Source of the DNA: Symbiodinium sp. CCMP2592
Taxonomy: Eukaryota; Sar; Dinophyceae; Suessiales; Symbiodiniaceae
Assembly: GCA_905221615.1 (NCBI GenBank)
Contig: CAJNDT010006025.1
Span: 1,080,578-1,144,577, forward strand
Reading direction: 5' to 3'
Length of the DNA stretch: 64,000 nt
The position numbers were made by a program, and so were the translations under genes. Positions 1-64,000 of the stretch are shown here, piece by piece; the stretch's first letter is position 1, and every line of letters begins with the position of its first letter. The notes under the pieces were generated by a model, which saw only the letters and a list, made by a program, of their open reading frames with translations, was not told the DNA's origin and ran no database searches.

Positions 1-31
1 ACCTATCTGTGTGTGTGGGTATGTATGTGTA

Positions 32-71
<40 letters not shown>

Positions 72-403
72 TGTTCCTATACACACACGCGCGCATTGTT
101 GAGTTTACGGTTGCCTATGAACTCAGTACGTGTGTTTGCTAGTTACTGTATTTGAATCATTGAATTCTGGGCACGAAACCCGGTAAATAGGATGATACGC
201 AATCTTGTAATAAGGAAGCTATAGGCCCAATTCACACCCACAGGACTTGTGGTTGCTGTCGCTCCCCGCAGGAATTGCGTGCCCTAAATATCTAGGTATC
301 GCCGCAAGCCTACGTTAATGACACAGGCATCTGTACTTCGCAATCACCGATAAAGCTCCACGAACGCCAACAAAAAACATGCTACTTGCCCTTGGCCCTA
401 AGC
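1..403. other. AT microsatellite and unassigned sequence
   Basis: A TG/TATG tract runs into (AT)n at about 39-66. The remaining 340 bases show no convincing reading frame or splice pair. It is probably intronic, because a C-rich telomere-like tract and an exon candidate follow. Confidence 0.4.
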
Positions 404-473
404 CCTACCCTGGACCCTAAACCCTAAACCCTAAACCCCTAAACCCCCAAACCCTAAACCCTAAACCCTTGCC
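404..473. repeat. CCCTAAA telomere-like tract before an exon
   Basis: Degenerate and perfect CCCTAAA units with CCCTAAACC and CCCCAAA variants. It lies just before the exon candidate at 501, and the G-rich counterpart follows that exon at 583-667. This is the first instance of the C-exon-G layout. Confidence 0.8.
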
Positions 474-500
474 CTTGGCCCCTGCTCTGGTACATGGCAG

Positions 501-560
501 ATCTCCAGCGAACGAAAGTACAAGAACGACAAGCGGCCGTTCATCCTGGCCGGGCCTTTC
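501..560 (+). CDS. exon candidate, unrecognised product
   Basis: After an AG acceptor (CATGGCAG) the frame reads ISSERKYKNDKRPFIL followed by AGPF and then TGA. The donor is unclear: a GA donor before the TGA, or a GT at 578 in another frame. KRPFIL resembles a short stretch of family 31 glycosidases, but that is too little to name it. C-rich repeat lies before it and G-rich repeat after. Confidence 0.4.
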
Positions 561-582
561 TGAGCTTCACAGACAGGGTACT

Positions 583-667
583 TGGCTTTACGGGTTAGGG
601 CCGGGTAGGGTTTAGGGCTTAGAGTTGGTATTGTTTTTAGAGTTTGTTTTAGAGTTTAGGGCTTAGG
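583..667. repeat. TTTAGGG telomere-like tract after an exon
   Basis: Units such as TTAGGG, TTTAGGG and TTTAGGGC with errors. It follows the exon candidate at 501-560 and is in inverted orientation to the tract at 404-473. Confidence 0.75.
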
Positions 668-1187
668 GCAGGGTGAACTTGCCAACGAAAAGGAGCAAGT
701 AGCTCCACATTTCAGAGACACGTCCTTCTGTTCAATCAAGCTATACAATTTACTCCTGGTAGATCCGGAACCCCGAATCTTCGGAAGCCGATTGAAACCT
801 GATGGAGCCCTCCTTAAATCATTTCCGCATGCAAACACCCTGAGAATTTGGAGCCCCCCGCTAACCAAAAAACGTCCCTATGAACCCTAAATCCCAAACC
901 CCAAATCCTAAACACTAAGGCTCAGAGGAAGCACGGGTCCCCATCCATTAAAATCAGGATCCCGAGACCGCCCTAGCTTTGAGAGCCTCCACTACCCATT
1001 AGGGATCCTAGTATAATTTAAGGTAGGTTCCATAATGAAGGGATATTGGAGTCTCTGGGCATACGCTTTAAGAAGCCCCGAGCCCTACAGGAGCCCATTT
1101 TTGCTTTAGGGTTTGGGGTCTGGTTCAGGGCTTCAGGGCCTTACGACCGAACCCGAACAGTTTTGGGGCTCATAAATTCTCCAAACA

Positions 1188-1206
1188 GGGTGGTGCGCGC
1201 TATGGG
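1188..1206 (+). CDS. small exon candidate similar to one at 46.36 kb
   Basis: AG|GGTGGTGCGCGCTATGGG|GT. The AG acceptor context (CCAAACAG) and the body closely match the 18-nt exon at 46358-46375, so this may be a distant partial copy of the repeated unit at 36-46 kb. It is too short to assign a product. Confidence 0.35.
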
Positions 1207-1493
1207 GTTCCGGCGTGGGGGAAGCAGCTTCTTTTGGTCTGCTTGCTGTCTCCTGCTCATTTCTTGGTAGTCTCCTGCAACCTCTTAGAATCCCCACGAA
1301 ATCTAGAGAGAGCGTTGCTAAAGATCTGTTGAAACGCTATCCGAAGATGACAAGCCTCTGAAACTCTAAACTCTCCTGTTCAATAGCGGGGGTAGCATCC
1401 TTGTTTGCAAGGGGGCTGGGTTCCTAGCCTGGGCTCGAAGTCGTTGCTCTAGGCCTTCTCCGAGAGAACTTTAAAAGACTCCATAACATGCAG

Positions 1494-1557
1494 GTGAAAA
1501 CCCTGGCGTTCCTGGAGAAGCAGAAGCCGGGGTTCCGGAGTTCCTGCAATGCGGGGA
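1494..1557 (+). CDS. exon candidate, unrecognised product
   Basis: AG acceptor (CATGCAG), then VKTLAFLEKQKPGFRSS, ending at the donor A|GTTGGGTTTAGG. The intron therefore begins with telomere-like G-rich sequence. The phase is 0 at the start and 1 at the end. The composition is clearly protein-like, with Lys/Glu and few rare codons. No family recognised. Confidence 0.55.
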
Positions 1558-1785
1558 GTTGGGTTTAGGATGCCAGGGTTTTTGTGGGGTTTCCTTGGTC
1601 TTAGGGCTTAGCGCTCCTGGGTTTTATGCAGCCCGGGCATTTTGAATTTCAGTGTTTAGGATTAATTAAGGAGTTTATAATATGGTTCAATATGGCTTTA
1701 CCGTGGTCTTGCAGGGTTTAATACAGTCCAAGGGTAAAAGAAGGGACGCTTAATAAGGACTCATAGGTACATACCCTTAATATAG

Positions 1786-1811
1786 CTAATATATATATAT
1801 ATATATATACC
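1786..1811. repeat. (AT)n microsatellite
   Basis: Uninterrupted AT dinucleotides inside intron-like sequence. Confidence 0.9.
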
Positions 1812-2149
1812 CATTATAAAGCCCATTATAGGATAGGGGTCCCCATTAAGGGTCCCTCCTTTTCCCCTTTGATACAGGGTTATAAGGCATTTCGGAAGTG
1901 CAGAGTCGGTCCAGGTTTCGAGATCAAGGCCCAAAGCGTATCGCGACTCTTGGTGGACCCTTGCTGCATATCTGTAGACTCATACCCTACCCCTCTTTTA
2001 CGGCGCCGTTAACAGATCCTAACCATAAAACTAGGTATCCTAAAAAAGGGGTAGGGTATGAGCCTCTAGGTAGTAAGTATCCCATCAGGTATCTCGCTGT
2101 GCTGTGGCCCTGTCTGTAGGCCTGAAGTCTGAAACTGTTGCTTTGTAGT

Positions 2150-2376
2150 AACCCTAAAATTTTAAAGCCCTAAACCCATAAACCCATAGACCCACAGACC
2201 CTAAACTAAACCCCAGACCCCTAAGCCCGTAAACCCTAAACCCCCGAAACCCCACACCCTAAACCCGTAACTAAACCCCCCAAACCCTAAACCCCTACAC
2301 CCTAAAGCTCGAAACCCCGAAAACCCGTAAACCCTAAACCCCTAACCCCGTAAAACCCTAGACCCGGAACTCCCAA
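2150..2376. repeat. CCCTAAA-type tract, about 225 bp
   Basis: Dense degenerate CCCTAAA/CCCATAAA/CCCGTAAA units ending 20 bp before an exon acceptor. Its inverted partner lies on the other side of that exon, at 2495-2665. Confidence 0.85.
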
Positions 2377-2395
2377 ACCCGAGTCCTAACTGCAG

Positions 2396-2488
2396 CCCCC
2401 TAGGATCGAGCCTGAGCGTGTGACGCTGTGGACGGCTCCTGGGGAGAAGTCGGCCTACCAGGCTTTTGCGGGGAGATTACATGCGCCA
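2396..2488 (+). CDS. exon between inverted telomere-like tracts
   Basis: CTGCAG acceptor, then 31 codons in phase 0 reading PPRIEPERVTLWTAPG and on to GRLHAP, ending at the donor CCA|GTTGGGG. It is the clearest example of an exon framed by C-rich repeat upstream and G-rich repeat downstream. Product unknown. The phase-0 ends mean it could be a cassette exon. Confidence 0.6.
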
Positions 2489-2494
2489 GTTGGG

Positions 2495-2665
2495 GGGTCT
2501 GGGGGTTTAGAGTTTAGGGCTTAGGGGTCTAGAGGTTTGGGGGTTTTGGGCTTAGGGGCCTCAGGTCGAGGGGTTTAGGGGTTTGGGGGGTCTAGGGTTT
2601 AGAGTTTAGTGTTTTGGGGGTTTGGGCTTAGGGGCCTCGTGTCTAGGGTATTGGTGCTAGGTTTT
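2495..2665. repeat. TTTAGGG-type tract, about 170 bp
   Basis: Degenerate TTTAGGG/TTTGGGGG/TTAGGGG units starting 7 bp after the donor of the exon at 2396-2488. Paired as RNA with the C-rich end of the same intron, it could form long imperfect stems. Confidence 0.8.
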
Positions 2666-2856
2666 CGGATCTTCTTGGTTTAGGAGTCCTTGGAGTTTAT
2701 AGGGTTTGGGGCTCCATCAGGAGTCTAGAATCCCTAAAGGGTCCATGTACGCATATAGTATTCTAGATCCCTTCGAGTACCCTTTTAAAGGAGCCCTATT
2801 CTAATTACCACAAAGCCCCTCGACTACCCTAAAGGGTCCATGTACTCATCATGTAG

Positions 2857-2861
<5 letters not shown>

Positions 2862-2888
<27 letters not shown>

Positions 2889-2890
2889 CA
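2862..2890. repeat. (TA)n microsatellite
   Basis: TA dinucleotide run flanked by TACATA variants. Confidence 0.85.
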
Positions 2891-3296
2891 TACATATATA
2901 CATTGGCCTTGAAGTACTCCCTACATAGATACATACGGCCCAGAGTGTACACTGTTTGGGCGGGTACATGGACCCCTGTGGAATGGCTTGGGCCTTGAAC
3001 TTCGGAGTTCGATTTCCCCTGGCTGGGGATTTAGGGTTTTAGGGTTTAGGGTTTAGGCTTCAGGGACAAGTGCCGGGCGGGAAGTGGCGGCAGTGGGGGA
3101 GAGAACCGTCCGTTGCCGGAAGGCAAGCGCTCTGGGTTTTGCATCGAAGGTTTGGGGTTTCCAACCTGAGATCTGCAAAAAGCAGCCTGGAACCTGAAGC
3201 CAAAGTGCTATAGATCCTAAACTCTGAGCCGTGGAACCTTGGACCTGGAGCTGAAGCTAAAAGCCACCACATCTAAAACCAACATCTGCAAGCTGA

Positions 3297-3382
3297 GCCC
3301 TAAACCTTAAACCCTGAAGCCCTAACCCCAGCACCTTAAACCGGACCACGTAAGACCTACACTACACCCTAAACCCCCTAAG
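3297..3382. repeat. CCCTAAA-type tract
   Basis: Degenerate C-rich units. A second C-rich tract at 3605-3757 ends just before the exon at 3782. Confidence 0.65.
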
Positions 3383-3604
3383 GTACCGTTATAGCATTCC
3401 ATATAGACCCCGCAAAGCCCTTCAGCTTGATTTCTCAGTAGTACACTTTAGCCCCTTTTGTTTTTGTATTCCCGTATCGACACACAACAGTAGGAACAAG
3501 GGCACCCTCATCATTCAGGGGCTATCGGGGAACCTAGTAATATTATAGTATAACAGGAGTAGCAATGTAGTAAAAGTACTAGCAGTAGTAAGAGTATTTG
3601 AGAA

Positions 3605-3757
3605 GCGCTTCAAGAAGCCCTACAAACCCCAACGCCTTTTCAGAAGCCCTAAACCCCAAGCCCTTAAAAACCGGAAAGCCCTCTAGTCTAAGAAGCCCTT
3701 AAAGCCCTAACGCCGAAGCCCTTTAAACCCTAAAGCTCTGTAAGAAGCACCTAGAGT
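3605..3757. repeat. CCCTAAA/AAGCCCT tract before an exon
   Basis: Repeated AAGCCCTAAA and AAGCCCTTAAA units in front of the spliced exon set at 3782-4085. Confidence 0.7.
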
Positions 3758-3781
3758 CGATGCGTTGAGGCCACCCTACAG

Positions 3782-4085
3782 TCCACAATGTGGGAACATG
3801 TGGAGATCCAGGAAGGAGTGCCGGGTGCTAAGTTGTCCCTTTGAGGGTTCAGTGTGTAGGGTTAAAGAGGGTTCTGAACAGTGGCCTTTTAAGGGGTACT
3901 TGGAGGTTCATGGGTAGTTGTAAGTGGAGTTAGAAGTCCCCTAATATGGGTTGTAACTATAGTTACCCTACTTATAACCCCACTTCTAACTACCCATGAT
4001 CCTCCAAGTACTGCAGGTAGAACAGTCCTAGAAGTTGAAAAGGATGTTTATTGGATCTTTCACGCAAAACTTGCTCCAACGCTTC
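3782..4085 (+). CDS. three exons joined across an introner
   Basis: Exon a is 3782-3831 (CTACAG acceptor, STMWEHVEIQEGVPGA, donor GTTGTC). Exon b is a 14-nt microexon at 3882-3895 (AACAG|TGGCC...AAGGG|GTACTT). Exon c is 4017-4085 (CTGCAG|GTAGAAC...CTTC|GTAAGGG). Phases are 2, then 1, then 1, and they join to one frame with no stop, giving NGLLRGRTVLEVEKDVYWIF after the first exon. The intron at 3896-4016 is almost entirely the TIR element at 3897-4010. Product unrecognised. The frame agreement across three exons is the main support. Confidence 0.65.
3897..4010. mobile_element. TIR element family A (copy 1), introner
   Basis: 114 bp. Left end TACTTGGAGGTTCATGGG and right end CCCATGATCCTCCAAGTA are inverted repeats with one small gap. 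The core repeats TATAAG/CTTATA blocks. It begins inside the donor (G|TACTT) and ends 6 bp before the AG. Related copies are at 6468, 28500, 5624 and, degenerate, 35792. Confidence 0.85.
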
Positions 4086-4299
4086 GTAAGGGTTCTGTAA
4101 GGATGAGGCTGCAAACTAGGGCCTGAGTTTGGGGGATTTATTCGGGTTTTGTAGGGCTGCACAAGGGTTCTACAAGGACGTATAAGGTGCATTCGTGTCA
4201 TGGGACCAGGCGAATCGGTAATACTTGGGGTGTTAGGTTGTGTAGCTGGATGGGCCGATGTCCCACCTCTAGCCCTTATCTTAAGTCCCCTAAACAACC

Positions 4300-4730
4300 C
4301 TAATCTATCGTTGCACATATCCCTCACTCATGCCAACCTACATGCAAGCATGCCTCCGTCCTTGCCTTGCATCCATGCTGCTACATCCATGCATAATGCA
4401 TGCAGACATACAGACATATGTGTGCGCATACGTGTATATACATATACACACAGAACTCCTACAGATACTCTGTCGTACCTCTGTGCATACACGTGTAATG
4501 ATCTATGCAAACATGTTTGTTGCGAAACGCAGTAATGTTAAGGGCTGAGTTCTAAAAAGCTTAACCTAAACGGGCATGGAACCTGTCGCATGACTAATGA
4601 TAGCCATGACCATGCTTCTGGCACAAGCGCAGTGTAGATGGCGAGCAGCCCATATCTCCGACACTGATGGTGGCATTCTGTTATTCTTAGCCTGAGGGTT
4701 AGCTAGATTCATCCGAAGCATGGGGTCCAC
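4300..4730. other. exon-poor stretch with CATA/TGCA-rich repeats
   Basis: 4320-4510 is a degenerate CATGCA/ACATAC tetranucleotide-like tract that produces frames on both strands. I see no convincing gene in it. Confidence 0.5.
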
Positions 4731-4757
4731 CGCCGAAACCCATCAAGCTCGCCCAGG

Positions 4758-4939
4758 CAGGGTATTCGGCTCCAGCGTATACACATCGCCGAGTTCTACC
4801 CGGAAGGCGTTCTGTCGTTATGGTTCCGGGTGTTGCTGTTTGTGGTTGAATGTGTTCCGCGCTTGCGATGGACTCAATTTGAAAACTTGGCTAATCATCG
4901 CCGAGGCCGTAGAAACATCCGAAAGCTGGGGTGTAGCAT
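4758..4939 (+). CDS. possible exon, hydrophobic
   Basis: After GCAG at about 4757 one frame stays open for about 60 codons, reading GIRLQRIHIAEFYPEG and then VLSLWFRVLLFVV, up to TAA near 4960. A membrane-like segment is possible. No donor stands out and the alternative frame is also open, so this is tentative. Confidence 0.3.
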
Positions 4940-5623
4940 ACCGGTAATACAGGGGCCTTTATAATTCGAACAGGTTTTGGGGTATAGTATCGCAAGATAT
5001 TTAACTATATTAATTCGAAGGATTATTCAGGCTTCTATGTTGCGGGTACAGGGTCGCGACCGGTTGATGCTAGCACAATAATAACTCGGGTCGTCAGCAG
5101 TCCGTGCACCTTTCGCGGTAAAGGGTTCCTCAGCAAATGCTTTAAAGGCCTGCACCTTAGACCCTGTAATATGTTGCTGCATGGACTTAGGTCTTTGCCT
5201 GCTATTTCGTCGTTATCATCAATCCTATCATGTCTGCTAATGATGAAAGACGCTTTCTCGGTGTGAATGCCGTCGCCGATCCTACCCTAGACCGCAAACT
5301 TGCGCTAAACCCACCATCAAATCCGAAACCCTGAACCCCTCCGATTGAAGTGCAGATGGCTCAGGGGGTGGATGTTGTTGCTTGATTGCTCGTTCACTTG
5401 GTAGCCGACGTAGTGCATTTCAAAATATCGAGACTATTCTTCGCAGTCGGGTAGGAAGGCTTCGACTTTCTTGGGGGTGGGAGGTTACTGTACACTCTGC
5501 ACATTCCCAAAGCTTCTCCTTTTGCTCCCCCAACAAACTTGACACAAGCGATCACACGTAAAGTGCCCGTGAAGGAGCACTTATCGACTTAAAGGAGCCC
5601 TTAAAGGAACCTTTGAAGGAACC

Positions 5624-5787
5624 CTTACCCGGAGGCTCGTGGGCACTTATAGGTAGGGCTATAAGTAGGGTAACTATAATTCTATCCCAGATTAGGCGAC
5701 TGATAACTCCACTTATAAGCTATAATTATAACCATATTAGGGGACTTACAACTCCACTTATAAGTGCCCATGAACCTCCAGGTAAGG
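5624..5787. mobile_element. TIR element family A (long variant)
   Basis: Ends CTTACCCGGAGGCTCGTGGGCAC and its approximate inverse GTGCCCATGAACCTCCAGGTAAG. The interior carries two extra inverted TATAAG blocks. No flanking exon pair was resolved. Confidence 0.7.
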
Positions 5788-5985
5788 GATTTTGAGGCTA
5801 GGGCTGGGTCGTGAAACGATGACAGGTTTCAGGCCTCTTCTTTCACAGCTTTGAGGTTCAGATGTTTCGGGTTTGGGGGGTTAGGGGCTTTTGGGGTTTA
5901 GGGTATAGGATTAAGCTCAGGTTCCATTTAGGGTTTTGTAGAAGAAGGTTTTGCAGAATTAATTAATTTGTTTGCTTATTGAAGA

Positions 5986-6240
5986 AAGTAAGGGTGGCAT
6001 CCTTTGAGTGTAACAGGGCCTTATGAGGGCCTTTGTGCCCCAAGGTTTAGGGCTTTGGGGTTTCGGGTTTCATGGTTTGAGGAATTTGGGGGGCTTACCC
6101 ATATAGGTAAGGTAATCCCAAAAAGGAACCACTTTTGAGTGTAATAGGGCCTTATGAGGGCCTTTGTGCCCCAAGGATTTAGGGCTTTAGGGTTTCGGGT
6201 TTCATGATTCTAGAATTAGGGGGCTTACCCATAGGCCCCA
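5986..6240. repeat. 131-bp tandem duplication
   Basis: TGAGTGTAACAGGGCCTTAT and the downstream sequence recur about 131 bp later with a few changes, together with ACCCATA..AATCCC pieces of TIR family B. Confidence 0.7.
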
Positions 6241-6402
6241 TAGTAGTTCCTTTTCGGGGTTCATGCATATTTAGAACCCTATAAACCCCAAACCCCCAAT
6301 CCTAAGCCCCTAAACCCTAAGCCCCTAGAGATCCCTTATAGTACCCTTATGGCGTTATGGATACAGTAATCCCAAGAAGGGACTACTTTTGAGCCTATGG
6401 GT
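6227..6402. mobile_element. TIR element family B with a telomere-like core
   Basis: Left end ACCCATAGGCCCCATAGTAG and right end CTACTTTTGAGCCTATGGGT are inverted. Unlike other family B copies (about 90-140 bp), the middle contains a CCCTAAA-type tract at 6277-6332. The next exon begins 15 bp later after a CTCCAG acceptor. Confidence 0.7.
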
Positions 6403-6416
6403 AGGTGTTTCTCCAG

Positions 6417-6882
6417 GGTTCGGGGTTCTGCAAGCTTCGGCTTCTTGGGGTTCTCGGTGTGGGTAAGTACTTGGAGGTTCATGGGTAGTTATACATGCAG
6501 GTATAAGTCCCTAAATATGGGTTATACATGTAGTTACCCTACTTATAATCCCACTTATAACTACCCATGAACATCCATTTATGGTCCTAACAAGCCTTGC
6601 AAAACCACCTGAGACCGTCAATAGAACCTATGACCCGTAATGAATTGGGCTCTTGTTAAGGAATTTGTTTTAGGTTACCATAATAGGGATTTGTATTGAA
6701 TACTACGGTTTCTTTATTATGGTAGGTAACTGAAATTGAATCCCTTAACGAGAACCCAGTGAAACGTGACGTGATCAAGCTGCTTGTAGTTCCGCATCTG
6801 GCGGGCAGGCACGTATCTAGTGTCCCTCGACGATGACCTGGAGACCATTAACATGTGCGTCCGCCCTTTGGCACCTCGAAGG
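6417..6882 (+). CDS. exon series joined across two TIR introns
   Basis: Exon 6417-6462 (CTCCAG|GG...GTGTGG|GTAAGT; GSGFCKLRLLGVLGV) joins in phase 1 to 6595-6648 (ACAAG|CC; ALQNHLRPSIEPMTRNEL). That ends at a GC donor and joins in phase 1 to 6760 (CCCAG|TG; VKRDVIKLLVVPHLAG). Further on, the best protein-like frame shifts by one base near 6809, reading TYLVSLDDDLETINMC to a GTGATG donor at 6883. Either a small indel or an unseen splice explains the shift. The two introns are TIR families A and K. Product unrecognised. Confidence 0.6.
6468..6576. mobile_element. TIR element family A (copy 2), introner
   Basis: Starts TACTTGGAGGTTCATGGG immediately after GTAAG and ends CCCATGAACATCCATTTA. It fills most of the intron at 6463-6594, whose removal keeps the flanking frame. 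Confidence 0.8.
6649..6759. mobile_element. TIR element family K = complete GC-AG intron
   Basis: The 111-bp intron begins GCTCTTGTTAAGG and ends CCTTAACGAGAACCCAG; its ends are inverted repeats. The inner TTTAGGTTACC and GGTAGGTAAC also pair. Removal joins GAATTG-G to TG-AAACGT in frame. The donor is GC. Confidence 0.7.
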
Positions 6883-7228
6883 GTGATGTTGGGGCCATTC
6901 GGAAGCACGGGGCGGTTGCTCGGTTATAAGTAGGATTGCCAAGCCCTTAACTGTAAGCCGTCGGGTAAAGCTAGCAGACAGAACAGCCACAGCAGGGTTT
7001 CGTAAGCCTCGGTGATTCCGATTATCGGAGGACTTCCGGGGTAGGCCTATTACAGGTTCTGGATTCGTCACGTTTTTTTCGATTCTGATTTGTTTAAAGG
7101 TTTTGGAGTCTTTACATTCTTTTCGATTCTGAGGGTTTACGCTTTGGGGCTAGGGGGTTCCGCAAAGTTCTGCGCACAAGGCCTTGCAACGCAAAATTAG
7201 TCCGAGTAGTGGGTGGTTCTCTTTGCAG

Positions 7229-7312
7229 GTGCGGCTTCTTTTCTGGTGGAAGGCTTGTTCTGAACCCTCAATCGTTAGCGAGTTCTCGCGGGTTATCTGA
7301 CTGAGATTCGAT
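7229..7312 (+). CDS. possible exon
   Basis: Strong acceptor TCTCTTTGCAG followed by VRLLFWWKACSEPSIV, open to TGA at about 7300. A second acceptor (TTTGTTTGCAG) at 7493 precedes another short open stretch, MLKASTVVRVSMPLGL. Donors are unclear. Confidence 0.3.
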
Positions 7313-7539
7313 CAGAATTCACCCGCTGCCATCTGCGCAGTTTGCTGCATGTGGCTGAAATATTGAGGGCCTTTCTGTGGTGTTCATAACTTCAGCCCTC
7401 TCGTTGGAAAGATAGCTTGTTCTGACCCTCCATTGTTGGGGCATGTGCACCCTCCAAAAAAACCTTTCGTGTTGTGGTCTTGTTTGTTTGCAGTGATGTT
7501 AAAGGCGAGCACAGTTGTGAGAGTCAGTATGCCATTAGG

Positions 7540-8440
7540 ACTGTGAGCAAGTGAAACATTGCCGTCATTAAACTACTCTTTCTCAAAATCATTCGTATCC
7601 GAATCCTAGCAACAAAGCTTGAAACTACCTTACACAACCCCCAAATCCAAGGCCCCTTTCAGCCCTAAGCAATCCCCGAAACACCCTATCCTCAATACCC
7701 TGAACATCAAAAACCCTTTTTAACCCTATTAAACCCTAAACCCCAAACATCTGACCCCTCGGCCTGAGCAACTAAGCCGAGGCAATTCAACTTCACACCC
7801 TAGACCCTAGGGCGTAGGGCTCAGACAGCACCCTAGGGTTTAGTCTTTGGGGTCCCGAACTGCGCCTTTTGCGTAGCTGCGAAGGGTGCAGCCACAAAAT
7901 TTCAATGATTTTGATTGTTTTGGGCATCCTCAAAACACCTGAAATGAACGAAACCGTAGGCATGTTGGCACATCTTTCTATTTTGGGGGAACCGTTAAGG
8001 AATCGCCAAATGGCAGATGTTCCTGAATCTCGTTCAACACAGGCAGCATATCACTATCTAACAAAGATCATTAGGTTTGGTTGTTGGGTCGGGAGAAATC
8101 TGCAGAATCTCTGTCTCAGTCATAGTTGACCAGACTTGGTCAGTTTTCGCTCCCTGCGGTGGCTGTGGAGTTTTCACCGTTTCGATGTATAGTTTTCGAT
8201 ATTTCACCGTTTCTGCTGTTCGCCGTCACTCTACATTTCGACTTTGTGCGTTTTGGTTTAGGTTAAATTTTCGACACGTTTCTTGATTTTTCTGCGCTTC
8301 TCTGGGTTTTCGCCTAAAAGTCTTCCTTCATACAGTGCCACATCTCGACTTTTTCGCTTTTCCTTAGCCGTTTGGCATTCTCCACTTATCCACACCCACA
8401 GCCATTCACAGAGACTGCCTCTTAACCCCCAGGCCCCAAA
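7540..8440. other. exon-poor stretch
   Basis: Contains C-rich telomere-like fragments (7640-7760) and T-rich sequence. An 86-codon frame at 7869-8129 exists, but it has no splice signals or recognisable domain, and I do not call it. Confidence 0.4.
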
Positions 8441-8451
8441 CCCTAACCCAG

Positions 8452-8514
8452 GTCCCAAAGAGGTCAAGCCTCTTCCGGAAGCCTGCTTCGAGAACCTCAT
8501 CTATCACGCCTACG
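8452..8514 (+). CDS. exon with telomere-like acceptor
   Basis: The acceptor is itself telomere-like: CCCTAACCCAG|GTCCC. The exon reads PKEVKPLPEACFENLI and YHAY, ending TACG|GTCGGG. Product unknown. The next 110 bp contain TIR family I. Confidence 0.6.
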
Positions 8515-8548
8515 GTCGGGATCCTACGCGTAGAATGACAATCCCAAG

Positions 8549-8627
8549 GACTCCAGTTACCTACATAGTAGGTTACTAACCATGCATTTTCTACACCAGC
8601 AACCTACTATTTAGGTAACTGGAGCCC
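8549..8627. mobile_element. TIR element family I
   Basis: About 79 bp: CTCCAGTTACCTACATAGTAGGTT and AACCTACTATTTAGGTAACTGGAG are near-perfect inverted repeats around a 25-bp loop. Confidence 0.8.
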
Positions 8628-8750
8628 TAAAGAATGGGTAGCGCGCGGGCATGAAGCATGAGAATAGGGCCTGATGTATGGTATCCTATTATCTTCATAC
8701 TATAATAGCAGATAATCATGTCGATACTGTTTGTGTATGCATGCGCACAT

Positions 8751-8800
8751 GTACATATATATATATATATATATATATGTTTGTATATGTATATATCGAC
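8751..8800. repeat. (AT)n/(TATG)n microsatellite
   Basis: AT run at 8756-8778 with GTATATGTATAT flanks. Confidence 0.85.
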
Positions 8801-9857
8801 TTCCATGTTAGAGATAGAGGATTAGTAGGGAAACAGTTGCTATTTGTTCCACCCCCCCCCCATGCGAGGCGACCAAAAGCACTTAACCAAAGGGATCATT
8901 TACTCTGGTCATGGGGTGTCCACACAATTAACGTCAACTGTCTGATCATTAGTTTCCTTAAATGAAAGTTTTACAAAGACTCCTCCTATCCGGTAAAACC
9001 CCGCTCAAGCCCCGAAAAAAGACCCTTCTAAAGGCCTTCGGTTTTTTTAGTCCCTGCTGGGCTTTATGTTCCAGGACTTCATAGCTCGATGGTTAGACTG
9101 GGTGAGCATTTTCAGGATTCTGGAGTTTGGGGTCCAGGGTCAGGGTTGAGGGCTTTTGGGGACTTAGGGTGGGTGAGGGGGTTGAGGGCATTCGGGCGTC
9201 AGTGTTTTACGGGTGTAGAGTACAGGGGATACCCTCAAGCCCTAGATCCGTATATGTATATACATACACACACGTACATCGAGGTCCCGCAACATTTTTT
9301 GATGAGCTTTTTCCAGTTACGAAGAAAGACTTACTAATCCCCTTGATCGCACACCCCAATGAACGCTCTTGCGGAAGTTTCTCCGATGATCCTTCAGGAT
9401 GCATTGCAACGATGCATCCACAATCCTAGACCAGAAGGGTCTATTCCCAAAGGGTCCGAGGTAGTGTCTTGGCGGGGGGGTACTTCCCCACATCATATTG
9501 ATAGTAATACCATATGAAAGCCTGACATTCTACTCTATAAAGGTACTTTGAACACTTTGGGGGTTCAGGTGTACCGAGCTCTCGGAAAGCTTGCTGTTGG
9601 CAGCATCCTGTCGTCTCGGGGTTGAGGGTTTGCGAAACCCAGAACCCTGAACAGCGCTTCACTTGGTGGTTCAATTGAGGGTTTAGGGGGCTTTTCAGTA
9701 AGCTATGCGTGGCTTTTTCGCACCAAGTACATCCTAAACCCTGAACCACTGAACCTCTAGACATCTCAACCACTGAACCTCTCAACCAGTAGACCCCAAA
9801 GCCTATAAGCCCGTAAACCCCATAACACCTGAGTCCTCGGATGCTTCACGCGCTCAG

Positions 9858-9923
9858 GCCTTATGAAGGAGCAGAAGAGCTTCATCTGGGGCCTGAACGC
9901 CTCATCGAGCCGCGGCTCACTAG
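9858..9923 (+). CDS. exon, 66 nt
   Basis: GCTCAG acceptor and CACTAG|GTTACT donor. The best frame reads LMKEQKSFIWGLNASS and SRGSL; a second frame is also open (PYEGAEELHLGPERLI). Upstream is degenerate C-rich repeat (9725-9835). TIR family F begins 17 bp after the exon. Confidence 0.55.
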
Positions 9924-9939
9924 GTTACTAAAGGGAACT

Positions 9940-10025
9940 CCAGAAAGTTGGAATAAGGATTAATGGTAGAATCTCCTATAATTTACCTCAAAGGGGTTAC
10001 GATAATCATATTCCAACTTTCTGGC
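9940..10025. mobile_element. TIR element family F (copy 1)
   Basis: CCAGAAAGTTGGAATAAGG and its inverse ATTCCAACTTTCTGG bound an 86-bp unit. It sits at the 5' end of the intron that starts at 9924. Related copies are at 37523 and 48655. Confidence 0.85.
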
Positions 10026-10401
10026 TTCTGCTGTACGGCCCAAGTCTATCTTGAGGTGTGGGCTTAGCTATCTGCGGTACCCTAGCGAGCCTTTAAATCC
10101 TAAAGCCCTGCATAATGAACCGCAGAACCTAACTAAATCCTACGACCCAGCAAGTTCGATGCTCAAACCTTGAAATCAGAAGCCTGCAAACCTAACCCGA
10201 AATTCTACAACCCAGAAGCCCAGGATTAAGAGGGTTAGTTAAGCTAAGCGTTTCTTCAATCCCAACCTGTCTCAACCGTCTGTCCCTCATGCACACGAAG
10301 CCTTGTCTCGGCACCGAGACCAAACCGAGGGGCGGAACATCCTGCTCGAAGCAAAATCTTAGCCCTTCGGGTTTGGGTTTTAGGGCTTAAAGAAACCCGA
10401 G

Positions 10402-10609
10402 TTGTGTTTGGTAGCTGCACCAGAGCCGAAATTTCACTCCCTGGCTTGCCCCGTGCCCTCTACTCTGGTCCCAAAACGTCGAGAGAGCCCTCGGAACCTT
10501 GAACCGACAAAGCTCAGCCGGTGGGAAGCCGAGGAACCCATATTCGATGCCCATCGATGGCGTTTCCAGAAGATGCGGCGAGATCAACGGCTTCTGCTGC
10601 AGCCTCGGG
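10402..10609 (+). CDS. exon candidate, basic amphipathic product
   Basis: Open frame ending in LEPTKLSRWEAEEPIF and DAHRWRFQKMRRDQRL, then CTCGGG|GTTGAGG as donor, after which G-rich sequence follows. The upstream limit is uncertain; an AG at 10526 lies inside the frame. Glu/Arg-rich helix is likely. No family recognised. Confidence 0.55.
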
Positions 10610-11233
10610 GTTGAGGGGTTTTGTGCGGGTCTCATGTCGGGCATGCAAGAGTGCCCAGGGGCTTATAGTAGGCCGTTGGGGTTTGAGCCAAGGGGCTTAT
10701 AAAGTAGGCCATTGGGGTTTGAACGTTTTTTTTTTTTTTTTATGTTTTTTTCTGTTTGGTGTGTTTTGGGGCTTATGGACCGAGGTTTGATGGCATCCGG
10801 GCTTTTGGGGTTTCTTTGGGGTTTCAGCTGCTGTCCGAAGCGCACACGCCAAAGGCATCGACTAGTTTCAATGTTCCTGGCGACAAATTCCCGATAATTG
10901 GGCTCTGCCCACTTTCCCATTCTTTGGGTGTTGATATCCTAAAGGCTTAGTATTTTGTTGGGCGTAGGGTCTTTGGCCAGTAGGTTGTGTCTCGGCGAAT
11001 CACCCCGCGAGGCAAGCTTATCATGGATACCTGAAGTGGCGCAGTCGAAAAGCTTTCTCTTGTCTCCCACGAAACCCCGTAGCCCTAAATCCCATTCACA
11101 TCCTGAAATCTATCTTGAATGCTCCAAAAAGTGCTCTTGTCAGAGTCCGGATGCCTGGTCGATGCAACGCCTCAAGCCGAACCCTAAACCCCAGGCAGGG
11201 CTTGGACCCAAACCGTAATCCCTAAATCCGAAG

Positions 11234-11308
11234 GCTATGGCTTCATCAACCGGCACGACACGCGCCTATGGCCAGTGGTTGACGACGTCATCGAGGCTGA
11301 CCGGGCAG
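11234..11308 (+). CDS. exon, 75 nt
   Basis: Acceptor CCGAAG|GCTATGG and donor GGGCAG|GTAAAA. Reads GYGFINRHDTRLWPVV and DDVIEADRA. GYGFI is reminiscent of cold-shock RNA-binding motifs, but one short motif cannot establish that. CCCTAAA repeat lies just upstream (11163-11229) and TTTAGGG at 11343. Confidence 0.65.
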
Positions 11309-11516
11309 GTAAAAACTAAGGCCTTAAACAGGCTCTCCTAAAGTTTAGGGTTTACATGTTTTATAAGGTCGGTTATCAGATGTCCTCTCGGGGTCAAAAA
11401 CCTCAACCAATATCTTTACTTGATATTCCTTGTGTCCTAAACTCTGCCTAAACTCTTGTATAAAAAGCATGTCGACCTGCCCTTACATTTAGGCAGCAGC
11501 TCCGAACAAGAGCTGT

Positions 11517-11559
11517 AACAACAACAACAACAACAACAACAACAACTACTACTACTACG

Positions 11560-11641
<82 letters not shown>
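11517..11641. repeat. compound (CAA)n(CTA)n microsatellite
   Basis: About ten CAA then about thirty CTA units. It creates a spurious poly-Val frame on the - strand. Confidence 0.95.
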
Positions 11642-11740
11642 GTCGAGCAGACAACGAGGCAGGATCTGAAGAAATCTGGCTTCTAATAAGAATCAGAGAA
11701 GGGTTTCGGAGGCTGAGGTATGTTGTAATGTAGCTGTAAG

Positions 11741-11827
11741 CGGACTTGATGGCGTTACCGTTACAATGGATTCAGAACTCAGACAACTATCGAAGGAAGG
11801 CGCCAGAGTCTGCTTTGAGCTTCGGCC
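11741..11827 (+). CDS. exon candidate
   Basis: From an AG at 11740 the frame reads GLDGVTVTMDSELRQL and SKEGARVCFELRP up to TGA. A TIR family E element follows, and a 20-nt exon (12014-12033) lies beyond it. The donor is not resolved. Product unknown. Confidence 0.5.
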
Positions 11828-11889
11828 CTGACCCCAAGTGTTACAAGGGCCTATAATAGGGCTTATAGACCATCGTGCTGAATTGCCAA

Positions 11890-11991
11890 GAGGGCCCATA
11901 TACACTACTATTATGGAATTAGGTCCCCACAACCATAATGGGGATGGTCTTTGAGGGCCAAGTTCCATAATGGTAGTGTATATGGACCCTC
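11890..11991. mobile_element. TIR element family E (copy 1)
   Basis: AGAGGGCCCATATACACTAC and GTAGTGTATATGGACCCTCT are inverted ends. The core carries ACCATAATGG palindromes. Second copy at 29109-29219. Confidence 0.85.
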
Positions 11992-12013
11992 TGGGTTGTT
12001 AAACTGCTGACAG

Positions 12014-12033
12014 TTTGCACGTGGACTTTTTCG
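12014..12033 (+). CDS. 20-nt microexon candidate
   Basis: CTGACAG|TTTGCACGTGGACTTTTTCG|GTAGGG: good acceptor and donor, reading FARGLF. Short exons are common in this window. Confidence 0.4.
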
Positions 12034-12132
12034 GTAGGGCTTGTTGCGAGTGATGACCTCGTGTAGTTTAGAGAAGACCTACACATACTGGGAGCGCGAC
12101 TAGGTAGTGGTTGGTGGAACCCTAGTTGAGCG

Positions 12133-12425
12133 ATGAATGACCCGCATCTTGAACCTTATTACAAAGCGGAGATTGTCCGCGATTCGTCAAGTCCGAAGTC
12201 AAATGTAGGGGCCTTAACAATTACAATAGGGTTTGGGGTATATTCTACTATATTCATAACTCCCCGAAACCCTAATTATTCTACTTATTATAAGGCCCCA
12301 CATTATCCTTCCTCCTTCCAGTATGAAGGCGCAGGGCTCATCATCTGGACATGTTGCGTCAAAGATCCTAAAACTTCGAGCTTACAGAGTGCCCCCTGTT
12401 TCCTGAACACAGACACTCTCATATT
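12133..12425 (+). CDS. two exons split exactly by a TIR intron
   Basis: Exon 1 is 12133-12204, 24 codons starting MNDPHLEPYYKAEIVR, ending SPKSN|GTAGGG. Exon 2 is 12322-12425 (CTCCTTCCAG|TATGAAGG; YEGAGLIIWTCCVKDP) ending ATATT|GTAAGA. Both junctions are phase 0. The 117-bp intron consists of TIR family D plus a pyrimidine tract. The intron is a multiple of three and contains no stop, so an unspliced message would also be translatable. Product unrecognised; Cys-rich. Confidence 0.65.
12206..12300. mobile_element. TIR element family D (copy 1), introner
   Basis: TAGGGGCCTTAACAATTACA at the left and TTATAAGGCCCCA at the right, with inner AGGGTTTGGGG / CCCCGAAACCCT pairing. It starts one base after the first intron nucleotide and leaves only a 21-bp acceptor region. 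Confidence 0.8.
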
Positions 12426-13149
12426 GTAAGAGCCTTTTGTTCAAAGAATATCGAAGCTTTGGTTAGTCCCAAACCTGAATGGCCTGTGCAGTCGTGTCGT
12501 CTGGAACTTTGTACTGATGCAACACTTGTCGCGCCTGAACAGAACTAGAATCCACAAGACGGGAAGACCACTTCAGCTTGTTAAGCATGGTTTTCACTAA
12601 CAACAAGCAAATTCCACGACACCCACATGGAAGGAGTTTGAACCCATCAGAAGCAAGTCACAGCATGGAGATGACTTTCTGTGAGCCCTCTCAGGCTTCA
12701 TTCAAAAATTGTTCGCTGTTTCACAGGTGTAGAGGTTGTGTTTAGGGTTTCCAGGGGTAGGTTCCTTCCCCAAAAACTACACCTCAGATGTTCATCACAG
12801 CGTCTAAGCTGACAGGACGCCGAGAGATCGGCGAGATACTACCACGTGGACGGTGTCGTCCTTCGGTATCTGGGCTCTTATGAAGTTACCACAAAGGGGG
12901 GTCCATGGTAAATACCAGGGTTTCCTTGGAAGAATTATTTCTTGATTATGGTAATTACCTTAACTTCTATTCTTGGGGCTGCACCCAAAGGCGGGCAGCG
13001 CAATAAACCGTACAATGATGTACGACTGATCACTTAAGCCTGAAGCTGCGAAGCTTTGACAAGGACGGGGCGAAGGTGAGCCCCCCCCCAGTAGTATGAT
13101 GTTCATATTTTTACCGGTTTGGTTTCGCATCTTCTATCTGTCTCGGGGG

Positions 13150-13335
13150 TTTGCCTAAGCATGCAAGCTAAGCAAGAAGCTGTGCAAGCAAACAAGCAGG
13201 CAAGCAGGTAGGCAGGCAGGGAAGGAAGGAAGCAGCAAGCAAGCAAGCAAGCAAGCCAGCAAGCGGGCAAGCCCGCAAGCAAGCCAGCCAGCAGGCCAGC
13301 AAGCCGGTACGCATGCAGGCACGCAGGCACGCACA
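13150..13335. repeat. (CAAG/CAGG)n tetranucleotide array
   Basis: Imperfect AAGC/CAGG repeats. They generate a long Leu/Ala/Cys-rich frame on the - strand that I do not accept as a gene. Confidence 0.85.
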
Positions 13336-13390
13336 GAGCATGTGGCAACACAGTATGCACATGGAGTCTTGTGAGTTTAAGCTTCTGCAG

Positions 13391-13693
13391 AAAGCAGCAC
13401 TTGCCAGAAGCACTTACGACGACTTCGTAACAAAGAATACAGCTGCTGTGAAAGACCTGCGAGGTGTCGGTGTTTTCGGGGTGTAGGAGGGGTAAAGGGA
13501 GGGGTTTACACCTCCGAACCTGTCCACCATGCCAAGTCGGCGGATTGAGTTCCTTAGAATCATAGAACCCACCTTTAAAGGGGTCTTTAAGGGTTGCTAT
13601 AAAGGGATCTATAAGGGTTCCTCCAGGTATCGCTTCCTCTGCGGCGTCACGAGATGCTTCAAGGAGAGGGGAGGCCAGGGAGCTGCTCACAGG
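13391..13693 (+). CDS. exons before the large G-rich array
   Basis: Exon 13391-13463 (CTGCAG|AAAGCAG...CGAG|GTGTCGG) gives KAALARSTYDDFVTKN and TAAVKDLR, 24 codons plus one base. A downstream exon starts at 13627 (CTCCAG|GTATCG); in matching phase it reads GIASSAASRDASRRGE and ARELLTG to GTTGCG near 13694, while another frame reads on to AGG|GTTTAGGG at 13714. Intervening exons cannot be excluded. The G-rich minisatellite follows directly. Confidence 0.55.
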
Positions 13694-13714
13694 GTTGCGC
13701 TAAATTGTAGCAGG

Positions 13715-14590
13715 GTTTAGGGTTTGGGGGGTTTAAGGGGTTTAGGGGTTTAGGGGTTTAGGGTTTAAGGGGTTTAGGGTTTGGGGGGTTTAAGGGGTTT
13801 AGGGGTTTAGGGGTTTAGGGTTTAAGGGGTTTAGGGTTTGGGGGGTTTAGGGGTTTAGGGTTTGGGGGTTTAAGGGGTTTAGGGTTTAAGGGGTTTAGGG
13901 TTTGGGGGGTTTAAGGGGTTTAGGGGTTTAGGGTTTAAGGGGTTTAGGGTTTGGGGGGTTTGGGGGTTTAGGGTTTGGGGGTTTAAGGGGTTTAGGGTTT
14001 GGGGGTTTAAGGGGTTTAGGGTTTGGGGGTTTAAGGGGTTTAGGGTTTGGGGGTTTAAGGGGTTTAGGGTTTGGGGGTTTAAGGGGTTTAGGGTTTGGGG
14101 GTTTAAGGGGTTTAGGGTTTGGGGGTTTAAGGGGTTTAGGGTTTGGGGGTTTAAGGGTTTGGGGGTTTTTAGGGTTTGGGGGTTTAAGGGGTTTAGGGTT
14201 TGGGGGTTTAAGGGGTTTAGGGTTTGGGGGTTTTAAGGGGTTTAGGGTTTGGGGGTTTAAGGGGTTTAGGGTTTGGGGGTTTAAGGGGTTTAGGGTTTGG
14301 GGGTTTAAGGGGTTTAGGGTTTGGGGGTTTAAGGGGTTTAGGGTTTGGGGGTTTAAGGGGTTTAGGGTTTGGGGGTTTAAGGGGTTTAGGGGTTTAGGGG
14401 ATTGGGGGTTTGGGGGTTTAAGGGTTTGGGGGTTTAAGGGGTTAAGGGGTTTAGGGGTTTGGGGGTTTGAGGGTTTAAGGGTTTGGGGGTTTAAGGGGTT
14501 TAGGGGTTTGGAGTTTAGGGGTTTAGGGGTTTAAGGGTTTGGGGGTTTAAGGGTTGGGGGGTTTAAGGAGGGGTTTAGGTGGTCAGGGCC
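13715..14590. repeat. 875-bp composite telomere-like minisatellite
   Basis: The main unit is 24 bp, made of TTTAGGG + TTTGGGGG + TTTAAGGGG (7+8+9), repeated near-perfectly from about 13980 to 14390 with looser variants around it. It starts at or within 20 bp of a splice donor. The pure unit differs from the degenerate interspersed tracts, suggesting recent local expansion. Confidence 0.95.
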
Positions 14591-15420
14591 TATAGGGGCT
14601 TTTGGGGTTCAGGGTTACTTGTTAGGTTTCGAGTTTTTGGTTTTATCGTATAGGAACGAAAGCCGGAGTTTCAGATTTAGAGGAAGACCTGCTTTTGCTG
14701 CTTCTCCCAGAGGGTAGTATGGTGTTTGGGATCCACGTCCAGAATGCTAGTACATCTGGACCCTTTAAAGCCGAAAGCCTTAAACTGTATGAGACGTTAA
14801 GTTCGGCTTGAACCCAGACCTCGACCCCCCCAAAAAAAAGGAAGGTTTCCGGTCCCAATGGGTACTACTGGGCCATACGAGATAGAGCAAAGTTTTGGAG
14901 TATGATAAGAAAGCCCTCCATATACTGAACTCCTACAATACCCAGACAAGCAAAGAGCCCTTGTAGTAAGCCGTTGAAGGAGCCGGTAACCGAATACTAG
15001 CTGATCAGGTTTCGAGATTATGCCCTGAAGAATCTCAAGCTTCCGTTTTGTCCGATGATAACTTGGGATCGAAGAAAACTGCCTAATGTGCGGCTTAGGC
15101 TTCGGAGTTATTGTGTGGGGAGGGTTTAGGGTCTGGGGTTTTGGGTGACATGGCTTTGCGGCCTGATGGGGGATCCCTGGCCCTGATGGTTAGAATCGGG
15201 TTTCGGGGCGGGGCTCTGTTGTAATCTAATAAAGAGTATAGTAAGGAACCGCAGGTAATCGATACTCGTGGCACTTCTTGCTTATGCCTTATATCCTAAG
15301 CGCTACGCTCTAAACCCTAACCCATATGCTTCTATATAGCTTATCACTACGACATGGACCTGAACTTCCAGGGGGGGTCTTATTTTTGGTGGTCCTGTAT
15401 CTAGGGGTCTTTCTGCCCAG

Positions 15421-15457
<37 letters not shown>

Positions 15458-15760
15458 AGGTCTCTGGGTCCCGACATTATCTTGCTGTTTTGTGAAGTTT
15501 ATCCGTGCGATCAGGGTTCAATAGTCAATGGTTAGAATGCAGACTTTGCGTTTGGCCCTGTTTCAGTTTTTCAGGCCCCTCGTCCGCTGAGCCTCTAAGT
15601 AGCCCTAAAACTTGAGCCGAAACCGACGACAAGAACGCCATACCACAAACCTAACGCCCGCAAGCGCGAACCCCTAAACCCAAAACCTGATCCCCGACGC
15701 CACATAGAATCCTCTACAACGCGTGCATTGAAACCTTCTACCCCTTCAGAGCCTCGACAC
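14591..15760. other. exon-poor stretch
   Basis: Contains a 71-codon - strand frame (14643-14858) without support, an (AT)n run at 15423-15455, and no splice pair I can defend. Confidence 0.4.
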
Positions 15761-15767
15761 TAAAGCC

Positions 15768-15852
15768 TAAACCCCTAAACTCCTAAACCCCCAAACCCCT
15801 AAACCCTGAACCCCTGGACCCTAAACCCTAAACTCTAAAAGCCTAAGCCCTA
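15768..15852. repeat. CCCTAAA-type tract before an exon
   Basis: CCTAAACCCCTAAAC units ending 15 bp before an acceptor. Confidence 0.75.
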
Positions 15853-15867
15853 CGATCTTCTTGACAG

Positions 15868-15918
15868 GCCTGCAGGCCCAGTTCGACGGCTCCACCTTGA
15901 AGGCGTTGAACCAGGCGG
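15868..15918 (+). CDS. exon, 51 nt
   Basis: TTGACAG acceptor, then LQAQFDGSTLKALNQA, ending GGCGG|GTCTTG. C-rich repeat lies upstream and TTTAGGG at 15979-15998. Product unknown. Confidence 0.6.
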
Positions 15919-16208
15919 GTCTTGGGGCTCAGAAGTGGGTTTCAGATCGTAGTGATGGTAACTTAAGGACACTACAGGGGTTTAGGAAGTTTAGGGTTTT
16001 AGCGCCAAGGGTTTGAGGGCTCAGGTGCTGCGAGTGCAGGCTTTTCGGTCAGGGATTACGGTAATCGTAAGTCCTCACCAAAGCCCTTCATATCTAACAA
16101 GTGACCTTAAGAGATACCCTGCAGCTTTGGTGTTACAGTAGCCTACAGTCATATGCGGGAACTTAAGCGGATCATGCACTACTCAGCGTTTTGCATGCGC
16201 GTGCTCAG

Positions 16209-16515
16209 TCTGCTCAAATTCCAAAAACCGAAAACAAAAAGACAAAGGGGAAGAAGGCGGACAAAGAGAACGTGAGCGGAGACTTCGACAGCATCGATGA
16301 TTTGCCGAACGGGTGGTTTATCGACGTGCCTAACTCGAGGCTGCTGACCGTGCTGAGCCCGTGAAGCGAAAGCGGGGCACACCGACGCCGCTAGCAGATG
16401 GACCTCCGTTCTGGTCGTGAGACGCCTGAGCCAGTGAAGTGTGTTGTTCAGTCTGCAAAGAGCAAACGGAGGGTCGCACCGACCCGGCTGGCAGATTGCC
16501 CTCCTTTCTCCTTAT
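16209..16515 (+). CDS. Lys-rich exon plus duplicated basic exon
   Basis: Exon 16209-16360 (GCTCAG|TCTGCTC; donor CCC|GTGAAG) reads SAQIPKTENKKTKGKK, then DFDSIDDLPNGWFIDV. An alternative overlapping exon, 16340-16416, reads EPVKRKRGTPTPLADG and PPFWS before C|GTGAGACG. A diverged copy, 16431-16515, reads PVKCVVQSAKSKRR and TRLADCPPFSL before T|GTGAGACC. The shared LAD-PPF core and identical donor show exon duplication. The basic KRKR stretch could be a nuclear localisation signal. Confidence 0.6.
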
Positions 16516-17239
16516 GTGAGACCCCGTATTACCCCCCACTTATTTCCTGAAGTCGCATTATAGAGCCCTACGCAAGCTTTACAAAACCTTTATGAAGGCC
16601 ATCAAGGAAGCTCTTAGATCCCCAATACCCAACCCTGGAACTTTTTGGGCTCTTACAGTCTAGTAGGAGTCGGAAAGTTTAACCTTTTATGTCTGTGGTT
16701 TGTTGGGGGAATCCCTAAACCCTAAATTCTAGTAAGAAAAAACCCTAGTAAGAGCCAGCAACCATGACCATGACCCGAAAGCCCAAGCTCATTATTGACT
16801 GGGAACGTGGTGTCTCAGAGGCGGTGCTGCAATGAAGGCTCTATGCAGGGTGTCATAGCTTGTTTAGGGTTTAGGGATTTAGGCTTCAGAGTTTAGGGTC
16901 TCGGGGTTTTAGGTTTTTCGCATTTCGGTCAATTGAGGTTACTGCTTCGGGATTTCTTGTACGAGACGGAGCTCATAATTTCGGGAAGATCCGTACCAGG
17001 GACATTCGAGGCCAATCCATACTTTGTTTGGCCTAGTGTGTACAGCTTTAGCCCTAAACCATAAACCCATACAGACTCCGTTCTGCGGATAGGAAAAAGG
17101 TGTTCAACAAAAAAACATGCAGCCTGCCTGTTTATGGCTACTTGTTATGAGTTCCTTGGATACGTGCTTAGAACGGCAGGTTCTTGCGGGCAACGGTAGG
17201 AACCTAAAGCCCTGTGCCTCGCCTAGCCACCTACCCCAA

Positions 17240-17510
17240 GGGTCCAAGTACCATTCTAGTAGATACTTGGGCCCCGAAAGTAGATACCCAAAGGATCCAA
17301 GTACCACTATAGTAGATATTTGGGCCCTAGAAGTATACACTCTACGGGTTCAAGTACCATTCTAGTATATATCTGGGCCCCAAGAGTATATGCTGTACCA
17401 TTACTTGGACCCTTGTAATTAGGATCCTAGTATCTAGGGTACTATATTAAGATCCCCTGTTTTCAAAACTCCCATATACTATACCATTACTTGGACCCTG
17501 TGGGCTAGTC
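17240..17510. mobile_element. TIR-related array, family G, 54-bp period
   Basis: GTCCAAGTACCATTCTAGTA and GATACTTGGGCCCC blocks recur at about 17242, 17296 and 17350, followed by inverted ACCATTACTTGGACCC. A family C fragment (AAAACTCCCATA) lies inside. It ends 7 bp before an exon acceptor. Confidence 0.7.
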
Positions 17511-17518
17511 ACCGGGAG

Positions 17519-17570
17519 GCGCGCAAACAGCGAGAGCTGAAGGCCGCAGCACAGCTCAGGCGCTCTAAAG
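17519..17570 (+). CDS. exon, Arg/Lys/Ala helix
   Basis: GGGCTAG|TCACC acceptor, then HREARKQRELKAAAQL and RRSK. No GT follows; GC in AAAGG|GCTCC is the likely donor. A coiled-coil or nucleic-acid-binding helix is plausible. Intron family G ends at the acceptor. Confidence 0.6.
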
Positions 17571-17693
17571 GGCTCCTTAAAGGGCTCCTTAAAGGGATCC
17601 TTTAAGGGTTCCTTAAAGGGCTTCTAAAGGGCTCCTTACAGGGTTCCTGAAAGGGTTCCTTAAAGGGCTCCTTCAAGGGATCCTTAAAGCTCG
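17562..17693. repeat. AAAGGGCTCCTT short tandem repeat
   Basis: About ten imperfect 12-13 bp units in which AAGG/CCTT is self-complementary. Single units of the same kind (CCTTTAAAGG) occur throughout the introns. Confidence 0.8.
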
Positions 17694-17816
17694 GAAGTTT
17701 CGGAGGCCTCACAAGGTGGGATGAAGGTAGGTAGGATTAAGGATCCCTTGTATAAGGACTCTTATTTGGGAATATCCCACCTACCTTCATCCCACCTTTT
17801 GAGGCCTCCGAAAGTT
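17694..17816. mobile_element. TIR element family H
   Basis: AAGTTTCGGAGGCCTCACAA and its inverse TTTTGAGGCCTCCGAAAGTT. The inner GGTGGGATGAAGGTAGGTAG / CTACCTTCATCCCACC also pairs. Confidence 0.85.
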
Positions 17817-17942
17817 GAGGTGTCCTCTAAACCCAGAACCCTAAACCCCGAACCCTAAGCCCTAAGCCCTGAACCGTAGAGTTCAGGGCTGGAGAATCCA
17901 GCACCCTGAACCCGGAAACCCTGACAACTTGTTTACATCTAG

Positions 17943-18001
17943 TGGCTGCGAAGAGCCAAGTCGTGATGCTGTCTCCCCCGGGACTTCACTGACACGGAAA
18001 G
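17943..18001 (+). CDS. exon candidate
   Basis: ACATCTAG|TGGCTGC, then GCEEPSRDAVSPGTSL and TRK, ending AAAG|GTTCTG. A (CTA)n-like tract follows within the intron. C-rich telomere-like tract lies at 17822-17880 upstream. Confidence 0.5.
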
Positions 18002-18382
18002 GTTCTGCTTGCTACTACTACTACTACTACTGCTACTACGACGACTACTACTACGACGAGACTACCATGATATGTGCTCATCTCATTATGCTTGTCAAGT
18101 TTTTGGTTGTAGTACCATTGCTTCAGTCCGAAGGTCATGATTGGCCGTGCACATCCTCATGTTTCCACCACTAGCAGTTGAACCCAAGCTCCTGTTTGGG
18201 AAGTCCTCTCTCCAACACAAAAACCTTACCCCCGAAGCCTGAAGCGACACGGAAACGCTGCTCAGTAGGACCTGTCGGCCGAGCACAAGCTGCAAGGCTA
18301 AAAGAGTTCATAGGCAAAAAAAGTTCGCAAACCCTCAATTCTTAAACCATAAGCCCTGGACTCTAATCATCATCTTCGGCAG

Positions 18383-18459
18383 GAAGCTCTTCCCCAAGTT
18401 GCTTCAAGGAGTCAAGGAAGTTACGCGCTGACCTCAGAGTCGCAAGATCCAATTTCCGG
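18383..18459 (+). CDS. exon, 77 nt
   Basis: TTCGGCAG|GAAGC, then EALPQVASRSQGSYAL and TSESQDPISG, ending TTCCGG|GTTTGG, with G-rich sequence after it. The - strand is also open here (ends SLKQLGEELPAEDDD). The C-before/G-after layout and the splice pair favour +. Confidence 0.5.
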
Positions 18460-18779
18460 GTTTGGAGTCTGGGGTTTGAGGACTTAGGCTGTGGGCAGCT
18501 CCACCCACACCCGAAATCCGAACAACAGCGGAAACTTGTTTCTTTCCCAACCTGTAGATGCTGAATGCAGTTCTTCCTTTGCAAAACACCGGCAAAGAAT
18601 TCAATTCACATCACGTTGATGAGCTTTGCGGGTTCACAGATTTGCAGCTTGCACACTGCTCCCTTTCCAGCCGTGCCCTTGTTTTGCATCACGTGTGGTC
18701 TTGTTTACTGTTTCAGTTGTGCAGGTGTCCTGCTGCAATTGTGTCTCGCGGCATCCTCACTTGTAATTATAATGACCTT

Positions 18780-18905
18780 CACGATTATATACTAACCATA
18801 GTAACCGTTATCATAATCCCAATAGTACTGATAATAGCAGCAATCACAAGAATAATACGCAATAATATCGATAACATTAATAACAACAATAGTCTCAATA
18901 ACACT
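18780..18905. repeat. degenerate ATA/AAT trinucleotide tract
   Basis: AATAGTAATAATAGC-like low-complexity sequence ending at the next exon acceptor. Similar tracts occur at 3535-3600, 23190-23405 and 28775-28960. Confidence 0.7.
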
Positions 18906-18907
18906 AG

Positions 18908-18987
18908 CGCATGACCACAATTGGCAATCGTGACCTCGCGGTCACGTCGTCGTTACGGACTGCTTTGCCTCGACCTGGCGGGTTCAG
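18908..18987 (+). CDS. exon with telomere-repeat donor
   Basis: CACTAG|CGCATGACC, then MTTIGNRDLAVTSSLR and TALPRPGGF, ending TTCAG|GTTTAGGG. The donor GT is the first dinucleotide of a GTTTAGGG unit, so the repeat supplies the splice site. Product unknown. Confidence 0.6.
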
Positions 18988-19112
18988 GTTTAGGGTTTAA
19001 GGATTAGGTTGGGGGCTTAAGGTTTAGGGTTTAAGGTTTAGGGTCTAGGGTTATGAGGTTTAGAGTTTAGGGTTTAAGGTTTACGGTTTAGGGCTTCAGG
19101 TTTAGGTATCTC
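18988..19112. repeat. TTTAGGG-type tract starting at a splice donor
   Basis: GTTTAGGGTTTAAGG and variants run directly from the exon end. Confidence 0.85.
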
Positions 19113-19183
19113 AAAAGCCCGATGCCAAGCCAAAATTTTCACGCCCCAAAACCCAAAACTACGAGCCACTAAATACTTATTAC

Positions 19184-19234
19184 TGTTTATGGAGTGGTGG
19201 AAGGGCCGCGCGATGAATGGCGACAGAAGCTTCA
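19184..19234 (+). CDS. exon candidate
   Basis: LFMEWWKGRAMNGDRS and FSL before TTAG|GTCGTCG. The acceptor is not clear. The Trp/Lys/Arg-rich content is strongly protein-like. Confidence 0.4.
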
Positions 19235-19828
19235 GCTTAGGTCGTCGTGGTGTTTAGTTCTGATGCGTTGGAAGACATAATAATCCTAATAACAGCAATA
19301 ATACTACGACTATGTTCGAGTACGCAGGCACTAGGTGGAGAGGGGCCAAATATGAACATCTGGACTGGATTGTCCAGGGAAGCCTGCTTAAAACCTGAGG
19401 CCTGAGAGAAATGAGGGGTAAATCAGGAGTACTGTGAGTATTCCTATTATTCTGCGTATAGCTAGCTATTATTGGTAGTGTTTGCATTGTCAGGGTTTCG
19501 GGGGTTTTCATGTCTTTGGGCTGACCGTGCTTGATCAATGTTTAGAGTATTGAGCTTTAGAGTCACTGCTATCGAGGTATTGGTGTTTATGGTATGAGGG
19601 TCTACGGTACCAGAGTACAGGTGCTTTGGTTCTATTAGGACTTTAAGTACGGAGGTCTTTGGCTTCCCAATCCGGGGCATCACTACTGGGCCGTCATAAA
19701 GCCGCTGATGAACAGTACCGTGTAATCTTGAAACCTATTGCTGGTCACACCTATCGTTTAAACAGGCCCTAACCTTCATCTGTGTGGGCAATCTTAAAGA
19801 GTTTGGGAAACCCCGTACCCCGGTCTGT

Positions 19829-19893
19829 GCCAAGGGAGAGCAGCGGCAGAGCCAGGAGCAGTGCGACGCTTTCCGTCAAGCTCCTTGGCTTGG
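19829..19893 (+). CDS. exon candidate
   Basis: TGCCAAG|GGAGAGC, then GEQRQSQEQCDAFRQA and PWLGG. G-rich telomere-like sequence starts at about 19895. The donor may be GA or GC. Confidence 0.4.
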
Positions 19894-20446
19894 CGGATTA
19901 GGGTTTTGGGGTTTTGGGTTTCGGTCAGGCTGACTATTCGAAACGGGTGGCTGGGGCATCGAGGAAACCTTGCACTATTAATGGTTGGGGACTTCTGTGT
20001 GCTCCCGGTGTAAGGCTAAGGGTTGATGATCCTCAGTCGGATGGTTAAGTAGAAGCCACCAGTGGAGCAGTTAGGGGATGTCTGCAAACGAGTTACTGCT
20101 TCGTGCAAAAGGTTTCCTCCTTCGTAGGATGTCAATGCATCGTCTCGTGTTTTGGGCTCACAGCGCCGTTTCAATTTGCCTTGTTGAAATGTAGCCCTTT
20201 GCCACTGAGTCGAGAGTCCTATCCACCTCTTACCCCAAGCAAAGAGAAGAACGCAGTCTAATCGCCAGTTCAGTGCTTTTCGGATCGACTACAAGCCTTG
20301 GGGCTCCATGTACCTATGTAACATGTGCTTCGTTAGTCTAATGCATATCCTTATCCTAAATCCCCAGCTGAACCGACGCGAAACTTTAAAGCCCTAAACC
20401 CCAAACCCGAAAGCCTAAACTCTAGACTCTAAACTCTAAACCCTGT

Positions 20447-20816
20447 ACGACTCTACAATAAACTGGAAGTCCATCACTTTGCCTTGCGGGGCCAGGTTTC
20501 GGGCCATTGGACCAAAGCACGCCATCCTCGTGCGGATCCCAACGGTCTTGTACCTTCCTTGCGGGATCTGCGAAGGTTTCTGTATATTCGGCTTCAGTTC
20601 TCCGGACTTCAACCTCACCACATCCCACATTAAATGAATCCGGCACCTCTTATGAATTTGGTCTTGGCTCTTATAGTCTTCTTGCTTGATCCTAACCTTA
20701 TGAGTCTGCTTGAATGCTCCGAATCTCCAGGCCAACATGCCTTCATCTTGTTGCTTTGGTTTCAAGAGCCAGAGACTGTCGGGTTCCACGAGCTCGCTGC
20801 TTGATATTGTATTCAA
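20447..20816 (-). CDS. possible minus-strand exon, 120 codons
   Basis: This is the longest convincing - strand frame in the left region. It includes SSELVEPDSLWLLKPK, LAWRFGAFKQTHKVR and MACFGPMARNLAPQGK. On its own strand it ends near a GTTTAG donor followed by TTTAGAG repeats, so the C-before/G-after layout also holds in reverse. Product unrecognised. It could be a fragment of a retroelement or an independent gene. Confidence 0.4.
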
Positions 20817-21720
20817 CCGTGTTGATAAATATATTTATGTATATATATATACACACATACGTACATACATACACATAAATGATACATATATTTTATTTAT
20901 ATAGTTACAAATATTACATAGGTGCATACATACATATATACATACATACATACATACATACATATGTATGAGTACAAAGGTCATACTCGATGCGCGAGTG
21001 CGCTTAAGAAGGGGTATGCGTCTCTCTGTGGTCTTACAGGCCGGTAAACTCACATGAGAACCTTGTTGCCATACCCTGGCATGCTGACCCATCACGAATT
21101 CGCCATGAAGCTCGCAAAATCCTTACAATATATTTGCAAAACCCATTCAACAATCCTTACAAGACAGATCTTTGGATGTGATGTTGAGCCCGCTCTTTCA
21201 AGAAAGGGTCCGGCTTGAGAGCTGCCTGCCGAAGGATTTCGGAACGGATTGATTTGGGGCTTGCAGCAAGCACCTGGAGAACTTAAACTACCACAGGGGA
21301 GTCAAGGATCAAAGCTGGGGTTCATGCGGGTTCATAATACCATGGCATAGTCCGCTCTTACGAACGAGTGATGTTACTCAAGACTTCCCTTCCGTATTTC
21401 TCGCCTTGAGCGGCAAGACGACACTAGACATGTCAACAATTAGGCGGCATTGGTCTGTTGTTGACCCTATATATGTACAGGTCGGCATATCCCCAAACCT
21501 TGCTGCTAACTTTAGGCACCTATAGCACCGCAATAGAACCCTAGGATCCCTATAGAAGCCCTTCCGCTGACCCTGGCCGACCATGCTTTAGATCCGGTTT
21601 AATGGGACCTTTCTCGCGCAAAACAAAAGTTCTGCAAGTCTAGAAGATAACAGAAATCTGCAGAATACACAAAGAGTCCTACAACAACCGTAGCATAAGA
21701 CATGTCACACACCACATAGG
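20817..21720. other. exon-poor stretch with CATA microsatellites
   Basis: 20826-20965 is TACATA/CATACA repeat. The rest has no supported exon. Confidence 0.4.
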
Positions 21721-21741
21721 TCCAACATTCCCATGAAGTAG

Positions 21742-21804
21742 AGCCGTGCTGAGATCAACGACGCTGCAGAGCTGCGGCGCATGCAGGAAGGCAAGTCTGT
21801 CGCG
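21742..21804 (+). CDS. exon, 63 nt
   Basis: GAAGTAG|AGCCG, then SRAEINDAAELRRMQE and GKSVA, ending CGCG|GTTTGGGG. Phase 0 at both ends, helical composition. Product unknown. Confidence 0.6.
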
Positions 21805-22221
21805 GTTTGGGGCTTTAGGATGACCGTCCGTCTAAGTTACGTACGCGGGTCGATAGTATGGAATAAGGCATGTTTCTCGTAGCTTATCTTATCTTACTTT
21901 GTTTTGGACCTTTTATTCAGATTCAGAAGTTGGAGCTCAACCCTCAAACCCAGCTGCAAGCCCGAGACCCCAAACCAACGAATATCTGAAGCTAACCCTG
22001 ACCCCTAAGAAACCTAAAGCCGATATTAGCTGACCCCGAACTTGAGATCCGAGCTGAAGCTAACCCTAACAACCTAGATTAGATCCTTCTTAAACTTACT
22101 GGATAGGGTTTCAGGTTAGCCAGACCGCGAACCCTGATAGCAGAATATGGAATGTAATAGAGTATACAGTATGATATTATGTGGCGTATGTAGTAGCACA
22201 CCATATTGTTCACGTCTCCGT

Positions 22222-22284
22222 ACTCCCTACATGCTCCGTTTCTACCTGAAGCAGTTTGACCACGCCACCCCCAGCTTCAAACCC
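22222..22284 (+). CDS. exon candidate
   Basis: RLRTPYMLRFYLKQFD and HATPSFKP, ending AACCC|GTACAA. The upstream limit is uncertain, with a possible AG at 22197. The composition is very protein-like. Confidence 0.5.
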
Positions 22285-22424
22285 GTACAATAGAAGCGCA
22301 AACGACTAGTATTCCTTTGGGAAGTACAACACAACACCCCAAAACCCTGCTCCGCTCATTAAGGCCCGTGTATAAGTACCTGTTGGTCGTACAAAGTCGC
22401 AGCCCTAAACCTGAGACCCAACAG

Positions 22425-22472
22425 CCTCCGGACCCTCATGACAAGAAGCAGTTTATGGAACTTTTGCGCAAT
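22425..22472 (+). CDS. exon with GC donor
   Basis: CCCAACAG|CCTCCG, then PPDPHDKKQFMELLRN, then GCAAGT, which is the usual extended consensus of GC-type donors. 48 nt, phase 0 at both ends. C-rich tract directly before the acceptor. Confidence 0.55.
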
Positions 22473-22544
22473 GCAAGTACTGTTTTCAGAAGCTCAGACA
22501 CCCCTGCAAAGCCCTGTACTGCTATGCAAGAAAGCCTGCCCTGA

Positions 22545-22640
22545 ATCCTAAACATCAACCCTAAACCCTAACCTTTAGACCCTAAACCCTAACCCGAACC
22601 TTTCAACCCTAAACACTCAACCTGGATCCGAAACTCCTGA
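22545..22640. repeat. CCCTAAA-type tract
   Basis: CCCTAAACCCTAACC variants shortly before the exon candidate at 22668. Confidence 0.75.
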
Positions 22641-22667
22641 ACTTCCAGACGCCAAAACCTTGCATAG

Positions 22668-22753
22668 GTATGGCTCAGCACCTTCGCCCGGTGGCCACCT
22701 TGCTGCAGGAGAGGGAACCGTCCATGGGCACTTCAGAATGGTCGCTGCATGTC
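22668..22753 (+). CDS. exon candidate, two open frames
   Basis: TTGCATAG acceptor. One frame reads MAQHLRPVATLLQERE and MGTSEWSLH before GTCCGA; the other reads YGSAPSPGGHLAAGEG and VHGHFRMVAA to a TAG. The sequence alone cannot separate them. Confidence 0.45.
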
Positions 22754-23004
22754 CGATAAAGTGTTAGAGGAGGACTTTTCTATACTCGTGTTTAGAACAC
22801 TGTTAAGTGTTTGTCTAACGGTTTTATGCGGGTGTTGAGGTGCTTTCAAGACTGTTAAAGGTTATCAGGGTTTTTGTAAAGGTTTTTAATCCACAGGCAG
22901 TTTGAATCACTATCTGGTTCTACATTCAGTTATAAAGGAACTTAGATGTCTGGGCTTGTGCCTACGCAGGCCATAGTAGATCGGTTTCCTCGGGCTCTTG
23001 CGTG

Positions 23005-23190
23005 TATGTTCCTCGCAGTTTTGAGGCTATGCTGGCAAATCTTTGGCCTGAACAGAAACACTCATTAATTACTATTTGCAGCCTGCTTAACTGCATGAAC
23101 CCCGGGCCCAAAGCCAGTGCGGTAGCAGCATCTGCTGTGTTCCTGGAAGAGACTTTCGAGTCCTCTACCCTAGCTATGAATAATATTCAA
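23005..23190 (+). CDS. exon candidate, about 60 codons
   Basis: Open frame with VPRSFEAMLANLWPEQ, SLLNCMNPGPKASA and VFLEETFESSTLAM. TTCCTCGCAG and CTATTTGCAG lie within it as alternative acceptors. A degenerate AATATT tract follows. No family recognised. Confidence 0.5.
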
Positions 23191-24067
23191 AATATTCTAT
23201 AATCATATTGTTGATATGACGATTAACATCAGTACTGGGACAAGTGAAATACACTAGGCCTTCTTCGTGAAAAAAATCCTCATTCAAGGACTTCTTGACA
23301 TGGCAAAGCTCTGTAGAAGCCCTTACAAATAAATTAACAATAATCAATACTAATTAATAATATTCAATACTAATTAATAACAATTAGTAATAGTGAATAA
23401 TAAAAGCTGCGGCGGCAGAGACTTGGAACCAAGGCTGCGCCTTCGGCTGCAGAGGCAAGATCCGGGGCTCCCCTTAGCTTTTTGCAGCTTCCTTTAGGGG
23501 GTCCCTTCAGAGATCCTTTAAGGGTTGCTGTAAGGGTACTACAGGGGTTTAGGGTTTAGGTTCTACTCAGAGGCTCAGGGGCCTTAGTAATAGTTCTTAT
23601 GTGTGTTCTTAATGGTTTTGTTGGGTGTGATAAGACTTGCACAAGGTGTCTATTGGTGGTTTGTTCGGTCGATTTCGTTGGGCAAGAAACTCCTTTAGCG
23701 GAGGCAGGATGCCGTGGATTTCTCTTGTAGACATCGGTTCTTTCAATGTCATATAATTGAAGCCCGTCAGGTTCAGGGTTCTCGTGTAGCGCCCGGACCG
23801 CCCACGATCAAAACAATAAATTCAACTTTTGGAGTTTGTTTACTGTTCCCGGTGTGTGGTGTGACCTGACCGCCCAAGAGAGGACACCAAAATCATCCGC
23901 CAGATTTCTCAGTGTCCGTTTGCGTGGTTCCGGTCACACTTGCCCTGCCATACCGGGAACAGGCGAAAATCAGCCTCTGAGTTCTCTTCTTCAATGACAA
24001 ATAGAAATTGAATAAGGGGGTTTCGGGTGCAGGGAACATTCGTATTGTCTGTTGGTTTCTTCCAGCA

Positions 24068-24155
24068 GAATGTAGGACATTTTCGCACAGATCGAGCCCC
24101 GCGGTTTCTTATTCCATGTCTCTTGAACAGTGCAGGCGCTGTAGCTCTACAAGGG
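24068..24155 (+). CDS. exon candidate
   Basis: CTTCCAG|CAGAATG, then QNVGHFRTDRAPRFLI and PCLLNSAGAVAL, ending AAGG|GTTAGG, with G-rich sequence after it. Confidence 0.45.
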
Positions 24156-24683
24156 TTAGGATGGTTCAGGGCTTCTTGGGGTTTCGGGGCGTTCATGGCA
24201 TCTATAGAGTCTTTGGCCTTGGGTTCAGGATTATGAAGCAAAAACTTGTCAAACCCTAAAACCTAGATGTGAAGGCCCTATTCCCGAATCTTCACAACTG
24301 CATCAACAATCCTCAAACTGTTGAACCTCAAAAACAGAATCACCCAAAGCGCAGAAGGGATTTTTTTGTGTTACAGTTTAGGGTTTCGGGGGCTGGCCAT
24401 ACCGGGCTCGGACGTATCTGTCACTTCGCGCGACGGTTGAAGCACGGAGGCTGTCCATGTTAACTTCTTGTGTAATTAAAATGTTCCTGAAGTGTGGGGC
24501 TTTTGTGCCTGTGAGCTTAGCTACTGAGATAAGTAATTAAAGGCCAGCTTTTGCATGTAGTCCCCGACTAGCGTGCCCCAGCTCCTTGTTCTACCCTAAA
24601 CCTTCATAAACCCCAAAACGAAACCCTCAACCCTTATAAACCCTGCGCCCGAAGCCCCCCCCGCCTGTACTGCACCTGACAAG

Positions 24684-24738
24684 GCGAGCCGCCCGCCAAG
24701 CGTGAAGAGAAAGGCCTCAAGCTTTCGGGATCTATAGG
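24684..24738 (+). CDS. exon, 55 nt
   Basis: TGACAAG|GCGAGCC, then EPPAKREEKGLKLSGS, ending ATAGG|GTTTAC. C-rich telomere-like tract at 24594-24660 upstream. Charged linker-like product. Confidence 0.55.
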
Positions 24739-24990
24739 GTTTACTTTAACCTACCCAAACCTACTTTTTTGTAGGTTCCGATAGACCCTAATATCGAATT
24801 TGCAGGGACCCCGCAAAAGGTAGGTTCTGGTGGGCCCCGAATTTGAGTTGTTTGGCCTGTTTTGTCTTTAATGGTTTGTGGGGTTTCGGGTCTCAGGTTT
24901 ATTGGGTTTTGCTGCTCTAATTTCCAGGATTTGGGGCGAAGGTTGCGGTGGCATTTGGGGATCCTCGAGTCTTGAGAGTCAGAGGTTCAG

Positions 24991-25507
24991 GTTTCGCGTG
25001 TCTGGCCCAAATTTCTCGCGTTCTGCTCGTGCTGCTTATACCCAAAGGCTCCATAGTAGTTCCTCTTGGGGATTAGCTTATAGGGTTCTATATATGAACC
25101 CTTTTGGGGATTATCTTATAGGGTTCTATATATGAACCCCCAAAAAGGAAGTCTAAGCCTGGAGCCTCTGGGTACAGCCTCCAGGCTGAGAGTTCCAGCT
25201 TCCAGCACCGGATTCGTGCTCCGAGCCCTAAACCTAGCTAGATCATATATGGGAGTTTCCGAAAATTAGGGGTACCATATTTGGGGGGTCCTTATAATAA
25301 GGATCCAACTATTTGGGGTGCTATATTTGGGTCCCCTATTTTAGGAAACTCCCATATGGGTAGTTGTCAAAATTATGGTCCCTTTTTGGGTCCCTATTAT
25401 AATACGGCACCTAGTATTTCAGGTACCCAAAAAAGGGGCCCCCTAATTTTGACAACTACTCATATAGGTTCTACACTCCGACCCTGAAGTCATCAGTGGG
25501 GCCGCAG
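24991..25507 (+). CDS. exons separated by family B and C introners
   Basis: Exon 24991-25033 (GGTTCAG|GT; FACLAQISRVLLVL) ends at a GC donor (CT|GCTTATACCC). It joins in phase 2 to the exon at 25178 (GGTACAG|C; LQAESSSFQHRIRAPS). A third exon, 25468-25507 (CATATAG|GTTCTAC; VLHSDPEVISGAA), has the donor GCAG|GTAGGA. The first intron, 25034-25177, is TIR family B; the second contains two adjoining TIR elements. The end of exon 2 is uncertain (GC in CGT|GCTCCG would keep phase 0). Confidence 0.6.
25038..25172. mobile_element. TIR element family B = intron body
   Basis: ACCCAAAGGCTCCATAGTAG and GGAGCCTCTGGGT are inverted ends. The interior has a direct duplication of GGGTTCTATATATGAACCC. It starts 4 bp into the intron and ends 5 bp before its end. 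Confidence 0.8.
25247..25467. mobile_element. two abutting TIR elements (family C and a relative)
   Basis: Element 1 spans 25247-25357 (ATGGGAGTTTCCGAAAATTA .. TTTTAGGAAACTCCCAT). Element 2 spans 25351-25467 (ATGGGTAGTTGTCAAAATTA .. TAATTTTGACAACTACTCAT). They share the CCCATATGGG junction. Element 2 ends with the acceptor AG of the next exon. Confidence 0.8.
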
Positions 25508-26212
25508 GTAGGACCTTACTAAGCCCGAATTGGACCCCGGGCCCGTGAGCACAAGATCTTTTTGGCGGTTTGATGCGTAAATCCCGAACTCAATCCCTGA
25601 ACCGTAGGATTGTAGGTGTGGTGAGAGCGTCCCCCAGATCTATGCAATCCGAAGTAGGATGTATACGGACTCTGAACCCGGAAACCCTGGTGTACCCTAA
25701 ACAGCGTGACAGGTGGTTCTAGTGCTTGGGGCTTTAGCTTTAGGATTTCAGGTTGGCTTGAAGGGCCATGCAGGTGAGTATCAATCCCTTGCTTTGCTAC
25801 TGAGACCCCTGAGCCTCTGAGTCAAGCCGAACTCTGTGGGACTGGTACTGCGGAGTCCAAATTTGGGGTTTTTAGTTTAGGGACACTTCTGCTCATGGGA
25901 TTGTGCGGCACGGCTCCTGGAAGGGTTACTAGAGGGGGTCTTACCCTTGCGGTTTGTGGCTTTATGGCTTTGACGGTTAGTGCTTGGGGCTGATTTAGGG
26001 CCGCAGTTTGCGAAGCTTACTTTGTTTCGGGCTCTGGGTTTCACCCACTTCAAGGTTCAAGATACCGAAAGGAGGATGGCCCCAGGCAACGGTCTCGGGT
26101 TCACAGCCTGGAGATAAGCCACTACTACAGTTGCGTTGCTCCTGCCCCTAGTCTTGTTCAGGCTTCAAGATAAGTTTCGCGTAGGAACAGCGTTTAACTG
26201 TTGAATCCTCAG

Positions 26213-26278
26213 CCCGGCGTCCCTCTGTGCCAGTGGGATGCCACCATGATCCAGAATTTCCGCCAGGCCGGCCGCGGA
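26213..26278 (+). CDS. exon candidate
   Basis: ATCCTCAG|CCCGGC, then PGVPLCQWDATMIQNF and RQAGRG, with GCAATA as a possible GC donor. The composition is clearly coding. Confidence 0.5.
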
Positions 26279-26737
26279 GCAATAACCCTTATAGCTTCCT
26301 TCATAGGCCGCTTTAAGTGGGGTCCTTAATGGAAGCCCATTCTGTCTAAGCTTGAGCCTTCACTTGGGTTACAGCTTCTCGCATGGGCTCGCAAAGAGGG
26401 TTTCTGGTTGTGCTTGAGTCATTATTTAGACAAGAGTTTAGGGCTTAGAGATGGTTCCCGACATAGAGAGAAGATTTAAGGTCACCTGTTGTTCAATTTA
26501 GTTTGGGGGGTGTGCTTGGCGAACGGAGATGACTTCGTAGCTCTCAAGATCCAGGTTCCGAATTTGCATATTTTAAGGCCCGGGCTGTTCCTTTTAAGGG
26601 GTCTATAAGGGCTCAAACCCTAAGCCCTAAACCCCTAAGGGCCGAGCTGCTTTAATGCTGTGAGACCAGCATCACGATTTCCCACTGGAGAAACATGTAA
26701 GAAGGCCCGGAGTTCAATATGACATCGACATACCCAG

Positions 26738-26941
26738 AACCTGTACATCAGGCACTACGTTGGGACTTTCAATACATTGCTCGATGATGAGATTATCAAA
26801 CATCTTCAGAACCAGTTCCCATACATGTCCCTGTCAGCCAATCCTAGCGCACACTTTAGTCCAACATCCAGAAATTGCAGCAAGACCAGCAACTTAAAGC
26901 TTAAGCCCCACGCCGCTACTATTGCAGACCCCCTGAAGTAA
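26738..26941 (+). CDS. possible terminal exon, 67 codons
   Basis: ACCCAG|AACCTG, then NLYIRHYVGTFNTLLD, EIIKHLQNQFPYMSL and NCSKTSNLKLKPHA, ending DPLK and TAA. It may be a C-terminal exon. The product is not recognised despite a well-formed sequence. Confidence 0.5.
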   Translation, partial: NLYIRHYVGTFNTLLDDEIIKHLQNQFPYMSLSANPSAHFSPTSRNCSKTSNLKLKPHAATIADPLK

Positions 26942-27575
26942 CCCGTAAAGGAACCCAGAAGTCCGCTTCCTTAAAGGAACCGTCAGCCGTCTGCAAAAGA
27001 GCAGCCATCCGAACGTTCTAACCGTAGCGGGTAGGGCTTGGCTGAGAGTTTAGCCTTGGCGGAGTGGACTGATGAGTAATACTGCACCCCAAACTCCTAG
27101 CTTAAATGAATTGCAGTTAGAGTATGTTATAGCCTGTTCTAAATATATTCAGCCCTTATATAAGACTGATTGCCAGAGAAATGCCTCGATGCAGGCCGTG
27201 GCTGATGCTGATGTACTGATGACTCATGAGAATGAGAACAGTAGTGAGAATAGGAAGAAGGATGATGGCAGCACTAGTACCAATCCTAATGCTCCTGTCT
27301 ATTCGCAAATGCAAAAACTAAGAATTCTGCAGAATGCTACTAATAGTAATAACCATGATAAGCATAAGCATAGCCATATTTAACGATATTAGTGTGAGTG
27401 ATAGTAAGAGCAGTGCTTCATGGTCAGCATAAATCATAGGGACCCTTAGGGCGGTAGGGGGAAGGGGGGTAAGGAGCCTTGACACCTTAAATGAGGACTT
27501 AATGAGGCCTGTTTGAATCTTGACAGCCCGGCCCTTTCAGTAACCCTTCTAGTAGCCCTGACCTCTACGTCCAAG

Positions 27576-27663
27576 CTCAGCATCCACCCACGAGGCAGGA
27601 TTTTCATCCTTCGAAGTCTCGCAGATCCCGGTGAAGGTGGTGGAGGTCGAGGAGGTCGAGGAT
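27576..27663 (+). CDS. exon candidate, Val/Glu-rich
   Basis: GTCCAAG|CTCAGC, then SASTHEAGFSSFEVSQ and IPVKVVEVEEVED, followed by AGG|GGTTTC and G-rich sequence. VKVVEVEEVED is an acidic-hydrophobic run of the kind seen in SUMO-interacting motifs. Function not assigned. Confidence 0.5.
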
Positions 27664-27833
27664 AGGGGTTTCGGGTTTAATTTCGCGAAAAGAGAGTCCC
27701 CGACACCCACAGCAAAAGCCACCCCAAAGCTTGAAAAAAACACTTGAAATCATCTGAAAGCCCTGAAAAATCTAGTGCCGTACCCCAAACACCCTGAACC
27801 CTAAACCCTAAATCCCAAACTACGGGGAGGATG

Positions 27834-27878
27834 AGGATTCCGAAGGTGTTCAGGGCTCTCGCCTCACACCGCTCTGAC
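27834..27878 (+). CDS. acidic exon candidate
   Basis: GGGGAG|GATGAG, then DEDSEGVQGSRLTPL and TGA. It is preceded by CCCTAAA repeat. It may end a protein here or be spliced by a GA donor. Confidence 0.4.
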
Positions 27879-28187
27879 TGCACACCACCTTCATCTTCGC
27901 GCTGCACCGTAGGGGATCCATAGAGGTTCCTTTTATAGTTATAAGAGACCTACAAGGGTTCCTTAAAAGAGTTCGATAAGGTTTCGAGGTCTAAATAATT
28001 ACCACTGCTGTTTTGGTGGTTCCTTACTCGAATTATAGCATAATATCACCAAAAAACCCTGTTCTAATTCGTAAGGCCCCTACATCACCCGATAATTAAC
28101 CTGGGCCCCAAGCCCAGAAACTCTAATCCCTCGAACATCAACCCTGTGCTTTTTGAGCAGACGCCTGGGAATACTGGAAGACTTAGG

Positions 28188-28257
28188 GTTTACGGTTTTG
28201 GGTTTAGAGATGTTTAGGGCTTAGGGGTTTAGGGGTTGAGGGGTTTAGGGTTTAGGG
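28188..28257. repeat. TTTAGGG-type tract
   Basis: TTAGGGTTTACGG and TTTAGGGG units. The following 130 bp are open on both strands (+ GLKIASANKFRGFHSL; - PCIEAAILHLSTVRGF), and I could not decide between them. Confidence 0.7.
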
Positions 28258-28435
28258 CAGGCTTGAAGATCGCATCTGCCAACAAGTTTCGCGGTTTCCA
28301 CAGTCTCGAAGCCTCTCACGGTAGAAAGATGCAGTATCGCGGCCTCAATACAAGGACCCCGCCTTCGTCCGTCCTGAAACCCCAGCCCCTGCCCTAACCC
28401 TAAACCCGAAACTTTTACACATGATCGAACCCGAG

Positions 28436-28491
28436 AGAAACAAAGCCCGAAACATGAAACTCTTAGGACACCTTTTAGAACCCTGGAGAAA
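28436..28491 (+). CDS. exon, 56 nt
   Basis: CCCGAG|AGAAAC, then RNKARNMKLLGHLLEP and WR, ending GAGAAA|GTAAGC, a strong donor. TIR family A starts 8 bp after the donor. Confidence 0.6.
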
Positions 28492-28499
28492 GTAAGCCC

Positions 28500-28616
28500 T
28501 ACTTGGAGGTTCATGGGTAGTTATAAGTGGGGTTATAAGTTCCGCCTTAATATGGGTTGTAAATATAGTTACCCTACTTATAACCCCACTTATAAGTACC
28601 CATGAACCTCCAAGTA
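28500..28616. mobile_element. TIR element family A (copy 3)
   Basis: TACTTGGAGGTTCATGGGTA and TACCCATGAACCTCCAAGTA are perfect 20-bp inverted repeats; the inner TATAAGTGGGGTTATAAG pairs with CTTATAACCCCACTTATA. This is the best preserved copy. Confidence 0.9.
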
Positions 28617-28694
28617 GACCCTAAACCCTATACCGTTATAGAATCCCTATAGATCCCTTTCAAGGGACCAAGTAAACTAGCAAGCTGCCTCTAG

Positions 28695-28771
28695 GATCCC
28701 GTCGAATCTCCCACGTCGCCAGCGCTGCCCTTGGCCGAGGCTTCCCTGGGGGGACTGGATAGCACAAGACA
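28695..28771 (+). CDS. exon candidate, Pro/Ser/Ala-rich
   Basis: CCTCTAG|GATCCC, then DPVESPTSPALPLAEA and SLGGLDSTR, ending GACA|GTAATC. Likely a flexible linker. TIR A lies in the preceding intron. Confidence 0.5.
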
Positions 28772-29108
28772 GTAATCGTAGCACTAATGATGACACTGGT
28801 TACGATAATAAGGGATGCATTAGCAATACTCATAAAAGTACGGGCAACATCATTAAGAGTATCAAGATTGATAATAATCAGCAGGAAACGATAAGTGATA
28901 CTCTCAACATAGTACTAAGAATAATATCGTTAATGCTACTGGCAATAGCAATATCAGAAATAGCAACCACAGTAGGACTGCTAGTACCAACAGTGCCGCT
29001 CGAGATGAGTATTTTCGGATAGTAGTACCGATTTCAGCAATAGTAATAAGTATTAAGAAGGTCACAGGGTTCTGTTCAGGAGCTATGTCGAGAGTAGGTT
29101 CTGTCACC

Positions 29109-29219
29109 CAGGGGTCCATACATACTACCACTATGGAATTAGGTCCCAAAGAACCCTCGCTATTTTGGTTTTAGGGCCCTAATACCATAGTACTGTAGTA
29201 GTATATATGGACCCTCTTG
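29109..29219. mobile_element. TIR element family E (copy 2)
   Basis: CAGGGGTCCATACATACTAC and GTAGTATATATGGACCCTC ends, matching the element at 11890. Confidence 0.8.
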
Positions 29220-29741
29220 GTCAGGCTTCGGTAAGGGTTTGGGTTTAGTGGTCTGTATGGGTACTTGCAGGCTAGTCTGCTTCGTAAGGGGAAAGGTCCC
29301 CTTCGACAATAGGGTTTGGAAGAACCAATAAACCTGCCCCTTTATCATCCCTATTGTTTATACGGTAATAATGATGTATACTGACCCCGACACCCTTTTC
29401 TAAATCATTCCATTTCAGTTTCCCCTTAGTCCTGGGGTAACCCAAGGGCCCTGTCTGAACAAGCATGCTACCGTTTAGGCCTAATGCTCGAACCCTTTAC
29501 GATCGGATGTGGCCTTATTATCAGAGCCCCCAGACTCCCAAAGGAGCCCGAATATAGAACCTTCAGGGAACTCTTGTAGAACCCTTAAGGAGGCGTTTAA
29601 AGAAGCCCGTTAAAGTGGCTCTTGTTGCAGCTCTGGCATGAGAGAGAGACTAGGGGGTTTCACAGGAAGGGTTTAGGGAGTAGGGATTACATGTCTTAGG
29701 GCAGAGGGTTAAGCGGTTAGGAGGTGATGGGACTGAACTGG

Positions 29742-29978
29742 TAGAACCCCTAAACCCTAAGCCCCTAAAACCCTAAACCCCCGTGCTTCTCGCTTGGATG
29801 GTCCGCAGACGTCTTGCATAAAGCCCTAAACCCCTACACCTCTAAACCCCTAAACCCCTAAAGCCCTAAACCCTGAACCCCTAAACCCGTAAACCCCTAA
29901 ACCCTAAACCCCTAAACTCCTAAACCCCTACACCCCTAAACCCCTAAACCCCTAAACCCTAAACCCCTAGGCCCTACT
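29742..29978. repeat. CCCTAAA-type tract, about 235 bp
   Basis: CCCTAAACCCC units in two blocks around 29785-29820, ending 45 bp before the exon at 30023. Confidence 0.85.
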
Positions 29979-30022
29979 TACCCCCGGTAGGTTTCTTGAA
30001 AATAGGAGGACCGGACCGTAAG

Positions 30023-30640
30023 CTGACCAAATTCGCGTTCGACCTCGCATGGGTTGACATGACCGTCTTGTGTAATACGGGGGCCTTAATAGTTAGAATA
30101 GGGTTTTGGGTTCCTTTTAAGGGATCCTTAAAGGGATCTATAAGGGATCTATATATAAGGGTGCTATAATATAGGGGCCTTAATAATTAGAATAGGGTTC
30201 CTTTAAAAGTTGTCTATAAGGGTTGCTATAAGGGTACCATAAGGGTACTATATATAGTATAGGGGCCTTAATAAATAGAGAAGGGTTTGGGGGCCCATTT
30301 CACTATAACCATAATCAGGAACCCCCAAAATAGTATAGGTAATTCTTTAGGCCCCTAGAGTAACTGGTTCCGCACGGACGATGTTGCATGGAAGTTTGGA
30401 CTTATGTTCGACAGCAGCCTTCTGGAGAAGATTGCTGGATCGGCGCTGCAGGATGTTCAAGGCAAGATCGCCTCAGTGTGGAGTTAATGTGGCAGCTTTG
30501 TCAGTCGGGATTCTAGCCCCTGAGTTCAAGGCCTTCCATGGCTTTTCACACTGGAACAGAGATGAAAGCCCTTGACACTATTGTGACAACGCTCGACCCA
30601 TCCGTGACTCTTCTCGGATCCATCCCTGATGGAAAATCAG
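30023..30640 (+). CDS. exon series with family D intron
   Basis: Exon 30023-30071 (CGTAAG|CTGACC; LTKFAFDLAWVDMTVL) ends T|GTAATA. The next intron (about 290 bp) holds two or three family D pieces. Exon 30359-30475 (CCCTAG|AGTAAC; SNWFRTDDVAWKFGLM, SSLLEKIAGSALQD) ends TCA|GTGTGG. It joins in phase 0 over an 86-bp intron to 30562 (ACAGAG|ATG; MKALDTIVTTLDPSVT, LLGSIPDGKSG). The last frame continues beyond 30640 but meets TGA codons. Product unrecognised. Confidence 0.6.
30078..30357. mobile_element. family D elements, multiple or nested
   Basis: GGGGCCTTAATAGTTAGAAT, GGGGCCTTAATAATTAGAAT and GGGGCCTTAATAAATAGAGA recur at about 30080, 30175 and 30262, with one inverted end (TAATTCTTTAGGCCCCT) at 30340-30356. 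It looks like serial insertion or tandem growth of the left end. Confidence 0.7.
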
Positions 30641-30936
30641 GTCACTACGAATGACCCCGCTGATTTCCTGACGATGAATTTGGACTCTATGCCTCGCAAT
30701 TGAGGGTGTTTCATGACAAGCTCGTCGAGCATTACGAGCAACAGCCCATTCGAGTGTTGTTGGTGACTTCCCGCAATTTCACATTTTACGAGCTGCAGGA
30801 ATGTTGCCATGCAAAGCACACTTGAAGCCCGGCTGCCGTTGTCGATATTCTGGGCTTTGTCGTTAAATGGTCATGTTGGAACAGTCACCTGCCATATACT
30901 GGGCCTCTTCATGTCTTCATGGAGCAAGGTTAAGAC
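30641..30936 (+). pseudogene. continuation of coding frame broken by TGA codons
   Basis: In the frame of exon 30562 the sequence goes on past two TGA codons (30649-30651 and 30658-30660) into FPDDEFGLYASQLRVF, HDKLVEHYEQQPIRVL and NFTFYELQECCHAKHT. A third TGA at 30823-30825 is followed by SPAAVVDILGFVVKWS and a TAA at 30934. No intron removes the TGAs in phase. Options: a decayed exon (CGA to TGA), recoding, or small errors. Confidence 0.45.
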
Positions 30937-30996
30937 CGAAAACCCAAAACCCCTTGAACGCCTTAACCTTTGGTCAACGTTCTGACCTTCCTCCAG

Positions 30997-31068
30997 CATT
31001 TACTTCCAGAATTTGGAAATCTTCCACACTAAGCAGGATTTGGGCTGTAGGCCCCCGCAGTCGTCCGG
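30997..31068 (+). CDS. exon candidate
   Basis: TTCCTCCAG|CATTTAC, then IYFQNLEIFHTKQDLG and CRPPQSSGG, followed by G-rich sequence. The donor is GA or GC type. Confidence 0.5.
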
Positions 31069-31350
31069 GGGCTTAGGACGGGGTTTGGGGGGTTTGACTG
31101 TCTTTAGACGAGGAGTTTTCTTCTCATCTCGTCATTGTCCGTTTGGCCCGTTTCGCCATTGGCATGGACCTCACCTTTTTCTTCGGGTTTCACGATCATC
31201 GCCACAACGATTATCGGCTGTGAGCCACCCAGGTCGGTAATCCCGATACAGTCACCCTGTGCAAAGCTCTAAACCCTAAACCCTCAACCCTAAACCCTAA
31301 CCGTAAACCGCTTGCAAACCCGAGGAGCAGAACCCTAAGCCCTAGGCCTG

Positions 31351-31497
31351 ATGTCACGAATTAAACGAAAGTACGTGTTCAGGATCAGGCCCTGGACGGA
31401 CCTCCAGAACGGGAGGCCACAGCTGGTTGTGGTTGCTTTCATGTTGTTGAAGGGGCTTATGGTCTTCCGGGATTGGCGTTCTGGTTGGGCTCATTGA
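31351..31497 (+). CDS. small open frame / exon, 48 codons
   Basis: ATG MSRIKRKYVFRIRPWT, then DLQNGRPQLVVVAFML and KGLMVFRDWRSGWAH, TGA. C-rich telomere-like sequence lies just upstream (31262-31347). A basic N-terminus followed by a hydrophobic helix (LVVVAFMLLKGLMVF) suggests a membrane segment. It could be a short protein or an exon. Confidence 0.5.
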   Translation: MSRIKRKYVFRIRPWTDLQNGRPQLVVVAFMLLKGLMVFRDWRSGWAH

Positions 31498-31499
31498 AA

Positions 31500-32110
31500 G
31501 TTGAGGCTGTTTAGTTAAGGCAGATGTAGTAGACACCCTAAGGCCTAAACCATAAAAGCTGCGTGACAGCTGCAGCAAAAGCAGTCAGATTTGCATTTGA
31601 GAGCTATCCGATATCAGTGTTCTGCTCACGCAGGCCAGGAGGATACCACAATCCTTATGAAGGCTCTGCATAATAGTACAGTTTTGCTTACTACAAGTTA
31701 AGGCCCCTATGCCGCTAAGTGACGTTAACAACCACAATGTCCTAACCAGTTCAAACCCGACTACTACGTTGTCGTAGTGAGAAGTCATGGCAAACGAAGA
31801 TGTCCGAGTCCGAATCGTGATCCAGGCATAGTCTTTCCTGATAAGCAAAGCAATGCTTGTCTTCAGTACCACGGTAGGGGCAGTACGAAGGAGCAACAGA
31901 GCAGTGGCAGCCCTCACGACTTATCAATGAATTGGTATATCAGGACGAAGATGTGCGTCCCTTAAAGCCCGAAGCCCAGAAACCTAAAACAAACTGAATG
32001 ACGGCCACCTGCCCTTCTCTGAACCCAGGACCCCTAAACCGCAAACCCGAAAGAATCCGGATAGCAACCGTATTCTAGGAGTCCTTTTAGGAACCCTTGG
32101 AACCCTTAAG
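31500..32110. other. ambiguous stretch, open on both strands
   Basis: 31585-31917 is open on - (110 codons) and 31777-31965 on + (FKPDYYVVVVRSHGKR upstream of its ATG). A third frame reads MANEDVRVRIVIQA, a TAG, then SFLISKAMLVFSTTVG. I cannot choose between them. Confidence 0.3.
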
Positions 32111-32125
32111 GGAACCCCCTTCCAG

Positions 32126-32176
32126 GAGTCCATCTTCTCTGCAAGTTGCTGGCGGCTCGAGGACAAGAACCTCGGG
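32126..32176 (+). CDS. exon, 51 nt
   Basis: CCTTCCAG|GAGTCC, then ESIFSASCWRLEDKNL, ending CTCGGG|GTTTCC. Phase 0 at both ends, with G-rich sequence at 32210-32260. Confidence 0.6.
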
Positions 32177-32272
32177 GTTTCCGATTGGCTTCGATGTTTT
32201 GGCGGTTTGGTGCTAGGGCTTGGGGGGCTTAAGCTTGGAGTTTAGGTTTTAGGGTTATAGCTATGTGTTGAG

Positions 32273-32631
32273 TTCTGGACCGGAGCTGGACGCCTATATT
32301 CTGCGTCATGGCATGAGTCGTAAGTTGCAGGTGTTCAAAACTGGTCGCAATGGAGAGCTATCGCACCGCGTGAAGAAGGATGATGCAAGACCATAATTGT
32401 GGATTGTACAAATGGGGCTTTCCGAAACTAGGTGGCCCCCTTATTTGGTACCCTAAGTAGTAGGATCCTTATTACAAGGACCCCAAAGTAAGGTACCCAT
32501 GATTTTCGGAAACTCCCACATTCCACCCAACTGCAAGGAGAAGCAAGACCCTTACTGCAAATCAGAGATGGAGGACAGGGGCAGGGGTTCCGGTTGTGGG
32601 GATTATCAAAGGGTGCTGTGAGCATTCTACG
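32273..32631 (+). CDS. two exons joined across a GC-AG TIR intron
   Basis: Exon 32273-32384 (TTGAG|TTCTGG) reads SGPELDAYILRHGMSR, KLQVFKTGRNGELSHR and VKKDD, then the GC donor GCAAGA. Exon 32538 onward (CTGCAAG|GAG) reads EKQDPYCKSEMEDRGR and GSGCGDYQRVL to TGA near 32631. Both junctions are phase 0; without splicing the frame stops after four codons. The 153-bp intron is built around TIR family C. Product unrecognised, highly charged. Confidence 0.65.
32412..32519. mobile_element. TIR element family C (copy 2), introner
   Basis: ATGGGGCTTTCCGAAACTAG and TTTTCGGAAACTCCCACA ends; inner GGATCCTT/AAGGACCC pairs. Sits inside the GC-AG intron at 32385-32537. Confidence 0.8.
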
Positions 32632-32918
32632 GGGGCGGCTGGTTCTATGGGGATTCTGCACGGGTTACTTACGGAAGACAATGGTTGAAGGGCTTGTGCT
32701 TCTTGGAGGCTATAGGGTGTAGGACAAGGACCTAGGAGCTGACCGTGAGGGCTTCGTTTGCGAGTTTCGTCAAGCTTCATATTATCGGGTCTTTGCGTTA
32801 CGTAGCCTGCTTCAAGTCTTGCATGGGGTGCGGTACAGGCTGACGATAGAACTCGATGTCTCAAAACAGGTTTTTGACCCCGCATATCCACCCCTGTCCA
32901 CGAGTGTTGGGCGTTCGA

Positions 32919-32919
32919 C

Positions 32920-33010
<91 letters not shown>

Positions 33011-33043
33011 CATATGTATATATATATATATATACACACACAG

Positions 33044-33097
<54 letters not shown>

Positions 33098-33165
33098 TAT
33101 TCATACATTTTTTATTTTAAAAATATATTTTTAGTGTACATATATATATATATATATATGTATAT
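32919..33165. repeat. (ACATAT)n and (TA)n microsatellites
   Basis: About fifteen ACATAT units, then TA runs to 33160. They create several Tyr/Ile frames that are not genes. Confidence 0.95.
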
Positions 33166-33199
33166 AGAGGTGCCAAGATAGGGTTTAGGAGCTTGACAG

Positions 33200-33297
33200 G
33201 ACTGCCTGGAGCCTGACCTCTCGGATATGTTTTCGGGCAGCGGAGCTTATGATTAGAATCCTCCACTCAGAAAATGAGGCAGCCAAAGATGATATGA
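33200..33297 (+). CDS. exon, about 98 nt
   Basis: CTTGACAG|G, then TAWSLTSRICFRAAEL, MIRILHSENEAAKDDM. It runs directly into a family D element (GATAGGGGCC), whose start probably supplies the donor. Product unknown, helical. Confidence 0.55.
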
Positions 33298-33298
33298 T

Positions 33299-33397
33299 AG
33301 GGGCCTCAAGAATTACCTATACTATTATGGGGAGGGGGGTCCTTATCATAATTATAGTATACCCTATTCACCTATTCTAGTTATTAAGGTCCCTATA
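33299..33397. mobile_element. TIR element family D (copy)
   Basis: ATAGGGGCCTCAAGAATTAC and TAGTTATTAAGGTCCCTAT ends; inner TACTATTATGG/CATAATTATAGTA pairs. Confidence 0.75.
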
Positions 33398-33509
33398 TTA
33401 CCCAAACGCCTGCGCTCTGTGAAACATGAACCCTCAATCCCTCCAGCCCCTAAGACCTAGGCCGCCAGACCGCAACCCGAAACCCAAGCTACAAAGCCGT
33501 TTCCCCTAA

Positions 33510-33602
33510 ATGCTAGGGGTTTAGGGGTTTAGGAGTTTAGGGTTTGGGGTTTAGAGGTTTGGAGTTTAGAGGTTTAGGGTTTAGGGGTTGAGGGTTTAGG
33601 GA
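33510..33602. repeat. TTTAGGG-type tract
   Basis: GGGGTTTAGGGGTTTAGGAG variants. Confidence 0.8.
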
Positions 33603-33680
33603 AGGATCTTTACTGCTCTTAGGAATTGTGTTCTAGTCTACTTTCAACATAACTCAAGGGGATTTTATCCTGGTTGTAAG

Positions 33681-33739
33681 GGCGGCTGAAGGATGCTTTC
33701 CAAGACGTTTCAGACAGACCAGAGGCATGGGTTCTGCAC
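33681..33739 (+). CDS. exon, 59 nt
   Basis: GTTGTAAG|GGCGG, then RLKDAFQDVSDRPEAW and VLH, ending TGCAC|GTATGT, a strong donor. Product unknown. Confidence 0.6.
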
Positions 33740-34020
33740 GTATGTCCAAATGCATGCACGCCAGACAAATCAGCAACTAACTACAAGTAACTAGGCATGT
33801 TCTTACATCAGCAGACCAATGTGCATGTTTAACACTTATATGCATACAGAGAATATGTATAAGTTATACTTACACATAGATACGTAGTACGCCACTAAAT
33901 GTAGAAAAACACATATATATATATATATATATATAGAGACACGGAGTTATATGATGATGTTTGATTCTGTATGCAAGAAGATATGTAGACAAATTACTTC
34001 AGACCACATCCCTTCACGTA
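33740..34020. other. AT-rich intronic stretch
   Basis: TGCATA/ACATA-rich with (AT)n at 33910-33934. No exon seen. Confidence 0.4.
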
Positions 34021-34025
34021 AAAAC

Positions 34026-34345
34026 CTTTCACCCCCAAACCCCTGCAAGACCGTAAACCCCACACAGCCTAAATCCTTAATCCCCCTAAACCCCACACGC
34101 CCTAAAACCGACAACCCCTAAACCCCAAACCTTTGTGCCCCATAAGCCCTAAACAATACACCTTTATACGCCATAAGGCCGAAACTCTAAACCATTATGC
34201 CTCATAAGGCCTCAACCCTAAAACGTTCATACCCCATAAGCCCTAGACCCTAAAGCCATATACCCCCTAAACCCCATAAGTCCTAAGCCCTCCACCGTTG
34301 TATGCCATAAGCCCTAAACCCTAAACCCCGCAAGTCCTGAGCCCT
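34026..34345. repeat. CCCTAAA/CCCCATAAG tract, 320 bp
   Basis: Degenerate units with a frequent CCCCATAAGCC variant, ending in a T-rich acceptor tract. Confidence 0.85.
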
Positions 34346-34360
34346 CCAATTTTTTTTCAG

Positions 34361-34402
34361 GAGCCGGAGAACGATGGCTTGGAGGTGGGGAGACCTGGGG
34401 GG
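34361..34402 (+). CDS. textbook exon, 42 nt
   Basis: TTTTTTTTCAG|GAGCCG, then EPENDGLEVGRPGG, then GG|GTTCTT. Polypyrimidine tract, AG and GT are all present, phase 0 at both ends. C-rich repeat before and G-rich after. Confidence 0.65.
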
Positions 34403-34499
34403 GTTCTTAGGAGGCTACAGGGCTGTTGCTGGCAGCTTGAGGTTGTCGGGTGTGGGGTTCCTTTAAAGGGATCTATAAGATTTACTATAAGGGTACTAT

Positions 34500-34745
34500 A
34501 GGGTTTAGGGTTTCGGTTTCCGGGCTTGGGGTTGAGGATTCAGTGTTCAGGGGTTAGGTTTTCGGTTTTGGGGGTTCAGGGTTCAAGGGTTCAGGCTGGA
34601 GGGGTTGGTTTTCGAATTTGGGGTTTAGGGTTCAGGGTTCATGGCTTAGGGTTTTGGGTTTGGGGTTGAGGGTTTAGGGTTCAGGGGGTTTGGTTTTCGG
34701 GTTTGGGGTCTAGTGTTTCAGGTTTGAGCGTCTGGGGTTTAGGGT
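34500..34745. repeat. TTTAGGG/TTCAGGG tract, about 245 bp
   Basis: GGGTTTAGGG, GGTTCAGGG and GGTTTTCGG variants, in inverted orientation to 34026-34345. Confidence 0.8.
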
Positions 34746-34877
34746 TGAGCGTCTGGTGTTTGTCGGGTCTTGAAGTATACGCTTATACCTTACATGTAAA
34801 GGGTTTGCTGTATGTAGAGCGTTTATGTTTTTTTTGTACCGCCGTCTCAGTCTGAGAAGCTCTCTGAGCACGCGTTT

Positions 34878-35142
34878 CTTGTGCATTTCAGAATTGGAGT
34901 ACACTCCAGGATTACAGTGATCTCCGGGGCTTTCAGCTCTCCTTGTGCAGATTTCTGTAGACTACTGCGGAGTGTTTTGCTGTCTTGAGTGACTCAGGAT
35001 GACTCAGGTGTGGGTGAATGGGCTTGCTTGTTGGACCGCGGCGATTGCTCTTTGGCTCTCGGGGCGCAGTTTTTCCAACCCATACGAACACCACAAACCC
35101 TGTTCTATAAGGCCCCCGGATCATGTAGATCTCACCGGGTGA
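34878..35142 (+). CDS. possible exons
   Basis: GCATTTCAG at about 34890 is followed by NWSTLQDYSDLRGFQL and SLCRF. From 34999 a frame reads MTQVWVNGLACWTAAI and ALWLSGRSFSNPYEH to a TGA at about 35141. The opposite strand is also open for 111 codons (34933-35268). Tentative. Confidence 0.3.
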
Positions 35143-35412
35143 AAAGATTTCCGCTAATTTGGGATTCGTTCTCATTTTATTAGATCGCTCCGCTGCTTTT
35201 CCTGCTAAGACAATTCCTATACCCAGGCTTTGAACTGGGGTATACCAGGACCCTCCTTGTACCCTCAAATAGGGGTATATGGTCCCAAATGAAGGGCATT
35301 TAGGGTCTAACAGAGAGTAGATGGAGGGTCTAGGTAAGATGTAGGGGTTTCGGGTTCAGGTTTTCGAGTTTAAGAGCTCGGGGTTAGGAAAGCCCAAGCC
35401 CAACCCCTACAG

Positions 35413-35441
35413 GCCGTGCACCCTTGTAGCCACCCCTTGAG
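35413..35441 (+). CDS. 29-nt exon candidate
   Basis: CCCCTACAG|GCCGTG, then AVHPCSHPL, ending TTGAG|GTCGCG. Small but with a good acceptor and donor. Confidence 0.4.
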
Positions 35442-35628
35442 GTCGCGCAAACGGATCCCTATATGGATCCGTATGCATACGAGGCCGGCTTTGCAGCCTT
35501 TGGGCTGTCTTCGGGGGCTTTTAGGGTTTGAGAACCCTACATCCTAAACCCCTGATTAAACCCCTAATAGAATAGGGTTCCTTACAGGATCTGTAGTAGG
35601 GTTCTATACTGAAAGACTGGCTTTGTTT

Positions 35629-35707
35629 TAGAATAGGGTTTGGGGTATGTTATACTATAACTACGGAAGAGATCCCCAAAGCCCTATTCTAATTATTAAG
35701 GCCCCTA
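35629..35707. mobile_element. TIR element family D (copy)
   Basis: TTAGAATAGGGTTTGGGGTA and CCCCAAAGCCCTATTCTAAT ends around ACTATAACTACGG. Confidence 0.75.
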
Positions 35708-35757
35708 AACTATGTATCCTCCCGCCATTGCCACTGGCACCACCACCACTTCTACAG

Positions 35758-36003
35758 TCTCTTGCGGGTAAAGATGAGTTACTCTCAGGGTATCATGTTA
35801 CTTGGACGTTCATGGGCAATTATAAGTCGGGTTATCCCTATATCCCTCCAAGGACCTTACAGTTAGGGCCCTAGACCGCTTAAGGACCCCATAATAAGGT
35901 CCCTGAAGGCATAGGGTTATAAGTAGGGTAACAACACCACTGAGGATCCCTTTGCATGTTGATGAAGTTCCCGCAAGGCTCGTGAGAACAGCTCGCCAGC
36001 AAG
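35758..36003 (+). CDS. two exons joined across a family A-like intron
   Basis: Exon 35758-35789 (TTCTACAG|TCTCTT; SLAGKDELLS) ends CAGG|GTATCA in phase 2. Exon 35945-36003 (ACTGAG|GATCCC) completes the codon and reads IPLHVDEVPARLVRTA and RQQ before CAAG|GTTTAGAG. The intron contains a degenerate family A element (ACTTGGACGTTCATGGG). The second donor is telomere-like. Product unknown. Confidence 0.6.
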
Positions 36004-36125
36004 GTTTAGAGCTCAAGGGTTCCAGGGTTTCGGGCTCCAGGGCTTCAGGGTTTAGGGCTTAGGGGTTTAGGGGTTTGGGGGTTTAGGATTTAGGGGTTTA
36101 GAGTTTAGGGTTTAGGGCTTCAGGC
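36004..36125. repeat. TTTAGGG-type tract starting at a splice donor
   Basis: GTTTAGAGC at the donor, then GGTTTAGGGC and GGGGTTTAGG units. Confidence 0.8.
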
Positions 36126-36253
36126 TTCTAGGGTTCTCAGGCGTTGTCTGTTCCGGGACTTTAGGCTGTCACGGTTCAGGGCTGCAGGGCGTGCCATCGG
36201 GTTCAGGGCAGCCCTGCAAACCCGGAAGCGCAACACACTTCGAAACTGTGCAG

Positions 36254-36349
36254 GACGTGGTCATCATTGTCAGCGACGATGAGGACCCCGTGTGCATCAG
36301 CTTAGGGAGGAGACTGCAGACTTGAAGGAACAATGAAGAGGGCTGAATG
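36254..36349 (+). CDS. exons with a SUMO-interacting-like motif
   Basis: GTGCAG|GACGTG, then DVVIIVSDDEDP (36254-36289, donor GTGTGC). VVIIVSDDED fits the SUMO-interacting-motif pattern of a short hydrophobic strand followed by acidic residues. A second exon candidate, 36320-36349 (CTGCAG|ACTTGA...AATG|GTGAGT), has a perfect donor, but its phase does not simply join. About 1.1 kb downstream lies a ubiquitin-interacting-like exon. Confidence 0.55.
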
Positions 36350-37240
36350 GTGAGTAATGTACGCCTAAGCCCTTTTCTATCTCATTGCCGCCCCCGCATT
36401 GCTTATGAGCAGTAGTCTCCCCCTAAAGCCTAACCGCAACTAGAATCATTCAGTTCCAGGACTCTAAGCCTCTTAAGTAAGGAACATACGTAAATCCTAC
36501 TCTAATTTTTCATGCCCCTATACCACGCCTTTACAGTAAGGCCCGCATAGTGGTGAAAACCCCACATCTGCGGCTTCGATTGGACCTGAAGCTAAACCAA
36601 GCTTTCAATTGCACATGGTTTCGGCGGGCGGGGGGGATAAGTGTGGTGTTTTTAGGGCGTGGTTTAGTGTAGCGTTGTGGCGTCTAGAGTTCGATGAAGG
36701 GGTTAGAGTCTAGAGCCCCGCCAAAAAGCATGACTACTTCACATCTCAAGCTCCCTGAACCCTCAATCCAAGCACCGTACTTCCCGTGCAAGATGAGTGA
36801 AACGTAGACTTACACAACAAAGCTCACGAGGGGCCGCACGCAGACACCGCAACCTGCGTTAACGGGCCTGAAATCCTCAGGATTGCATGCCTAGACTCCT
36901 AGACTTACGGAGGCAAATCGGAGTCTTTGTGCATCGCCTTGGACTCTCAGCCTCAAACCCTTTGATTAAGCGTTCTATACTTCTCTAGATGGACGTATTA
37001 CACACTCACTGAAACGCGTTACGTGGTACAATGCAAGGTCCTGTAAATGGCCTTGAACCATCAACCTCGAAGGACACAAGCCGTATGAGTCCCTTCGCAT
37101 GAGCTGCAAAGCTTTAACCGTAATGTCTGTAAGCGGCAATTTCCCAGTTTATCGTGCCATTGTTACACCTTCCCCTTCGCAGGCCTTGAGCCCTCAATCT
37201 TAAACGCTTTTCGCCTTATATCTTCCTCGCAGATGGCCTT

Positions 37241-37331
37241 ACCCATAGGCCCCATAGTAGTTAGTTCTTTTTTGGGGACTCATATATAGAATCCTATAAG
37301 GTAATCCCAAAAAGGAATTACTATGGAGCCT
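37241..37331. mobile_element. TIR element family B (copy)
   Basis: ACCCATAGGCCCCATAGTAG and TTACTATGGAGCCTCTGG ends. Absent at the equivalent place in copies 2 and 3 of the tandem unit. Possible CCTT flanking duplication. Confidence 0.75.
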
Positions 37332-37355
37332 CTGGCCTTAAGCCCTTGACCGTAG

Positions 37356-37434
37356 AGACCCTCCGTCGAGGACAGCGGCGCCGAAGAGCTGGAGACCGCA
37401 ATCCGGGAATCCCTCCGTGGGGCTCCCAGCTGTG
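37356..37434 (+). CDS. UIM-like exon, copy 1
   Basis: CCGTAG|AGACCC, then EDSGAEELETAIRESL and RGAPS, ending AGCT|GTGTTAGG. AEELETAIRESL matches the ubiquitin-interacting-motif pattern (acidic cluster, hydrophobic, Ala, two spacers, Ser). Compared with copies 2 and 3, several changes are synonymous third-position ones, which suggests past selection on the protein. Copy 1 has one extra base before the motif. Confidence 0.55.
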
Positions 37435-37522
37435 TTAGGGGTTTAGGGTTTAGGGGTTTAGGTTTAGGGTTTAGGGGTTTAGGTACTTACTCTGTTTCCG
37501 AGCGTACATAAGTATAGTGAAG

Positions 37523-37620
37523 GCCAGAAAGTGGGAACATGGTTTTAGGATGATTAGAGCTAGGATTCCCTCCACTTTACCTTAAGGGCATGCGGAACAT
37601 GCTGTTCCAACTTTCTGGCT
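37523..37620. mobile_element. TIR element family F (copy 2)
   Basis: GCCAGAAAGTGGGAACA and TGTTCCAACTTTCTGGCT ends. Only in copy 1 of the tandem unit. Confidence 0.8.
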
Positions 37621-37646
37621 TCTTCTGTGAAGGGGATTCTTTCCAG

Positions 37647-37750
37647 GAGTTTGGGCCGTCAAGCATTTGGTTTGTATCTCAGGCTCTGAGGTTCATTTCA
37701 TGTTCTTGCCTCGTGCTTGCTTCTAGATCTGCTCTAGCAGCTTTGATCGG
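37647..37750 (+). CDS. exon, hydrophobic
   Basis: TTCTTTCCAG|GAGTTT, then EFGPSSIWFVSQALRF, ISCSCLVLASRSALAA, ending ATCGG|GTCTTG. The 20-residue hydrophobic run is membrane-like. Copy 3 keeps only part of it (44520-44570). Confidence 0.55.
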
Positions 37751-38300
37751 GTCTTGAGTGTCGTTCGTCGGTGTTTTCTGGGGTTTTAGCGTTTAGAGCT
37801 CTAGAGAGTCGATAGGGCTTTTCGGTGGTGAGGCTCACTTTTGAGAGCTGGGAGGAGAGCTTACAGCTTAGGCTGATCGGCTCACTTTGGGGTTTACAGT
37901 TAGGGTTCAGGTTTCTGGGTTTAAGTTTGGGGTTGAGAGTTCAGGGTGTCACAACGTTGTACATTGGGCTAGTCCTCCTTAGAGAAACAGTTCCACAAGC
38001 AGGAAACCCCGCCGCTATATACCTACACTACTCCCTTGTAGGCTGTTAGTGCGAGGGAGTCGCCTATGATTGGGATGTCAGTTGGAGCTTCAAACTCAAA
38101 GCTTTATTCCCTGGGCCCCCCTGGGGCTCCGACATTGAGCGAGTGCCCAATGGGATTCAGAGCTGTGCAGGGTTGAGAGGGTCTTGGTAACATCGGTTTT
38201 AGATTTGCCGGCCTTGTCGGTTCGTGCAGGCCAGCACAGGTGATCGAGTTCAGGGCCGTAGAGCTTCTAAGGGCTTGCAACACTGCTTTAGCTTTTACGG

Positions 38301-38465
38301 CTGTGGATGCTTGAGGTGTTTGTGCTGCTGGCCTTAAAATGTACCGAACTGGGTTTCACGGCTGGCAATTCGGCAATACAGTGCTTGAATCTCAGGCGTT
38401 CTGAGGGCATCGACACTGTCGCATATAGAGTTACGTTAACGGGCCTACTCCTGTTGCGGGTATGA
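38301..38465 (+). CDS. hydrophobic open frame, copy 1
   Basis: LWMLEVFVLLALKCTE, LGFTAGNSAIQCLNLR and DTVAYRVTLTGLLLL, then TGA. Copy 3 keeps the frame (45056-45280) with an internal duplication of LWMLEVFVLLAL. In copy 2 one extra base (AAAGATG) changes the frame. Probably part of a membrane protein. Its upstream neighbour CAG|GTGATCGAG (VIEFRAVELLRACN) is shared by all copies. Confidence 0.5.
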   Translation: MWMLEVFVLLALKCTELGFTAGNSAIQCLNLRRSEGIDTVAYRVTLTGLLLLRV

Positions 38466-38511
38466 GGGCTTGGGGGATAGGACTTTCTTTCTTCTCAATT
38501 TGGGGCTGCAG

Positions 38512-38832
38512 GTGTTTATTCCAGGTGGTGCCTTCAAGGCCCGTGTGTTCATGCTGGCCGAGGTATGACAAACTCAAGGCCGGGAACAATAATAGCCCTG
38601 AAAGAACCCTTAGTATACACCCTAACCCCTAAATCATCAGCTCTACATCGTGACCTCTCATCCTCACATCCCTAACTATAAACCCCGAGCACTTAAAAAC
38701 AAACAAAAAGCCTGAGCCCTTACCCCCTGCTCGCCCTAATCCCTACCTACAACCCCCAAACCCCATCCCGAGGTACCTGCGCCATGGTGCCGTGGCTATG
38801 ATATCTGTGATCTTCATGCTGTCTGCTTTGCG
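38512..38832 (+). CDS. two exons joined in phase 0, copy 1
   Basis: Exon 38512-38562 (GGCTGCAG|GTGTTT; VFIPGGAFKARVFMLA) ends GAG|GTATGA. Exon 38773-38832 (ATCCCGAG|GTACCT) reads VPAPWCRGYDICDLHA and VCFA before GTTAAT. Frame and signals agree. C-rich telomere-like sequence lies before the second exon. Product unrecognised; Cys-rich. Confidence 0.6.
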
Positions 38833-39344
38833 GTTAATTATGTCACATGTACTGAGTAGATTCTGTGATCAAATTGCAGGGTTTGCGAGCCCATTTACTG
38901 GTTTCTGACAAGAGCCAACCTAAAATCTAAAAGTAGTCTCTTGAAGCTTGTCCCATGAGTTAAGAAAGGATCCTTGTGATGCGCACCGTTGAGTCTTATT
39001 GCACCGGCAGATTGGGACCCGGAAGGCTTTTCTCATGGTGCGGCAGAGCCGAATATGAGACACTACAGTGGACTGTAGTATGCTTTGCTCCATGAGACAC
39101 TATAGTGGACTGTAGTAGGCTTTGCTCCACCAGTTGGACTTCTTGTAGTATATGTTACTATATTGTAAAATTGTACTTCATTACAAGATTGGGCGTGTAC
39201 ACGTACCGTCCCATACCCCTAATAACCACCTTTGACTGGGATGCATACAAGGAAAACCACAGCCAGAAACCCAAGGTTTAACGTTCGCTGCCACAACATG
39301 AGCAGCATCCACTCATACACCCAAGGCATACCGAAATGCCACAC

Positions 39345-39451
<107 letters not shown>

Positions 39452-40430
39452 ACTCCCGGCCGTAACCCTGAAGCGCTGACTTTTGCTCAACACTTCGCTA
39501 ATGGCCCAGCTACCTTTGAAGTGGGTGAACGGCTCGTGGGTGCTTAGATCTGCAGAGGGTTAAGGAACAGTAGTCCATGTCTAGTTTGCAGGCAACTGCT
39601 CTCATGTGGGTTTGCCTCGTACTAGAGGTTCTGAAAGCCCTATAAAACCCGAAACTCCTCCATCAAGGAAGAGCCGACGCCTGTGCCGTCGGTGGCCGAG
39701 CAGAGCCAACGCGATGCTGGGCCAATTTGAGATGGGGGCGTTGTATACGGGTTTATCGCTGAATAATTCGGTGTTTGGCTGGTTCGGTCTTTATTGGGTG
39801 TTCACTGACGTCTGTTTCATTTCCCAAAACAGTGTGGCACACGCAATGTGGTTGTAGCATCCAAGGGTTCTTGATTCGGGTGCTTATCCATATCGAGATT
39901 GAAGGTATACCTTAACCCCAATATCCCCCGATAACTTACCTGTTGAATGACTTGCCCATCCAGTTTTGCAGTCTCTTCTGAAACTACTGCGACAACCCCA
40001 CATCCGCGGCACCTGTAGGACCTACAACTTGAAGCCACACATGTTCACTACCCGTGGTTACCTGGTTTGAAATTTCGGGTTTTGTGTAATTAGTGTTAAC
40101 ACTTGAGGGTTTAGATTTAGGTTTTGGTGTAATGTAGTGTTTTGAGGTCTATAGGGTTTGGTGTAGTGTTTTGGGTTTTCTAAGGCTTATAGGGGTTTAG
40201 GGCTTTAGGGTCTGAAGCCCTCATAAAACTACAAAAAACAATGATGACCTTACATTGCATGAAGCCCTCAGGATTACATAAATAGACCAAGCCGCAGTAC
40301 ACGTGAAAGTCTTTGTACATGGCCTTGGACCCTCAACCTCAAATGCTTTGACTAATTAATCGTGCTAAAGTTCTGTCAATGGTCGAGTCTTACATCCTCA
40401 CTGAAATGCATTGAGCCCGCAACCGTAGAG

Positions 40431-40502
40431 ACCTCCACCGAGGACAGCAGTGCCGCAGAGCTCGAAACGGCAATCCAGGAATCCCTCCGCGGGGATCTCA
40501 GC
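40431..40502 (+). CDS. UIM-like exon, copy 2
   Basis: CGTAGAG|ACCTCC, then TSTEDSSAAELETAIQ and ESLRGDLS. Same motif as copy 1 with mostly silent differences. The donor is not GT (GC or GA in AGCTGGAG). Confidence 0.5.
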
Positions 40503-40988
40503 TGGAGAATATTATAGGGGCCTTTTTTCTTACCAAGACATATGTTGAGGGTTCTTCAGTTTTTTTGAATCGGCACCAAAAACCTATTCATATTCAGAAT
40601 GAAAGGGCTCCTTTCGAGGGATTGGGGGCCCTCCAGCATGGATTGTATGTGAATCTCTGGGGGGGGGAGGTTGTCGCAGGTTCTTGGTGCGAACGTAGGC
40701 TTGCATCGTTCGCAGGTGTTTACCGCAGTTTTAGAGTTTCGAGCTTTAGAGTGTATAGGGCGTTGCGGTGAGAGCTTGGAGGAGAGCTCACAGCTGCGGC
40801 TGACCAACTGACTTTGGGGTTAAGGGTTTAGGTTTGAGGGTTTAAGTTTGGGGTCAGGGTGTCACGGAATATTACGATGGTCTATTGCGTTGGGTCAATC
40901 CCGGTTTCCCTTAGAGCAACAGCCCCGTAATCAGGAGATACTGGACCCGATGTAACTGCTAGTGCGGGCGATTCGCCTATGGTTGCAG

Positions 40989-41185
40989 TGTCAGCTGGAG
41001 CTCCAAACTTAAAGATCTATTACGACATTGAGCGAGTTCCGATGGGGTTCAGAGCTGCGCAGGGTCGAGACGGTCTTGGTAACATCGGTTTTAGATTTGC
41101 CGGCCTTGTCGGTTCGTGCAGGCCAGCACAGGTGATCGAGTTCAGGGCCGTAGAGCTTCTAAGGGCTTGCAACACTGCTTTTTAG
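40989..41185 (+). CDS. best preserved exon block of the tandem unit
   Basis: GGTTGCAG|TGTCAG, then VSAGAPNLKIYYDIER, VPMGFRAAQGRDGLGN, FRFAGLVGSCRPAQ and FRAVELLRACNTAF, TAG. The frame is uninterrupted here. Copy 1 has a one-base insertion and copy 3 a TGA and a one-base loss at matching sites, so copy 2 is probably closest to the working gene. No family recognised. Confidence 0.55.
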
Positions 41186-41344
41186 TTTTGAGGCTGTGGA
41201 TGCTTGAGGTGTTTGCGCTGCTGGCCTTAAAGATGTACCGAACTGGGTTTAACGGCTGGCAATTCGGCAATACCGTGCTTTAAGTTCAGGCGTTCTGTGG
41301 GCATCGACACTGTCGCATATAGAGTTACTTGAACTCCTTTTGCT

Positions 41345-41740
41345 GGTTTGACGGATTGAACAATTGGCACATTATATTCTAGTTTCTCAATCTGGGGCTG
41401 CAGATGTTTATTCCAGGTGGTGCCTTCAAGGACCGTGTGCTCATTGACGGATTGAACAGTTGGCACATTATATTCTAGTTTCTCAATCTGGGGCTGCAGA
41501 TGTTTATTCCAGGTGGTGCCTTCAAGGACCGTGTGCTCATTGACGGATTGAACAGTTGGCACATTATATTCTAGTTTCTCAATCTGGGGCTGCAGATGTT
41601 TATTCCAGGTGGTGCCTTCAAGGACCGTGTGCTCATTGACGGATTGAACAGTTGGCACATTATATTCTAGTTTCTCAATCTGGGGCTGCAGATGTTTATT
41701 CCAGGTGGTGCCTTCAAGGACCGTGTGCTCATGGTTGCCG
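41345..41740. repeat. 96-bp tandem repeat containing an exon and its acceptor
   Basis: Four units, nearly identical, each with TTTCTCAATCTGGGGCTGCAG, the exon start ATGTTTATTCCAGG and a truncated exon end. Period 96 bp = 32 codons, so a - strand frame is also periodic. Only the last unit retains the GAG|GTGTGA donor. Confidence 0.95.
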
Positions 41741-41742
41741 AG
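41692..41742 (+). CDS. exon, copy 2 of VFIPGGAF
   Basis: GCTGCAG|ATGTTT, then MFIPGGAFKDRVLMVA, ending GCCGAG|GTGTGA. It is the last of four exon copies and the only one with a donor. Confidence 0.55.
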
Positions 41743-43245
41743 GTGTGACATACTCGCGGCTAGGAGCCATAGTAACGCTGAAAGAATCCTTAGTATACAT
41801 GCTAACCCCTAAATGCTTAGCTGTAAGCTCCTGACCTCTCATCCTCTCGTTTTTAGCTACAAGCCCCGAACCCTAAAGCCTGAGCCCTAAACCCCTACCT
41901 GACCTAAACCTAAACCGACCTACAACCCCAAACCTCATCCCGAGGTGCCTGCGCCATGGTGCCTTGGCTGTGATGCTTCGCGGATTTGTACAATGTGATG
42001 GGCAAATTTCTGTGAACAGACACATGAACAAGTTGCACGTACGACACGGGTGGTCTCTGTGCTCGCACGAATAATTGTCAAGAGTAACAACCATATACAT
42101 ATACATATATATACACACATACACGTATATGTACATGTACAAATATGCATGTACATGTACAATGTACATACATACATGCGTCTTACCAATCATTCAGACT
42201 GTGGTTTTGGGTGGGGTGGAGTTGGAACTTCAGAGTTTGGGAAGGTTCCTAGGTAGGCTAATGTTACACAGCCGTTGGTACTTCCCCGTAGAGGGGTTTA
42301 CAATCCTGTAGAAATGTTTCTGACAAGAACCTACCTGAAACTAGCCTTTTGAAGCTTGTCCCATCTGTTAAGACATGATCCTCGCGATGGCTCAGCGCTG
42401 GCAGAATGGGACCCGAAAATCTTTTCTCACGTTACGCCTGTTACGGTAGAACCGAATAGGTGATACTACAGTTGACAAGGGTAGTCTTTTTTCTACCAGT
42501 TGTACTATATTTTGTTTTAGCGTGCTAGATCGTGTACTTGATTACAAGATTGACTATGAAAGCCTTACTCCCTGCGCCTTCCTAGACCCCGAATAACCAC
42601 CTTTGTCAGGGATGCATACGAGGAAACCATAGTAAGAAACCTCTATAAGGCAGGTTTGTGCGGTTTGAGGTTTCGCCCGGGAACAGTGAGCCGATCGGGC
42701 TAAATTGAAAGGGCATGCGAAAAGGAACCGAATGTTTTAGGGTTTGGGGCCTAAGCTAGCTCCGGGCCTTAAATCCACCGCGAGTCACCCAGTGTCTTTT
42801 ACATCGGCACTCCGTAGTAGTTCGCTGCCACAACATGAACAGCATCCCCACATACACCCAAGGCATGCCGCCATGCCGCACGCACCATATTCCCAACCGT
42901 AACCCTGAAGTCCCTTACTGGTGCTCAACACTTCGCTAATGGACCAACATCCTTTGAAGTTGGGGAATGGCCTGTGGGTGCTTTAAGATCTACCGAGGGG
43001 CAGGGAACAGTAACCCATGTCTAGTTTGCAGTTGCCGCTCCTGTGGGTTTGCCTCGTACTAGAGGTTTCGACAGCCCTACAACACCCGAAACTCCTCAAC
43101 AATAGAGCCTAAACCCTAAACCCTATAGATCCCTTTAAGGAACCCTTACTAAAGGGAACCCTTTAAAGGGGCCCACCCCGAGGAAGAGCCGACGCCTGTG
43201 CCGTCGGTGGCCGAGCAGAGCCAACGCGATGCTGGGCCAATTTGA

Positions 43246-43357
43246 CTAGGATGCCCAGTAGTACCCTTATTCCCTTTTTGTAGTCCTAGGTTCCTTATAA
43301 AGTTACCCAATACCAAAAAGAGAGGCCTTTCTATTCTTAGGTTACTGGGTATCCTAG
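43246..43357. mobile_element. TIR element with TTGA target duplication
   Basis: CTAGGATGCCCAGTA and TACTGGGTATCCTAG ends (one mismatch), 112 bp, flanked on both sides by TTGA. The paralogous site in copy 1 (39727-39735, AATTTGAGATGGGGG) and copy 3 (46214-46224) has no element, so insertion is directly visible. Confidence 0.85.
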
Positions 43358-44270
43358 TTGATATTGGGGGCGTTGTATACGGGTTTCTCGCTAAATACAA
43401 CAAGTTTGTCGGGGGTGTTTGGTTGTTTGGGTCTTTATGGGGTGTTCATTGATATCGGGTTTCATTTCCCAATACTGTAGCACAGGCTGTGTGGTTCTGG
43501 CGTCCAGAGGTTCTTGGTTCGGGTGCTTATCCATATCGTGATTGAAGGTAGTATACCTTAACCCCCAATAACTTACCTGTTTAATGACTTACTTGGAGAA
43601 GGAGCTCATAAGAAGCAACACATAAATCGGTAGATTCCCGGTAGTTTGTATGGGGTTCAGAAATTTCCTGAGTTCCAGTATCCTAACTGTACTAGACCAT
43701 ACCCCCATACTAGAGTATGCCCCGAAAGCCTATTCGAATTGCTTAGGCCCCTATGCTTCACTCTTATGATCACCTTTATTGTAAGCCTATTCTGTTTTTG
43801 TTTAAGGCCCAATGTTTGTAGTCTCTGCGTACACAATTGCGACAACCCCACATCCGCGGCACCTGTAGGACCTACAACTTGAAGCCACACATGTTCAACT
43901 ACCCGTGTTTACTCGGTTTAGGGTTCAGGGTTCTGTGTAGTGTTAACATTTGAGGGTTTAGATTTAGGTTTTGGTGTAAGACAGTGTTTTGAGGTCCAGG
44001 AGTGTTTTGGGTTTTCTAAGGCTTAGGGGGTTTAGGGTTTTAGGGTCTGAAGCCCCGCATTAAAAAAAGAAAAAAACATCTTGAAGACCTTACATTGCCT
44101 GAAGCCCTCAGGATTACGTAGATAGACCAAGCCGCGGTACACATGAAAGTCTTTGTACATGGCCTTGAACCCTCAACCTCAAATGCTTTGACTAATTAAT
44201 CGTGCTAAAGTTCTGTCAATGGTCGAGTCTTACATCCTCACTGAAATGCATTGAGCCCTCAACCGTAGAG

Positions 44271-44342
44271 ACCTCCATCGAGGACAGCGGTGCCGCAGAG
44301 CTCGAAACGGCAATCCAGGAATCCCTCCGTGGGGATCTCAGC
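44271..44342 (+). CDS. UIM-like exon, copy 3
   Basis: CGTAGAG|ACCTCC, then TSIEDSGAAELETAIQ and ESLRGDLS. Followed by GGACAA rather than GT. Confidence 0.45.
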
Positions 44343-45324
44343 TGGACAAAATAAAAATTACCAAGACTATGTTGAGGGTTCTTCAGTTTGATTGAATCGG
44401 CCCCAAAATCCTATTCATTTTCAGAATGTAAGGGCTCCTCTTTGGGGGCCCTCCAGCATGGATTGTATGTGAATCTCTGGGGGGGGGAGGTTGTCGCAGG
44501 TTCTTGGTGCGAACGTAGGCTTGCATCTAGGTTTGTTCTAGCAGGTTTGATCGGTTCTTGAGTGTCGTTCGTATGTGTTTACCGCGGTTTTAGAGTTTCG
44601 AGCTTTAGAGTCTATAGGGCGTTGCGGTGAGAGCTTGGAGGAGAGCTCACAGCTGCGGCTGACCAACTGACTTTGGGGTTAAGGGTTTAGGTTTGAGGGT
44701 TTAAGTTTGGGGTCAGGGTGTCACGGAATATTACGATGGTCTATTGCGTTGGGTCAGTCCCGGCCTCCCTTTGAGCAACAGTCCCGTAATCAGGAGTCGA
44801 TACTAGACCTCATGTAGCTGTTAGTCGCAGCGGGTTCGCCCATGATATAGAAAGCAGCTGGAGCTCCAAACTTAAAGTTCTACCCCTAGGGCTGCGACAT
44901 TGCGCGAGTTCCGATGGGGTTCAGAGCTGCGCAGGGTTGAGAGGGTCTGGGTAGCATCGGTGTTTAGATTTGCCCTTGTCGGTTCATGCAGGCCAGCACA
45001 GGTGATCGAGTTCAGGCCGCAGAGCTTCTAAGGGCTTTCAACACCGCTTTAGTTTTTGAGGCTGTGGATGTATGAGGTGTTTGTGCTGCTGGCCTTAATA
45101 AAATGTACCGAATTGAGGCTGTGGATGCTTGAGGTGTTTGTGCTGCTGGCCTTAAAATGTCCCGAACTGGGTTTAACGGCTGGCAATTCGACAATACCGT
45201 GTTTTAAGCTCAGTCGTTCTGAGGGCATCGACGCTGTTGCATATAGAGATATGTACGTGAACGGCCTACTCCTGCTTTGACGGATTGAACGGTTAGCACA
45301 TGCTTGTTTCTCAATTTGTGCTGC

Positions 45325-45375
45325 AAGCGTTTATTGGAGGTGGTGCCTTAAGGACCGTGTGTTCTTGCTAGCCGA
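45325..45375 (+). pseudogene. decayed FIPGGAF exon, copy 3
   Basis: The acceptor is mutated (TGCAAG), CCAGG became GGAGG, and one base is missing in GCCTTAAGG, shifting the frame before the conserved GCCGAG|GTATGA donor. Confidence 0.65.
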
Positions 45376-46357
45376 GGTATGACTCATACTTAACTAGCAT
45401 AGAGACTGAGAGCGTGTTAGACTCGTAGTAACTCTAAAGAAACCGTAGAATACACCCCCAAACCCTTAGCCCTAAACCCCTGACCTCTCCCCCCAGCCCT
45501 AGAAACCCTTAAACTGAGTCGCCCTGAGTCCCAAACCCTCAACCCCTACAACCCCAAACTCAATCCCGAGGTACCTGCCCCATGGAGCCTTGGCTGTGAT
45601 CGTCTTGGGGCCTAAGCTCTGGGCCCATACTCAACGGCAAGTCACTAAGTGTCTCTTACTTCGGCACTCCGCAGCAGTTCGTTGCCTCAACATGAGCAGC
45701 GTTCGTCCGATGCCTTAAATCCTGCATGATTCTCACCCTGCCACCCAGCTACCCCTAATTTTAGTAGTTGCACTGACCCAGGGGCTATCAGAAGGGCCTG
45801 TGGTGCGGATGCAACAGAGAAATTACGGGGTTGCGCAGAAGTGGATAGTGCGAGATAACATACGTGCGATGTTGAGGGTTTTGGCCATCAGCAGTTACCC
45901 AGGGCTAAACCCTTAACCCTGAACCCTATGCCCAGCCGTACACCCTGAAGCCCTGCCTGGCTCTCAACATTTCCCTATTGGCTCAGCTACCCTTGAAGTG
46001 GGTGACTGGCTTCTGGGTGCTCTAGGATCTATAGGGACTATAGGGTTATAAAGGAACAGCGGCCACTATCAATTGTATACAATAAGTAACTGGGCTCTTG
46101 TGGGTCTGCCCCGTACTGGAGGTTCTGAATTCCCTGTAGAACCCCATAGTCCCAAGGAAGAGCTGCCGCCCGTGCCGTCGGTGGCCGAGCAGAGCCAACA
46201 GGATGCTTCGGCCAATTTGATACGGGGGGGGGGCCTTATATGGGGGGCTTACCGCTGAATTATAAATTTTAAAGCGTTTTTGTGTTCGGCGGTGTTTGGT
46301 TGTTTAGGGCTTTATAGATTCATATAGGTGTCGGTCTTCATTCCTGTGTGCAAACAG

Positions 46358-46560
46358 TGTGGTGCACGCTATGGGGTTCTATACTGTCTGGTTCTTAGTA
46401 GGAATGGGGGAATGGATTGTGGAGACTATGATTGGGGATTATATAGGGGCTACTACAGGGATCCATTCCCCCATGTCTTGCTAAGCACCAGACAGTATCA
46501 TGTCATTAGAACGGCCGACGGCAGCCATCAGTCGGGCCAACCTCCTACACATGTTTTGAG
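46358..46560 (+). CDS. two exons joined across TIR family J
   Basis: Exon 46358-46375 (AAACAG|TGTGGTGCACGCTATGGG; CGARYG) ends GG|GTTCTA. Exon 46510-46560 (GTCATTAG|AACGGC) reads NGRRQPSVGPTSYTCF in phase 0 and ends TTGAG|GTTTAGGG. The 134-bp intron is the inverted-repeat element at 46381-46498. The second donor is part of a telomere-like unit. Confidence 0.55.
46381..46498. mobile_element. TIR element family J, introner
   Basis: ATACTGTCTGGTTCTTAGTA and TTGCTAAGCACCAGACAGTAT ends; inner GGAATGGGGGAATGGA/TCCATTCCCCCATG pairs. It begins 5 bp after the donor GT starts and ends 11 bp before the intron end. Confidence 0.85.
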
Positions 46561-46879
46561 GTTTAGGGTTTATAATTTTGCATGGGTGTTTGTAATGGTT
46601 TTTGGAAGTTCATAAGGGGTCCACGGGGATTGTTCAGAGGCTTACCTGGTGCAGGGGATATCGAGGGTTGAATCGGTGAGGTTGTTCAGGGTTCCTGAAG
46701 GCTTTGTAGTGCTTTAATTGCACACCCGAAAACCGTCAGAAGAAGCCTGTCACGGTCGATGCGTAAGGACATACGGTCAGGCATGCGGAAGGTTTTGTAG
46801 GGTTTCGTGTTTCGGACTCAGCATTCGGGCTTCAGCGCTTGAGAACTTTAGGGCTCGAGGGGTCGAGGTTCAGCTTAAA

Positions 46880-46975
46880 GTTTGGGGTATGGGTTTAGGG
46901 TTTAGGGAGGCTTACGGTTTAGGGTTTAGGGAGGCTTACGGTTTAGGGTTTAGGGAGGCTTACGGTTTATAGGGT
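46880..46975. repeat. GGTTTAGGGAGGCTTAC tandem repeat
   Basis: Three copies of a 24-bp unit GTTTAGGGTTTAGGGAGGCTTACG, a second local higher-order form of the telomere-like repeat. Confidence 0.85.
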
Positions 46976-47078
46976 TTTATGATAAGGGGGGCTTCGGGTA
47001 TAGGGGGGGTGCTTACCGTTTAACCATAGGATTGGATTCATCAGACGCGAGTAAATTGACTCCTATTGAATCTTTCAG

Positions 47079-47144
47079 GCTGCGCCGGCTCCGGGACGCC
47101 CATCGAGACCAGTATTGCGACTGGATGTCGGAGACTTAGTCGTT
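47079..47144 (+). CDS. exon, 66 nt
   Basis: ATCTTTCAG|GCTGCG, then AAPAPGRPSRPVLRLD and VGDLVV, ending GTT|GTGTGAGG. Phase 0 at both ends, textbook signals. Confidence 0.65.
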
Positions 47145-47214
47145 GTGTGAGGTGGAGGGGGTTTCGAGTTTGGGTTTATGGTTTCGGCTTTTACAAAGTT
47201 CAGGGATTTCGCTC

Positions 47215-47355
47215 CTGCTTCTACTGCTACCGCTACTGCGACTTGCGAAGATAAAACTGCCACTGGAACTGCTACAGCTACTGCTCATGCTAAACATACT
47301 ACATACCGCCCTACTACTACTGCTGCTACTACGACGACTACTACTACTACTAGTT

Positions 47356-47402
<47 letters not shown>

Positions 47403-47412
47403 GCTACTACTG

Positions 47413-47449
<37 letters not shown>

Positions 47450-47510
47450 TACTACTACTACTACGACTACTACTACGACTACGACCACGACTACTACGAC
47501 TACGACGACG

Positions 47511-47555
<45 letters not shown>

Positions 47556-47612
47556 GCTACTGCTACTGCTACTGCTACTGCTACTACTACGACTACTACG
47601 ACTACTACTCCC
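47215..47612. repeat. long (CTA/CTG/CGA)n microsatellite
   Basis: About 130 trinucleotides. Produces poly-Leu, poly-Thr, poly-Ser and poly-Val frames in five phases; none is accepted as a gene. Confidence 0.95.
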
Positions 47613-47647
47613 TTTTGGGGTCATCGTTGTCTGAGGCAAGACCACAG

Positions 47648-47710
47648 TCAGCGCCCAGGGCTGTGCCAAGCACAAGCCAGGCCTCGGATTCTTCCGCAAC
47701 GTTTGCTAGG
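47648..47710 (+). CDS. exon with telomere-repeat donor
   Basis: GACCACAG|TCAGCG, then SAPRAVPSTSQASDSS and ATFAR, ending CTAGG|GTTTAGGGG. All three frames are open; this one is phase 0 at both ends. Confidence 0.5.
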
Positions 47711-47908
47711 GTTTAGGGGTTTAGGATTTAGGGTTTTAGGGTTTAGGTTTTACGGTTTAGGGTTTAGGTTTTAGGGTTTAGGTCTTCGGGTTTATAAGGC
47801 ATAGGTTTTAGGGTTCAAGATTTAAGGTTTAGGGTTTAGGTTTTAGGGTTTGGGGTCTAGGTTTAGGTTTTAGGTTGTCGGGTTTAGGTTTTAGGGTTTA
47901 GGGTTTCA
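47711..47908. repeat. TTTAGGG-type tract starting at a splice donor
   Basis: GTTTAGGGGTTTAGG then GGTTTTAGGGTTTAGG units. Confidence 0.85.
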
Positions 47909-48130
47909 ACCTTTTAACTTACATTCTGGCTCTGCAATCAATGGAAAACACGCTACGCACCCTGAATCATAAGCCTCAGATCTCAGAAGAATGCAATTAC
48001 AGCCCAGCATTCCATCCTGAGCCCCAAAACTCTATGCTAAACCCGTGAGCTGAAAATCCTAAACCCCTGTGAACCTACAGGAGTCTATTGGTCGATTTTG
48101 GAAGCGCCCTTTCCTTCCCAAACTTTGTAG

Positions 48131-48211
48131 ACCCAGCGCACTGAGGGACTGAAGCTGATAGGTTACTTCAGACAGGAGCCTAACTCGCCCAGCGCTGGTT
48201 CCGTTGAGCGG
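48131..48211 (+). CDS. exon, 81 nt
   Basis: ACTTTGTAG|ACCCAG, then TQRTEGLKLIGYFRQE and PNSPSAGSVER, ending GCGG|GTAAAG. The upstream frame (GVYWSILEAPFPSQTL) is open up to the TAG of the acceptor and may be an earlier exon (from about 48082). Confidence 0.6.
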
Positions 48212-48282
48212 GTAAAGTAGAATGTATCCCAGAACCGGGTAACGGCAAGTTGCCTTGTGTAATACATGGCGAAGAGTCAGAG

Positions 48283-48643
48283 GCTAGAAAGGCTTGGTTC
48301 CAATCAGAGTCAGTCTTACTATTGATACTGGAGGAGCTAAGGAGCCAGGGATGATGATAATCCCTATGAAAATAGGAGCTAAAGAGCCAAGGGAACCCCC
48401 AAAACCACTGGTTAGCAGTCGTGTGAGACTGCTGAAGGAATCTCCGATGAGGACGCGAAGCACGAGCAGTAGCACCAGCCGCCCTGTGTCTCGTCTCAAA
48501 GCCGAAAACTAGGGGTACCTTATTTGGGGGTCCTTATAGCAAGGATCCTTCTATCTAGGGTACTATATTGGGGTCTCCTATTATCTGAAACCCCCATGCG
48601 GGAATTTTCAGCGTGTGCGCACCCTAGGCGCCATGTTTATATA
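48283..48643 (+). CDS. two exons joined across a GC-AG family C intron
   Basis: Exon 48283-48500 (GAGGCTAG|AAAGGC) reads GLVPIRVSLTIDTGGA, IIPMKIGAKEPREPPK, SSRVRLLKESPMRTRS and SRPVSRLK, then GC (GCCGAAAAC). Exon 48612-48643 (ATTTTCAG|CGTGTG) reads RVRTLGAMFI before ATA|GTAGAA. Phase 0. This is one of the longer exons in the left region. The Ser/Thr/Arg-rich end is disordered-like. Family F follows the second donor. Confidence 0.6.
48501..48611. mobile_element. TIR element family C (copy 3) = complete GC-AG intron
   Basis: Intron begins GCCGAAAACTAGGGGTACC and ends ACCCCCATGCGGGAATTTTCAG. Internal GGGGGTCCTTATAGCAAGGATCC matches copies at 25247 and 32412. Confidence 0.75.
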
Positions 48644-48654
48644 GTAGAAGCCCA

Positions 48655-48742
48655 CAAGTTGGAAACCCCATAGCCTCAATCCTTAAGAGCAATGTATAGG
48701 GAATCCCAGCTAAACCCTAAACCCTTATCCGGTTTCCAACTT
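48655..48742. mobile_element. TIR element family F (copy 3)
   Basis: AAGTTGGAAACCCCATAGCC and GGTTTCCAACTT ends; interior includes a CCCTAAACCC run. Confidence 0.75.
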
Positions 48743-49047
48743 TATGGGGTTTAGGGCGAGAATCCTCGGAGTCTCAGAGGCCGGGAGGTGCAAGGTTCAG
48801 GGATTTAGGGGCTCTGGGCTTTTATGATGAATGTAGGAAGCTTAAGTAATCCCGGTCCCATAAGCCCCCCCCAAAATGGTAGGATCCATATAAAGAGCAC
48901 TAATACAGACCCAGGGTTTCTCAATCAGGTTCCTCCATTAAACCCCCCAAAACCCTTATAGTACCCTTATTAGTATCCTTTAAAGGAGCCCTTGTAGAAC
49001 CCTAATACAGGCCCTAATAAAGGTTCCGGATCTCCTTTCAAAGACAG

Positions 49048-49243
49048 CTTCAGGCGTCCAGGGTCAACCTCGGCACTTTAGCAACAGTGCAGCATAAAAC
49101 CTCATCGCTGAACGACCCTAAGTAACCCCCTCGATCTTCCCAAATCTCAGATCAGGATTGCCAGGTCGTTGAGGCCCAAAGCCATTGATCTATGTCATCT
49201 CTACGAGGCTCAGTCGCTAATCTGGAATCTTTCCCGGCATGTT
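49048..49243 (+). CDS. two adjacent exons
   Basis: Exon 49048-49121 (AAAGACAG|CTTCAG; LQASRVNLGTLATVQH, KTSSLNDP) ends CCTAA|GTAACC. The next coding stretch, 49156-49243 (CAGATCAG|GATTGCC), reads IARSLRPKAIDLCHLY and EAQSLIWNLSRHV before GCAGCA. Phases match (2 then 1 nt), but the implied intron is only 34 bp, so the boundary may be different. Confidence 0.5.
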
Positions 49244-49556
49244 GCAGCACCGCACACTAAACCCTAAACCCTACTTGTAATCCTAAGCCCCGGACCGCGA
49301 AACTTGAGGGTCTTCGCTTGGATTGGCGGCACGAAACCTCATCCTACAGGGCTTCAGGGTTTTGTCACGAATAGTATTCAGAAGGGAACTTATGCTAGAA
49401 TAGGGTTTAGGGTTTAGGGTTGTGCTAGAATAGAACTTTCAACTCTCTTCTAATTATCAAGGGCCCCTTTTCTTGGGCCCTTCCCCTTCCCTCTCCAACC
49501 CTAGGCCCTAGGCTGTGAAGCCCTGAAGCAGGAAAGCCTGATTCTGCGACTCCCTT

Positions 49557-49644
49557 CAGAGGCTCCATTGTAGTTCCGTTTTGGGATTCAACATAGAACC
49601 CTATAAGGTAATCCCAAAAGGAACTACTATGGGGCCCCTATGGG
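49557..49644. mobile_element. TIR element family B (copy)
   Basis: CAGAGGCTCCATTGTAGTTC and GAACTACTATGGGGCCCCTA ends. The sequence just upstream (49524-49556) is exon-like: LKQESLILRLP after GTGAAG. Confidence 0.75.
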
Positions 49645-50140
49645 TGGCGTTCAGGGTTCGTGGTTTAGGGTTGGGGTTCAGGGTTCCTGGTTCAGGGTCT
49701 CTAGCTGACACAGGAGTACCGCAATGGCCTAGACCCTAACTCCTAAACCACACGGTCGTGCCGTGATGACCTTGTTGTGTTGATTTTAAGATCTCCCTGT
49801 CACGACTGTACCCTAAGAAGGGGTATTTTGGAACCATAAACCAAACATCCGAAGGTCCCAAAAAAGCCCTGGATCCGGAACTGTCAAGCTCTGCTCCAAA
49901 TCTTCGACATCCAAACTTGACGCCCTAAGGCTTACTCACTTACAGTCTTGCTAGTAGTTAGTTCCTCATTTTTGTTAACCTGTCTTACAGTTAGGATTCC
50001 AACAGTGTAGACCTTGTTGACAAAACGGAGTTGCTCTGGAGATTGCAGATAGGAGTTCAGGGTATACTCTAGGGCCTTAGGGGGTTAGGGTTTCGGGTGT
50101 ATGGGTTGAAGGTTCAGGGTATTGAAACCTCCAAATACCA

Positions 50141-50529
50141 GCAGCCAAAGCGGCAGCTCTTACCGAGGACCCTCTGGAAGTGGACCCCGAGACTATTTGG
50201 AGGCTGGCCGAGGTTTTGAGGGTTTCGGATATGGAGAAGCGTTCTACTGGGATTTGCATGTTTTCTACAGATTAAAGCATAGGGTGCTGCAGGAGTTTAC
50301 AAGCTCCATGGCTTTGGGGAGGTCAAGGTCTGTCATGGTTTTAGGAGCTGGTTTACAGAGGACCCTCAACCCCTTAGCGGCCGGGGGCCCCTCAACACAA
50401 AACCTCAAGGTAGTCTTCGAGCCTGCAGCCGAGTGGCTTGCAGGAGCACTAGAGGGAGTACTGCATGGAGTCCGAATAATGACCGATAAGTGCATCAGGC
50501 TCCATATTATGGCAATTGCGGTACGGTAA
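50141..50529 (+). CDS. largest coding block of the left region
   Basis: AATACCAG|CAGCC, then AKAAALTEDPLEVDPE, TIWRLAEVLRVSDMEK and STGICM. From about 50268 the protein-like frame is shifted: LKHRVLQEFTSSMALG, RSVMVLGAGLQRTLNP, NLKVVFEPAAEWLAGA and HGVRIMTDKCIRLHIM, TAA at 50529. The shift falls at GTTTTCTACAG, an 11-base GT..AG string too short to be an intron; an indel is likelier. Probably the 3' part of a gene. Product unrecognised. Confidence 0.55.
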
Positions 50530-50534
50530 AGTAT

Positions 50535-50695
50535 AGTGTGCCATATGGTATAGCTCTGAAGCATGGCATCGCATAGTTTAGCAAAGCACAGCACAGCGTC
50601 ATAGTCCCTTCTAGTACAGTCTAGTCTTGCATAGCATGGCATGATATAGTGGTATAGTACAGTCGAGTATAGCACAGTTTTGTATAACCCCTGTA
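50535..50695. repeat. degenerate GTATAG/CATAG/CACAG tract
   Basis: Short motif AGTATAGCACAG and relatives repeated loosely over about 160 bp. Confidence 0.6.
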
Positions 50696-50904
50696 CTGCA
50701 GTGACATGAGTCACTCCCAAGAGGAGCGAGGAGGATATCGTTCAAGTGGTACGTCCAAAACTTTGAACCGTCGAAACCATGAACCCTGACACCTCAAGGC
50801 CCGGACAGCACAAATCCCCCGAAAAGCCCTTCCAACAAACATGCATAATGCCTACCTAACACACCCGGAAAACCTAAACATAAATGTGCCGCGTACTGTC
50901 GCAG

Positions 50905-50978
50905 GTCTGATGGAGAGAGTGCTCTGCAAAGGCACGGCCGGGAGCCCCACAGAGCTGAACTTGCCCCCTTCGCTTCTG
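50905..50978 (+). CDS. exon, 74 nt
   Basis: TGTCGCAG|GTCTGATG, then LMERVLCKGTAGSPTE and LNLPPSLL, ending CTTCTG|GTCTAT. An upstream candidate at 50701-50752 (CTGCAG; MSHSQEERGGYRSS before GTACGT) may precede it. Confidence 0.6.
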
Positions 50979-51429
50979 GTCTATACCCTATACCCTCCCC
51001 TCTTCTGTTAATAAGGATGATTAGAATATGGAGCTTAAAAGTTTAACCCGGTCTCTTACTAAGGAGTCTGATAGAATACAACAAAGGGGGAGGCGTGCTG
51101 TGAATCGGGATCTTACATTCACAGAAACGCGGTGGAGTGTGAAACTGTGAAACCCCACCCCTAGACGGCCCTAGACTCTAGACCTTTCTTGAGGGTTTTT
51201 TTTCGGTTCGCGGTTCCAACGCGTAGTATCTGCTAACAGGCAATAGTCCTTTTGAAACGTGGCGATGATATACCCCAATACGCTCTGTAAGGTAGTTAAA
51301 GAAAAATTGGGCCCCTGTAGCAGGCTTGCTTTGACTTGAGTTTGTGGGTTCAGGTAGGTGGGGGGGGGGTCCTTTCATCAATGGTTCTACTATTTCGAGC
51401 CTATAAACTAGTAAACCTCCAGACCAGCG

Positions 51430-51470
51430 CATGTAAGCTGCCGAGGGTGGAGAAGGATTCCAAGCACCCG
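51430..51470 (+). CDS. exon candidate
   Basis: CATGTAAG|CTGCCG, then LPRVEKDSKHPLSWQ and A, ending CAGGCAG|GTCCC. TTTAGGG sequence follows at 51545-51570. Confidence 0.45.
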
Positions 51471-51574
51471 CTTTCCTGGCAGGCAGGTCCCTTTTCAGCT
51501 GTTGAAGGGACTTCAGGGTTCAATGGTGTTAAGGGTTGAAGGTTCAGGGGTTTAGGGTTTAGGGCTTAGTGTTC

Positions 51575-51821
51575 AGCGTCAGCGGGGTTCAGAGTTGTAA
51601 TTTGTGCACGTGTGAAGTATCATGTTGTGTGTACGGCATTGTGGCACAAGTGCTCTAACAGGAAAAAGGTAGTGACCGAATGGTACAAGCCGTGCTGTTA
51701 TCACTTGGACGGGTATATACAACAGTGCGTGTGTGCAGTGGTTTACAACAACTATAGGTTATCAGCCGTATAGCCTACGGCCTGGTCACAACTGGTTGGT
51801 TACAATACAATCAATCAGCGC
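51575..51821. other. leader of the retrotransposon, LTR not identified
   Basis: The 247 bp before Gag contain a TATA-like GGGTATATACAAC (about 51710) and GGTTATCAGCC (51757), loosely like a copia primer-binding site. No repeat of this stretch is found after 58.5 kb, so a 5' LTR cannot be shown. Confidence 0.3.
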
Positions 51822-53912
51822 ATGAGCGAACCGGAACTTATTCCTGCAAGTATGGATACAGTTACAAGCACCGTGAACCCTTTACAGCCCCCGGTCACGG
51901 GTGGCCATACAGGGAGCGGCGCCCCCGGCTTAGTTTTCCCGGCACCAGCCTCAGTCCAACAATTCAACGTCTTCGCACCACAATATAGTGTTGAAGTACA
52001 CGTTAACCAGATCAGACTGGAAGTCGGAGAACTAGAGGCTCAGGCAGAAGCAAGACACAGGCAACACATGCTGACCTATCAAGAAGCATCCGCAATTCAT
52101 ACAGCTGACTTGGAGCACAGAGCAGAACGAAACCACCTTGAAGTGGTAGCAGAACTGCAAGCAGCCTTGGCACAAAGCGAGTTCAAGGCGGCAAATCGCG
52201 AAAGGCTCCTATTGTCGGAAATGACTTTAAGTCAAGCGCATTCCTATGACGAAGATCAAAGGTTGCGTCAAGAGTTAGCGGAACTTCAACAAAGCCGAAT
52301 CACAGACGCATTGGATCAACATTTGGCGGAATCACGCTTTGCACAGAACCTCGAAGAACAGGCGAGAGGGCACATCGAGAATTCCCAGGAAGTCATGGTT
52401 GAACAGTTCCAAGCACACTTTGAGTTGTTTAGGAACAGGCAGAAAGAAGAGTATGAGGCGTCCCTTGCTGTATGTAGGGAACAGAATGAAGAGCTTCAGG
52501 ACAGGTTGGATTCTGCGGAAACTGCACTAGAGAAGGTCTTGGATCAGTACAATCCAGCTACTCCAAAGAGTCAGCCAGTGCCTGCTCCAAGCACCCCTGC
52601 AGGTCCCTCTGTCGTCCCCAAAGCTCCTCAAGCGCCCATGTTCTCAATGCCGAACGTTATCCCCCAAGGCGCCAGATGTCTGTTCGAGTCAATGAATCCA
52701 GGAGGTTTGAATGCTCAGTCCATTCCGTCTGCAACAGCATCTTCAATCCCCAAGGCAGGACCTTCCCAGGCAGCGCCAGGAACAGCGGCCCCTCCAGCGG
52801 CCGATTCCGGCACGCCAGGGACGGACGCTTTCAACACAGGTCTCCTAGAGACCCAAATGGCAATTCTTCAAAGCCTAAGAAACATAAGGGGTGAGAGCAA
52901 AGTCGATGCTGACAAACCCAAAGTGAAAGAAGCAGAGTCCATCAGCCTTCCGGAGTTTCCAAGTCCAGAGTCGTACCGTTCGTGGAAAACGGCAGCTAGG
53001 GAAGCGGTCAGGGCAGCATCAGATTCACCTGATGAGGCGTTTAAATGGGTGATGAAGGCCTACGACAAAGACGCATCGCAGGAATCCCTTCGAGACCCCG
53101 AGAAATTCCTCACCCTTGACACGAAACTTCTTGCTGCACTCACCAAAGTCGCTAGGGGAGAACTCTCCCGAGAAATCCTCATTTTTAAGGAGACAGAAGC
53201 GGCGAAATTCAGGGCGGTACGAGGACGGCAGGTGCTCTACCTCTTCGATCAGTACTTCAAGACGAACGAGGAGGTTGGATCACTGTACTCCGTGGAGGAC
53301 CTGCTGAAAGTAAGGTTAATCAATGACGACCTTTCAGTGTTCATTAGCAACTGGGAATCTGTCATGTCTGGACTTAGCCACACACCGGACGAAACGACCC
53401 TAAGAGACATTTTCCTTCGTGAACTCAGGCAGTCCAAGAGGCTAAAGTACGATCTTGAGATTTACGACAGGGCAGCAGAGGGCACGGATCAGCACACGTA
53501 CAGGTTTCTTGTGAAGTCACTTAAGGATCTTTTGACCCGAGAGCGCAAACGCAAGAACCGTGACCGCATCGCAAGATCTCACGGAGATAAGTACGGTGCC
53601 CCTGCCTCAAAGTCTCCTGGCCGAACTTCCAGCCCCTCTTCAAGAGGAGGCCGTGGCAGATCGCAGAGCCCAAGGCCAAGATCACCCAGCAAAGGTAGAT
53701 CCCAGTCTCCCAGCAAGCCTAGGACACCTAGCCCAAAGGGAGTATGCTACGATTTCCTCAAAGGAACTTGCAAGCGAGGCAATAACTGCCCTTTCCTTCA
53801 CAAGAAGAGATCATTGTCCCCCAAAGGCGACAAACCGAAGAAGAAAATCAACGTGACATGCAAGTTCTGGAAAGAAGGCAACTGCAACAAGGGTGATAAA
53901 TGTCGGTTTTAG
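51822..53912 (+). CDS. gag: Ty1/copia Gag-like protein with CCCH zinc fingers
   Basis: 696 codons to a TAG. Residues 1-55 are Pro/Ser/Thr-rich; about 60-245 are Glu/Gln-rich coiled coil; 250-345 Pro/Ala linker. About 375-590 is a helical capsid-like region (LPEFPSPESYRSWKTA, RFLVKSLKDLLTRERK). Then come a Ser/Arg/Pro-rich basic tail, a complete CX7CX5CX3H finger (C642-H660) and a second finger, C680-C694. The final His of that finger is the second codon after the stop-interrupted position: CRF-TAG-H. The same frame continues open into the protease, so Gag and protease form one reading frame with one UAG. Starts at the first ATG of a long open frame. Confidence 0.85.
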   Translation: MSEPELIPASMDTVTSTVNPLQPPVTGGHTGSGAPGLVFPAPASVQQFNVFAPQYSVEVHVNQIRLEVGELEAQAEARHRQHMLTYQEASAIHTADLEHRAERNHLEVVAELQAALAQSEFKAANRERLLLSEMTLSQAHSYDEDQRLRQELAELQQSRITDALDQHLAESRFAQNLEEQARGHIENSQEVMVEQFQAHFELFRNRQKEEYEASLAVCREQNEELQDRLDSAETALEKVLDQYNPATPKSQPVPAPSTPAGPSVVPKAPQAPMFSMPNVIPQGARCLFESMNPGGLNAQSIPSATASSIPKAGPSQAAPGTAAPPAADSGTPGTDAFNTGLLETQMAILQSLRNIRGESKVDADKPKVKEAESISLPEFPSPESYRSWKTAAREAVRAASDSPDEAFKWVMKAYDKDASQESLRDPEKFLTLDTKLLAALTKVARGELSREILIFKETEAAKFRAVRGRQVLYLFDQYFKTNEEVGSLYSVEDLLKVRLINDDLSVFISNWESVMSGLSHTPDETTLRDIFLRELRQSKRLKYDLEIYDRAAEGTDQHTYRFLVKSLKDLLTRERKRKNRDRIARSHGDKYGAPASKSPGRTSSPSSRGGRGRSQSPRPRSPSKGRSQSPSKPRTPSPKGVCYDFLKGTCKRGNNCPFLHKKRSLSPKGDKPKKKINVTCKFWKEGNCNKGDKCRF

Positions 53913-55136
53913 CATAAGGACATAGAGAAGCCGTCAGCTCCCGCACCCAAGTCCGAAGCAGCCCCGGCAGCTCCAAAGCCAGGGTCACCCAGGGCCAACT
54001 CTCCTGCTCCGCGCAGAGGGAGAAGTCCCAGGGCTAAGTCAAGTGACAAGGCCCCAAAGACGGCCGCATGCGCCATCGCGTTCGAGAATACAGCGGATCT
54101 TGAGATCTCGCCAAAGCTCGCTATGGCAGCGTCACACGACGAGGACTACTGGGAGGTAGACTTCACCGGCAACAAAATCATCCGCCATCACAAGAAGTAC
54201 CGAACAGATTGGTATGTTCCTGACAATTCATGTCCTGTGAACCCCAAGAAGCTTAGGAGCCAAGCTAAGCTCGAGCAGGTTTTGCCGGTCTCCCCTTTTG
54301 TTGGAAACAAGATCTACAACTGGAGGAAGACCCCAACCAAAGGACCCGGCAGCACATGGGTAGGTAAGACGATCTTCTACATGCAAGAACTCCCTAAGGT
54401 GAGTTTCGACAGCACCGTAGAAATGATTGCCATCGAACCGGAAGGAAAGCAGAGAAAGCATGCCTACCTTCCCAGGGTTTATGATGAAGTCTATCCCACT
54501 GTCGAGGCATGTCCACGCTCGAATCCTAAGGATCTGAAAAGGGCTCTTGTGTGGGCAAAGCAGTTTGCCACCATGATCGAATGCATGATTCACGAAACGC
54601 CTGCGGGATGCGGGTATGAATGCATGGAGGAAGGCTTCCTCTGCGAGGAGTGCGAGCGACTTGCACGTCCGTCATGTGCAGGTCTGGTCCCCGGCTTAGA
54701 ATTCCTAGCGGACACCGGAAGTGAAGAGGACCTCATCAGCAAGTCGGACTGCAGAACTCACTTCCCCGACGTACCCATTGAACCTTCCTCACGTCCTGTT
54801 TCGTTGATCACCGCCAACGGGCCGGTAAAAGGTAATGAAGCCGTTAAGCTAGAGGTCCCTGAAATCAACAAAATCCTCGAATGCTACGTGCTTGATTCAA
54901 CGCCGCCGGTGTGCTCTGTTGGTAGGAGATGTATGGATGAGGGTTTCGATTTCCATTGGTACGCAGGGACGACGCCTTACTTCGTGACACCCGAAGGCCG
55001 GAAACTTTACTGCAAGCTGCGCGGACGAGTCCCGGTAATTGGGGATGGTACAATCGCTGTTCCCGCCAAGGATGAGAAGGCGGCTCATTCGCCAGTCATC
55101 CAGGCAACATCGGGTTTTCCCCGTTCAGCGGCCTAA
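53913..55136 (+). CDS. copia-type protease region (in frame with Gag)
   Basis: Open from the codon after the UAG; the first ATG is at 54123. The first 70 codons are a Pro/Ala/Ser/Lys linker. A module EDYWEVD..IIRHH..WYVP follows (54138-54221). The aspartic protease motif is FLADTGSEEDLI with Asp at 54711-54713. A Cys-rich stretch (CGYECMEEGFLCEECE) precedes it. Ends TAATAA at 55134. The last codons contain the GGGTTTT heptamer used for the proposed -1 shift into the next frame. Product inferred to be released from a Gag-Pol precursor. Confidence 0.75.
   Translation, partial: HKDIEKPSAPAPKSEAAPAAPKPGSPRANSPAPRRGRSPRAKSSDKAPKTAACAIAFENTADLEISPKLAMAASHDEDYWEVDFTGNKIIRHHKKYRTDWYVPDNSCPVNPKKLRSQAKLEQVLPVSPFVGNKIYNWRKTPTKGPGSTWVGKTIFYMQELPKVSFDSTVEMIAIEPEGKQRKHAYLPRVYDEVYPTVEACPRSNPKDLKRALVWAKQFATMIECMIHETPAGCGYECMEEGFLCEECERLARPSCAGLVPGLEFLADTGSEEDLISKSDCRTHFPDVPIEPSSRPVSLITANGPVKGNEAVKLEVPEINKILECYVLDSTPPVCSVGRRCMDEGFDFHWYAGTTPYFVTPEGRKLYCKLRGRVPVIGDGTIAVPAKDEKAAHSPVIQATSGFPRSAA
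55112..55118 (+). promoter_or_regulatory. candidate -1 frameshift heptamer GGGTTTT
   Basis: Reads G-GGT-TTT in the protease frame and GGG-TTT in the -1 frame, matching the X XXY YYZ rule. It lies 16 bases before the protease stop, inside the 60-bp overlap with the integrase/RT frame (open from 55076). A 4-bp stem, GCCT/AGGC, starts 12 bases downstream and a larger CCGAG/CTCGG pairing lies at 55161-55184. No strong pseudoknot was identified. Confidence 0.6.
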
Positions 55137-58100
55137 TAAGGCACGCCAATGCAGCAGAATCCGAGCCGGAAGGCGAATCCTCGGGCAGTGGCCTCGACCC
55201 CAGGATTGAAAAAGCACTGAAAGAGGCTGCTCCGTTAGGTATAAAGGCGGAGTACTTGAACAAACCAGGTTGGGTTTCGCATCCTTCCTTTCCACAGATG
55301 ATCGTGGGGCACTTTCCCAAAACCTTTAGAACGCCTGCTACAAGGTTTCCAAAACACGTCATCCGGAGTACTTGGACTTACGTCAAGAAATGGCAGGAGA
55401 TCGAAAAAGAAGTGGATGTAAGGACGTTGGACAATCGGGTAGCCAAGCTCCCTTCTGATGCCTGCATTCTCAGTGTAACGATCTTTAAAAGACCTGTTGA
55501 TGACCCCGAGCCGGAGCCTGACAGCGAAAGAGAAGCTGAAGCTGACCCAAAGGACGAAAAACGTTCAGCCCAGCTCAAGCTGCAGGCCAATAGCCCGGAG
55601 CACAAATTCACCCACCGTCCTAAGAACCCTTTCTGCAAGGTATGCCAAAAGGCCAAAATGCTAGCGCCACATGCCAGAAAGCGAGGGGGGAGCTCCACTA
55701 TCTTTTCGAAGAAGTTCGGAGACCACGTGACGATTGATCACATTGTGACCAAGGACTTGCGTGATTTTGGGATCGAAGGTGAGAAAGTTGCTCTTGTGGT
55801 TAAGGACGTGTTCACTAACTTTCGTTATGTGTACCCTGCAGGTACGAAGGAGTCGGAAGAGGTTTATGATTGCCTGTTGCACTACTTCGCTGTAGATGAT
55901 GAACCAGGTATCATTTACTCTGACAATGCCCCCGAACTCAAGAATGCTACTGGAAAATACAAAGTTCGTCACAACACCTCACGACCTTACGTCGATGAGA
56001 GCAAGTCTGTTGTTGAGAGAGAGATTCGAACTGTGCTCGAGGGCACACGGGCGAACTTGCTGCAGGCAGGACTTCCAACGAAGCTCTGGCCCTTAGCTGC
56101 TCAACATCACACTATGGCTCTAAACTTGTCCAAAAGGATGGACACCGCGAAGATCCCATGGGACGAAAGGTTCGGTGAAGGGTTTAGCGGTAAGCTCATT
56201 CCTTTTGGTGCCAAGGTTCTCTATTGGAACAATCCCAAAGAGAACATCACAAATGCATCTAAGTTCGACCCAAAGGCCGAAGACGGTATCTTCTTAGGAT
56301 ACCACATTCAACCTGGCTTCATTTGGAGACAGGAATACCTCGTAGCTCCCTTAAAGGGTAGCCAAGATGCAATTGACAATGACGACCTGAGAATCATTCG
56401 GGTCAAGCGCATGGAACTTCCGATAGGGGATATGGTTTTTCCTCTCGCGGTTTCTGAGGATCAGGGGGGTGATCCACCCGAGCTTCAGGATCAAGACTGT
56501 GTTTTCCCAGCTAAGGAGACTACACTTCCTCCTTCAGGTGGTATCGACGACATCTTCGGTCCTAAGGAACTTGATCCTTGGAACCCAGAGGGCAGAGACG
56601 TGGAGGGAGAGCTTGAAAAGCTTAGGCAGAGAGCTTCCGAACCCATTTCTGTTCCTGATGAGGACAAACTCCCTGAGGCTGATGGTAAGTCAGGTAGTGG
56701 TTCCAGCCCCCCGGAAGGGGATGGCCGTGGATCATCAACTGACAAGCCGTCAGATAGCTCCAAACCGAAACCGCCTCCAAAGAGACATGATCCCTACACC
56801 ATGCCCGACGGCAAACCTGTGCCTGAAGGATACAACTGGGATGGGATCAGACTTGTTCGAAACAAGAAGGGCTCGAAGCGACCCCCAGACACCTCTAGCG
56901 AGGAGTGGCACATGATGTCCCGCAATCAGCGCGAGGCTGACATCGAAAGGTATCAGTCTAAATGCCGTCGCGAGGAAGCCGCCCGAGCAGAGGCCGAAAG
57001 GGATGCTTCTCCAGCTATGCCCGTAATGACTTGTCAGAACGAGCCTCATCGTGTCAGGATGGCAACCCTCTACTGGGAAAAGTTAGGGGAACTTTCTGCT
57101 CTTGAGTATGCGTTGGTAGCCAGGGTCGTCAACCAAGCTGAGATTGATCGCACCCCAGCAGCCAAGCAAGCTATGGACAAAGAGTGGCAGAAGCTAGTCG
57201 ATAAATCTTGTTGGTTGCATTCGAAGGTTCGTGAGTTTCGTGATGTTTCCGCTGAAGCAATCAGGAAAGGCATCAAAACCCACTTCGGAAGAATCTTCGA
57301 AATCTGCAGCATCAAGGGCGACGAACTTCCAGAAGGACACCCTGACAGGAAGTGGAAGGGACGTAGCGTGTTCCAGGGGAATCGGGTTTCAGATGAACAT
57401 AACGATCATGCGATCTTCTCTGAACTCGGATCCAGCCCCGCTTCAATGGAGGCCGCTAAAGTCATCGACGTCTTCGGTAGCCAGCCAGGGTACTCGAAGC
57501 AGCAAGCTGACGCGAAGCAGGCTTACACGCAAGCATTATTTAAAGGGGTAGAAACTTGGGTCAGACTTCCGCGCAACCGGTGGCCTAAGGAATGGCGAGG
57601 GTTTTCCGATCCAGTCGTACCTTTAATGTTAGCCCTCTACGGACACCCGGATTCTGGCGGAATCTGGGAAAAACACTGTGAAGACCAGCTGAAGACCGTA
57701 GGGTGGACCCCGGTGTTGCCCGAGATCTGGCAGTCCATTTTCTATCACGCTGAACTTGATCTTCTTTTGGTCATCTACGTTGATGATTTCAAGATGGCTG
57801 GGCCAACTAAGAATCTCGCTAAGGGATGGGCGACAGTTGAGAGTGTCATCGACATGGATCCTCCTGAGCCTTTTGGTAGGTACTTTGGTTGTAATCATTT
57901 TGAGAAAACCCAGGTACAACTTCCCAGATCAGCACATCCGTTTGCATACGTGTTCGACAAGAAGACGGCTGCTCCAGCCCGGGGTGACCCGAGGCCACAA
58001 GTTCGAGAAGACTTCTGGGAAGTCGACACCGAGCTTGGTGCAGTTGTTCGTCATCACGTGTATCCTAGGAAGAGGTTGTATGTTCCCACCAACAGGGACA

Positions 58101-58549
58101 TTGAGGTTTTCCCAAACTTGTCAACAACCAGGGTAACCGCTTTCGATGAAGGTCCGATTGAGGAACACGATGTCAATCTTGACCCCAACCTTAAGCGCGA
58201 GGAGTGGTGGACCGGCCGATCCTTGTTCCCGTTACCAGGTCACGATGCCGAAAAGATCAGACACGCTCTAGCTGCCTCCAAAGGCAAGCCGTCTAGATCT
58301 AAGGCCGAGGCCAAAAGGGAAGCCAAGGAACAGAAGTTCAAGGGAACAGACACGATTTGCAAAGACGCTATTCCTTCAATGGATAAGCCCGTGAACGTTA
58401 TGACATACGACATGAAAGACTTCCTGATTTCTTGTGTGGACAGGTACTGTGATCTCGCTAAGGTCTCGAAGCAGTCCCTTACCAATGTTCCGACTCCGTT
58501 TTCAGAGAACAGAATTGCTAAGCCTACTGCCCAGAGGACGCCCGCTTGA
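55119..58549 (+). CDS. pol: copia integrase and reverse transcriptase, 3'-truncated
   Basis: Open in the -1 frame from 55076; no ATG near the start (a TTG lies at 55256), so shift from the protease frame is the likely entry. In order: HHCC-type zinc region (HKFTHRPKNPFCKVCQ), integrase core with Asp (TIDHI), Asp (YSDNAPEL) and Glu (SVVEREIR), a Pro/Ser/Glu-rich linker, and reverse transcriptase with QADAKQAYTQA and YVDD (57776-57787). After RT comes a second EDFWEVD..VVRHH..LYVP module, then ISCVDRYCDLAKVSKQ and VPTPF before TGA. RNase H is absent, so the element is truncated and probably not autonomous. Confidence 0.85.
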
Positions 58550-58865
58550 TTTTTTTCAATCGGCCGCTTGATTTTGGAGGCACACGAAACTTCTATTGAA
58601 TTTGAGGAAATTTCAATCGTTTGGAACTTTTGTTGGTACGTGTTTCTATTGATTTTGAGTGTTGACTTCTATTGATTTTAATCGTGGTCTTTCTATTGAT
58701 TTTATGGAAAATTTCTATTGATTTTATGGAAAATTTCTATTGATTTTATGGAAAATTTCTATTGATTTTATGGAGATTTTCTATTGATTTTGAGGTGGAT
58801 GTTTCTATTGATTTTATGGAGATTTTCTATTGATTTTGAGGTGGATGTTTCTATTGATTTCAGCT
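58550..58865. repeat. 22-bp and related AT-rich tandem repeat at the element end
   Basis: TTCTATTGATTTTATGGAAA units (22-bp period, 58690-58780) followed by TTCTATTGATTTTGAGGTGG variants. It begins where RNase H and the 3' LTR should be. Confidence 0.85.
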
Positions 58866-58906
58866 TGCTGAAACGACGGCCCGGGCGGCCCCAGTTTGCT
58901 AACCAA

Positions 58907-59015
<109 letters not shown>

Positions 59016-59044
59016 CAGAGAGACGGAGGAGACAGACAGAAGAG

Positions 59045-59230
59045 ATGGGATGTGGGCCGGACGGCCCCACGAAGGGAGAAGGCGGGGGAATCATTTTTGG
59101 CAGGTTCGTGCATGGCAGCCGTCTTGCAACCAAAGCTTCCAGGGGCCGGACGGCCCTAAGAAGGAAGAAGGGGGGGAATCATGCTTCAAATCTCGTGCAT
59201 GGCAGCCGTCTTCAAGCCAAGCTGCCAGGA
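59045..59230. repeat. GGGCCGGACGGCCC hairpin pair with 85-bp duplication
   Basis: GTGGGCCGGACGGCCCCAC at 59051 and GGGGCCGGACGGCCCTAAG at 59143 sit in two copies of a sequence ending CGTGCATGGCAGCCGTCTT (59105 and 59193). Confidence 0.7.
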
Positions 59231-59248
59231 ACTTTGGGCTAGGTCAAG

Positions 59249-59856
59249 ATGCAGGGCGATGATGAAATTGTCGTCCAGGCCTATGCCAAGCTGCTTCACG
59301 CCAAGGTTCCAGGCAAGGTCGCGAGGTCCTTGGTCGTGATGTGGCGGAGAGGTTACCTAGACCAGCTGGAGATTCTTGGCATGAACACATATACATATAC
59401 ATATATATCTACATATATATACTTATACATATGCCGTATATAGACTATGTATTTAATTTTTTACTTATATAGAGCTAAGGGATGTCGACAAGGAAGTGGG
59501 CTTCCTGAACTTTTTGGAGTACCTCATGTACAAGATCGAGAATGATATGGACATCGACCCCGAGCGCTGGCCGGAGGCGACGAAGCACATGAAGATGAAG
59601 GAGCACGGGTACATCCGCTTGTTGCTCAACGATGCTTCATTGATCGCTCTCCAAGCAAACCCAGGCCCCTTGAGCGGAATGACGAAGCCTCAACTACTTT
59701 CGGAAGCAGTGCGGGTGGGGGCTTAAGGTACACCAGTCCTGGAGCGACCAGGAGTTGCGGGCGAGGATCATGGAGCACGTGGACGCTACATTTTTTTGAA
59801 ATTGAGCCGCCCGTGCGCCAGGTCCGAGGATCTGACCAGTGCCAGGCGGCTGGGAG
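59249..59856 (+). CDS. unrecognised gene 1, GC-AG intron, two homopolymer frame breaks
   Basis: Exon 1 is 59249-59378 (MQGDDEIVVQAYAKLL, VPGKVARSLVVMWRRG) ending CTTG|GCATGA. Exon 2 starts at 59473 (TATATAG|AGCTAAGG) and joins in phase 1: LRDVDKEVGFLNFLEY, DIDPERWPEATKHMKM, MTKPQLLSEAVRVG. The frame stops at 59724, just after GGGGG. With one G fewer it continues LKVHQSWSDQELRARI, MEHVDATF up to TTTTTTT, and with one T fewer to PPVRQVRGSDQCQAAG and a strong donor, GGGAG|GTGAGC at 59857. Indels at two homopolymers suggest sequencing error or decay. Predicted helical, soluble. Confidence 0.6.
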
Positions 59857-60057
59857 GTGAGCTCCAGGACAAGCCTCAAGTTTCCAAGATTCAAGGGGTC
59901 GTTTGTTAGAAGCGGCTTAATTCAAGTGCTAATCCAGGGCAGGCTACTGCCAGGGTATAATTCAAGCCGAGATCGATCAAGCCCTGCTTGACGTGCAAAA
60001 TTGACTTGGCGAGAAGAGGACCTGAGCTGAAGTTTTTTTTCATAGTACGCTGAATGC

Positions 60058-60140
60058 TTCAAGCTTGCAGGCCCTGGCTTCAAAGCCAGGCAGGCCTAGC
60101 CAGGTCCTGGGCTTCAAGCTCCAGGCAGGTCTGTCGGGTT
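60058..60140. repeat. CCTGGCTTCAAAGCCAGG palindrome cluster
   Basis: Perfect 8-bp arms around CA at about 60072, followed by repeated CCAGGCAGG/CCAGGTCCTGG. Confidence 0.6.
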
Positions 60141-60184
60141 TAAGTGCTGCAGGCCGCCAGGCAAGTCCTCAGGTTCTTAGAGCC

Positions 60185-61345
60185 ATGGGCAGCCCCGCAG
60201 CTGCTGGCCGCGGCGGCGAACGCAACTTCGCCAAGCCGGAGGTGGACCAGGAGCACTTGCTGGACGTGTTCAAGAAACACGTCAAGCTCCTAGGTGTCCA
60301 GGCCGCCTTCAACTTCGACCCCTACGGCAACCTAGCCAAGACGAGTGCTGTCCAGGCCAAAGGGCTTTCAAAGGCGACGGTTTTGCTCAAGAAACTCCAG
60401 GAGGTGGAGAGCGGCTTGGCTTTCAAGTACAAGGACTTGAAGGAGTGCTTGGCCAAGGTCAGCAAAGACTACCCGGACCTCATCCACCAGGCCCCGCTGA
60501 GCAAGCAAACTGCTTGGGCTGGGGACACGGCCGAGATGCTGCTGACCGTCATGGCTCATGCTCGCCGCTTGTGCAACGACACCAGGTTCAAGGAGGCTTG
60601 CAGCAAGGCGACCCAGTTCGAGATCAAGGATCTCGAGGAACTCAGGGCGCTGCTTCTTCCAGAAGTGTCGGCCTCACCAGCCAAGCTCCAGCAGGCGGAG
60701 ACCCACAACACCAAGCGGCCGAGCACAGGGACGCCAAGCCCTGCGACCAAGCCGCCAAAGCTACGGTCGTTAGCCCCTGCGAGCAGTCCGCTTCGAAAGA
60801 TTCGGACCAGGGATCTGGAGCTTCCAGACACTCCCAAGACCGCCAAGACGAGTTTGAGCCAGGAAGCCGAAGGCAGTCCCGTGCCAGGCAGCAAGGCTCG
60901 AATCAGGAAGTATTGGGAGGGCGAGGTTTTGAAGAAACCAGCTGCAGCCGCTAAGCCTGTGAAAAAGGACAGTGACAAGCCGAAGAAGAAGCCGGCCTCT
61001 AATCTTAACATTAGAAAAAAATTTTTGTTGTTCGTAAGCATATATTTCTATCTATGAAGATGTATTTAAGTGAAGCCCTGAATGTTTAATCTCCATCATC
61101 AGGCCCCCAAGGACAAGGACAAGCCCGAGTTGACGGAGGCTGAAAGGGGCAAGCTGCAGATCATGCACTACCACGACAGTGTCGCATTGAGAGTCGACGG
61201 TTCTAGGCAGCTTTTCCAGATCGTGTGCAGGAAGCATGGTCGGGATAAGACCAAGCTTCAGGTTGCCAAGATGAAGAAGAAGCTCGCCGAGGGCGGCTCT
61301 TTGGCAGAGGCCTTCAAGGAGAAGGCTAAGTTTTTGGAGTCCTAG
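60185..61345 (+). CDS. unrecognised gene 2, helical N-terminus and Lys-rich tail
   Basis: First in-frame ATG 60185 (MGSPAAAGRGGERNFA); the frame is open from 60065 upstream. Exon 1 ends AAGCCG|GCCTCT at 60994, intron 60995-61102 (GC-AG, 108 bp, AT-rich), exon 2 61103-61342 then TAG; 350 codons. Regions: helical 20-170 (LLDVFKKHVKLLGVQA, ETAEMLLTV-like DTAEMLLTVMAHARRL), Ser/Pro/Lys-rich 190-280, and a compact C-terminal part (LQIMHYHDSVALRVDG, LFQIVCRKHGRDKTKL). A GTAAGC at 61036 is an alternative donor. The basic Pro-rich middle suggests a nuclear or nucleic-acid-binding role; no family recognised. Confidence 0.65.
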
Positions 61346-61417
61346 TTTCAAGTCTTTTAGTGTTCCAAGCCAGGGCTGGAAGCCCGGTGGCCTCGACTGC
61401 ATAAGCCAGTATGCATG

Positions 61418-61715
61418 AGTGAAAAACACATCGACCCTCCAGCTGCATGAGCCTGCAAGTAAAGTTTCAAGGGCTGGACAGCCCTTTTCGGCGGCAAATG
61501 CTCCCAAGCGAGATCGATCTTCGGCCGCTGCAGCTCCCAAGCTCAAGAAGCAGCTTTAGGAGTTACTTAGTCAGGCAGCCAAGGAGCTGCCAAGTCAAGC
61601 CGGTCCAAGCCATGGCCGGCCAGCAGCCTCGAGGGCGCCCAGGAGGACCCATCCCCGCGATGGGAAAGGGCCCCCAGCGAAACAGTCAGCCAGGCGGCAC
61701 CGGACACTTGCACGC
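61418..61715 (+). CDS. possible exon with an in-frame TAG
   Basis: The most protein-like frame reads EPASKVSRAGQPFSAA, NAPKRDRSSAAAAPKL and KKQL, then TAG (61558-61560), then ELLSQAAKELPSQAGP and KGPPAKQSARRHRTLA to TAA at about 61721. A second, uninterrupted frame runs from 61447 to 61743, but its composition is less convincing. Could be a decayed copy of the Lys/Ala/Pro-rich tail type seen in gene 2. Confidence 0.35.
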
Positions 61716-61877
61716 ATGTAACAAAGTTTTGCATTTGTTTTAAGGATTTAACGAAACCGTTGATGTCTATGTTTGAAAGCACTCAGACTCAAGCGCCTGG
61801 CGAGAGAACTGGAGGGCGCTTTACAGCCAGTACAAGGACGAGGCCGGCCTTGGAGTAACAAGCAAAAGTTTATACAT

Positions 61878-61919
61878 ACATTATATATATATATATATCA
61901 AAAAATATACATAAAAATA

Positions 61920-61960
<41 letters not shown>
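61878..61960. repeat. (TA)n microsatellites
   Basis: Two TA runs inside an apparent intron before gene 3. Confidence 0.9.
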
Positions 61961-61961
<1 letters not shown>

Positions 61962-62048
61962 TTTTATATGTTTGTGTCTCTTGTTGCGGTCCCTATCTAA
62001 GCCCCCATCCCCTAAAACTATATACTTAATGAAAACCCCTGCGGCCAG

Positions 62049-62459
62049 GGCGAGACCTTCGGCCACTGGCAAAACGATGTGGTGCGACACCTTAGCCTCA
62101 AGTTCGACACCCAGATGCCCCAGGACCAGTCGATCAGGTTGTTCATTAACCGGGTATTTGAGCAATCAGGAACAATCGAGTCGATCGACGACTGGCTGGA
62201 GGTACAGTTGGATGAAATGAGCATAAAAAGGAGCAGCCAGGAGCCCCAGGATCCCCGCTCATCCAGGAGCCAGCAATCCCAGGAGGTCCACATTAATTGG
62301 ACCTCCAATGGGCAGGATGAGCAGGGTCGACCCTTGTCACCCTGGAGGCGGCCACAGCCACTGCCTGCACCTCCTAAGGGCCTCCAGCTCCAGGGCAAGA
62401 CGTCGCCCCCTCCCAAGCAGCCGCCGGCGAAAGCACCTGCCCAGGAGCAGCTTGACTGA
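62049..62459 (+). CDS. unrecognised gene 3, last exon
   Basis: Likely acceptor GCGGCCAG|GGCGAG; reads GETFGHWQNDVVRHLS, LKFDTQMPQDQSIRLF, INRVFEQSGTIESIDD and WLEVQLDEM, then a Gln/Ser/Pro-rich tail (PPKGLQLQGKTSPPPK) to TGA at 62457. Folded N-terminal part with a disordered C-terminus. No family recognised. Earlier exons are not resolved. Confidence 0.6.
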   Translation, partial: GETFGHWQNDVVRHLSLKFDTQMPQDQSIRLFINRVFEQSGTIESIDDWLEVQLDEMSIKRSSQEPQDPRSSRSQQSQEVHINWTSNGQDEQGRPLSPWRRPQPLPAPPKGLQLQGKTSPPPKQPPAKAPAQEQLD

Positions 62460-62504
62460 ATTTACTTGACCTTTTAATCTTCAAAACCTTTAGCTGTCTT
62501 CAAG

Positions 62505-62725
62505 CCGTCAAGGGCTGGAAGCCTATTGAAGCCGTCAAGGGCTGGAAGCCCTATTGAAGCCGTCAAGGGCTGGAAGCCCTATTGAAGCCGTCAAGGGCTG
62601 GAAGCCCTATTGAAGCCGTCAAGAGCTGGAAGCCCTATTGAAGCCGTCAAGAGCTGGAAGCCCTATTGAAGCTGTCAGGGGCTGGAAGCCCTATTGAAGC
62701 TGTCAGGGGCTGGAAGCCCTTTTAG
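62505..62725. repeat. 28-bp minisatellite of hairpin units
   Basis: Eight units of GCCGTCAAGGGCTGGAAGCC+CTATTGAA. Each contains GGGCTGGAAGCCC, a 5-bp stem with a GGA loop. CAAGGG to CAAGAG and GCCGTCAAG to GCTGTCAGG variants mark subgroups. Confidence 0.9.
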
Positions 62726-62877
62726 CTGGAAGCACCCCCAAGTAGCAGTGGAAACACCCAAAATTAGCCCTTAAGTTTGAGTCATGATCTCAGGCCCGCT
62801 CCGCCCGCTACCCCGGCGACCTCAGTCCCAGCCACCACAGCAGAAGGCGACCTTCCAGGCTTGAATTATCCAAAGTC

Positions 62878-64000
62878 ATGTATACGCCACATGTAAAACG
62901 ATTTTTGAAAACCCGTAAGCTTTCTTTGAAATCTCGGCAGCTTGCAGGAGGTCAAGCTGAGACGGAGGATCCCGCTGCCCTCGAGTTCTTGGAAGCCGAA
63001 CTTGCCAAGCTCCAGGAGACCAGGCTCGAGGTGGCCCACGAGATCTACAGGCGCAACCGCGAGGTCGGATCTTTAAAACATAATTATCATCTACTCTTTA
63101 AGCAAAGATTTTATTGTAAAAAACCTATTATACTGTTTCCTTCTATTCTGAATTCTAGGAATATACGATTTCCAAGGCCCAGCTCCAGGACGAGCAGGAA
63201 AACGAAAGGCAGGCCACAGAGACGGAATTCCAAGAATTCCAAGAGTCAATGGAAGAAGTCAAGGCGAACTCTGATGCCGAATGGGAGGAAAAAATGATAA
63301 AGGAGGTGGAGGAGAGGAGGGCCAAGAGGTCGAAGACGAGGAGTGACGACCTAAGCAGAACGCTGGTCGTCAAGCGCCAAGACCTCGACAGAGAGCTCTC
63401 CAAGCTCCAGGAAGCACTCATCTCCAGGTACGACCGGGACGTGAGGGACCAGTTGTCCAGGTTGAAGTTGGAAGTCTGGAAGTCCAAGGACCAGGACTTC
63501 ACGACCAGGCTGGAGATGGAGACCGAGAAGATCCTCAAGCTTCGTCCACGCACTGAAGACATGCTGCAAGCTATGGACAACCTCAGGTCTCAAGCCGGTC
63601 TTCCCAAGTCCGACCGGTCCCAAGGTCCCCAGAGCCATGATCTTTTGGGTCTTGGCCAGGACCAAGTCGACCCGCCCCAGGGCTTCCCCAGTTTGGCAGC
63701 CACCAAAAGCCCACCAGCAGCCACCAACACAACCCGGAGCAGACCACGGAGCAGCCCCCAGGCCCAGCAGACGGTACTGACAACACCGGCCAAGGGGATG
63801 GCCAAGGGGATGGCCAAGGGGATGGCCAAGAGGATGGCCAAGGGGATGGCCAAGCGGATGGCCAGAACCAGCAGGGGTGGACCAACTCCGGGAACCAAGG
63901 TGGCAACCAAGGCGGCTACCAAGGCGGCAACCAGGGCGGCAACCAGGGCGGCCCTTGGAGCAACTACGGCCGCACCCAAGGCCAAGGCTCCTCCTCCCAC
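62878..64000 (+). CDS. coiled-coil protein gene 4, partial at the window edge
   Basis: A frame from ATG 62878, or more likely from acceptor CTTGCAG|GAGG at 62948, reads GGQAETEDPAALEFLE and AELAKLQETRLEVAHE, ending CGCGAG|GTCGGA at 63063. The GT-AG intron 63064-63158 (95 bp) joins in phase 0 to 63159: EYTISKAQLQDEQENE, FQEFQESMEEVKANSD, SKLQEALISRYDRDVR, ETEKILKLRPRTEDML. Heptad-rich coiled coil for about 170 residues, then a Pro/Gln/Ser-rich tail. From about 63700 two frames are open: the continuing one (AKGMAKGMAKRM, KAATKAATRAA) and a shifted one (GQGDGQGDGQED, NQGGNQGGYQGG). Structural or scaffolding role inferred only. Confidence 0.65.

Follow-up and report, generated by a model that had tools for sequence, protein, structure and literature searches.

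The closest described relatives of the arrangement considered here are the introners of dinoflagellates (Amoebophrya, Symbiodinium and Polarella), which resemble it, in the accessible parts of their descriptions, in inverted complementary intron ends, a dinoflagellate genome and non-canonical donors. The use of GC and GA donors is described for Symbiodiniaceae in the accessible part of PMC11453091. Introners with terminal inverted repeats (TIRs), as partly described, have their TIRs directly at the splice sites or adjoining them, in many cases with target-site duplications, and form families of similar copies, whereas the arrays reported here lie tens of nucleotides inside the intron, differ in length and are independent of each other at the two ends. 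The nonconventional introns of euglenids share the idea of intron ends that pair to join the exons (PMC4770533, in part), but in the present genome specific pairing did not emerge, and the acceptors are AG|G and the donors G[CTA]. In mammals, according to the accessible part of PMC9065059, G-runs and G-quadruplex motifs are likewise enriched on the G-rich RNA strand just past 5' splice sites (5.6-fold as compared with 2.4-fold on the template strand). The mammalian 3' splice site is nearly devoid of strand bias (3.0 versus 2.8; same source), in contrast to the 3' side here, which has the opposite strand and telomere-type sequence. Plant telo boxes and interstitial telomeric repeats are likewise short motifs of telomere type that are scattered through genes. 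The telo boxes are most frequent in 5' UTRs, fall slightly under expectation in plant introns overall and are commoner in the first two introns, and the accessible text of PMC3022908 mentions neither splicing nor orientation in connection with them.

In the dinoflagellate genome analyzed here the directional flanking of exons by telomere-like repeats is a real pattern, with CCCTAAA-type sequence before the exon and TTTAGGG-type sequence after it. This exon-side telomere polarity is apparently undescribed so far: no such arrangement appears in the titles and abstract openings among the matches listed on dinoflagellate and Symbiodiniaceae introners, telomere repeats, introns, splice sites and intron gain, the literature covered containing few subscription journals. 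In the mapped dinoflagellate genes small exons are very numerous and splice sites are loose, and the repeat signature around exons offers a direct handle on how the spliceosome finds exons of this kind. Being directional and genome-wide, it can also serve gene finders for these genomes as a new feature, and it allows one to ask how interstitial telomere sequence originates and how selection sorts it.

Telomere-like islands and candidate exons in the window

The genome, whose genes are Symbiodinium-like, consists of 1,098,105,373 bases in 5383 contigs. The window, i.e. the whole 64-kb stretch of DNA that was analyzed, occupies positions 1080578–1144577 of its contig (C5163). The sampled sequence comprised the window contig (the window and 100 kb upstream) and 100 kb of contig C1 (2400001–2500000). 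Islands were defined as runs of 7-mer rotations of the telomere-like unit; 132 TTTAGGG and 93 CCCTAAA were counted in the window. In its segment 404–667 a C-rich island is followed by a spacer and then by a G-rich island. The features surrounding this and four further candidate exons are listed below (islands are unstranded and, unless stated otherwise, called by 7-mer rotations; percentiles refer to random stretches).

414–469, unstranded, C-rich telomere-like island (CCCTAAA type), 7-mer rotations and direct reading
501–553, plus strand, candidate exon ISSERKYKNDKRPFILA with AG|A acceptor and GC donor, by eye, unproven
606–661, unstranded, G-rich telomere-like island (TTTAGGG type)
2150–2360, unstranded, C-rich telomere-like island
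2404–2461, plus strand, candidate exon IEPERVTLWTAPGEKSAYQ with AG|G acceptor and GC donor, by eye, unproven, scan favoured a minus-strand model
2503–2602, unstranded, G-rich telomere-like islands (2503–2519 and 2571–2602)
11180–11226, unstranded, C-rich telomere-like island
11234–11304, plus strand, candidate exon YGFINRHDTRLWPVVDDVIEADR with AG|G acceptor and, in the scan, GC donor, 94th percentile
11344–11350, unstranded, TTTAGGG 3' of candidate exon 11234, motif listing
15766–15833, unstranded, C-rich telomere-like island
15868–15914, plus strand, candidate exon LQAQFDGSTLKALNQ with AG|G acceptor and GC donor, scan, 99th percentile
15978–16014, unstranded, G-rich telomere-like island
34054–34328, unstranded, C-rich telomere-like island
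34361–34384, plus strand, candidate small exon EPENDGLE with AG|G acceptor and GT donor, scan, 95th percentile
34499–34681, unstranded, G-rich telomere-like islands (34499–34513 and 34621–34681)

The preliminary description had named seven exon candidates with C-type sequence upstream and G-type sequence downstream. This is the case for those at 501, 2396, 11234, 15868 and 34361, and not fully so for those at 8452 and 18908. Upstream of candidate 8452 the C-rich sequence is limited to a degenerate stretch, the next CCCTAAA (8625) lying downstream, and not a single TTTAGGG starts between 6186 and 9682. Candidate 18908 is followed by TTTAGGG at 18989, and no CCCTAAA starts between 17839 and 20392. 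The splice-site scan independently begins exons at 11234, 15868 and 34361, as well as at 8452 (75th percentile). At 501, 2396 and 18908 it favours minus-strand models (90th, 85th and 96th percentile), the one at 501 extending over 480–545. In candidate exon 11234 a GT is found four bases beyond the GC donor of the scan. The window's own exons remain unproven candidates, since no protein homologue was found for the window exon fragments among the ~8000 candidates scored per search. The candidate exon at 501 was also considered as part of a GH31 glycosidase, and a GH31 query gave no convincing match in the window.

The spliced leader is a mark of dinoflagellates. A 15-base fragment of it has no exact match in the window or the sampled 10-kb loci, so this mark was not seen there. 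Elsewhere on the window contig (C5163:1039653–1039988) there is an open cytochrome c6-like coding stretch; its Pfam cytochrome match is below the cut-off and its assignment to c6 was made by eye.

Orientation of arrays at mapped splice sites and across the genome

Exon chains were built from homologous proteins for three genes on one strand (minus) of contig C1 2400001–2500000: a GH72 glucanosyltransferase-like, a PPR and a cytochrome-b5/ankyrin gene, with ~95 aligned exon blocks in all. Two of the homologous proteins are apparently transcript-derived, because they are uninterrupted on contigs of 2–4 kb. Exons of one C1 gene are matched, many of them at 94–100% identity, by a eukprot protein (identifier form s2090_g3) and by another derived from JGI contigs. 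In a Pfam search over chained fragments of the sampled sequence, GH72 and a TLC domain passed the cut-offs, and prefoldin, histone, cytochrome and two others stayed below them. In gene models of relatives the GH72 and PPR genes are joined (P0057, P0058). Junctions were accepted with GT, GC or GA donors, AG acceptors and at most 4 unmatched residues, by which 85 of 92 passed and 7 were dropped. The resolved introns use GC (49), GA (18) and GT (18) donors, the three favoured by the junction scoring, and in 80 of 85 the AG acceptor is followed by G, although the scoring ignored that G. GC/GA/GT donors with AG|G acceptors are those of dinoflagellate introns. Exons bounded on both sides (n = 78) have a median length of 51 nt (range 18–268). 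Within the mapped exons (4370 nt) there are 18 C-type and 0 G-type telomere 7-mers, which may reflect coding use of the repeat or a misplaced exon edge. The mapped sample is tied to its region, as the three genes share one 61-kb stretch of one contig; the tests on the window contig and the whole genome are independent of the C1 region. Kinesin genes had been tried as a truth set and were abandoned, their 19 loci being nearly free of telomere repeats except L047.

At the mapped splice sites the arrays are clearly polar. Within 120 nt, donors have G-type islands in 26 cases and C-type in 12, and acceptors have C-type in 27 and G-type in 8, i.e. 53 sites follow the strand rule claimed at the outset and 20 are contrary to it. 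The preliminary description had called for comparison with shuffled positions. When splice sites were shifted circularly within each gene, 0 of 2000 shifts reached the observed difference of 33 (mean 0.2, largest 20), and the direction holds whichever of the three genes is left out. The first 30 nt past donors contain 55 G-type and 3 C-type 7-mers, and the segment 15–60 nt upstream of acceptors contains 177 C-type and 10 G-type. At 100–150 nt upstream of acceptors the direction is contrary (43 G-type versus 10 C-type). Regardless of distance, the island nearest to the donor is G-type in 31 introns and C-type in 24 (p = 0.42), and that nearest to the acceptor is C-type in 37 and G-type in 18 (p = 0.014). 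A 6-mer test that presupposes no motif (65 introns) returned GGGTTT as the most donor-biased word (22:3) and CCTAAA as the most acceptor-biased (21:5). The proposed tendency of introns towards G-rich starts and C-rich ends agrees with the introns that hold both types, where the mean G position precedes that of C in 19 of 21 (p = 2e-4).

The polarity is confined to the surroundings of splice sites. Island density in the 120 nt past donors is 3.04 per kb for G-type and 1.09 for C-type, in the 120 nt before acceptors 3.15 for C-type and 0.65 for G-type, and in intron interiors 0.89 for G-type and 0.95 for C-type. As the contrary type (1.09 and 0.65) stays near the interior level, the rule amounts to an excess of one orientation next to splice sites and not to a general purge. 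By island count, 81 islands lie no more than 150 nt from a splice site, of which 59 obey the rule and 22 break it; 46 lie farther off. The interiors are unpolarised in density and show no clear sequence of types (adjacent island pairs GC 11, CG 7). Only about a third of splice sites carry an array. G-to-C polarity is absent from ten kinesin introns that are free of telomere repeats and were delimited roughly by the domain matches, so polarity is not a general requirement. The nearest island downstream of the kinesin exon at L047 is C-type, contrary to the rule. The kinesin loci are poor in telomere repeats and contain several short introns; the repeat load thus differs strongly between genes.

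The same direction is seen where no exons were mapped. Telomere-type 21-mers occur 73488 times forward and 75164 times reverse in the 1.1-Gb genome, compared with 0 and 1 for the backward control. These are tandem telomere-type repeats away from chromosome ends, i.e. interstitial telomeric repeats, and arrays of this kind lie inside the mapped introns. The pattern CCCTAAACCCTAAA-N90-120-TTTAGGGTTTAGGG, in which a C-type 14-mer precedes a G-type one, is found 6324 times genome-wide as compared with 1139 for G-then-C (multi-unit arrays being counted more than once in both orders), and backward-read controls gave 0. Among island neighbours 80–200 nt apart in 251.5 kb, the C-then-G to G-then-C ratio is 79:45 at the loosest cut-off (7 nt) and 38:18, 23:6 and 13:2 at the stricter ones (9, 14 and 20 nt). 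At gaps below 40 nt, into which few exons fit, it is 15:17, 6:2, 4:1 and 1:1 at 7, 9, 14 and 20 nt.

Spacers between islands were scored as exons with splice-site tables from the contig C1 genes and a codon table from kinesin exons, against random stretches of the window contig. For this purpose all 37 distinct C-to-G places among the matches listed (nine contigs) and 20 of the 39 listed distinct G-to-C places (twelve contigs) were fetched. The C-to-G spacers are exon-like (p = 7e-9; 38% exceed the random 90th percentile; GC 0.567), and the G-to-C spacers score no better than random stretches (p = 0.83; 5% over the 90th percentile; GC 0.472). In the window contig, window included, 28 C-to-G spacers are exon-like (p = 3.6e-5), and 14 G-to-C (p = 0.1), 18 C-C (p = 0.7) and 15 G-G (p = 0.95) spacers are not. 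Finally, 184 exons predicted in the window contig with the C1 splice-site tables (score at least 11) have C-type rather than G-type islands on the acceptor side (42 versus 18) and G-type rather than C-type on the donor side (47 versus 18); in their lowest-scoring class (63 exons) the acceptor bias is absent (12:12).

Independence of intron ends and possible origins of the polarity

The preliminary description proposed that the G-rich start of an intron pairs with its C-rich end in the pre-mRNA and brings the splice sites together, much as the terminal inverted repeats of introners do. Complementary end orientations and the order of the two types in 19 of 21 introns speak for such pairing, and a mechanism of this kind is assumed for the nonconventional introns of euglenids (PMC4770533, in part) and for the introners of Amoebophrya. 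Joint action of the two ends is, however, not supported. Among introns of at least 240 nt (n = 65) there are 22 with donor-side G and 24 with acceptor-side C, and only 7 with both, where 8.1 are expected under independence (p = 0.60). The two flanks of one exon are also independent (both in 5 of 78; p = 0.30). The end-to-end duplex energy is slightly lower within an intron than in permuted pairs, which leans toward pairing and is not significant (p = 0.079, n = 69). Neighbouring island pairs, chosen regardless of mapped exons and compared with permuted ones, gave similar values for G-to-C (n = 95, p = 0.09) and C-to-G (n = 93, p = 0.11), again with no significant specificity for the partner. 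In minimum-free-energy (MFE) folds of six hand-picked, partly overlapping segments, telomeric G bases pair with telomeric C of the same intron in 65 cases and of a neighbouring intron in 77; of the remainder, 204 have their partner in other sequence and 43 have none. No euglenid-type helix specific to the ends of one intron was found in the computed duplexes and folds. Pairing across the exon would compete, because C-exon-G is an inverted repeat too and the median exon has 51 nt; the island partner on the far side of such an exon is about equally complementary and closer, and its pairing would favour skipping. In view of these data we regard pairing of intron ends as very unlikely to underlie the polarity.

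The independence bears also on explanations at the DNA level. Introner transposons with telomere-like TIRs, or another exon-edge element of fixed polarity, could have brought the arrays in; dinoflagellate introners are very active and some have TIRs (PMC11453091, PMC7789003, PMC9860276, each in part), and the G-to-C island gaps show a bump at 200–250 nt (14 versus 3 C-to-G at the 9-nt cut-off). Three features of TIR introners were looked for in the mapped introns, namely coupled ends, a mutual match and repeats starting at the splice boundary, and none was seen. The arrays are not terminal inverted repeats, since the ends occur independently and do not match significantly better than the ends of different introns. 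The arrays vary in length and do not abut the splice sites: considering arrays within 150 nt, they start at a median of 34 nt inside the donor (n = 26, smallest 7) and end at a median of 38 nt before the acceptor (n = 27, smallest 6). When neighbouring G-to-C islands are taken as putative introns, their lengths correlate at 0.11, and adjacent G and C islands show no significant correlation in length or in sequence. Such an insertion is therefore improbable as the source of the polarity.

Telomerase is known to insert sequence at breaks in mammals. If a double-strand break received TTTAGGG from it at both 3' ends and was then rejoined, the product would be G-rich and then C-rich on either strand. 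This predicts exactly the observed polarity regardless of gene strand, and each C-exon-G unit is oriented like a capped linear DNA. The mechanism nevertheless needs coupled ends, which are not seen, and gaps below 40 nt show no surplus of direct G-to-C junctions (G-to-C to C-to-G 17:15 at 7 nt and 2:6 at 9 nt). Moreover, a break gives no reason for polarity at exons but not in interiors. Both double healing by telomerase and TIR introners were favoured at first and were dropped once the ends proved independent; healing of this kind now seems hardly probable.

An effect of composition or age is the remaining alternative: G-skewed intron starts and C-skewed ends would seed expansion by slippage, and later insertions would dilute the middles. 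A weak polarity is seen in telomere-free introns of the mapped genes, for array words as well as for other G-rich ones (n = 20, p = 0.05–0.11). GGG stands at 35:17 and CCC at 18:40. The non-array words may, however, be decayed arrays, and the ten kinesin introns are without skew. We consider this origin unlikely, too.

Since, in the three mapped genes, the orientation at a splice site is independent both of the other end of the intron and of the other side of the exon, the polarity is most simply local to each site. Together with its restriction to splice-site surroundings, this points to something that reads exon polarity locally, for which the splicing machinery would be the obvious candidate. 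The best explanation, to which we assign a probability of about one half, is that each splice site independently keeps or acquires an array in the orientation compatible with splicing. The genome is seeded with degenerate interstitial telomere-like arrays, and the orientation preferred near exons gives UUUAGGG RNA within ~120 nt past the 5' splice site and CCCUAAA RNA within ~120 nt before the 3' splice site. Splicing-compatible arrays would be kept, or would be favoured as an optional splicing context, namely G-runs past donors and G-free, pyrimidine-rich tracts before acceptors. A G-type array before an acceptor would produce decoy acceptors in rows, as TTTAG|GG conforms to the AG|G rule of this genome. 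Simple purging fails to explain the enrichment, as contrary islands are little depleted relative to interiors. Splicing may be the agent that selects the arrays; the lack of a relation to splice-site strength or exon length and the ten kinesin introns devoid of polarity speak against it.

It is conceivable, if more doubtful than such site-by-site retention, that in this coral-symbiont-type alga telomeric repeats have been recruited as an orientation-coded exon-definition signal. Thousands of tiny exons would then be framed like miniature chromosomes, by CCCTAAA on the left and TTTAGGG on the right. Each bracket would act on the splice site beside it, in a genome whose splice sites are weak and non-canonical and whose pyrimidine tracts are scant. 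Compensation by the arrays for weak splice sites or short exons found no support: donor strength is 3.49 with an array and 2.70 without (p = 0.058), which is opposite to compensation, and sites with and without arrays do not differ significantly in acceptor strength (p = 0.46) or in the length of the exon (p = 0.64). CTAAAC was also considered as a branch point and was set aside, no clear branch motif being present in 24 telomere-free introns.

A general self-comparison of the sampled sequence showed other repeats. The window contains, at 13729–14616, a G-rich telomere-like array of 888 bases that has a higher-order unit of 24 and 72 bases and is far longer than the exon-flanking islands. Three consecutive long open frames at 51774–58549 (plus strand) are retrotransposon-like; a CCCH zinc-finger gag-like part was found with Pfam, the integrase- and reverse-transcriptase-like parts were recognised by eye only, and no telomere islands were called in this segment. 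A 96-base unit is repeated four times in tandem (99% alike) at 41348–41732 within a minus-strand open frame, and a 28-base unit ~8 times (97% alike) at 62502–62720, with a 12-base array afterwards at 63788–63864. Other tandem or palindromic words, namely TAAAGGGCTCCT and a 45-base unit rich in TATAAG, lie at 17566–17689 and 5674–5764 and resemble a second repeat system in this DNA.
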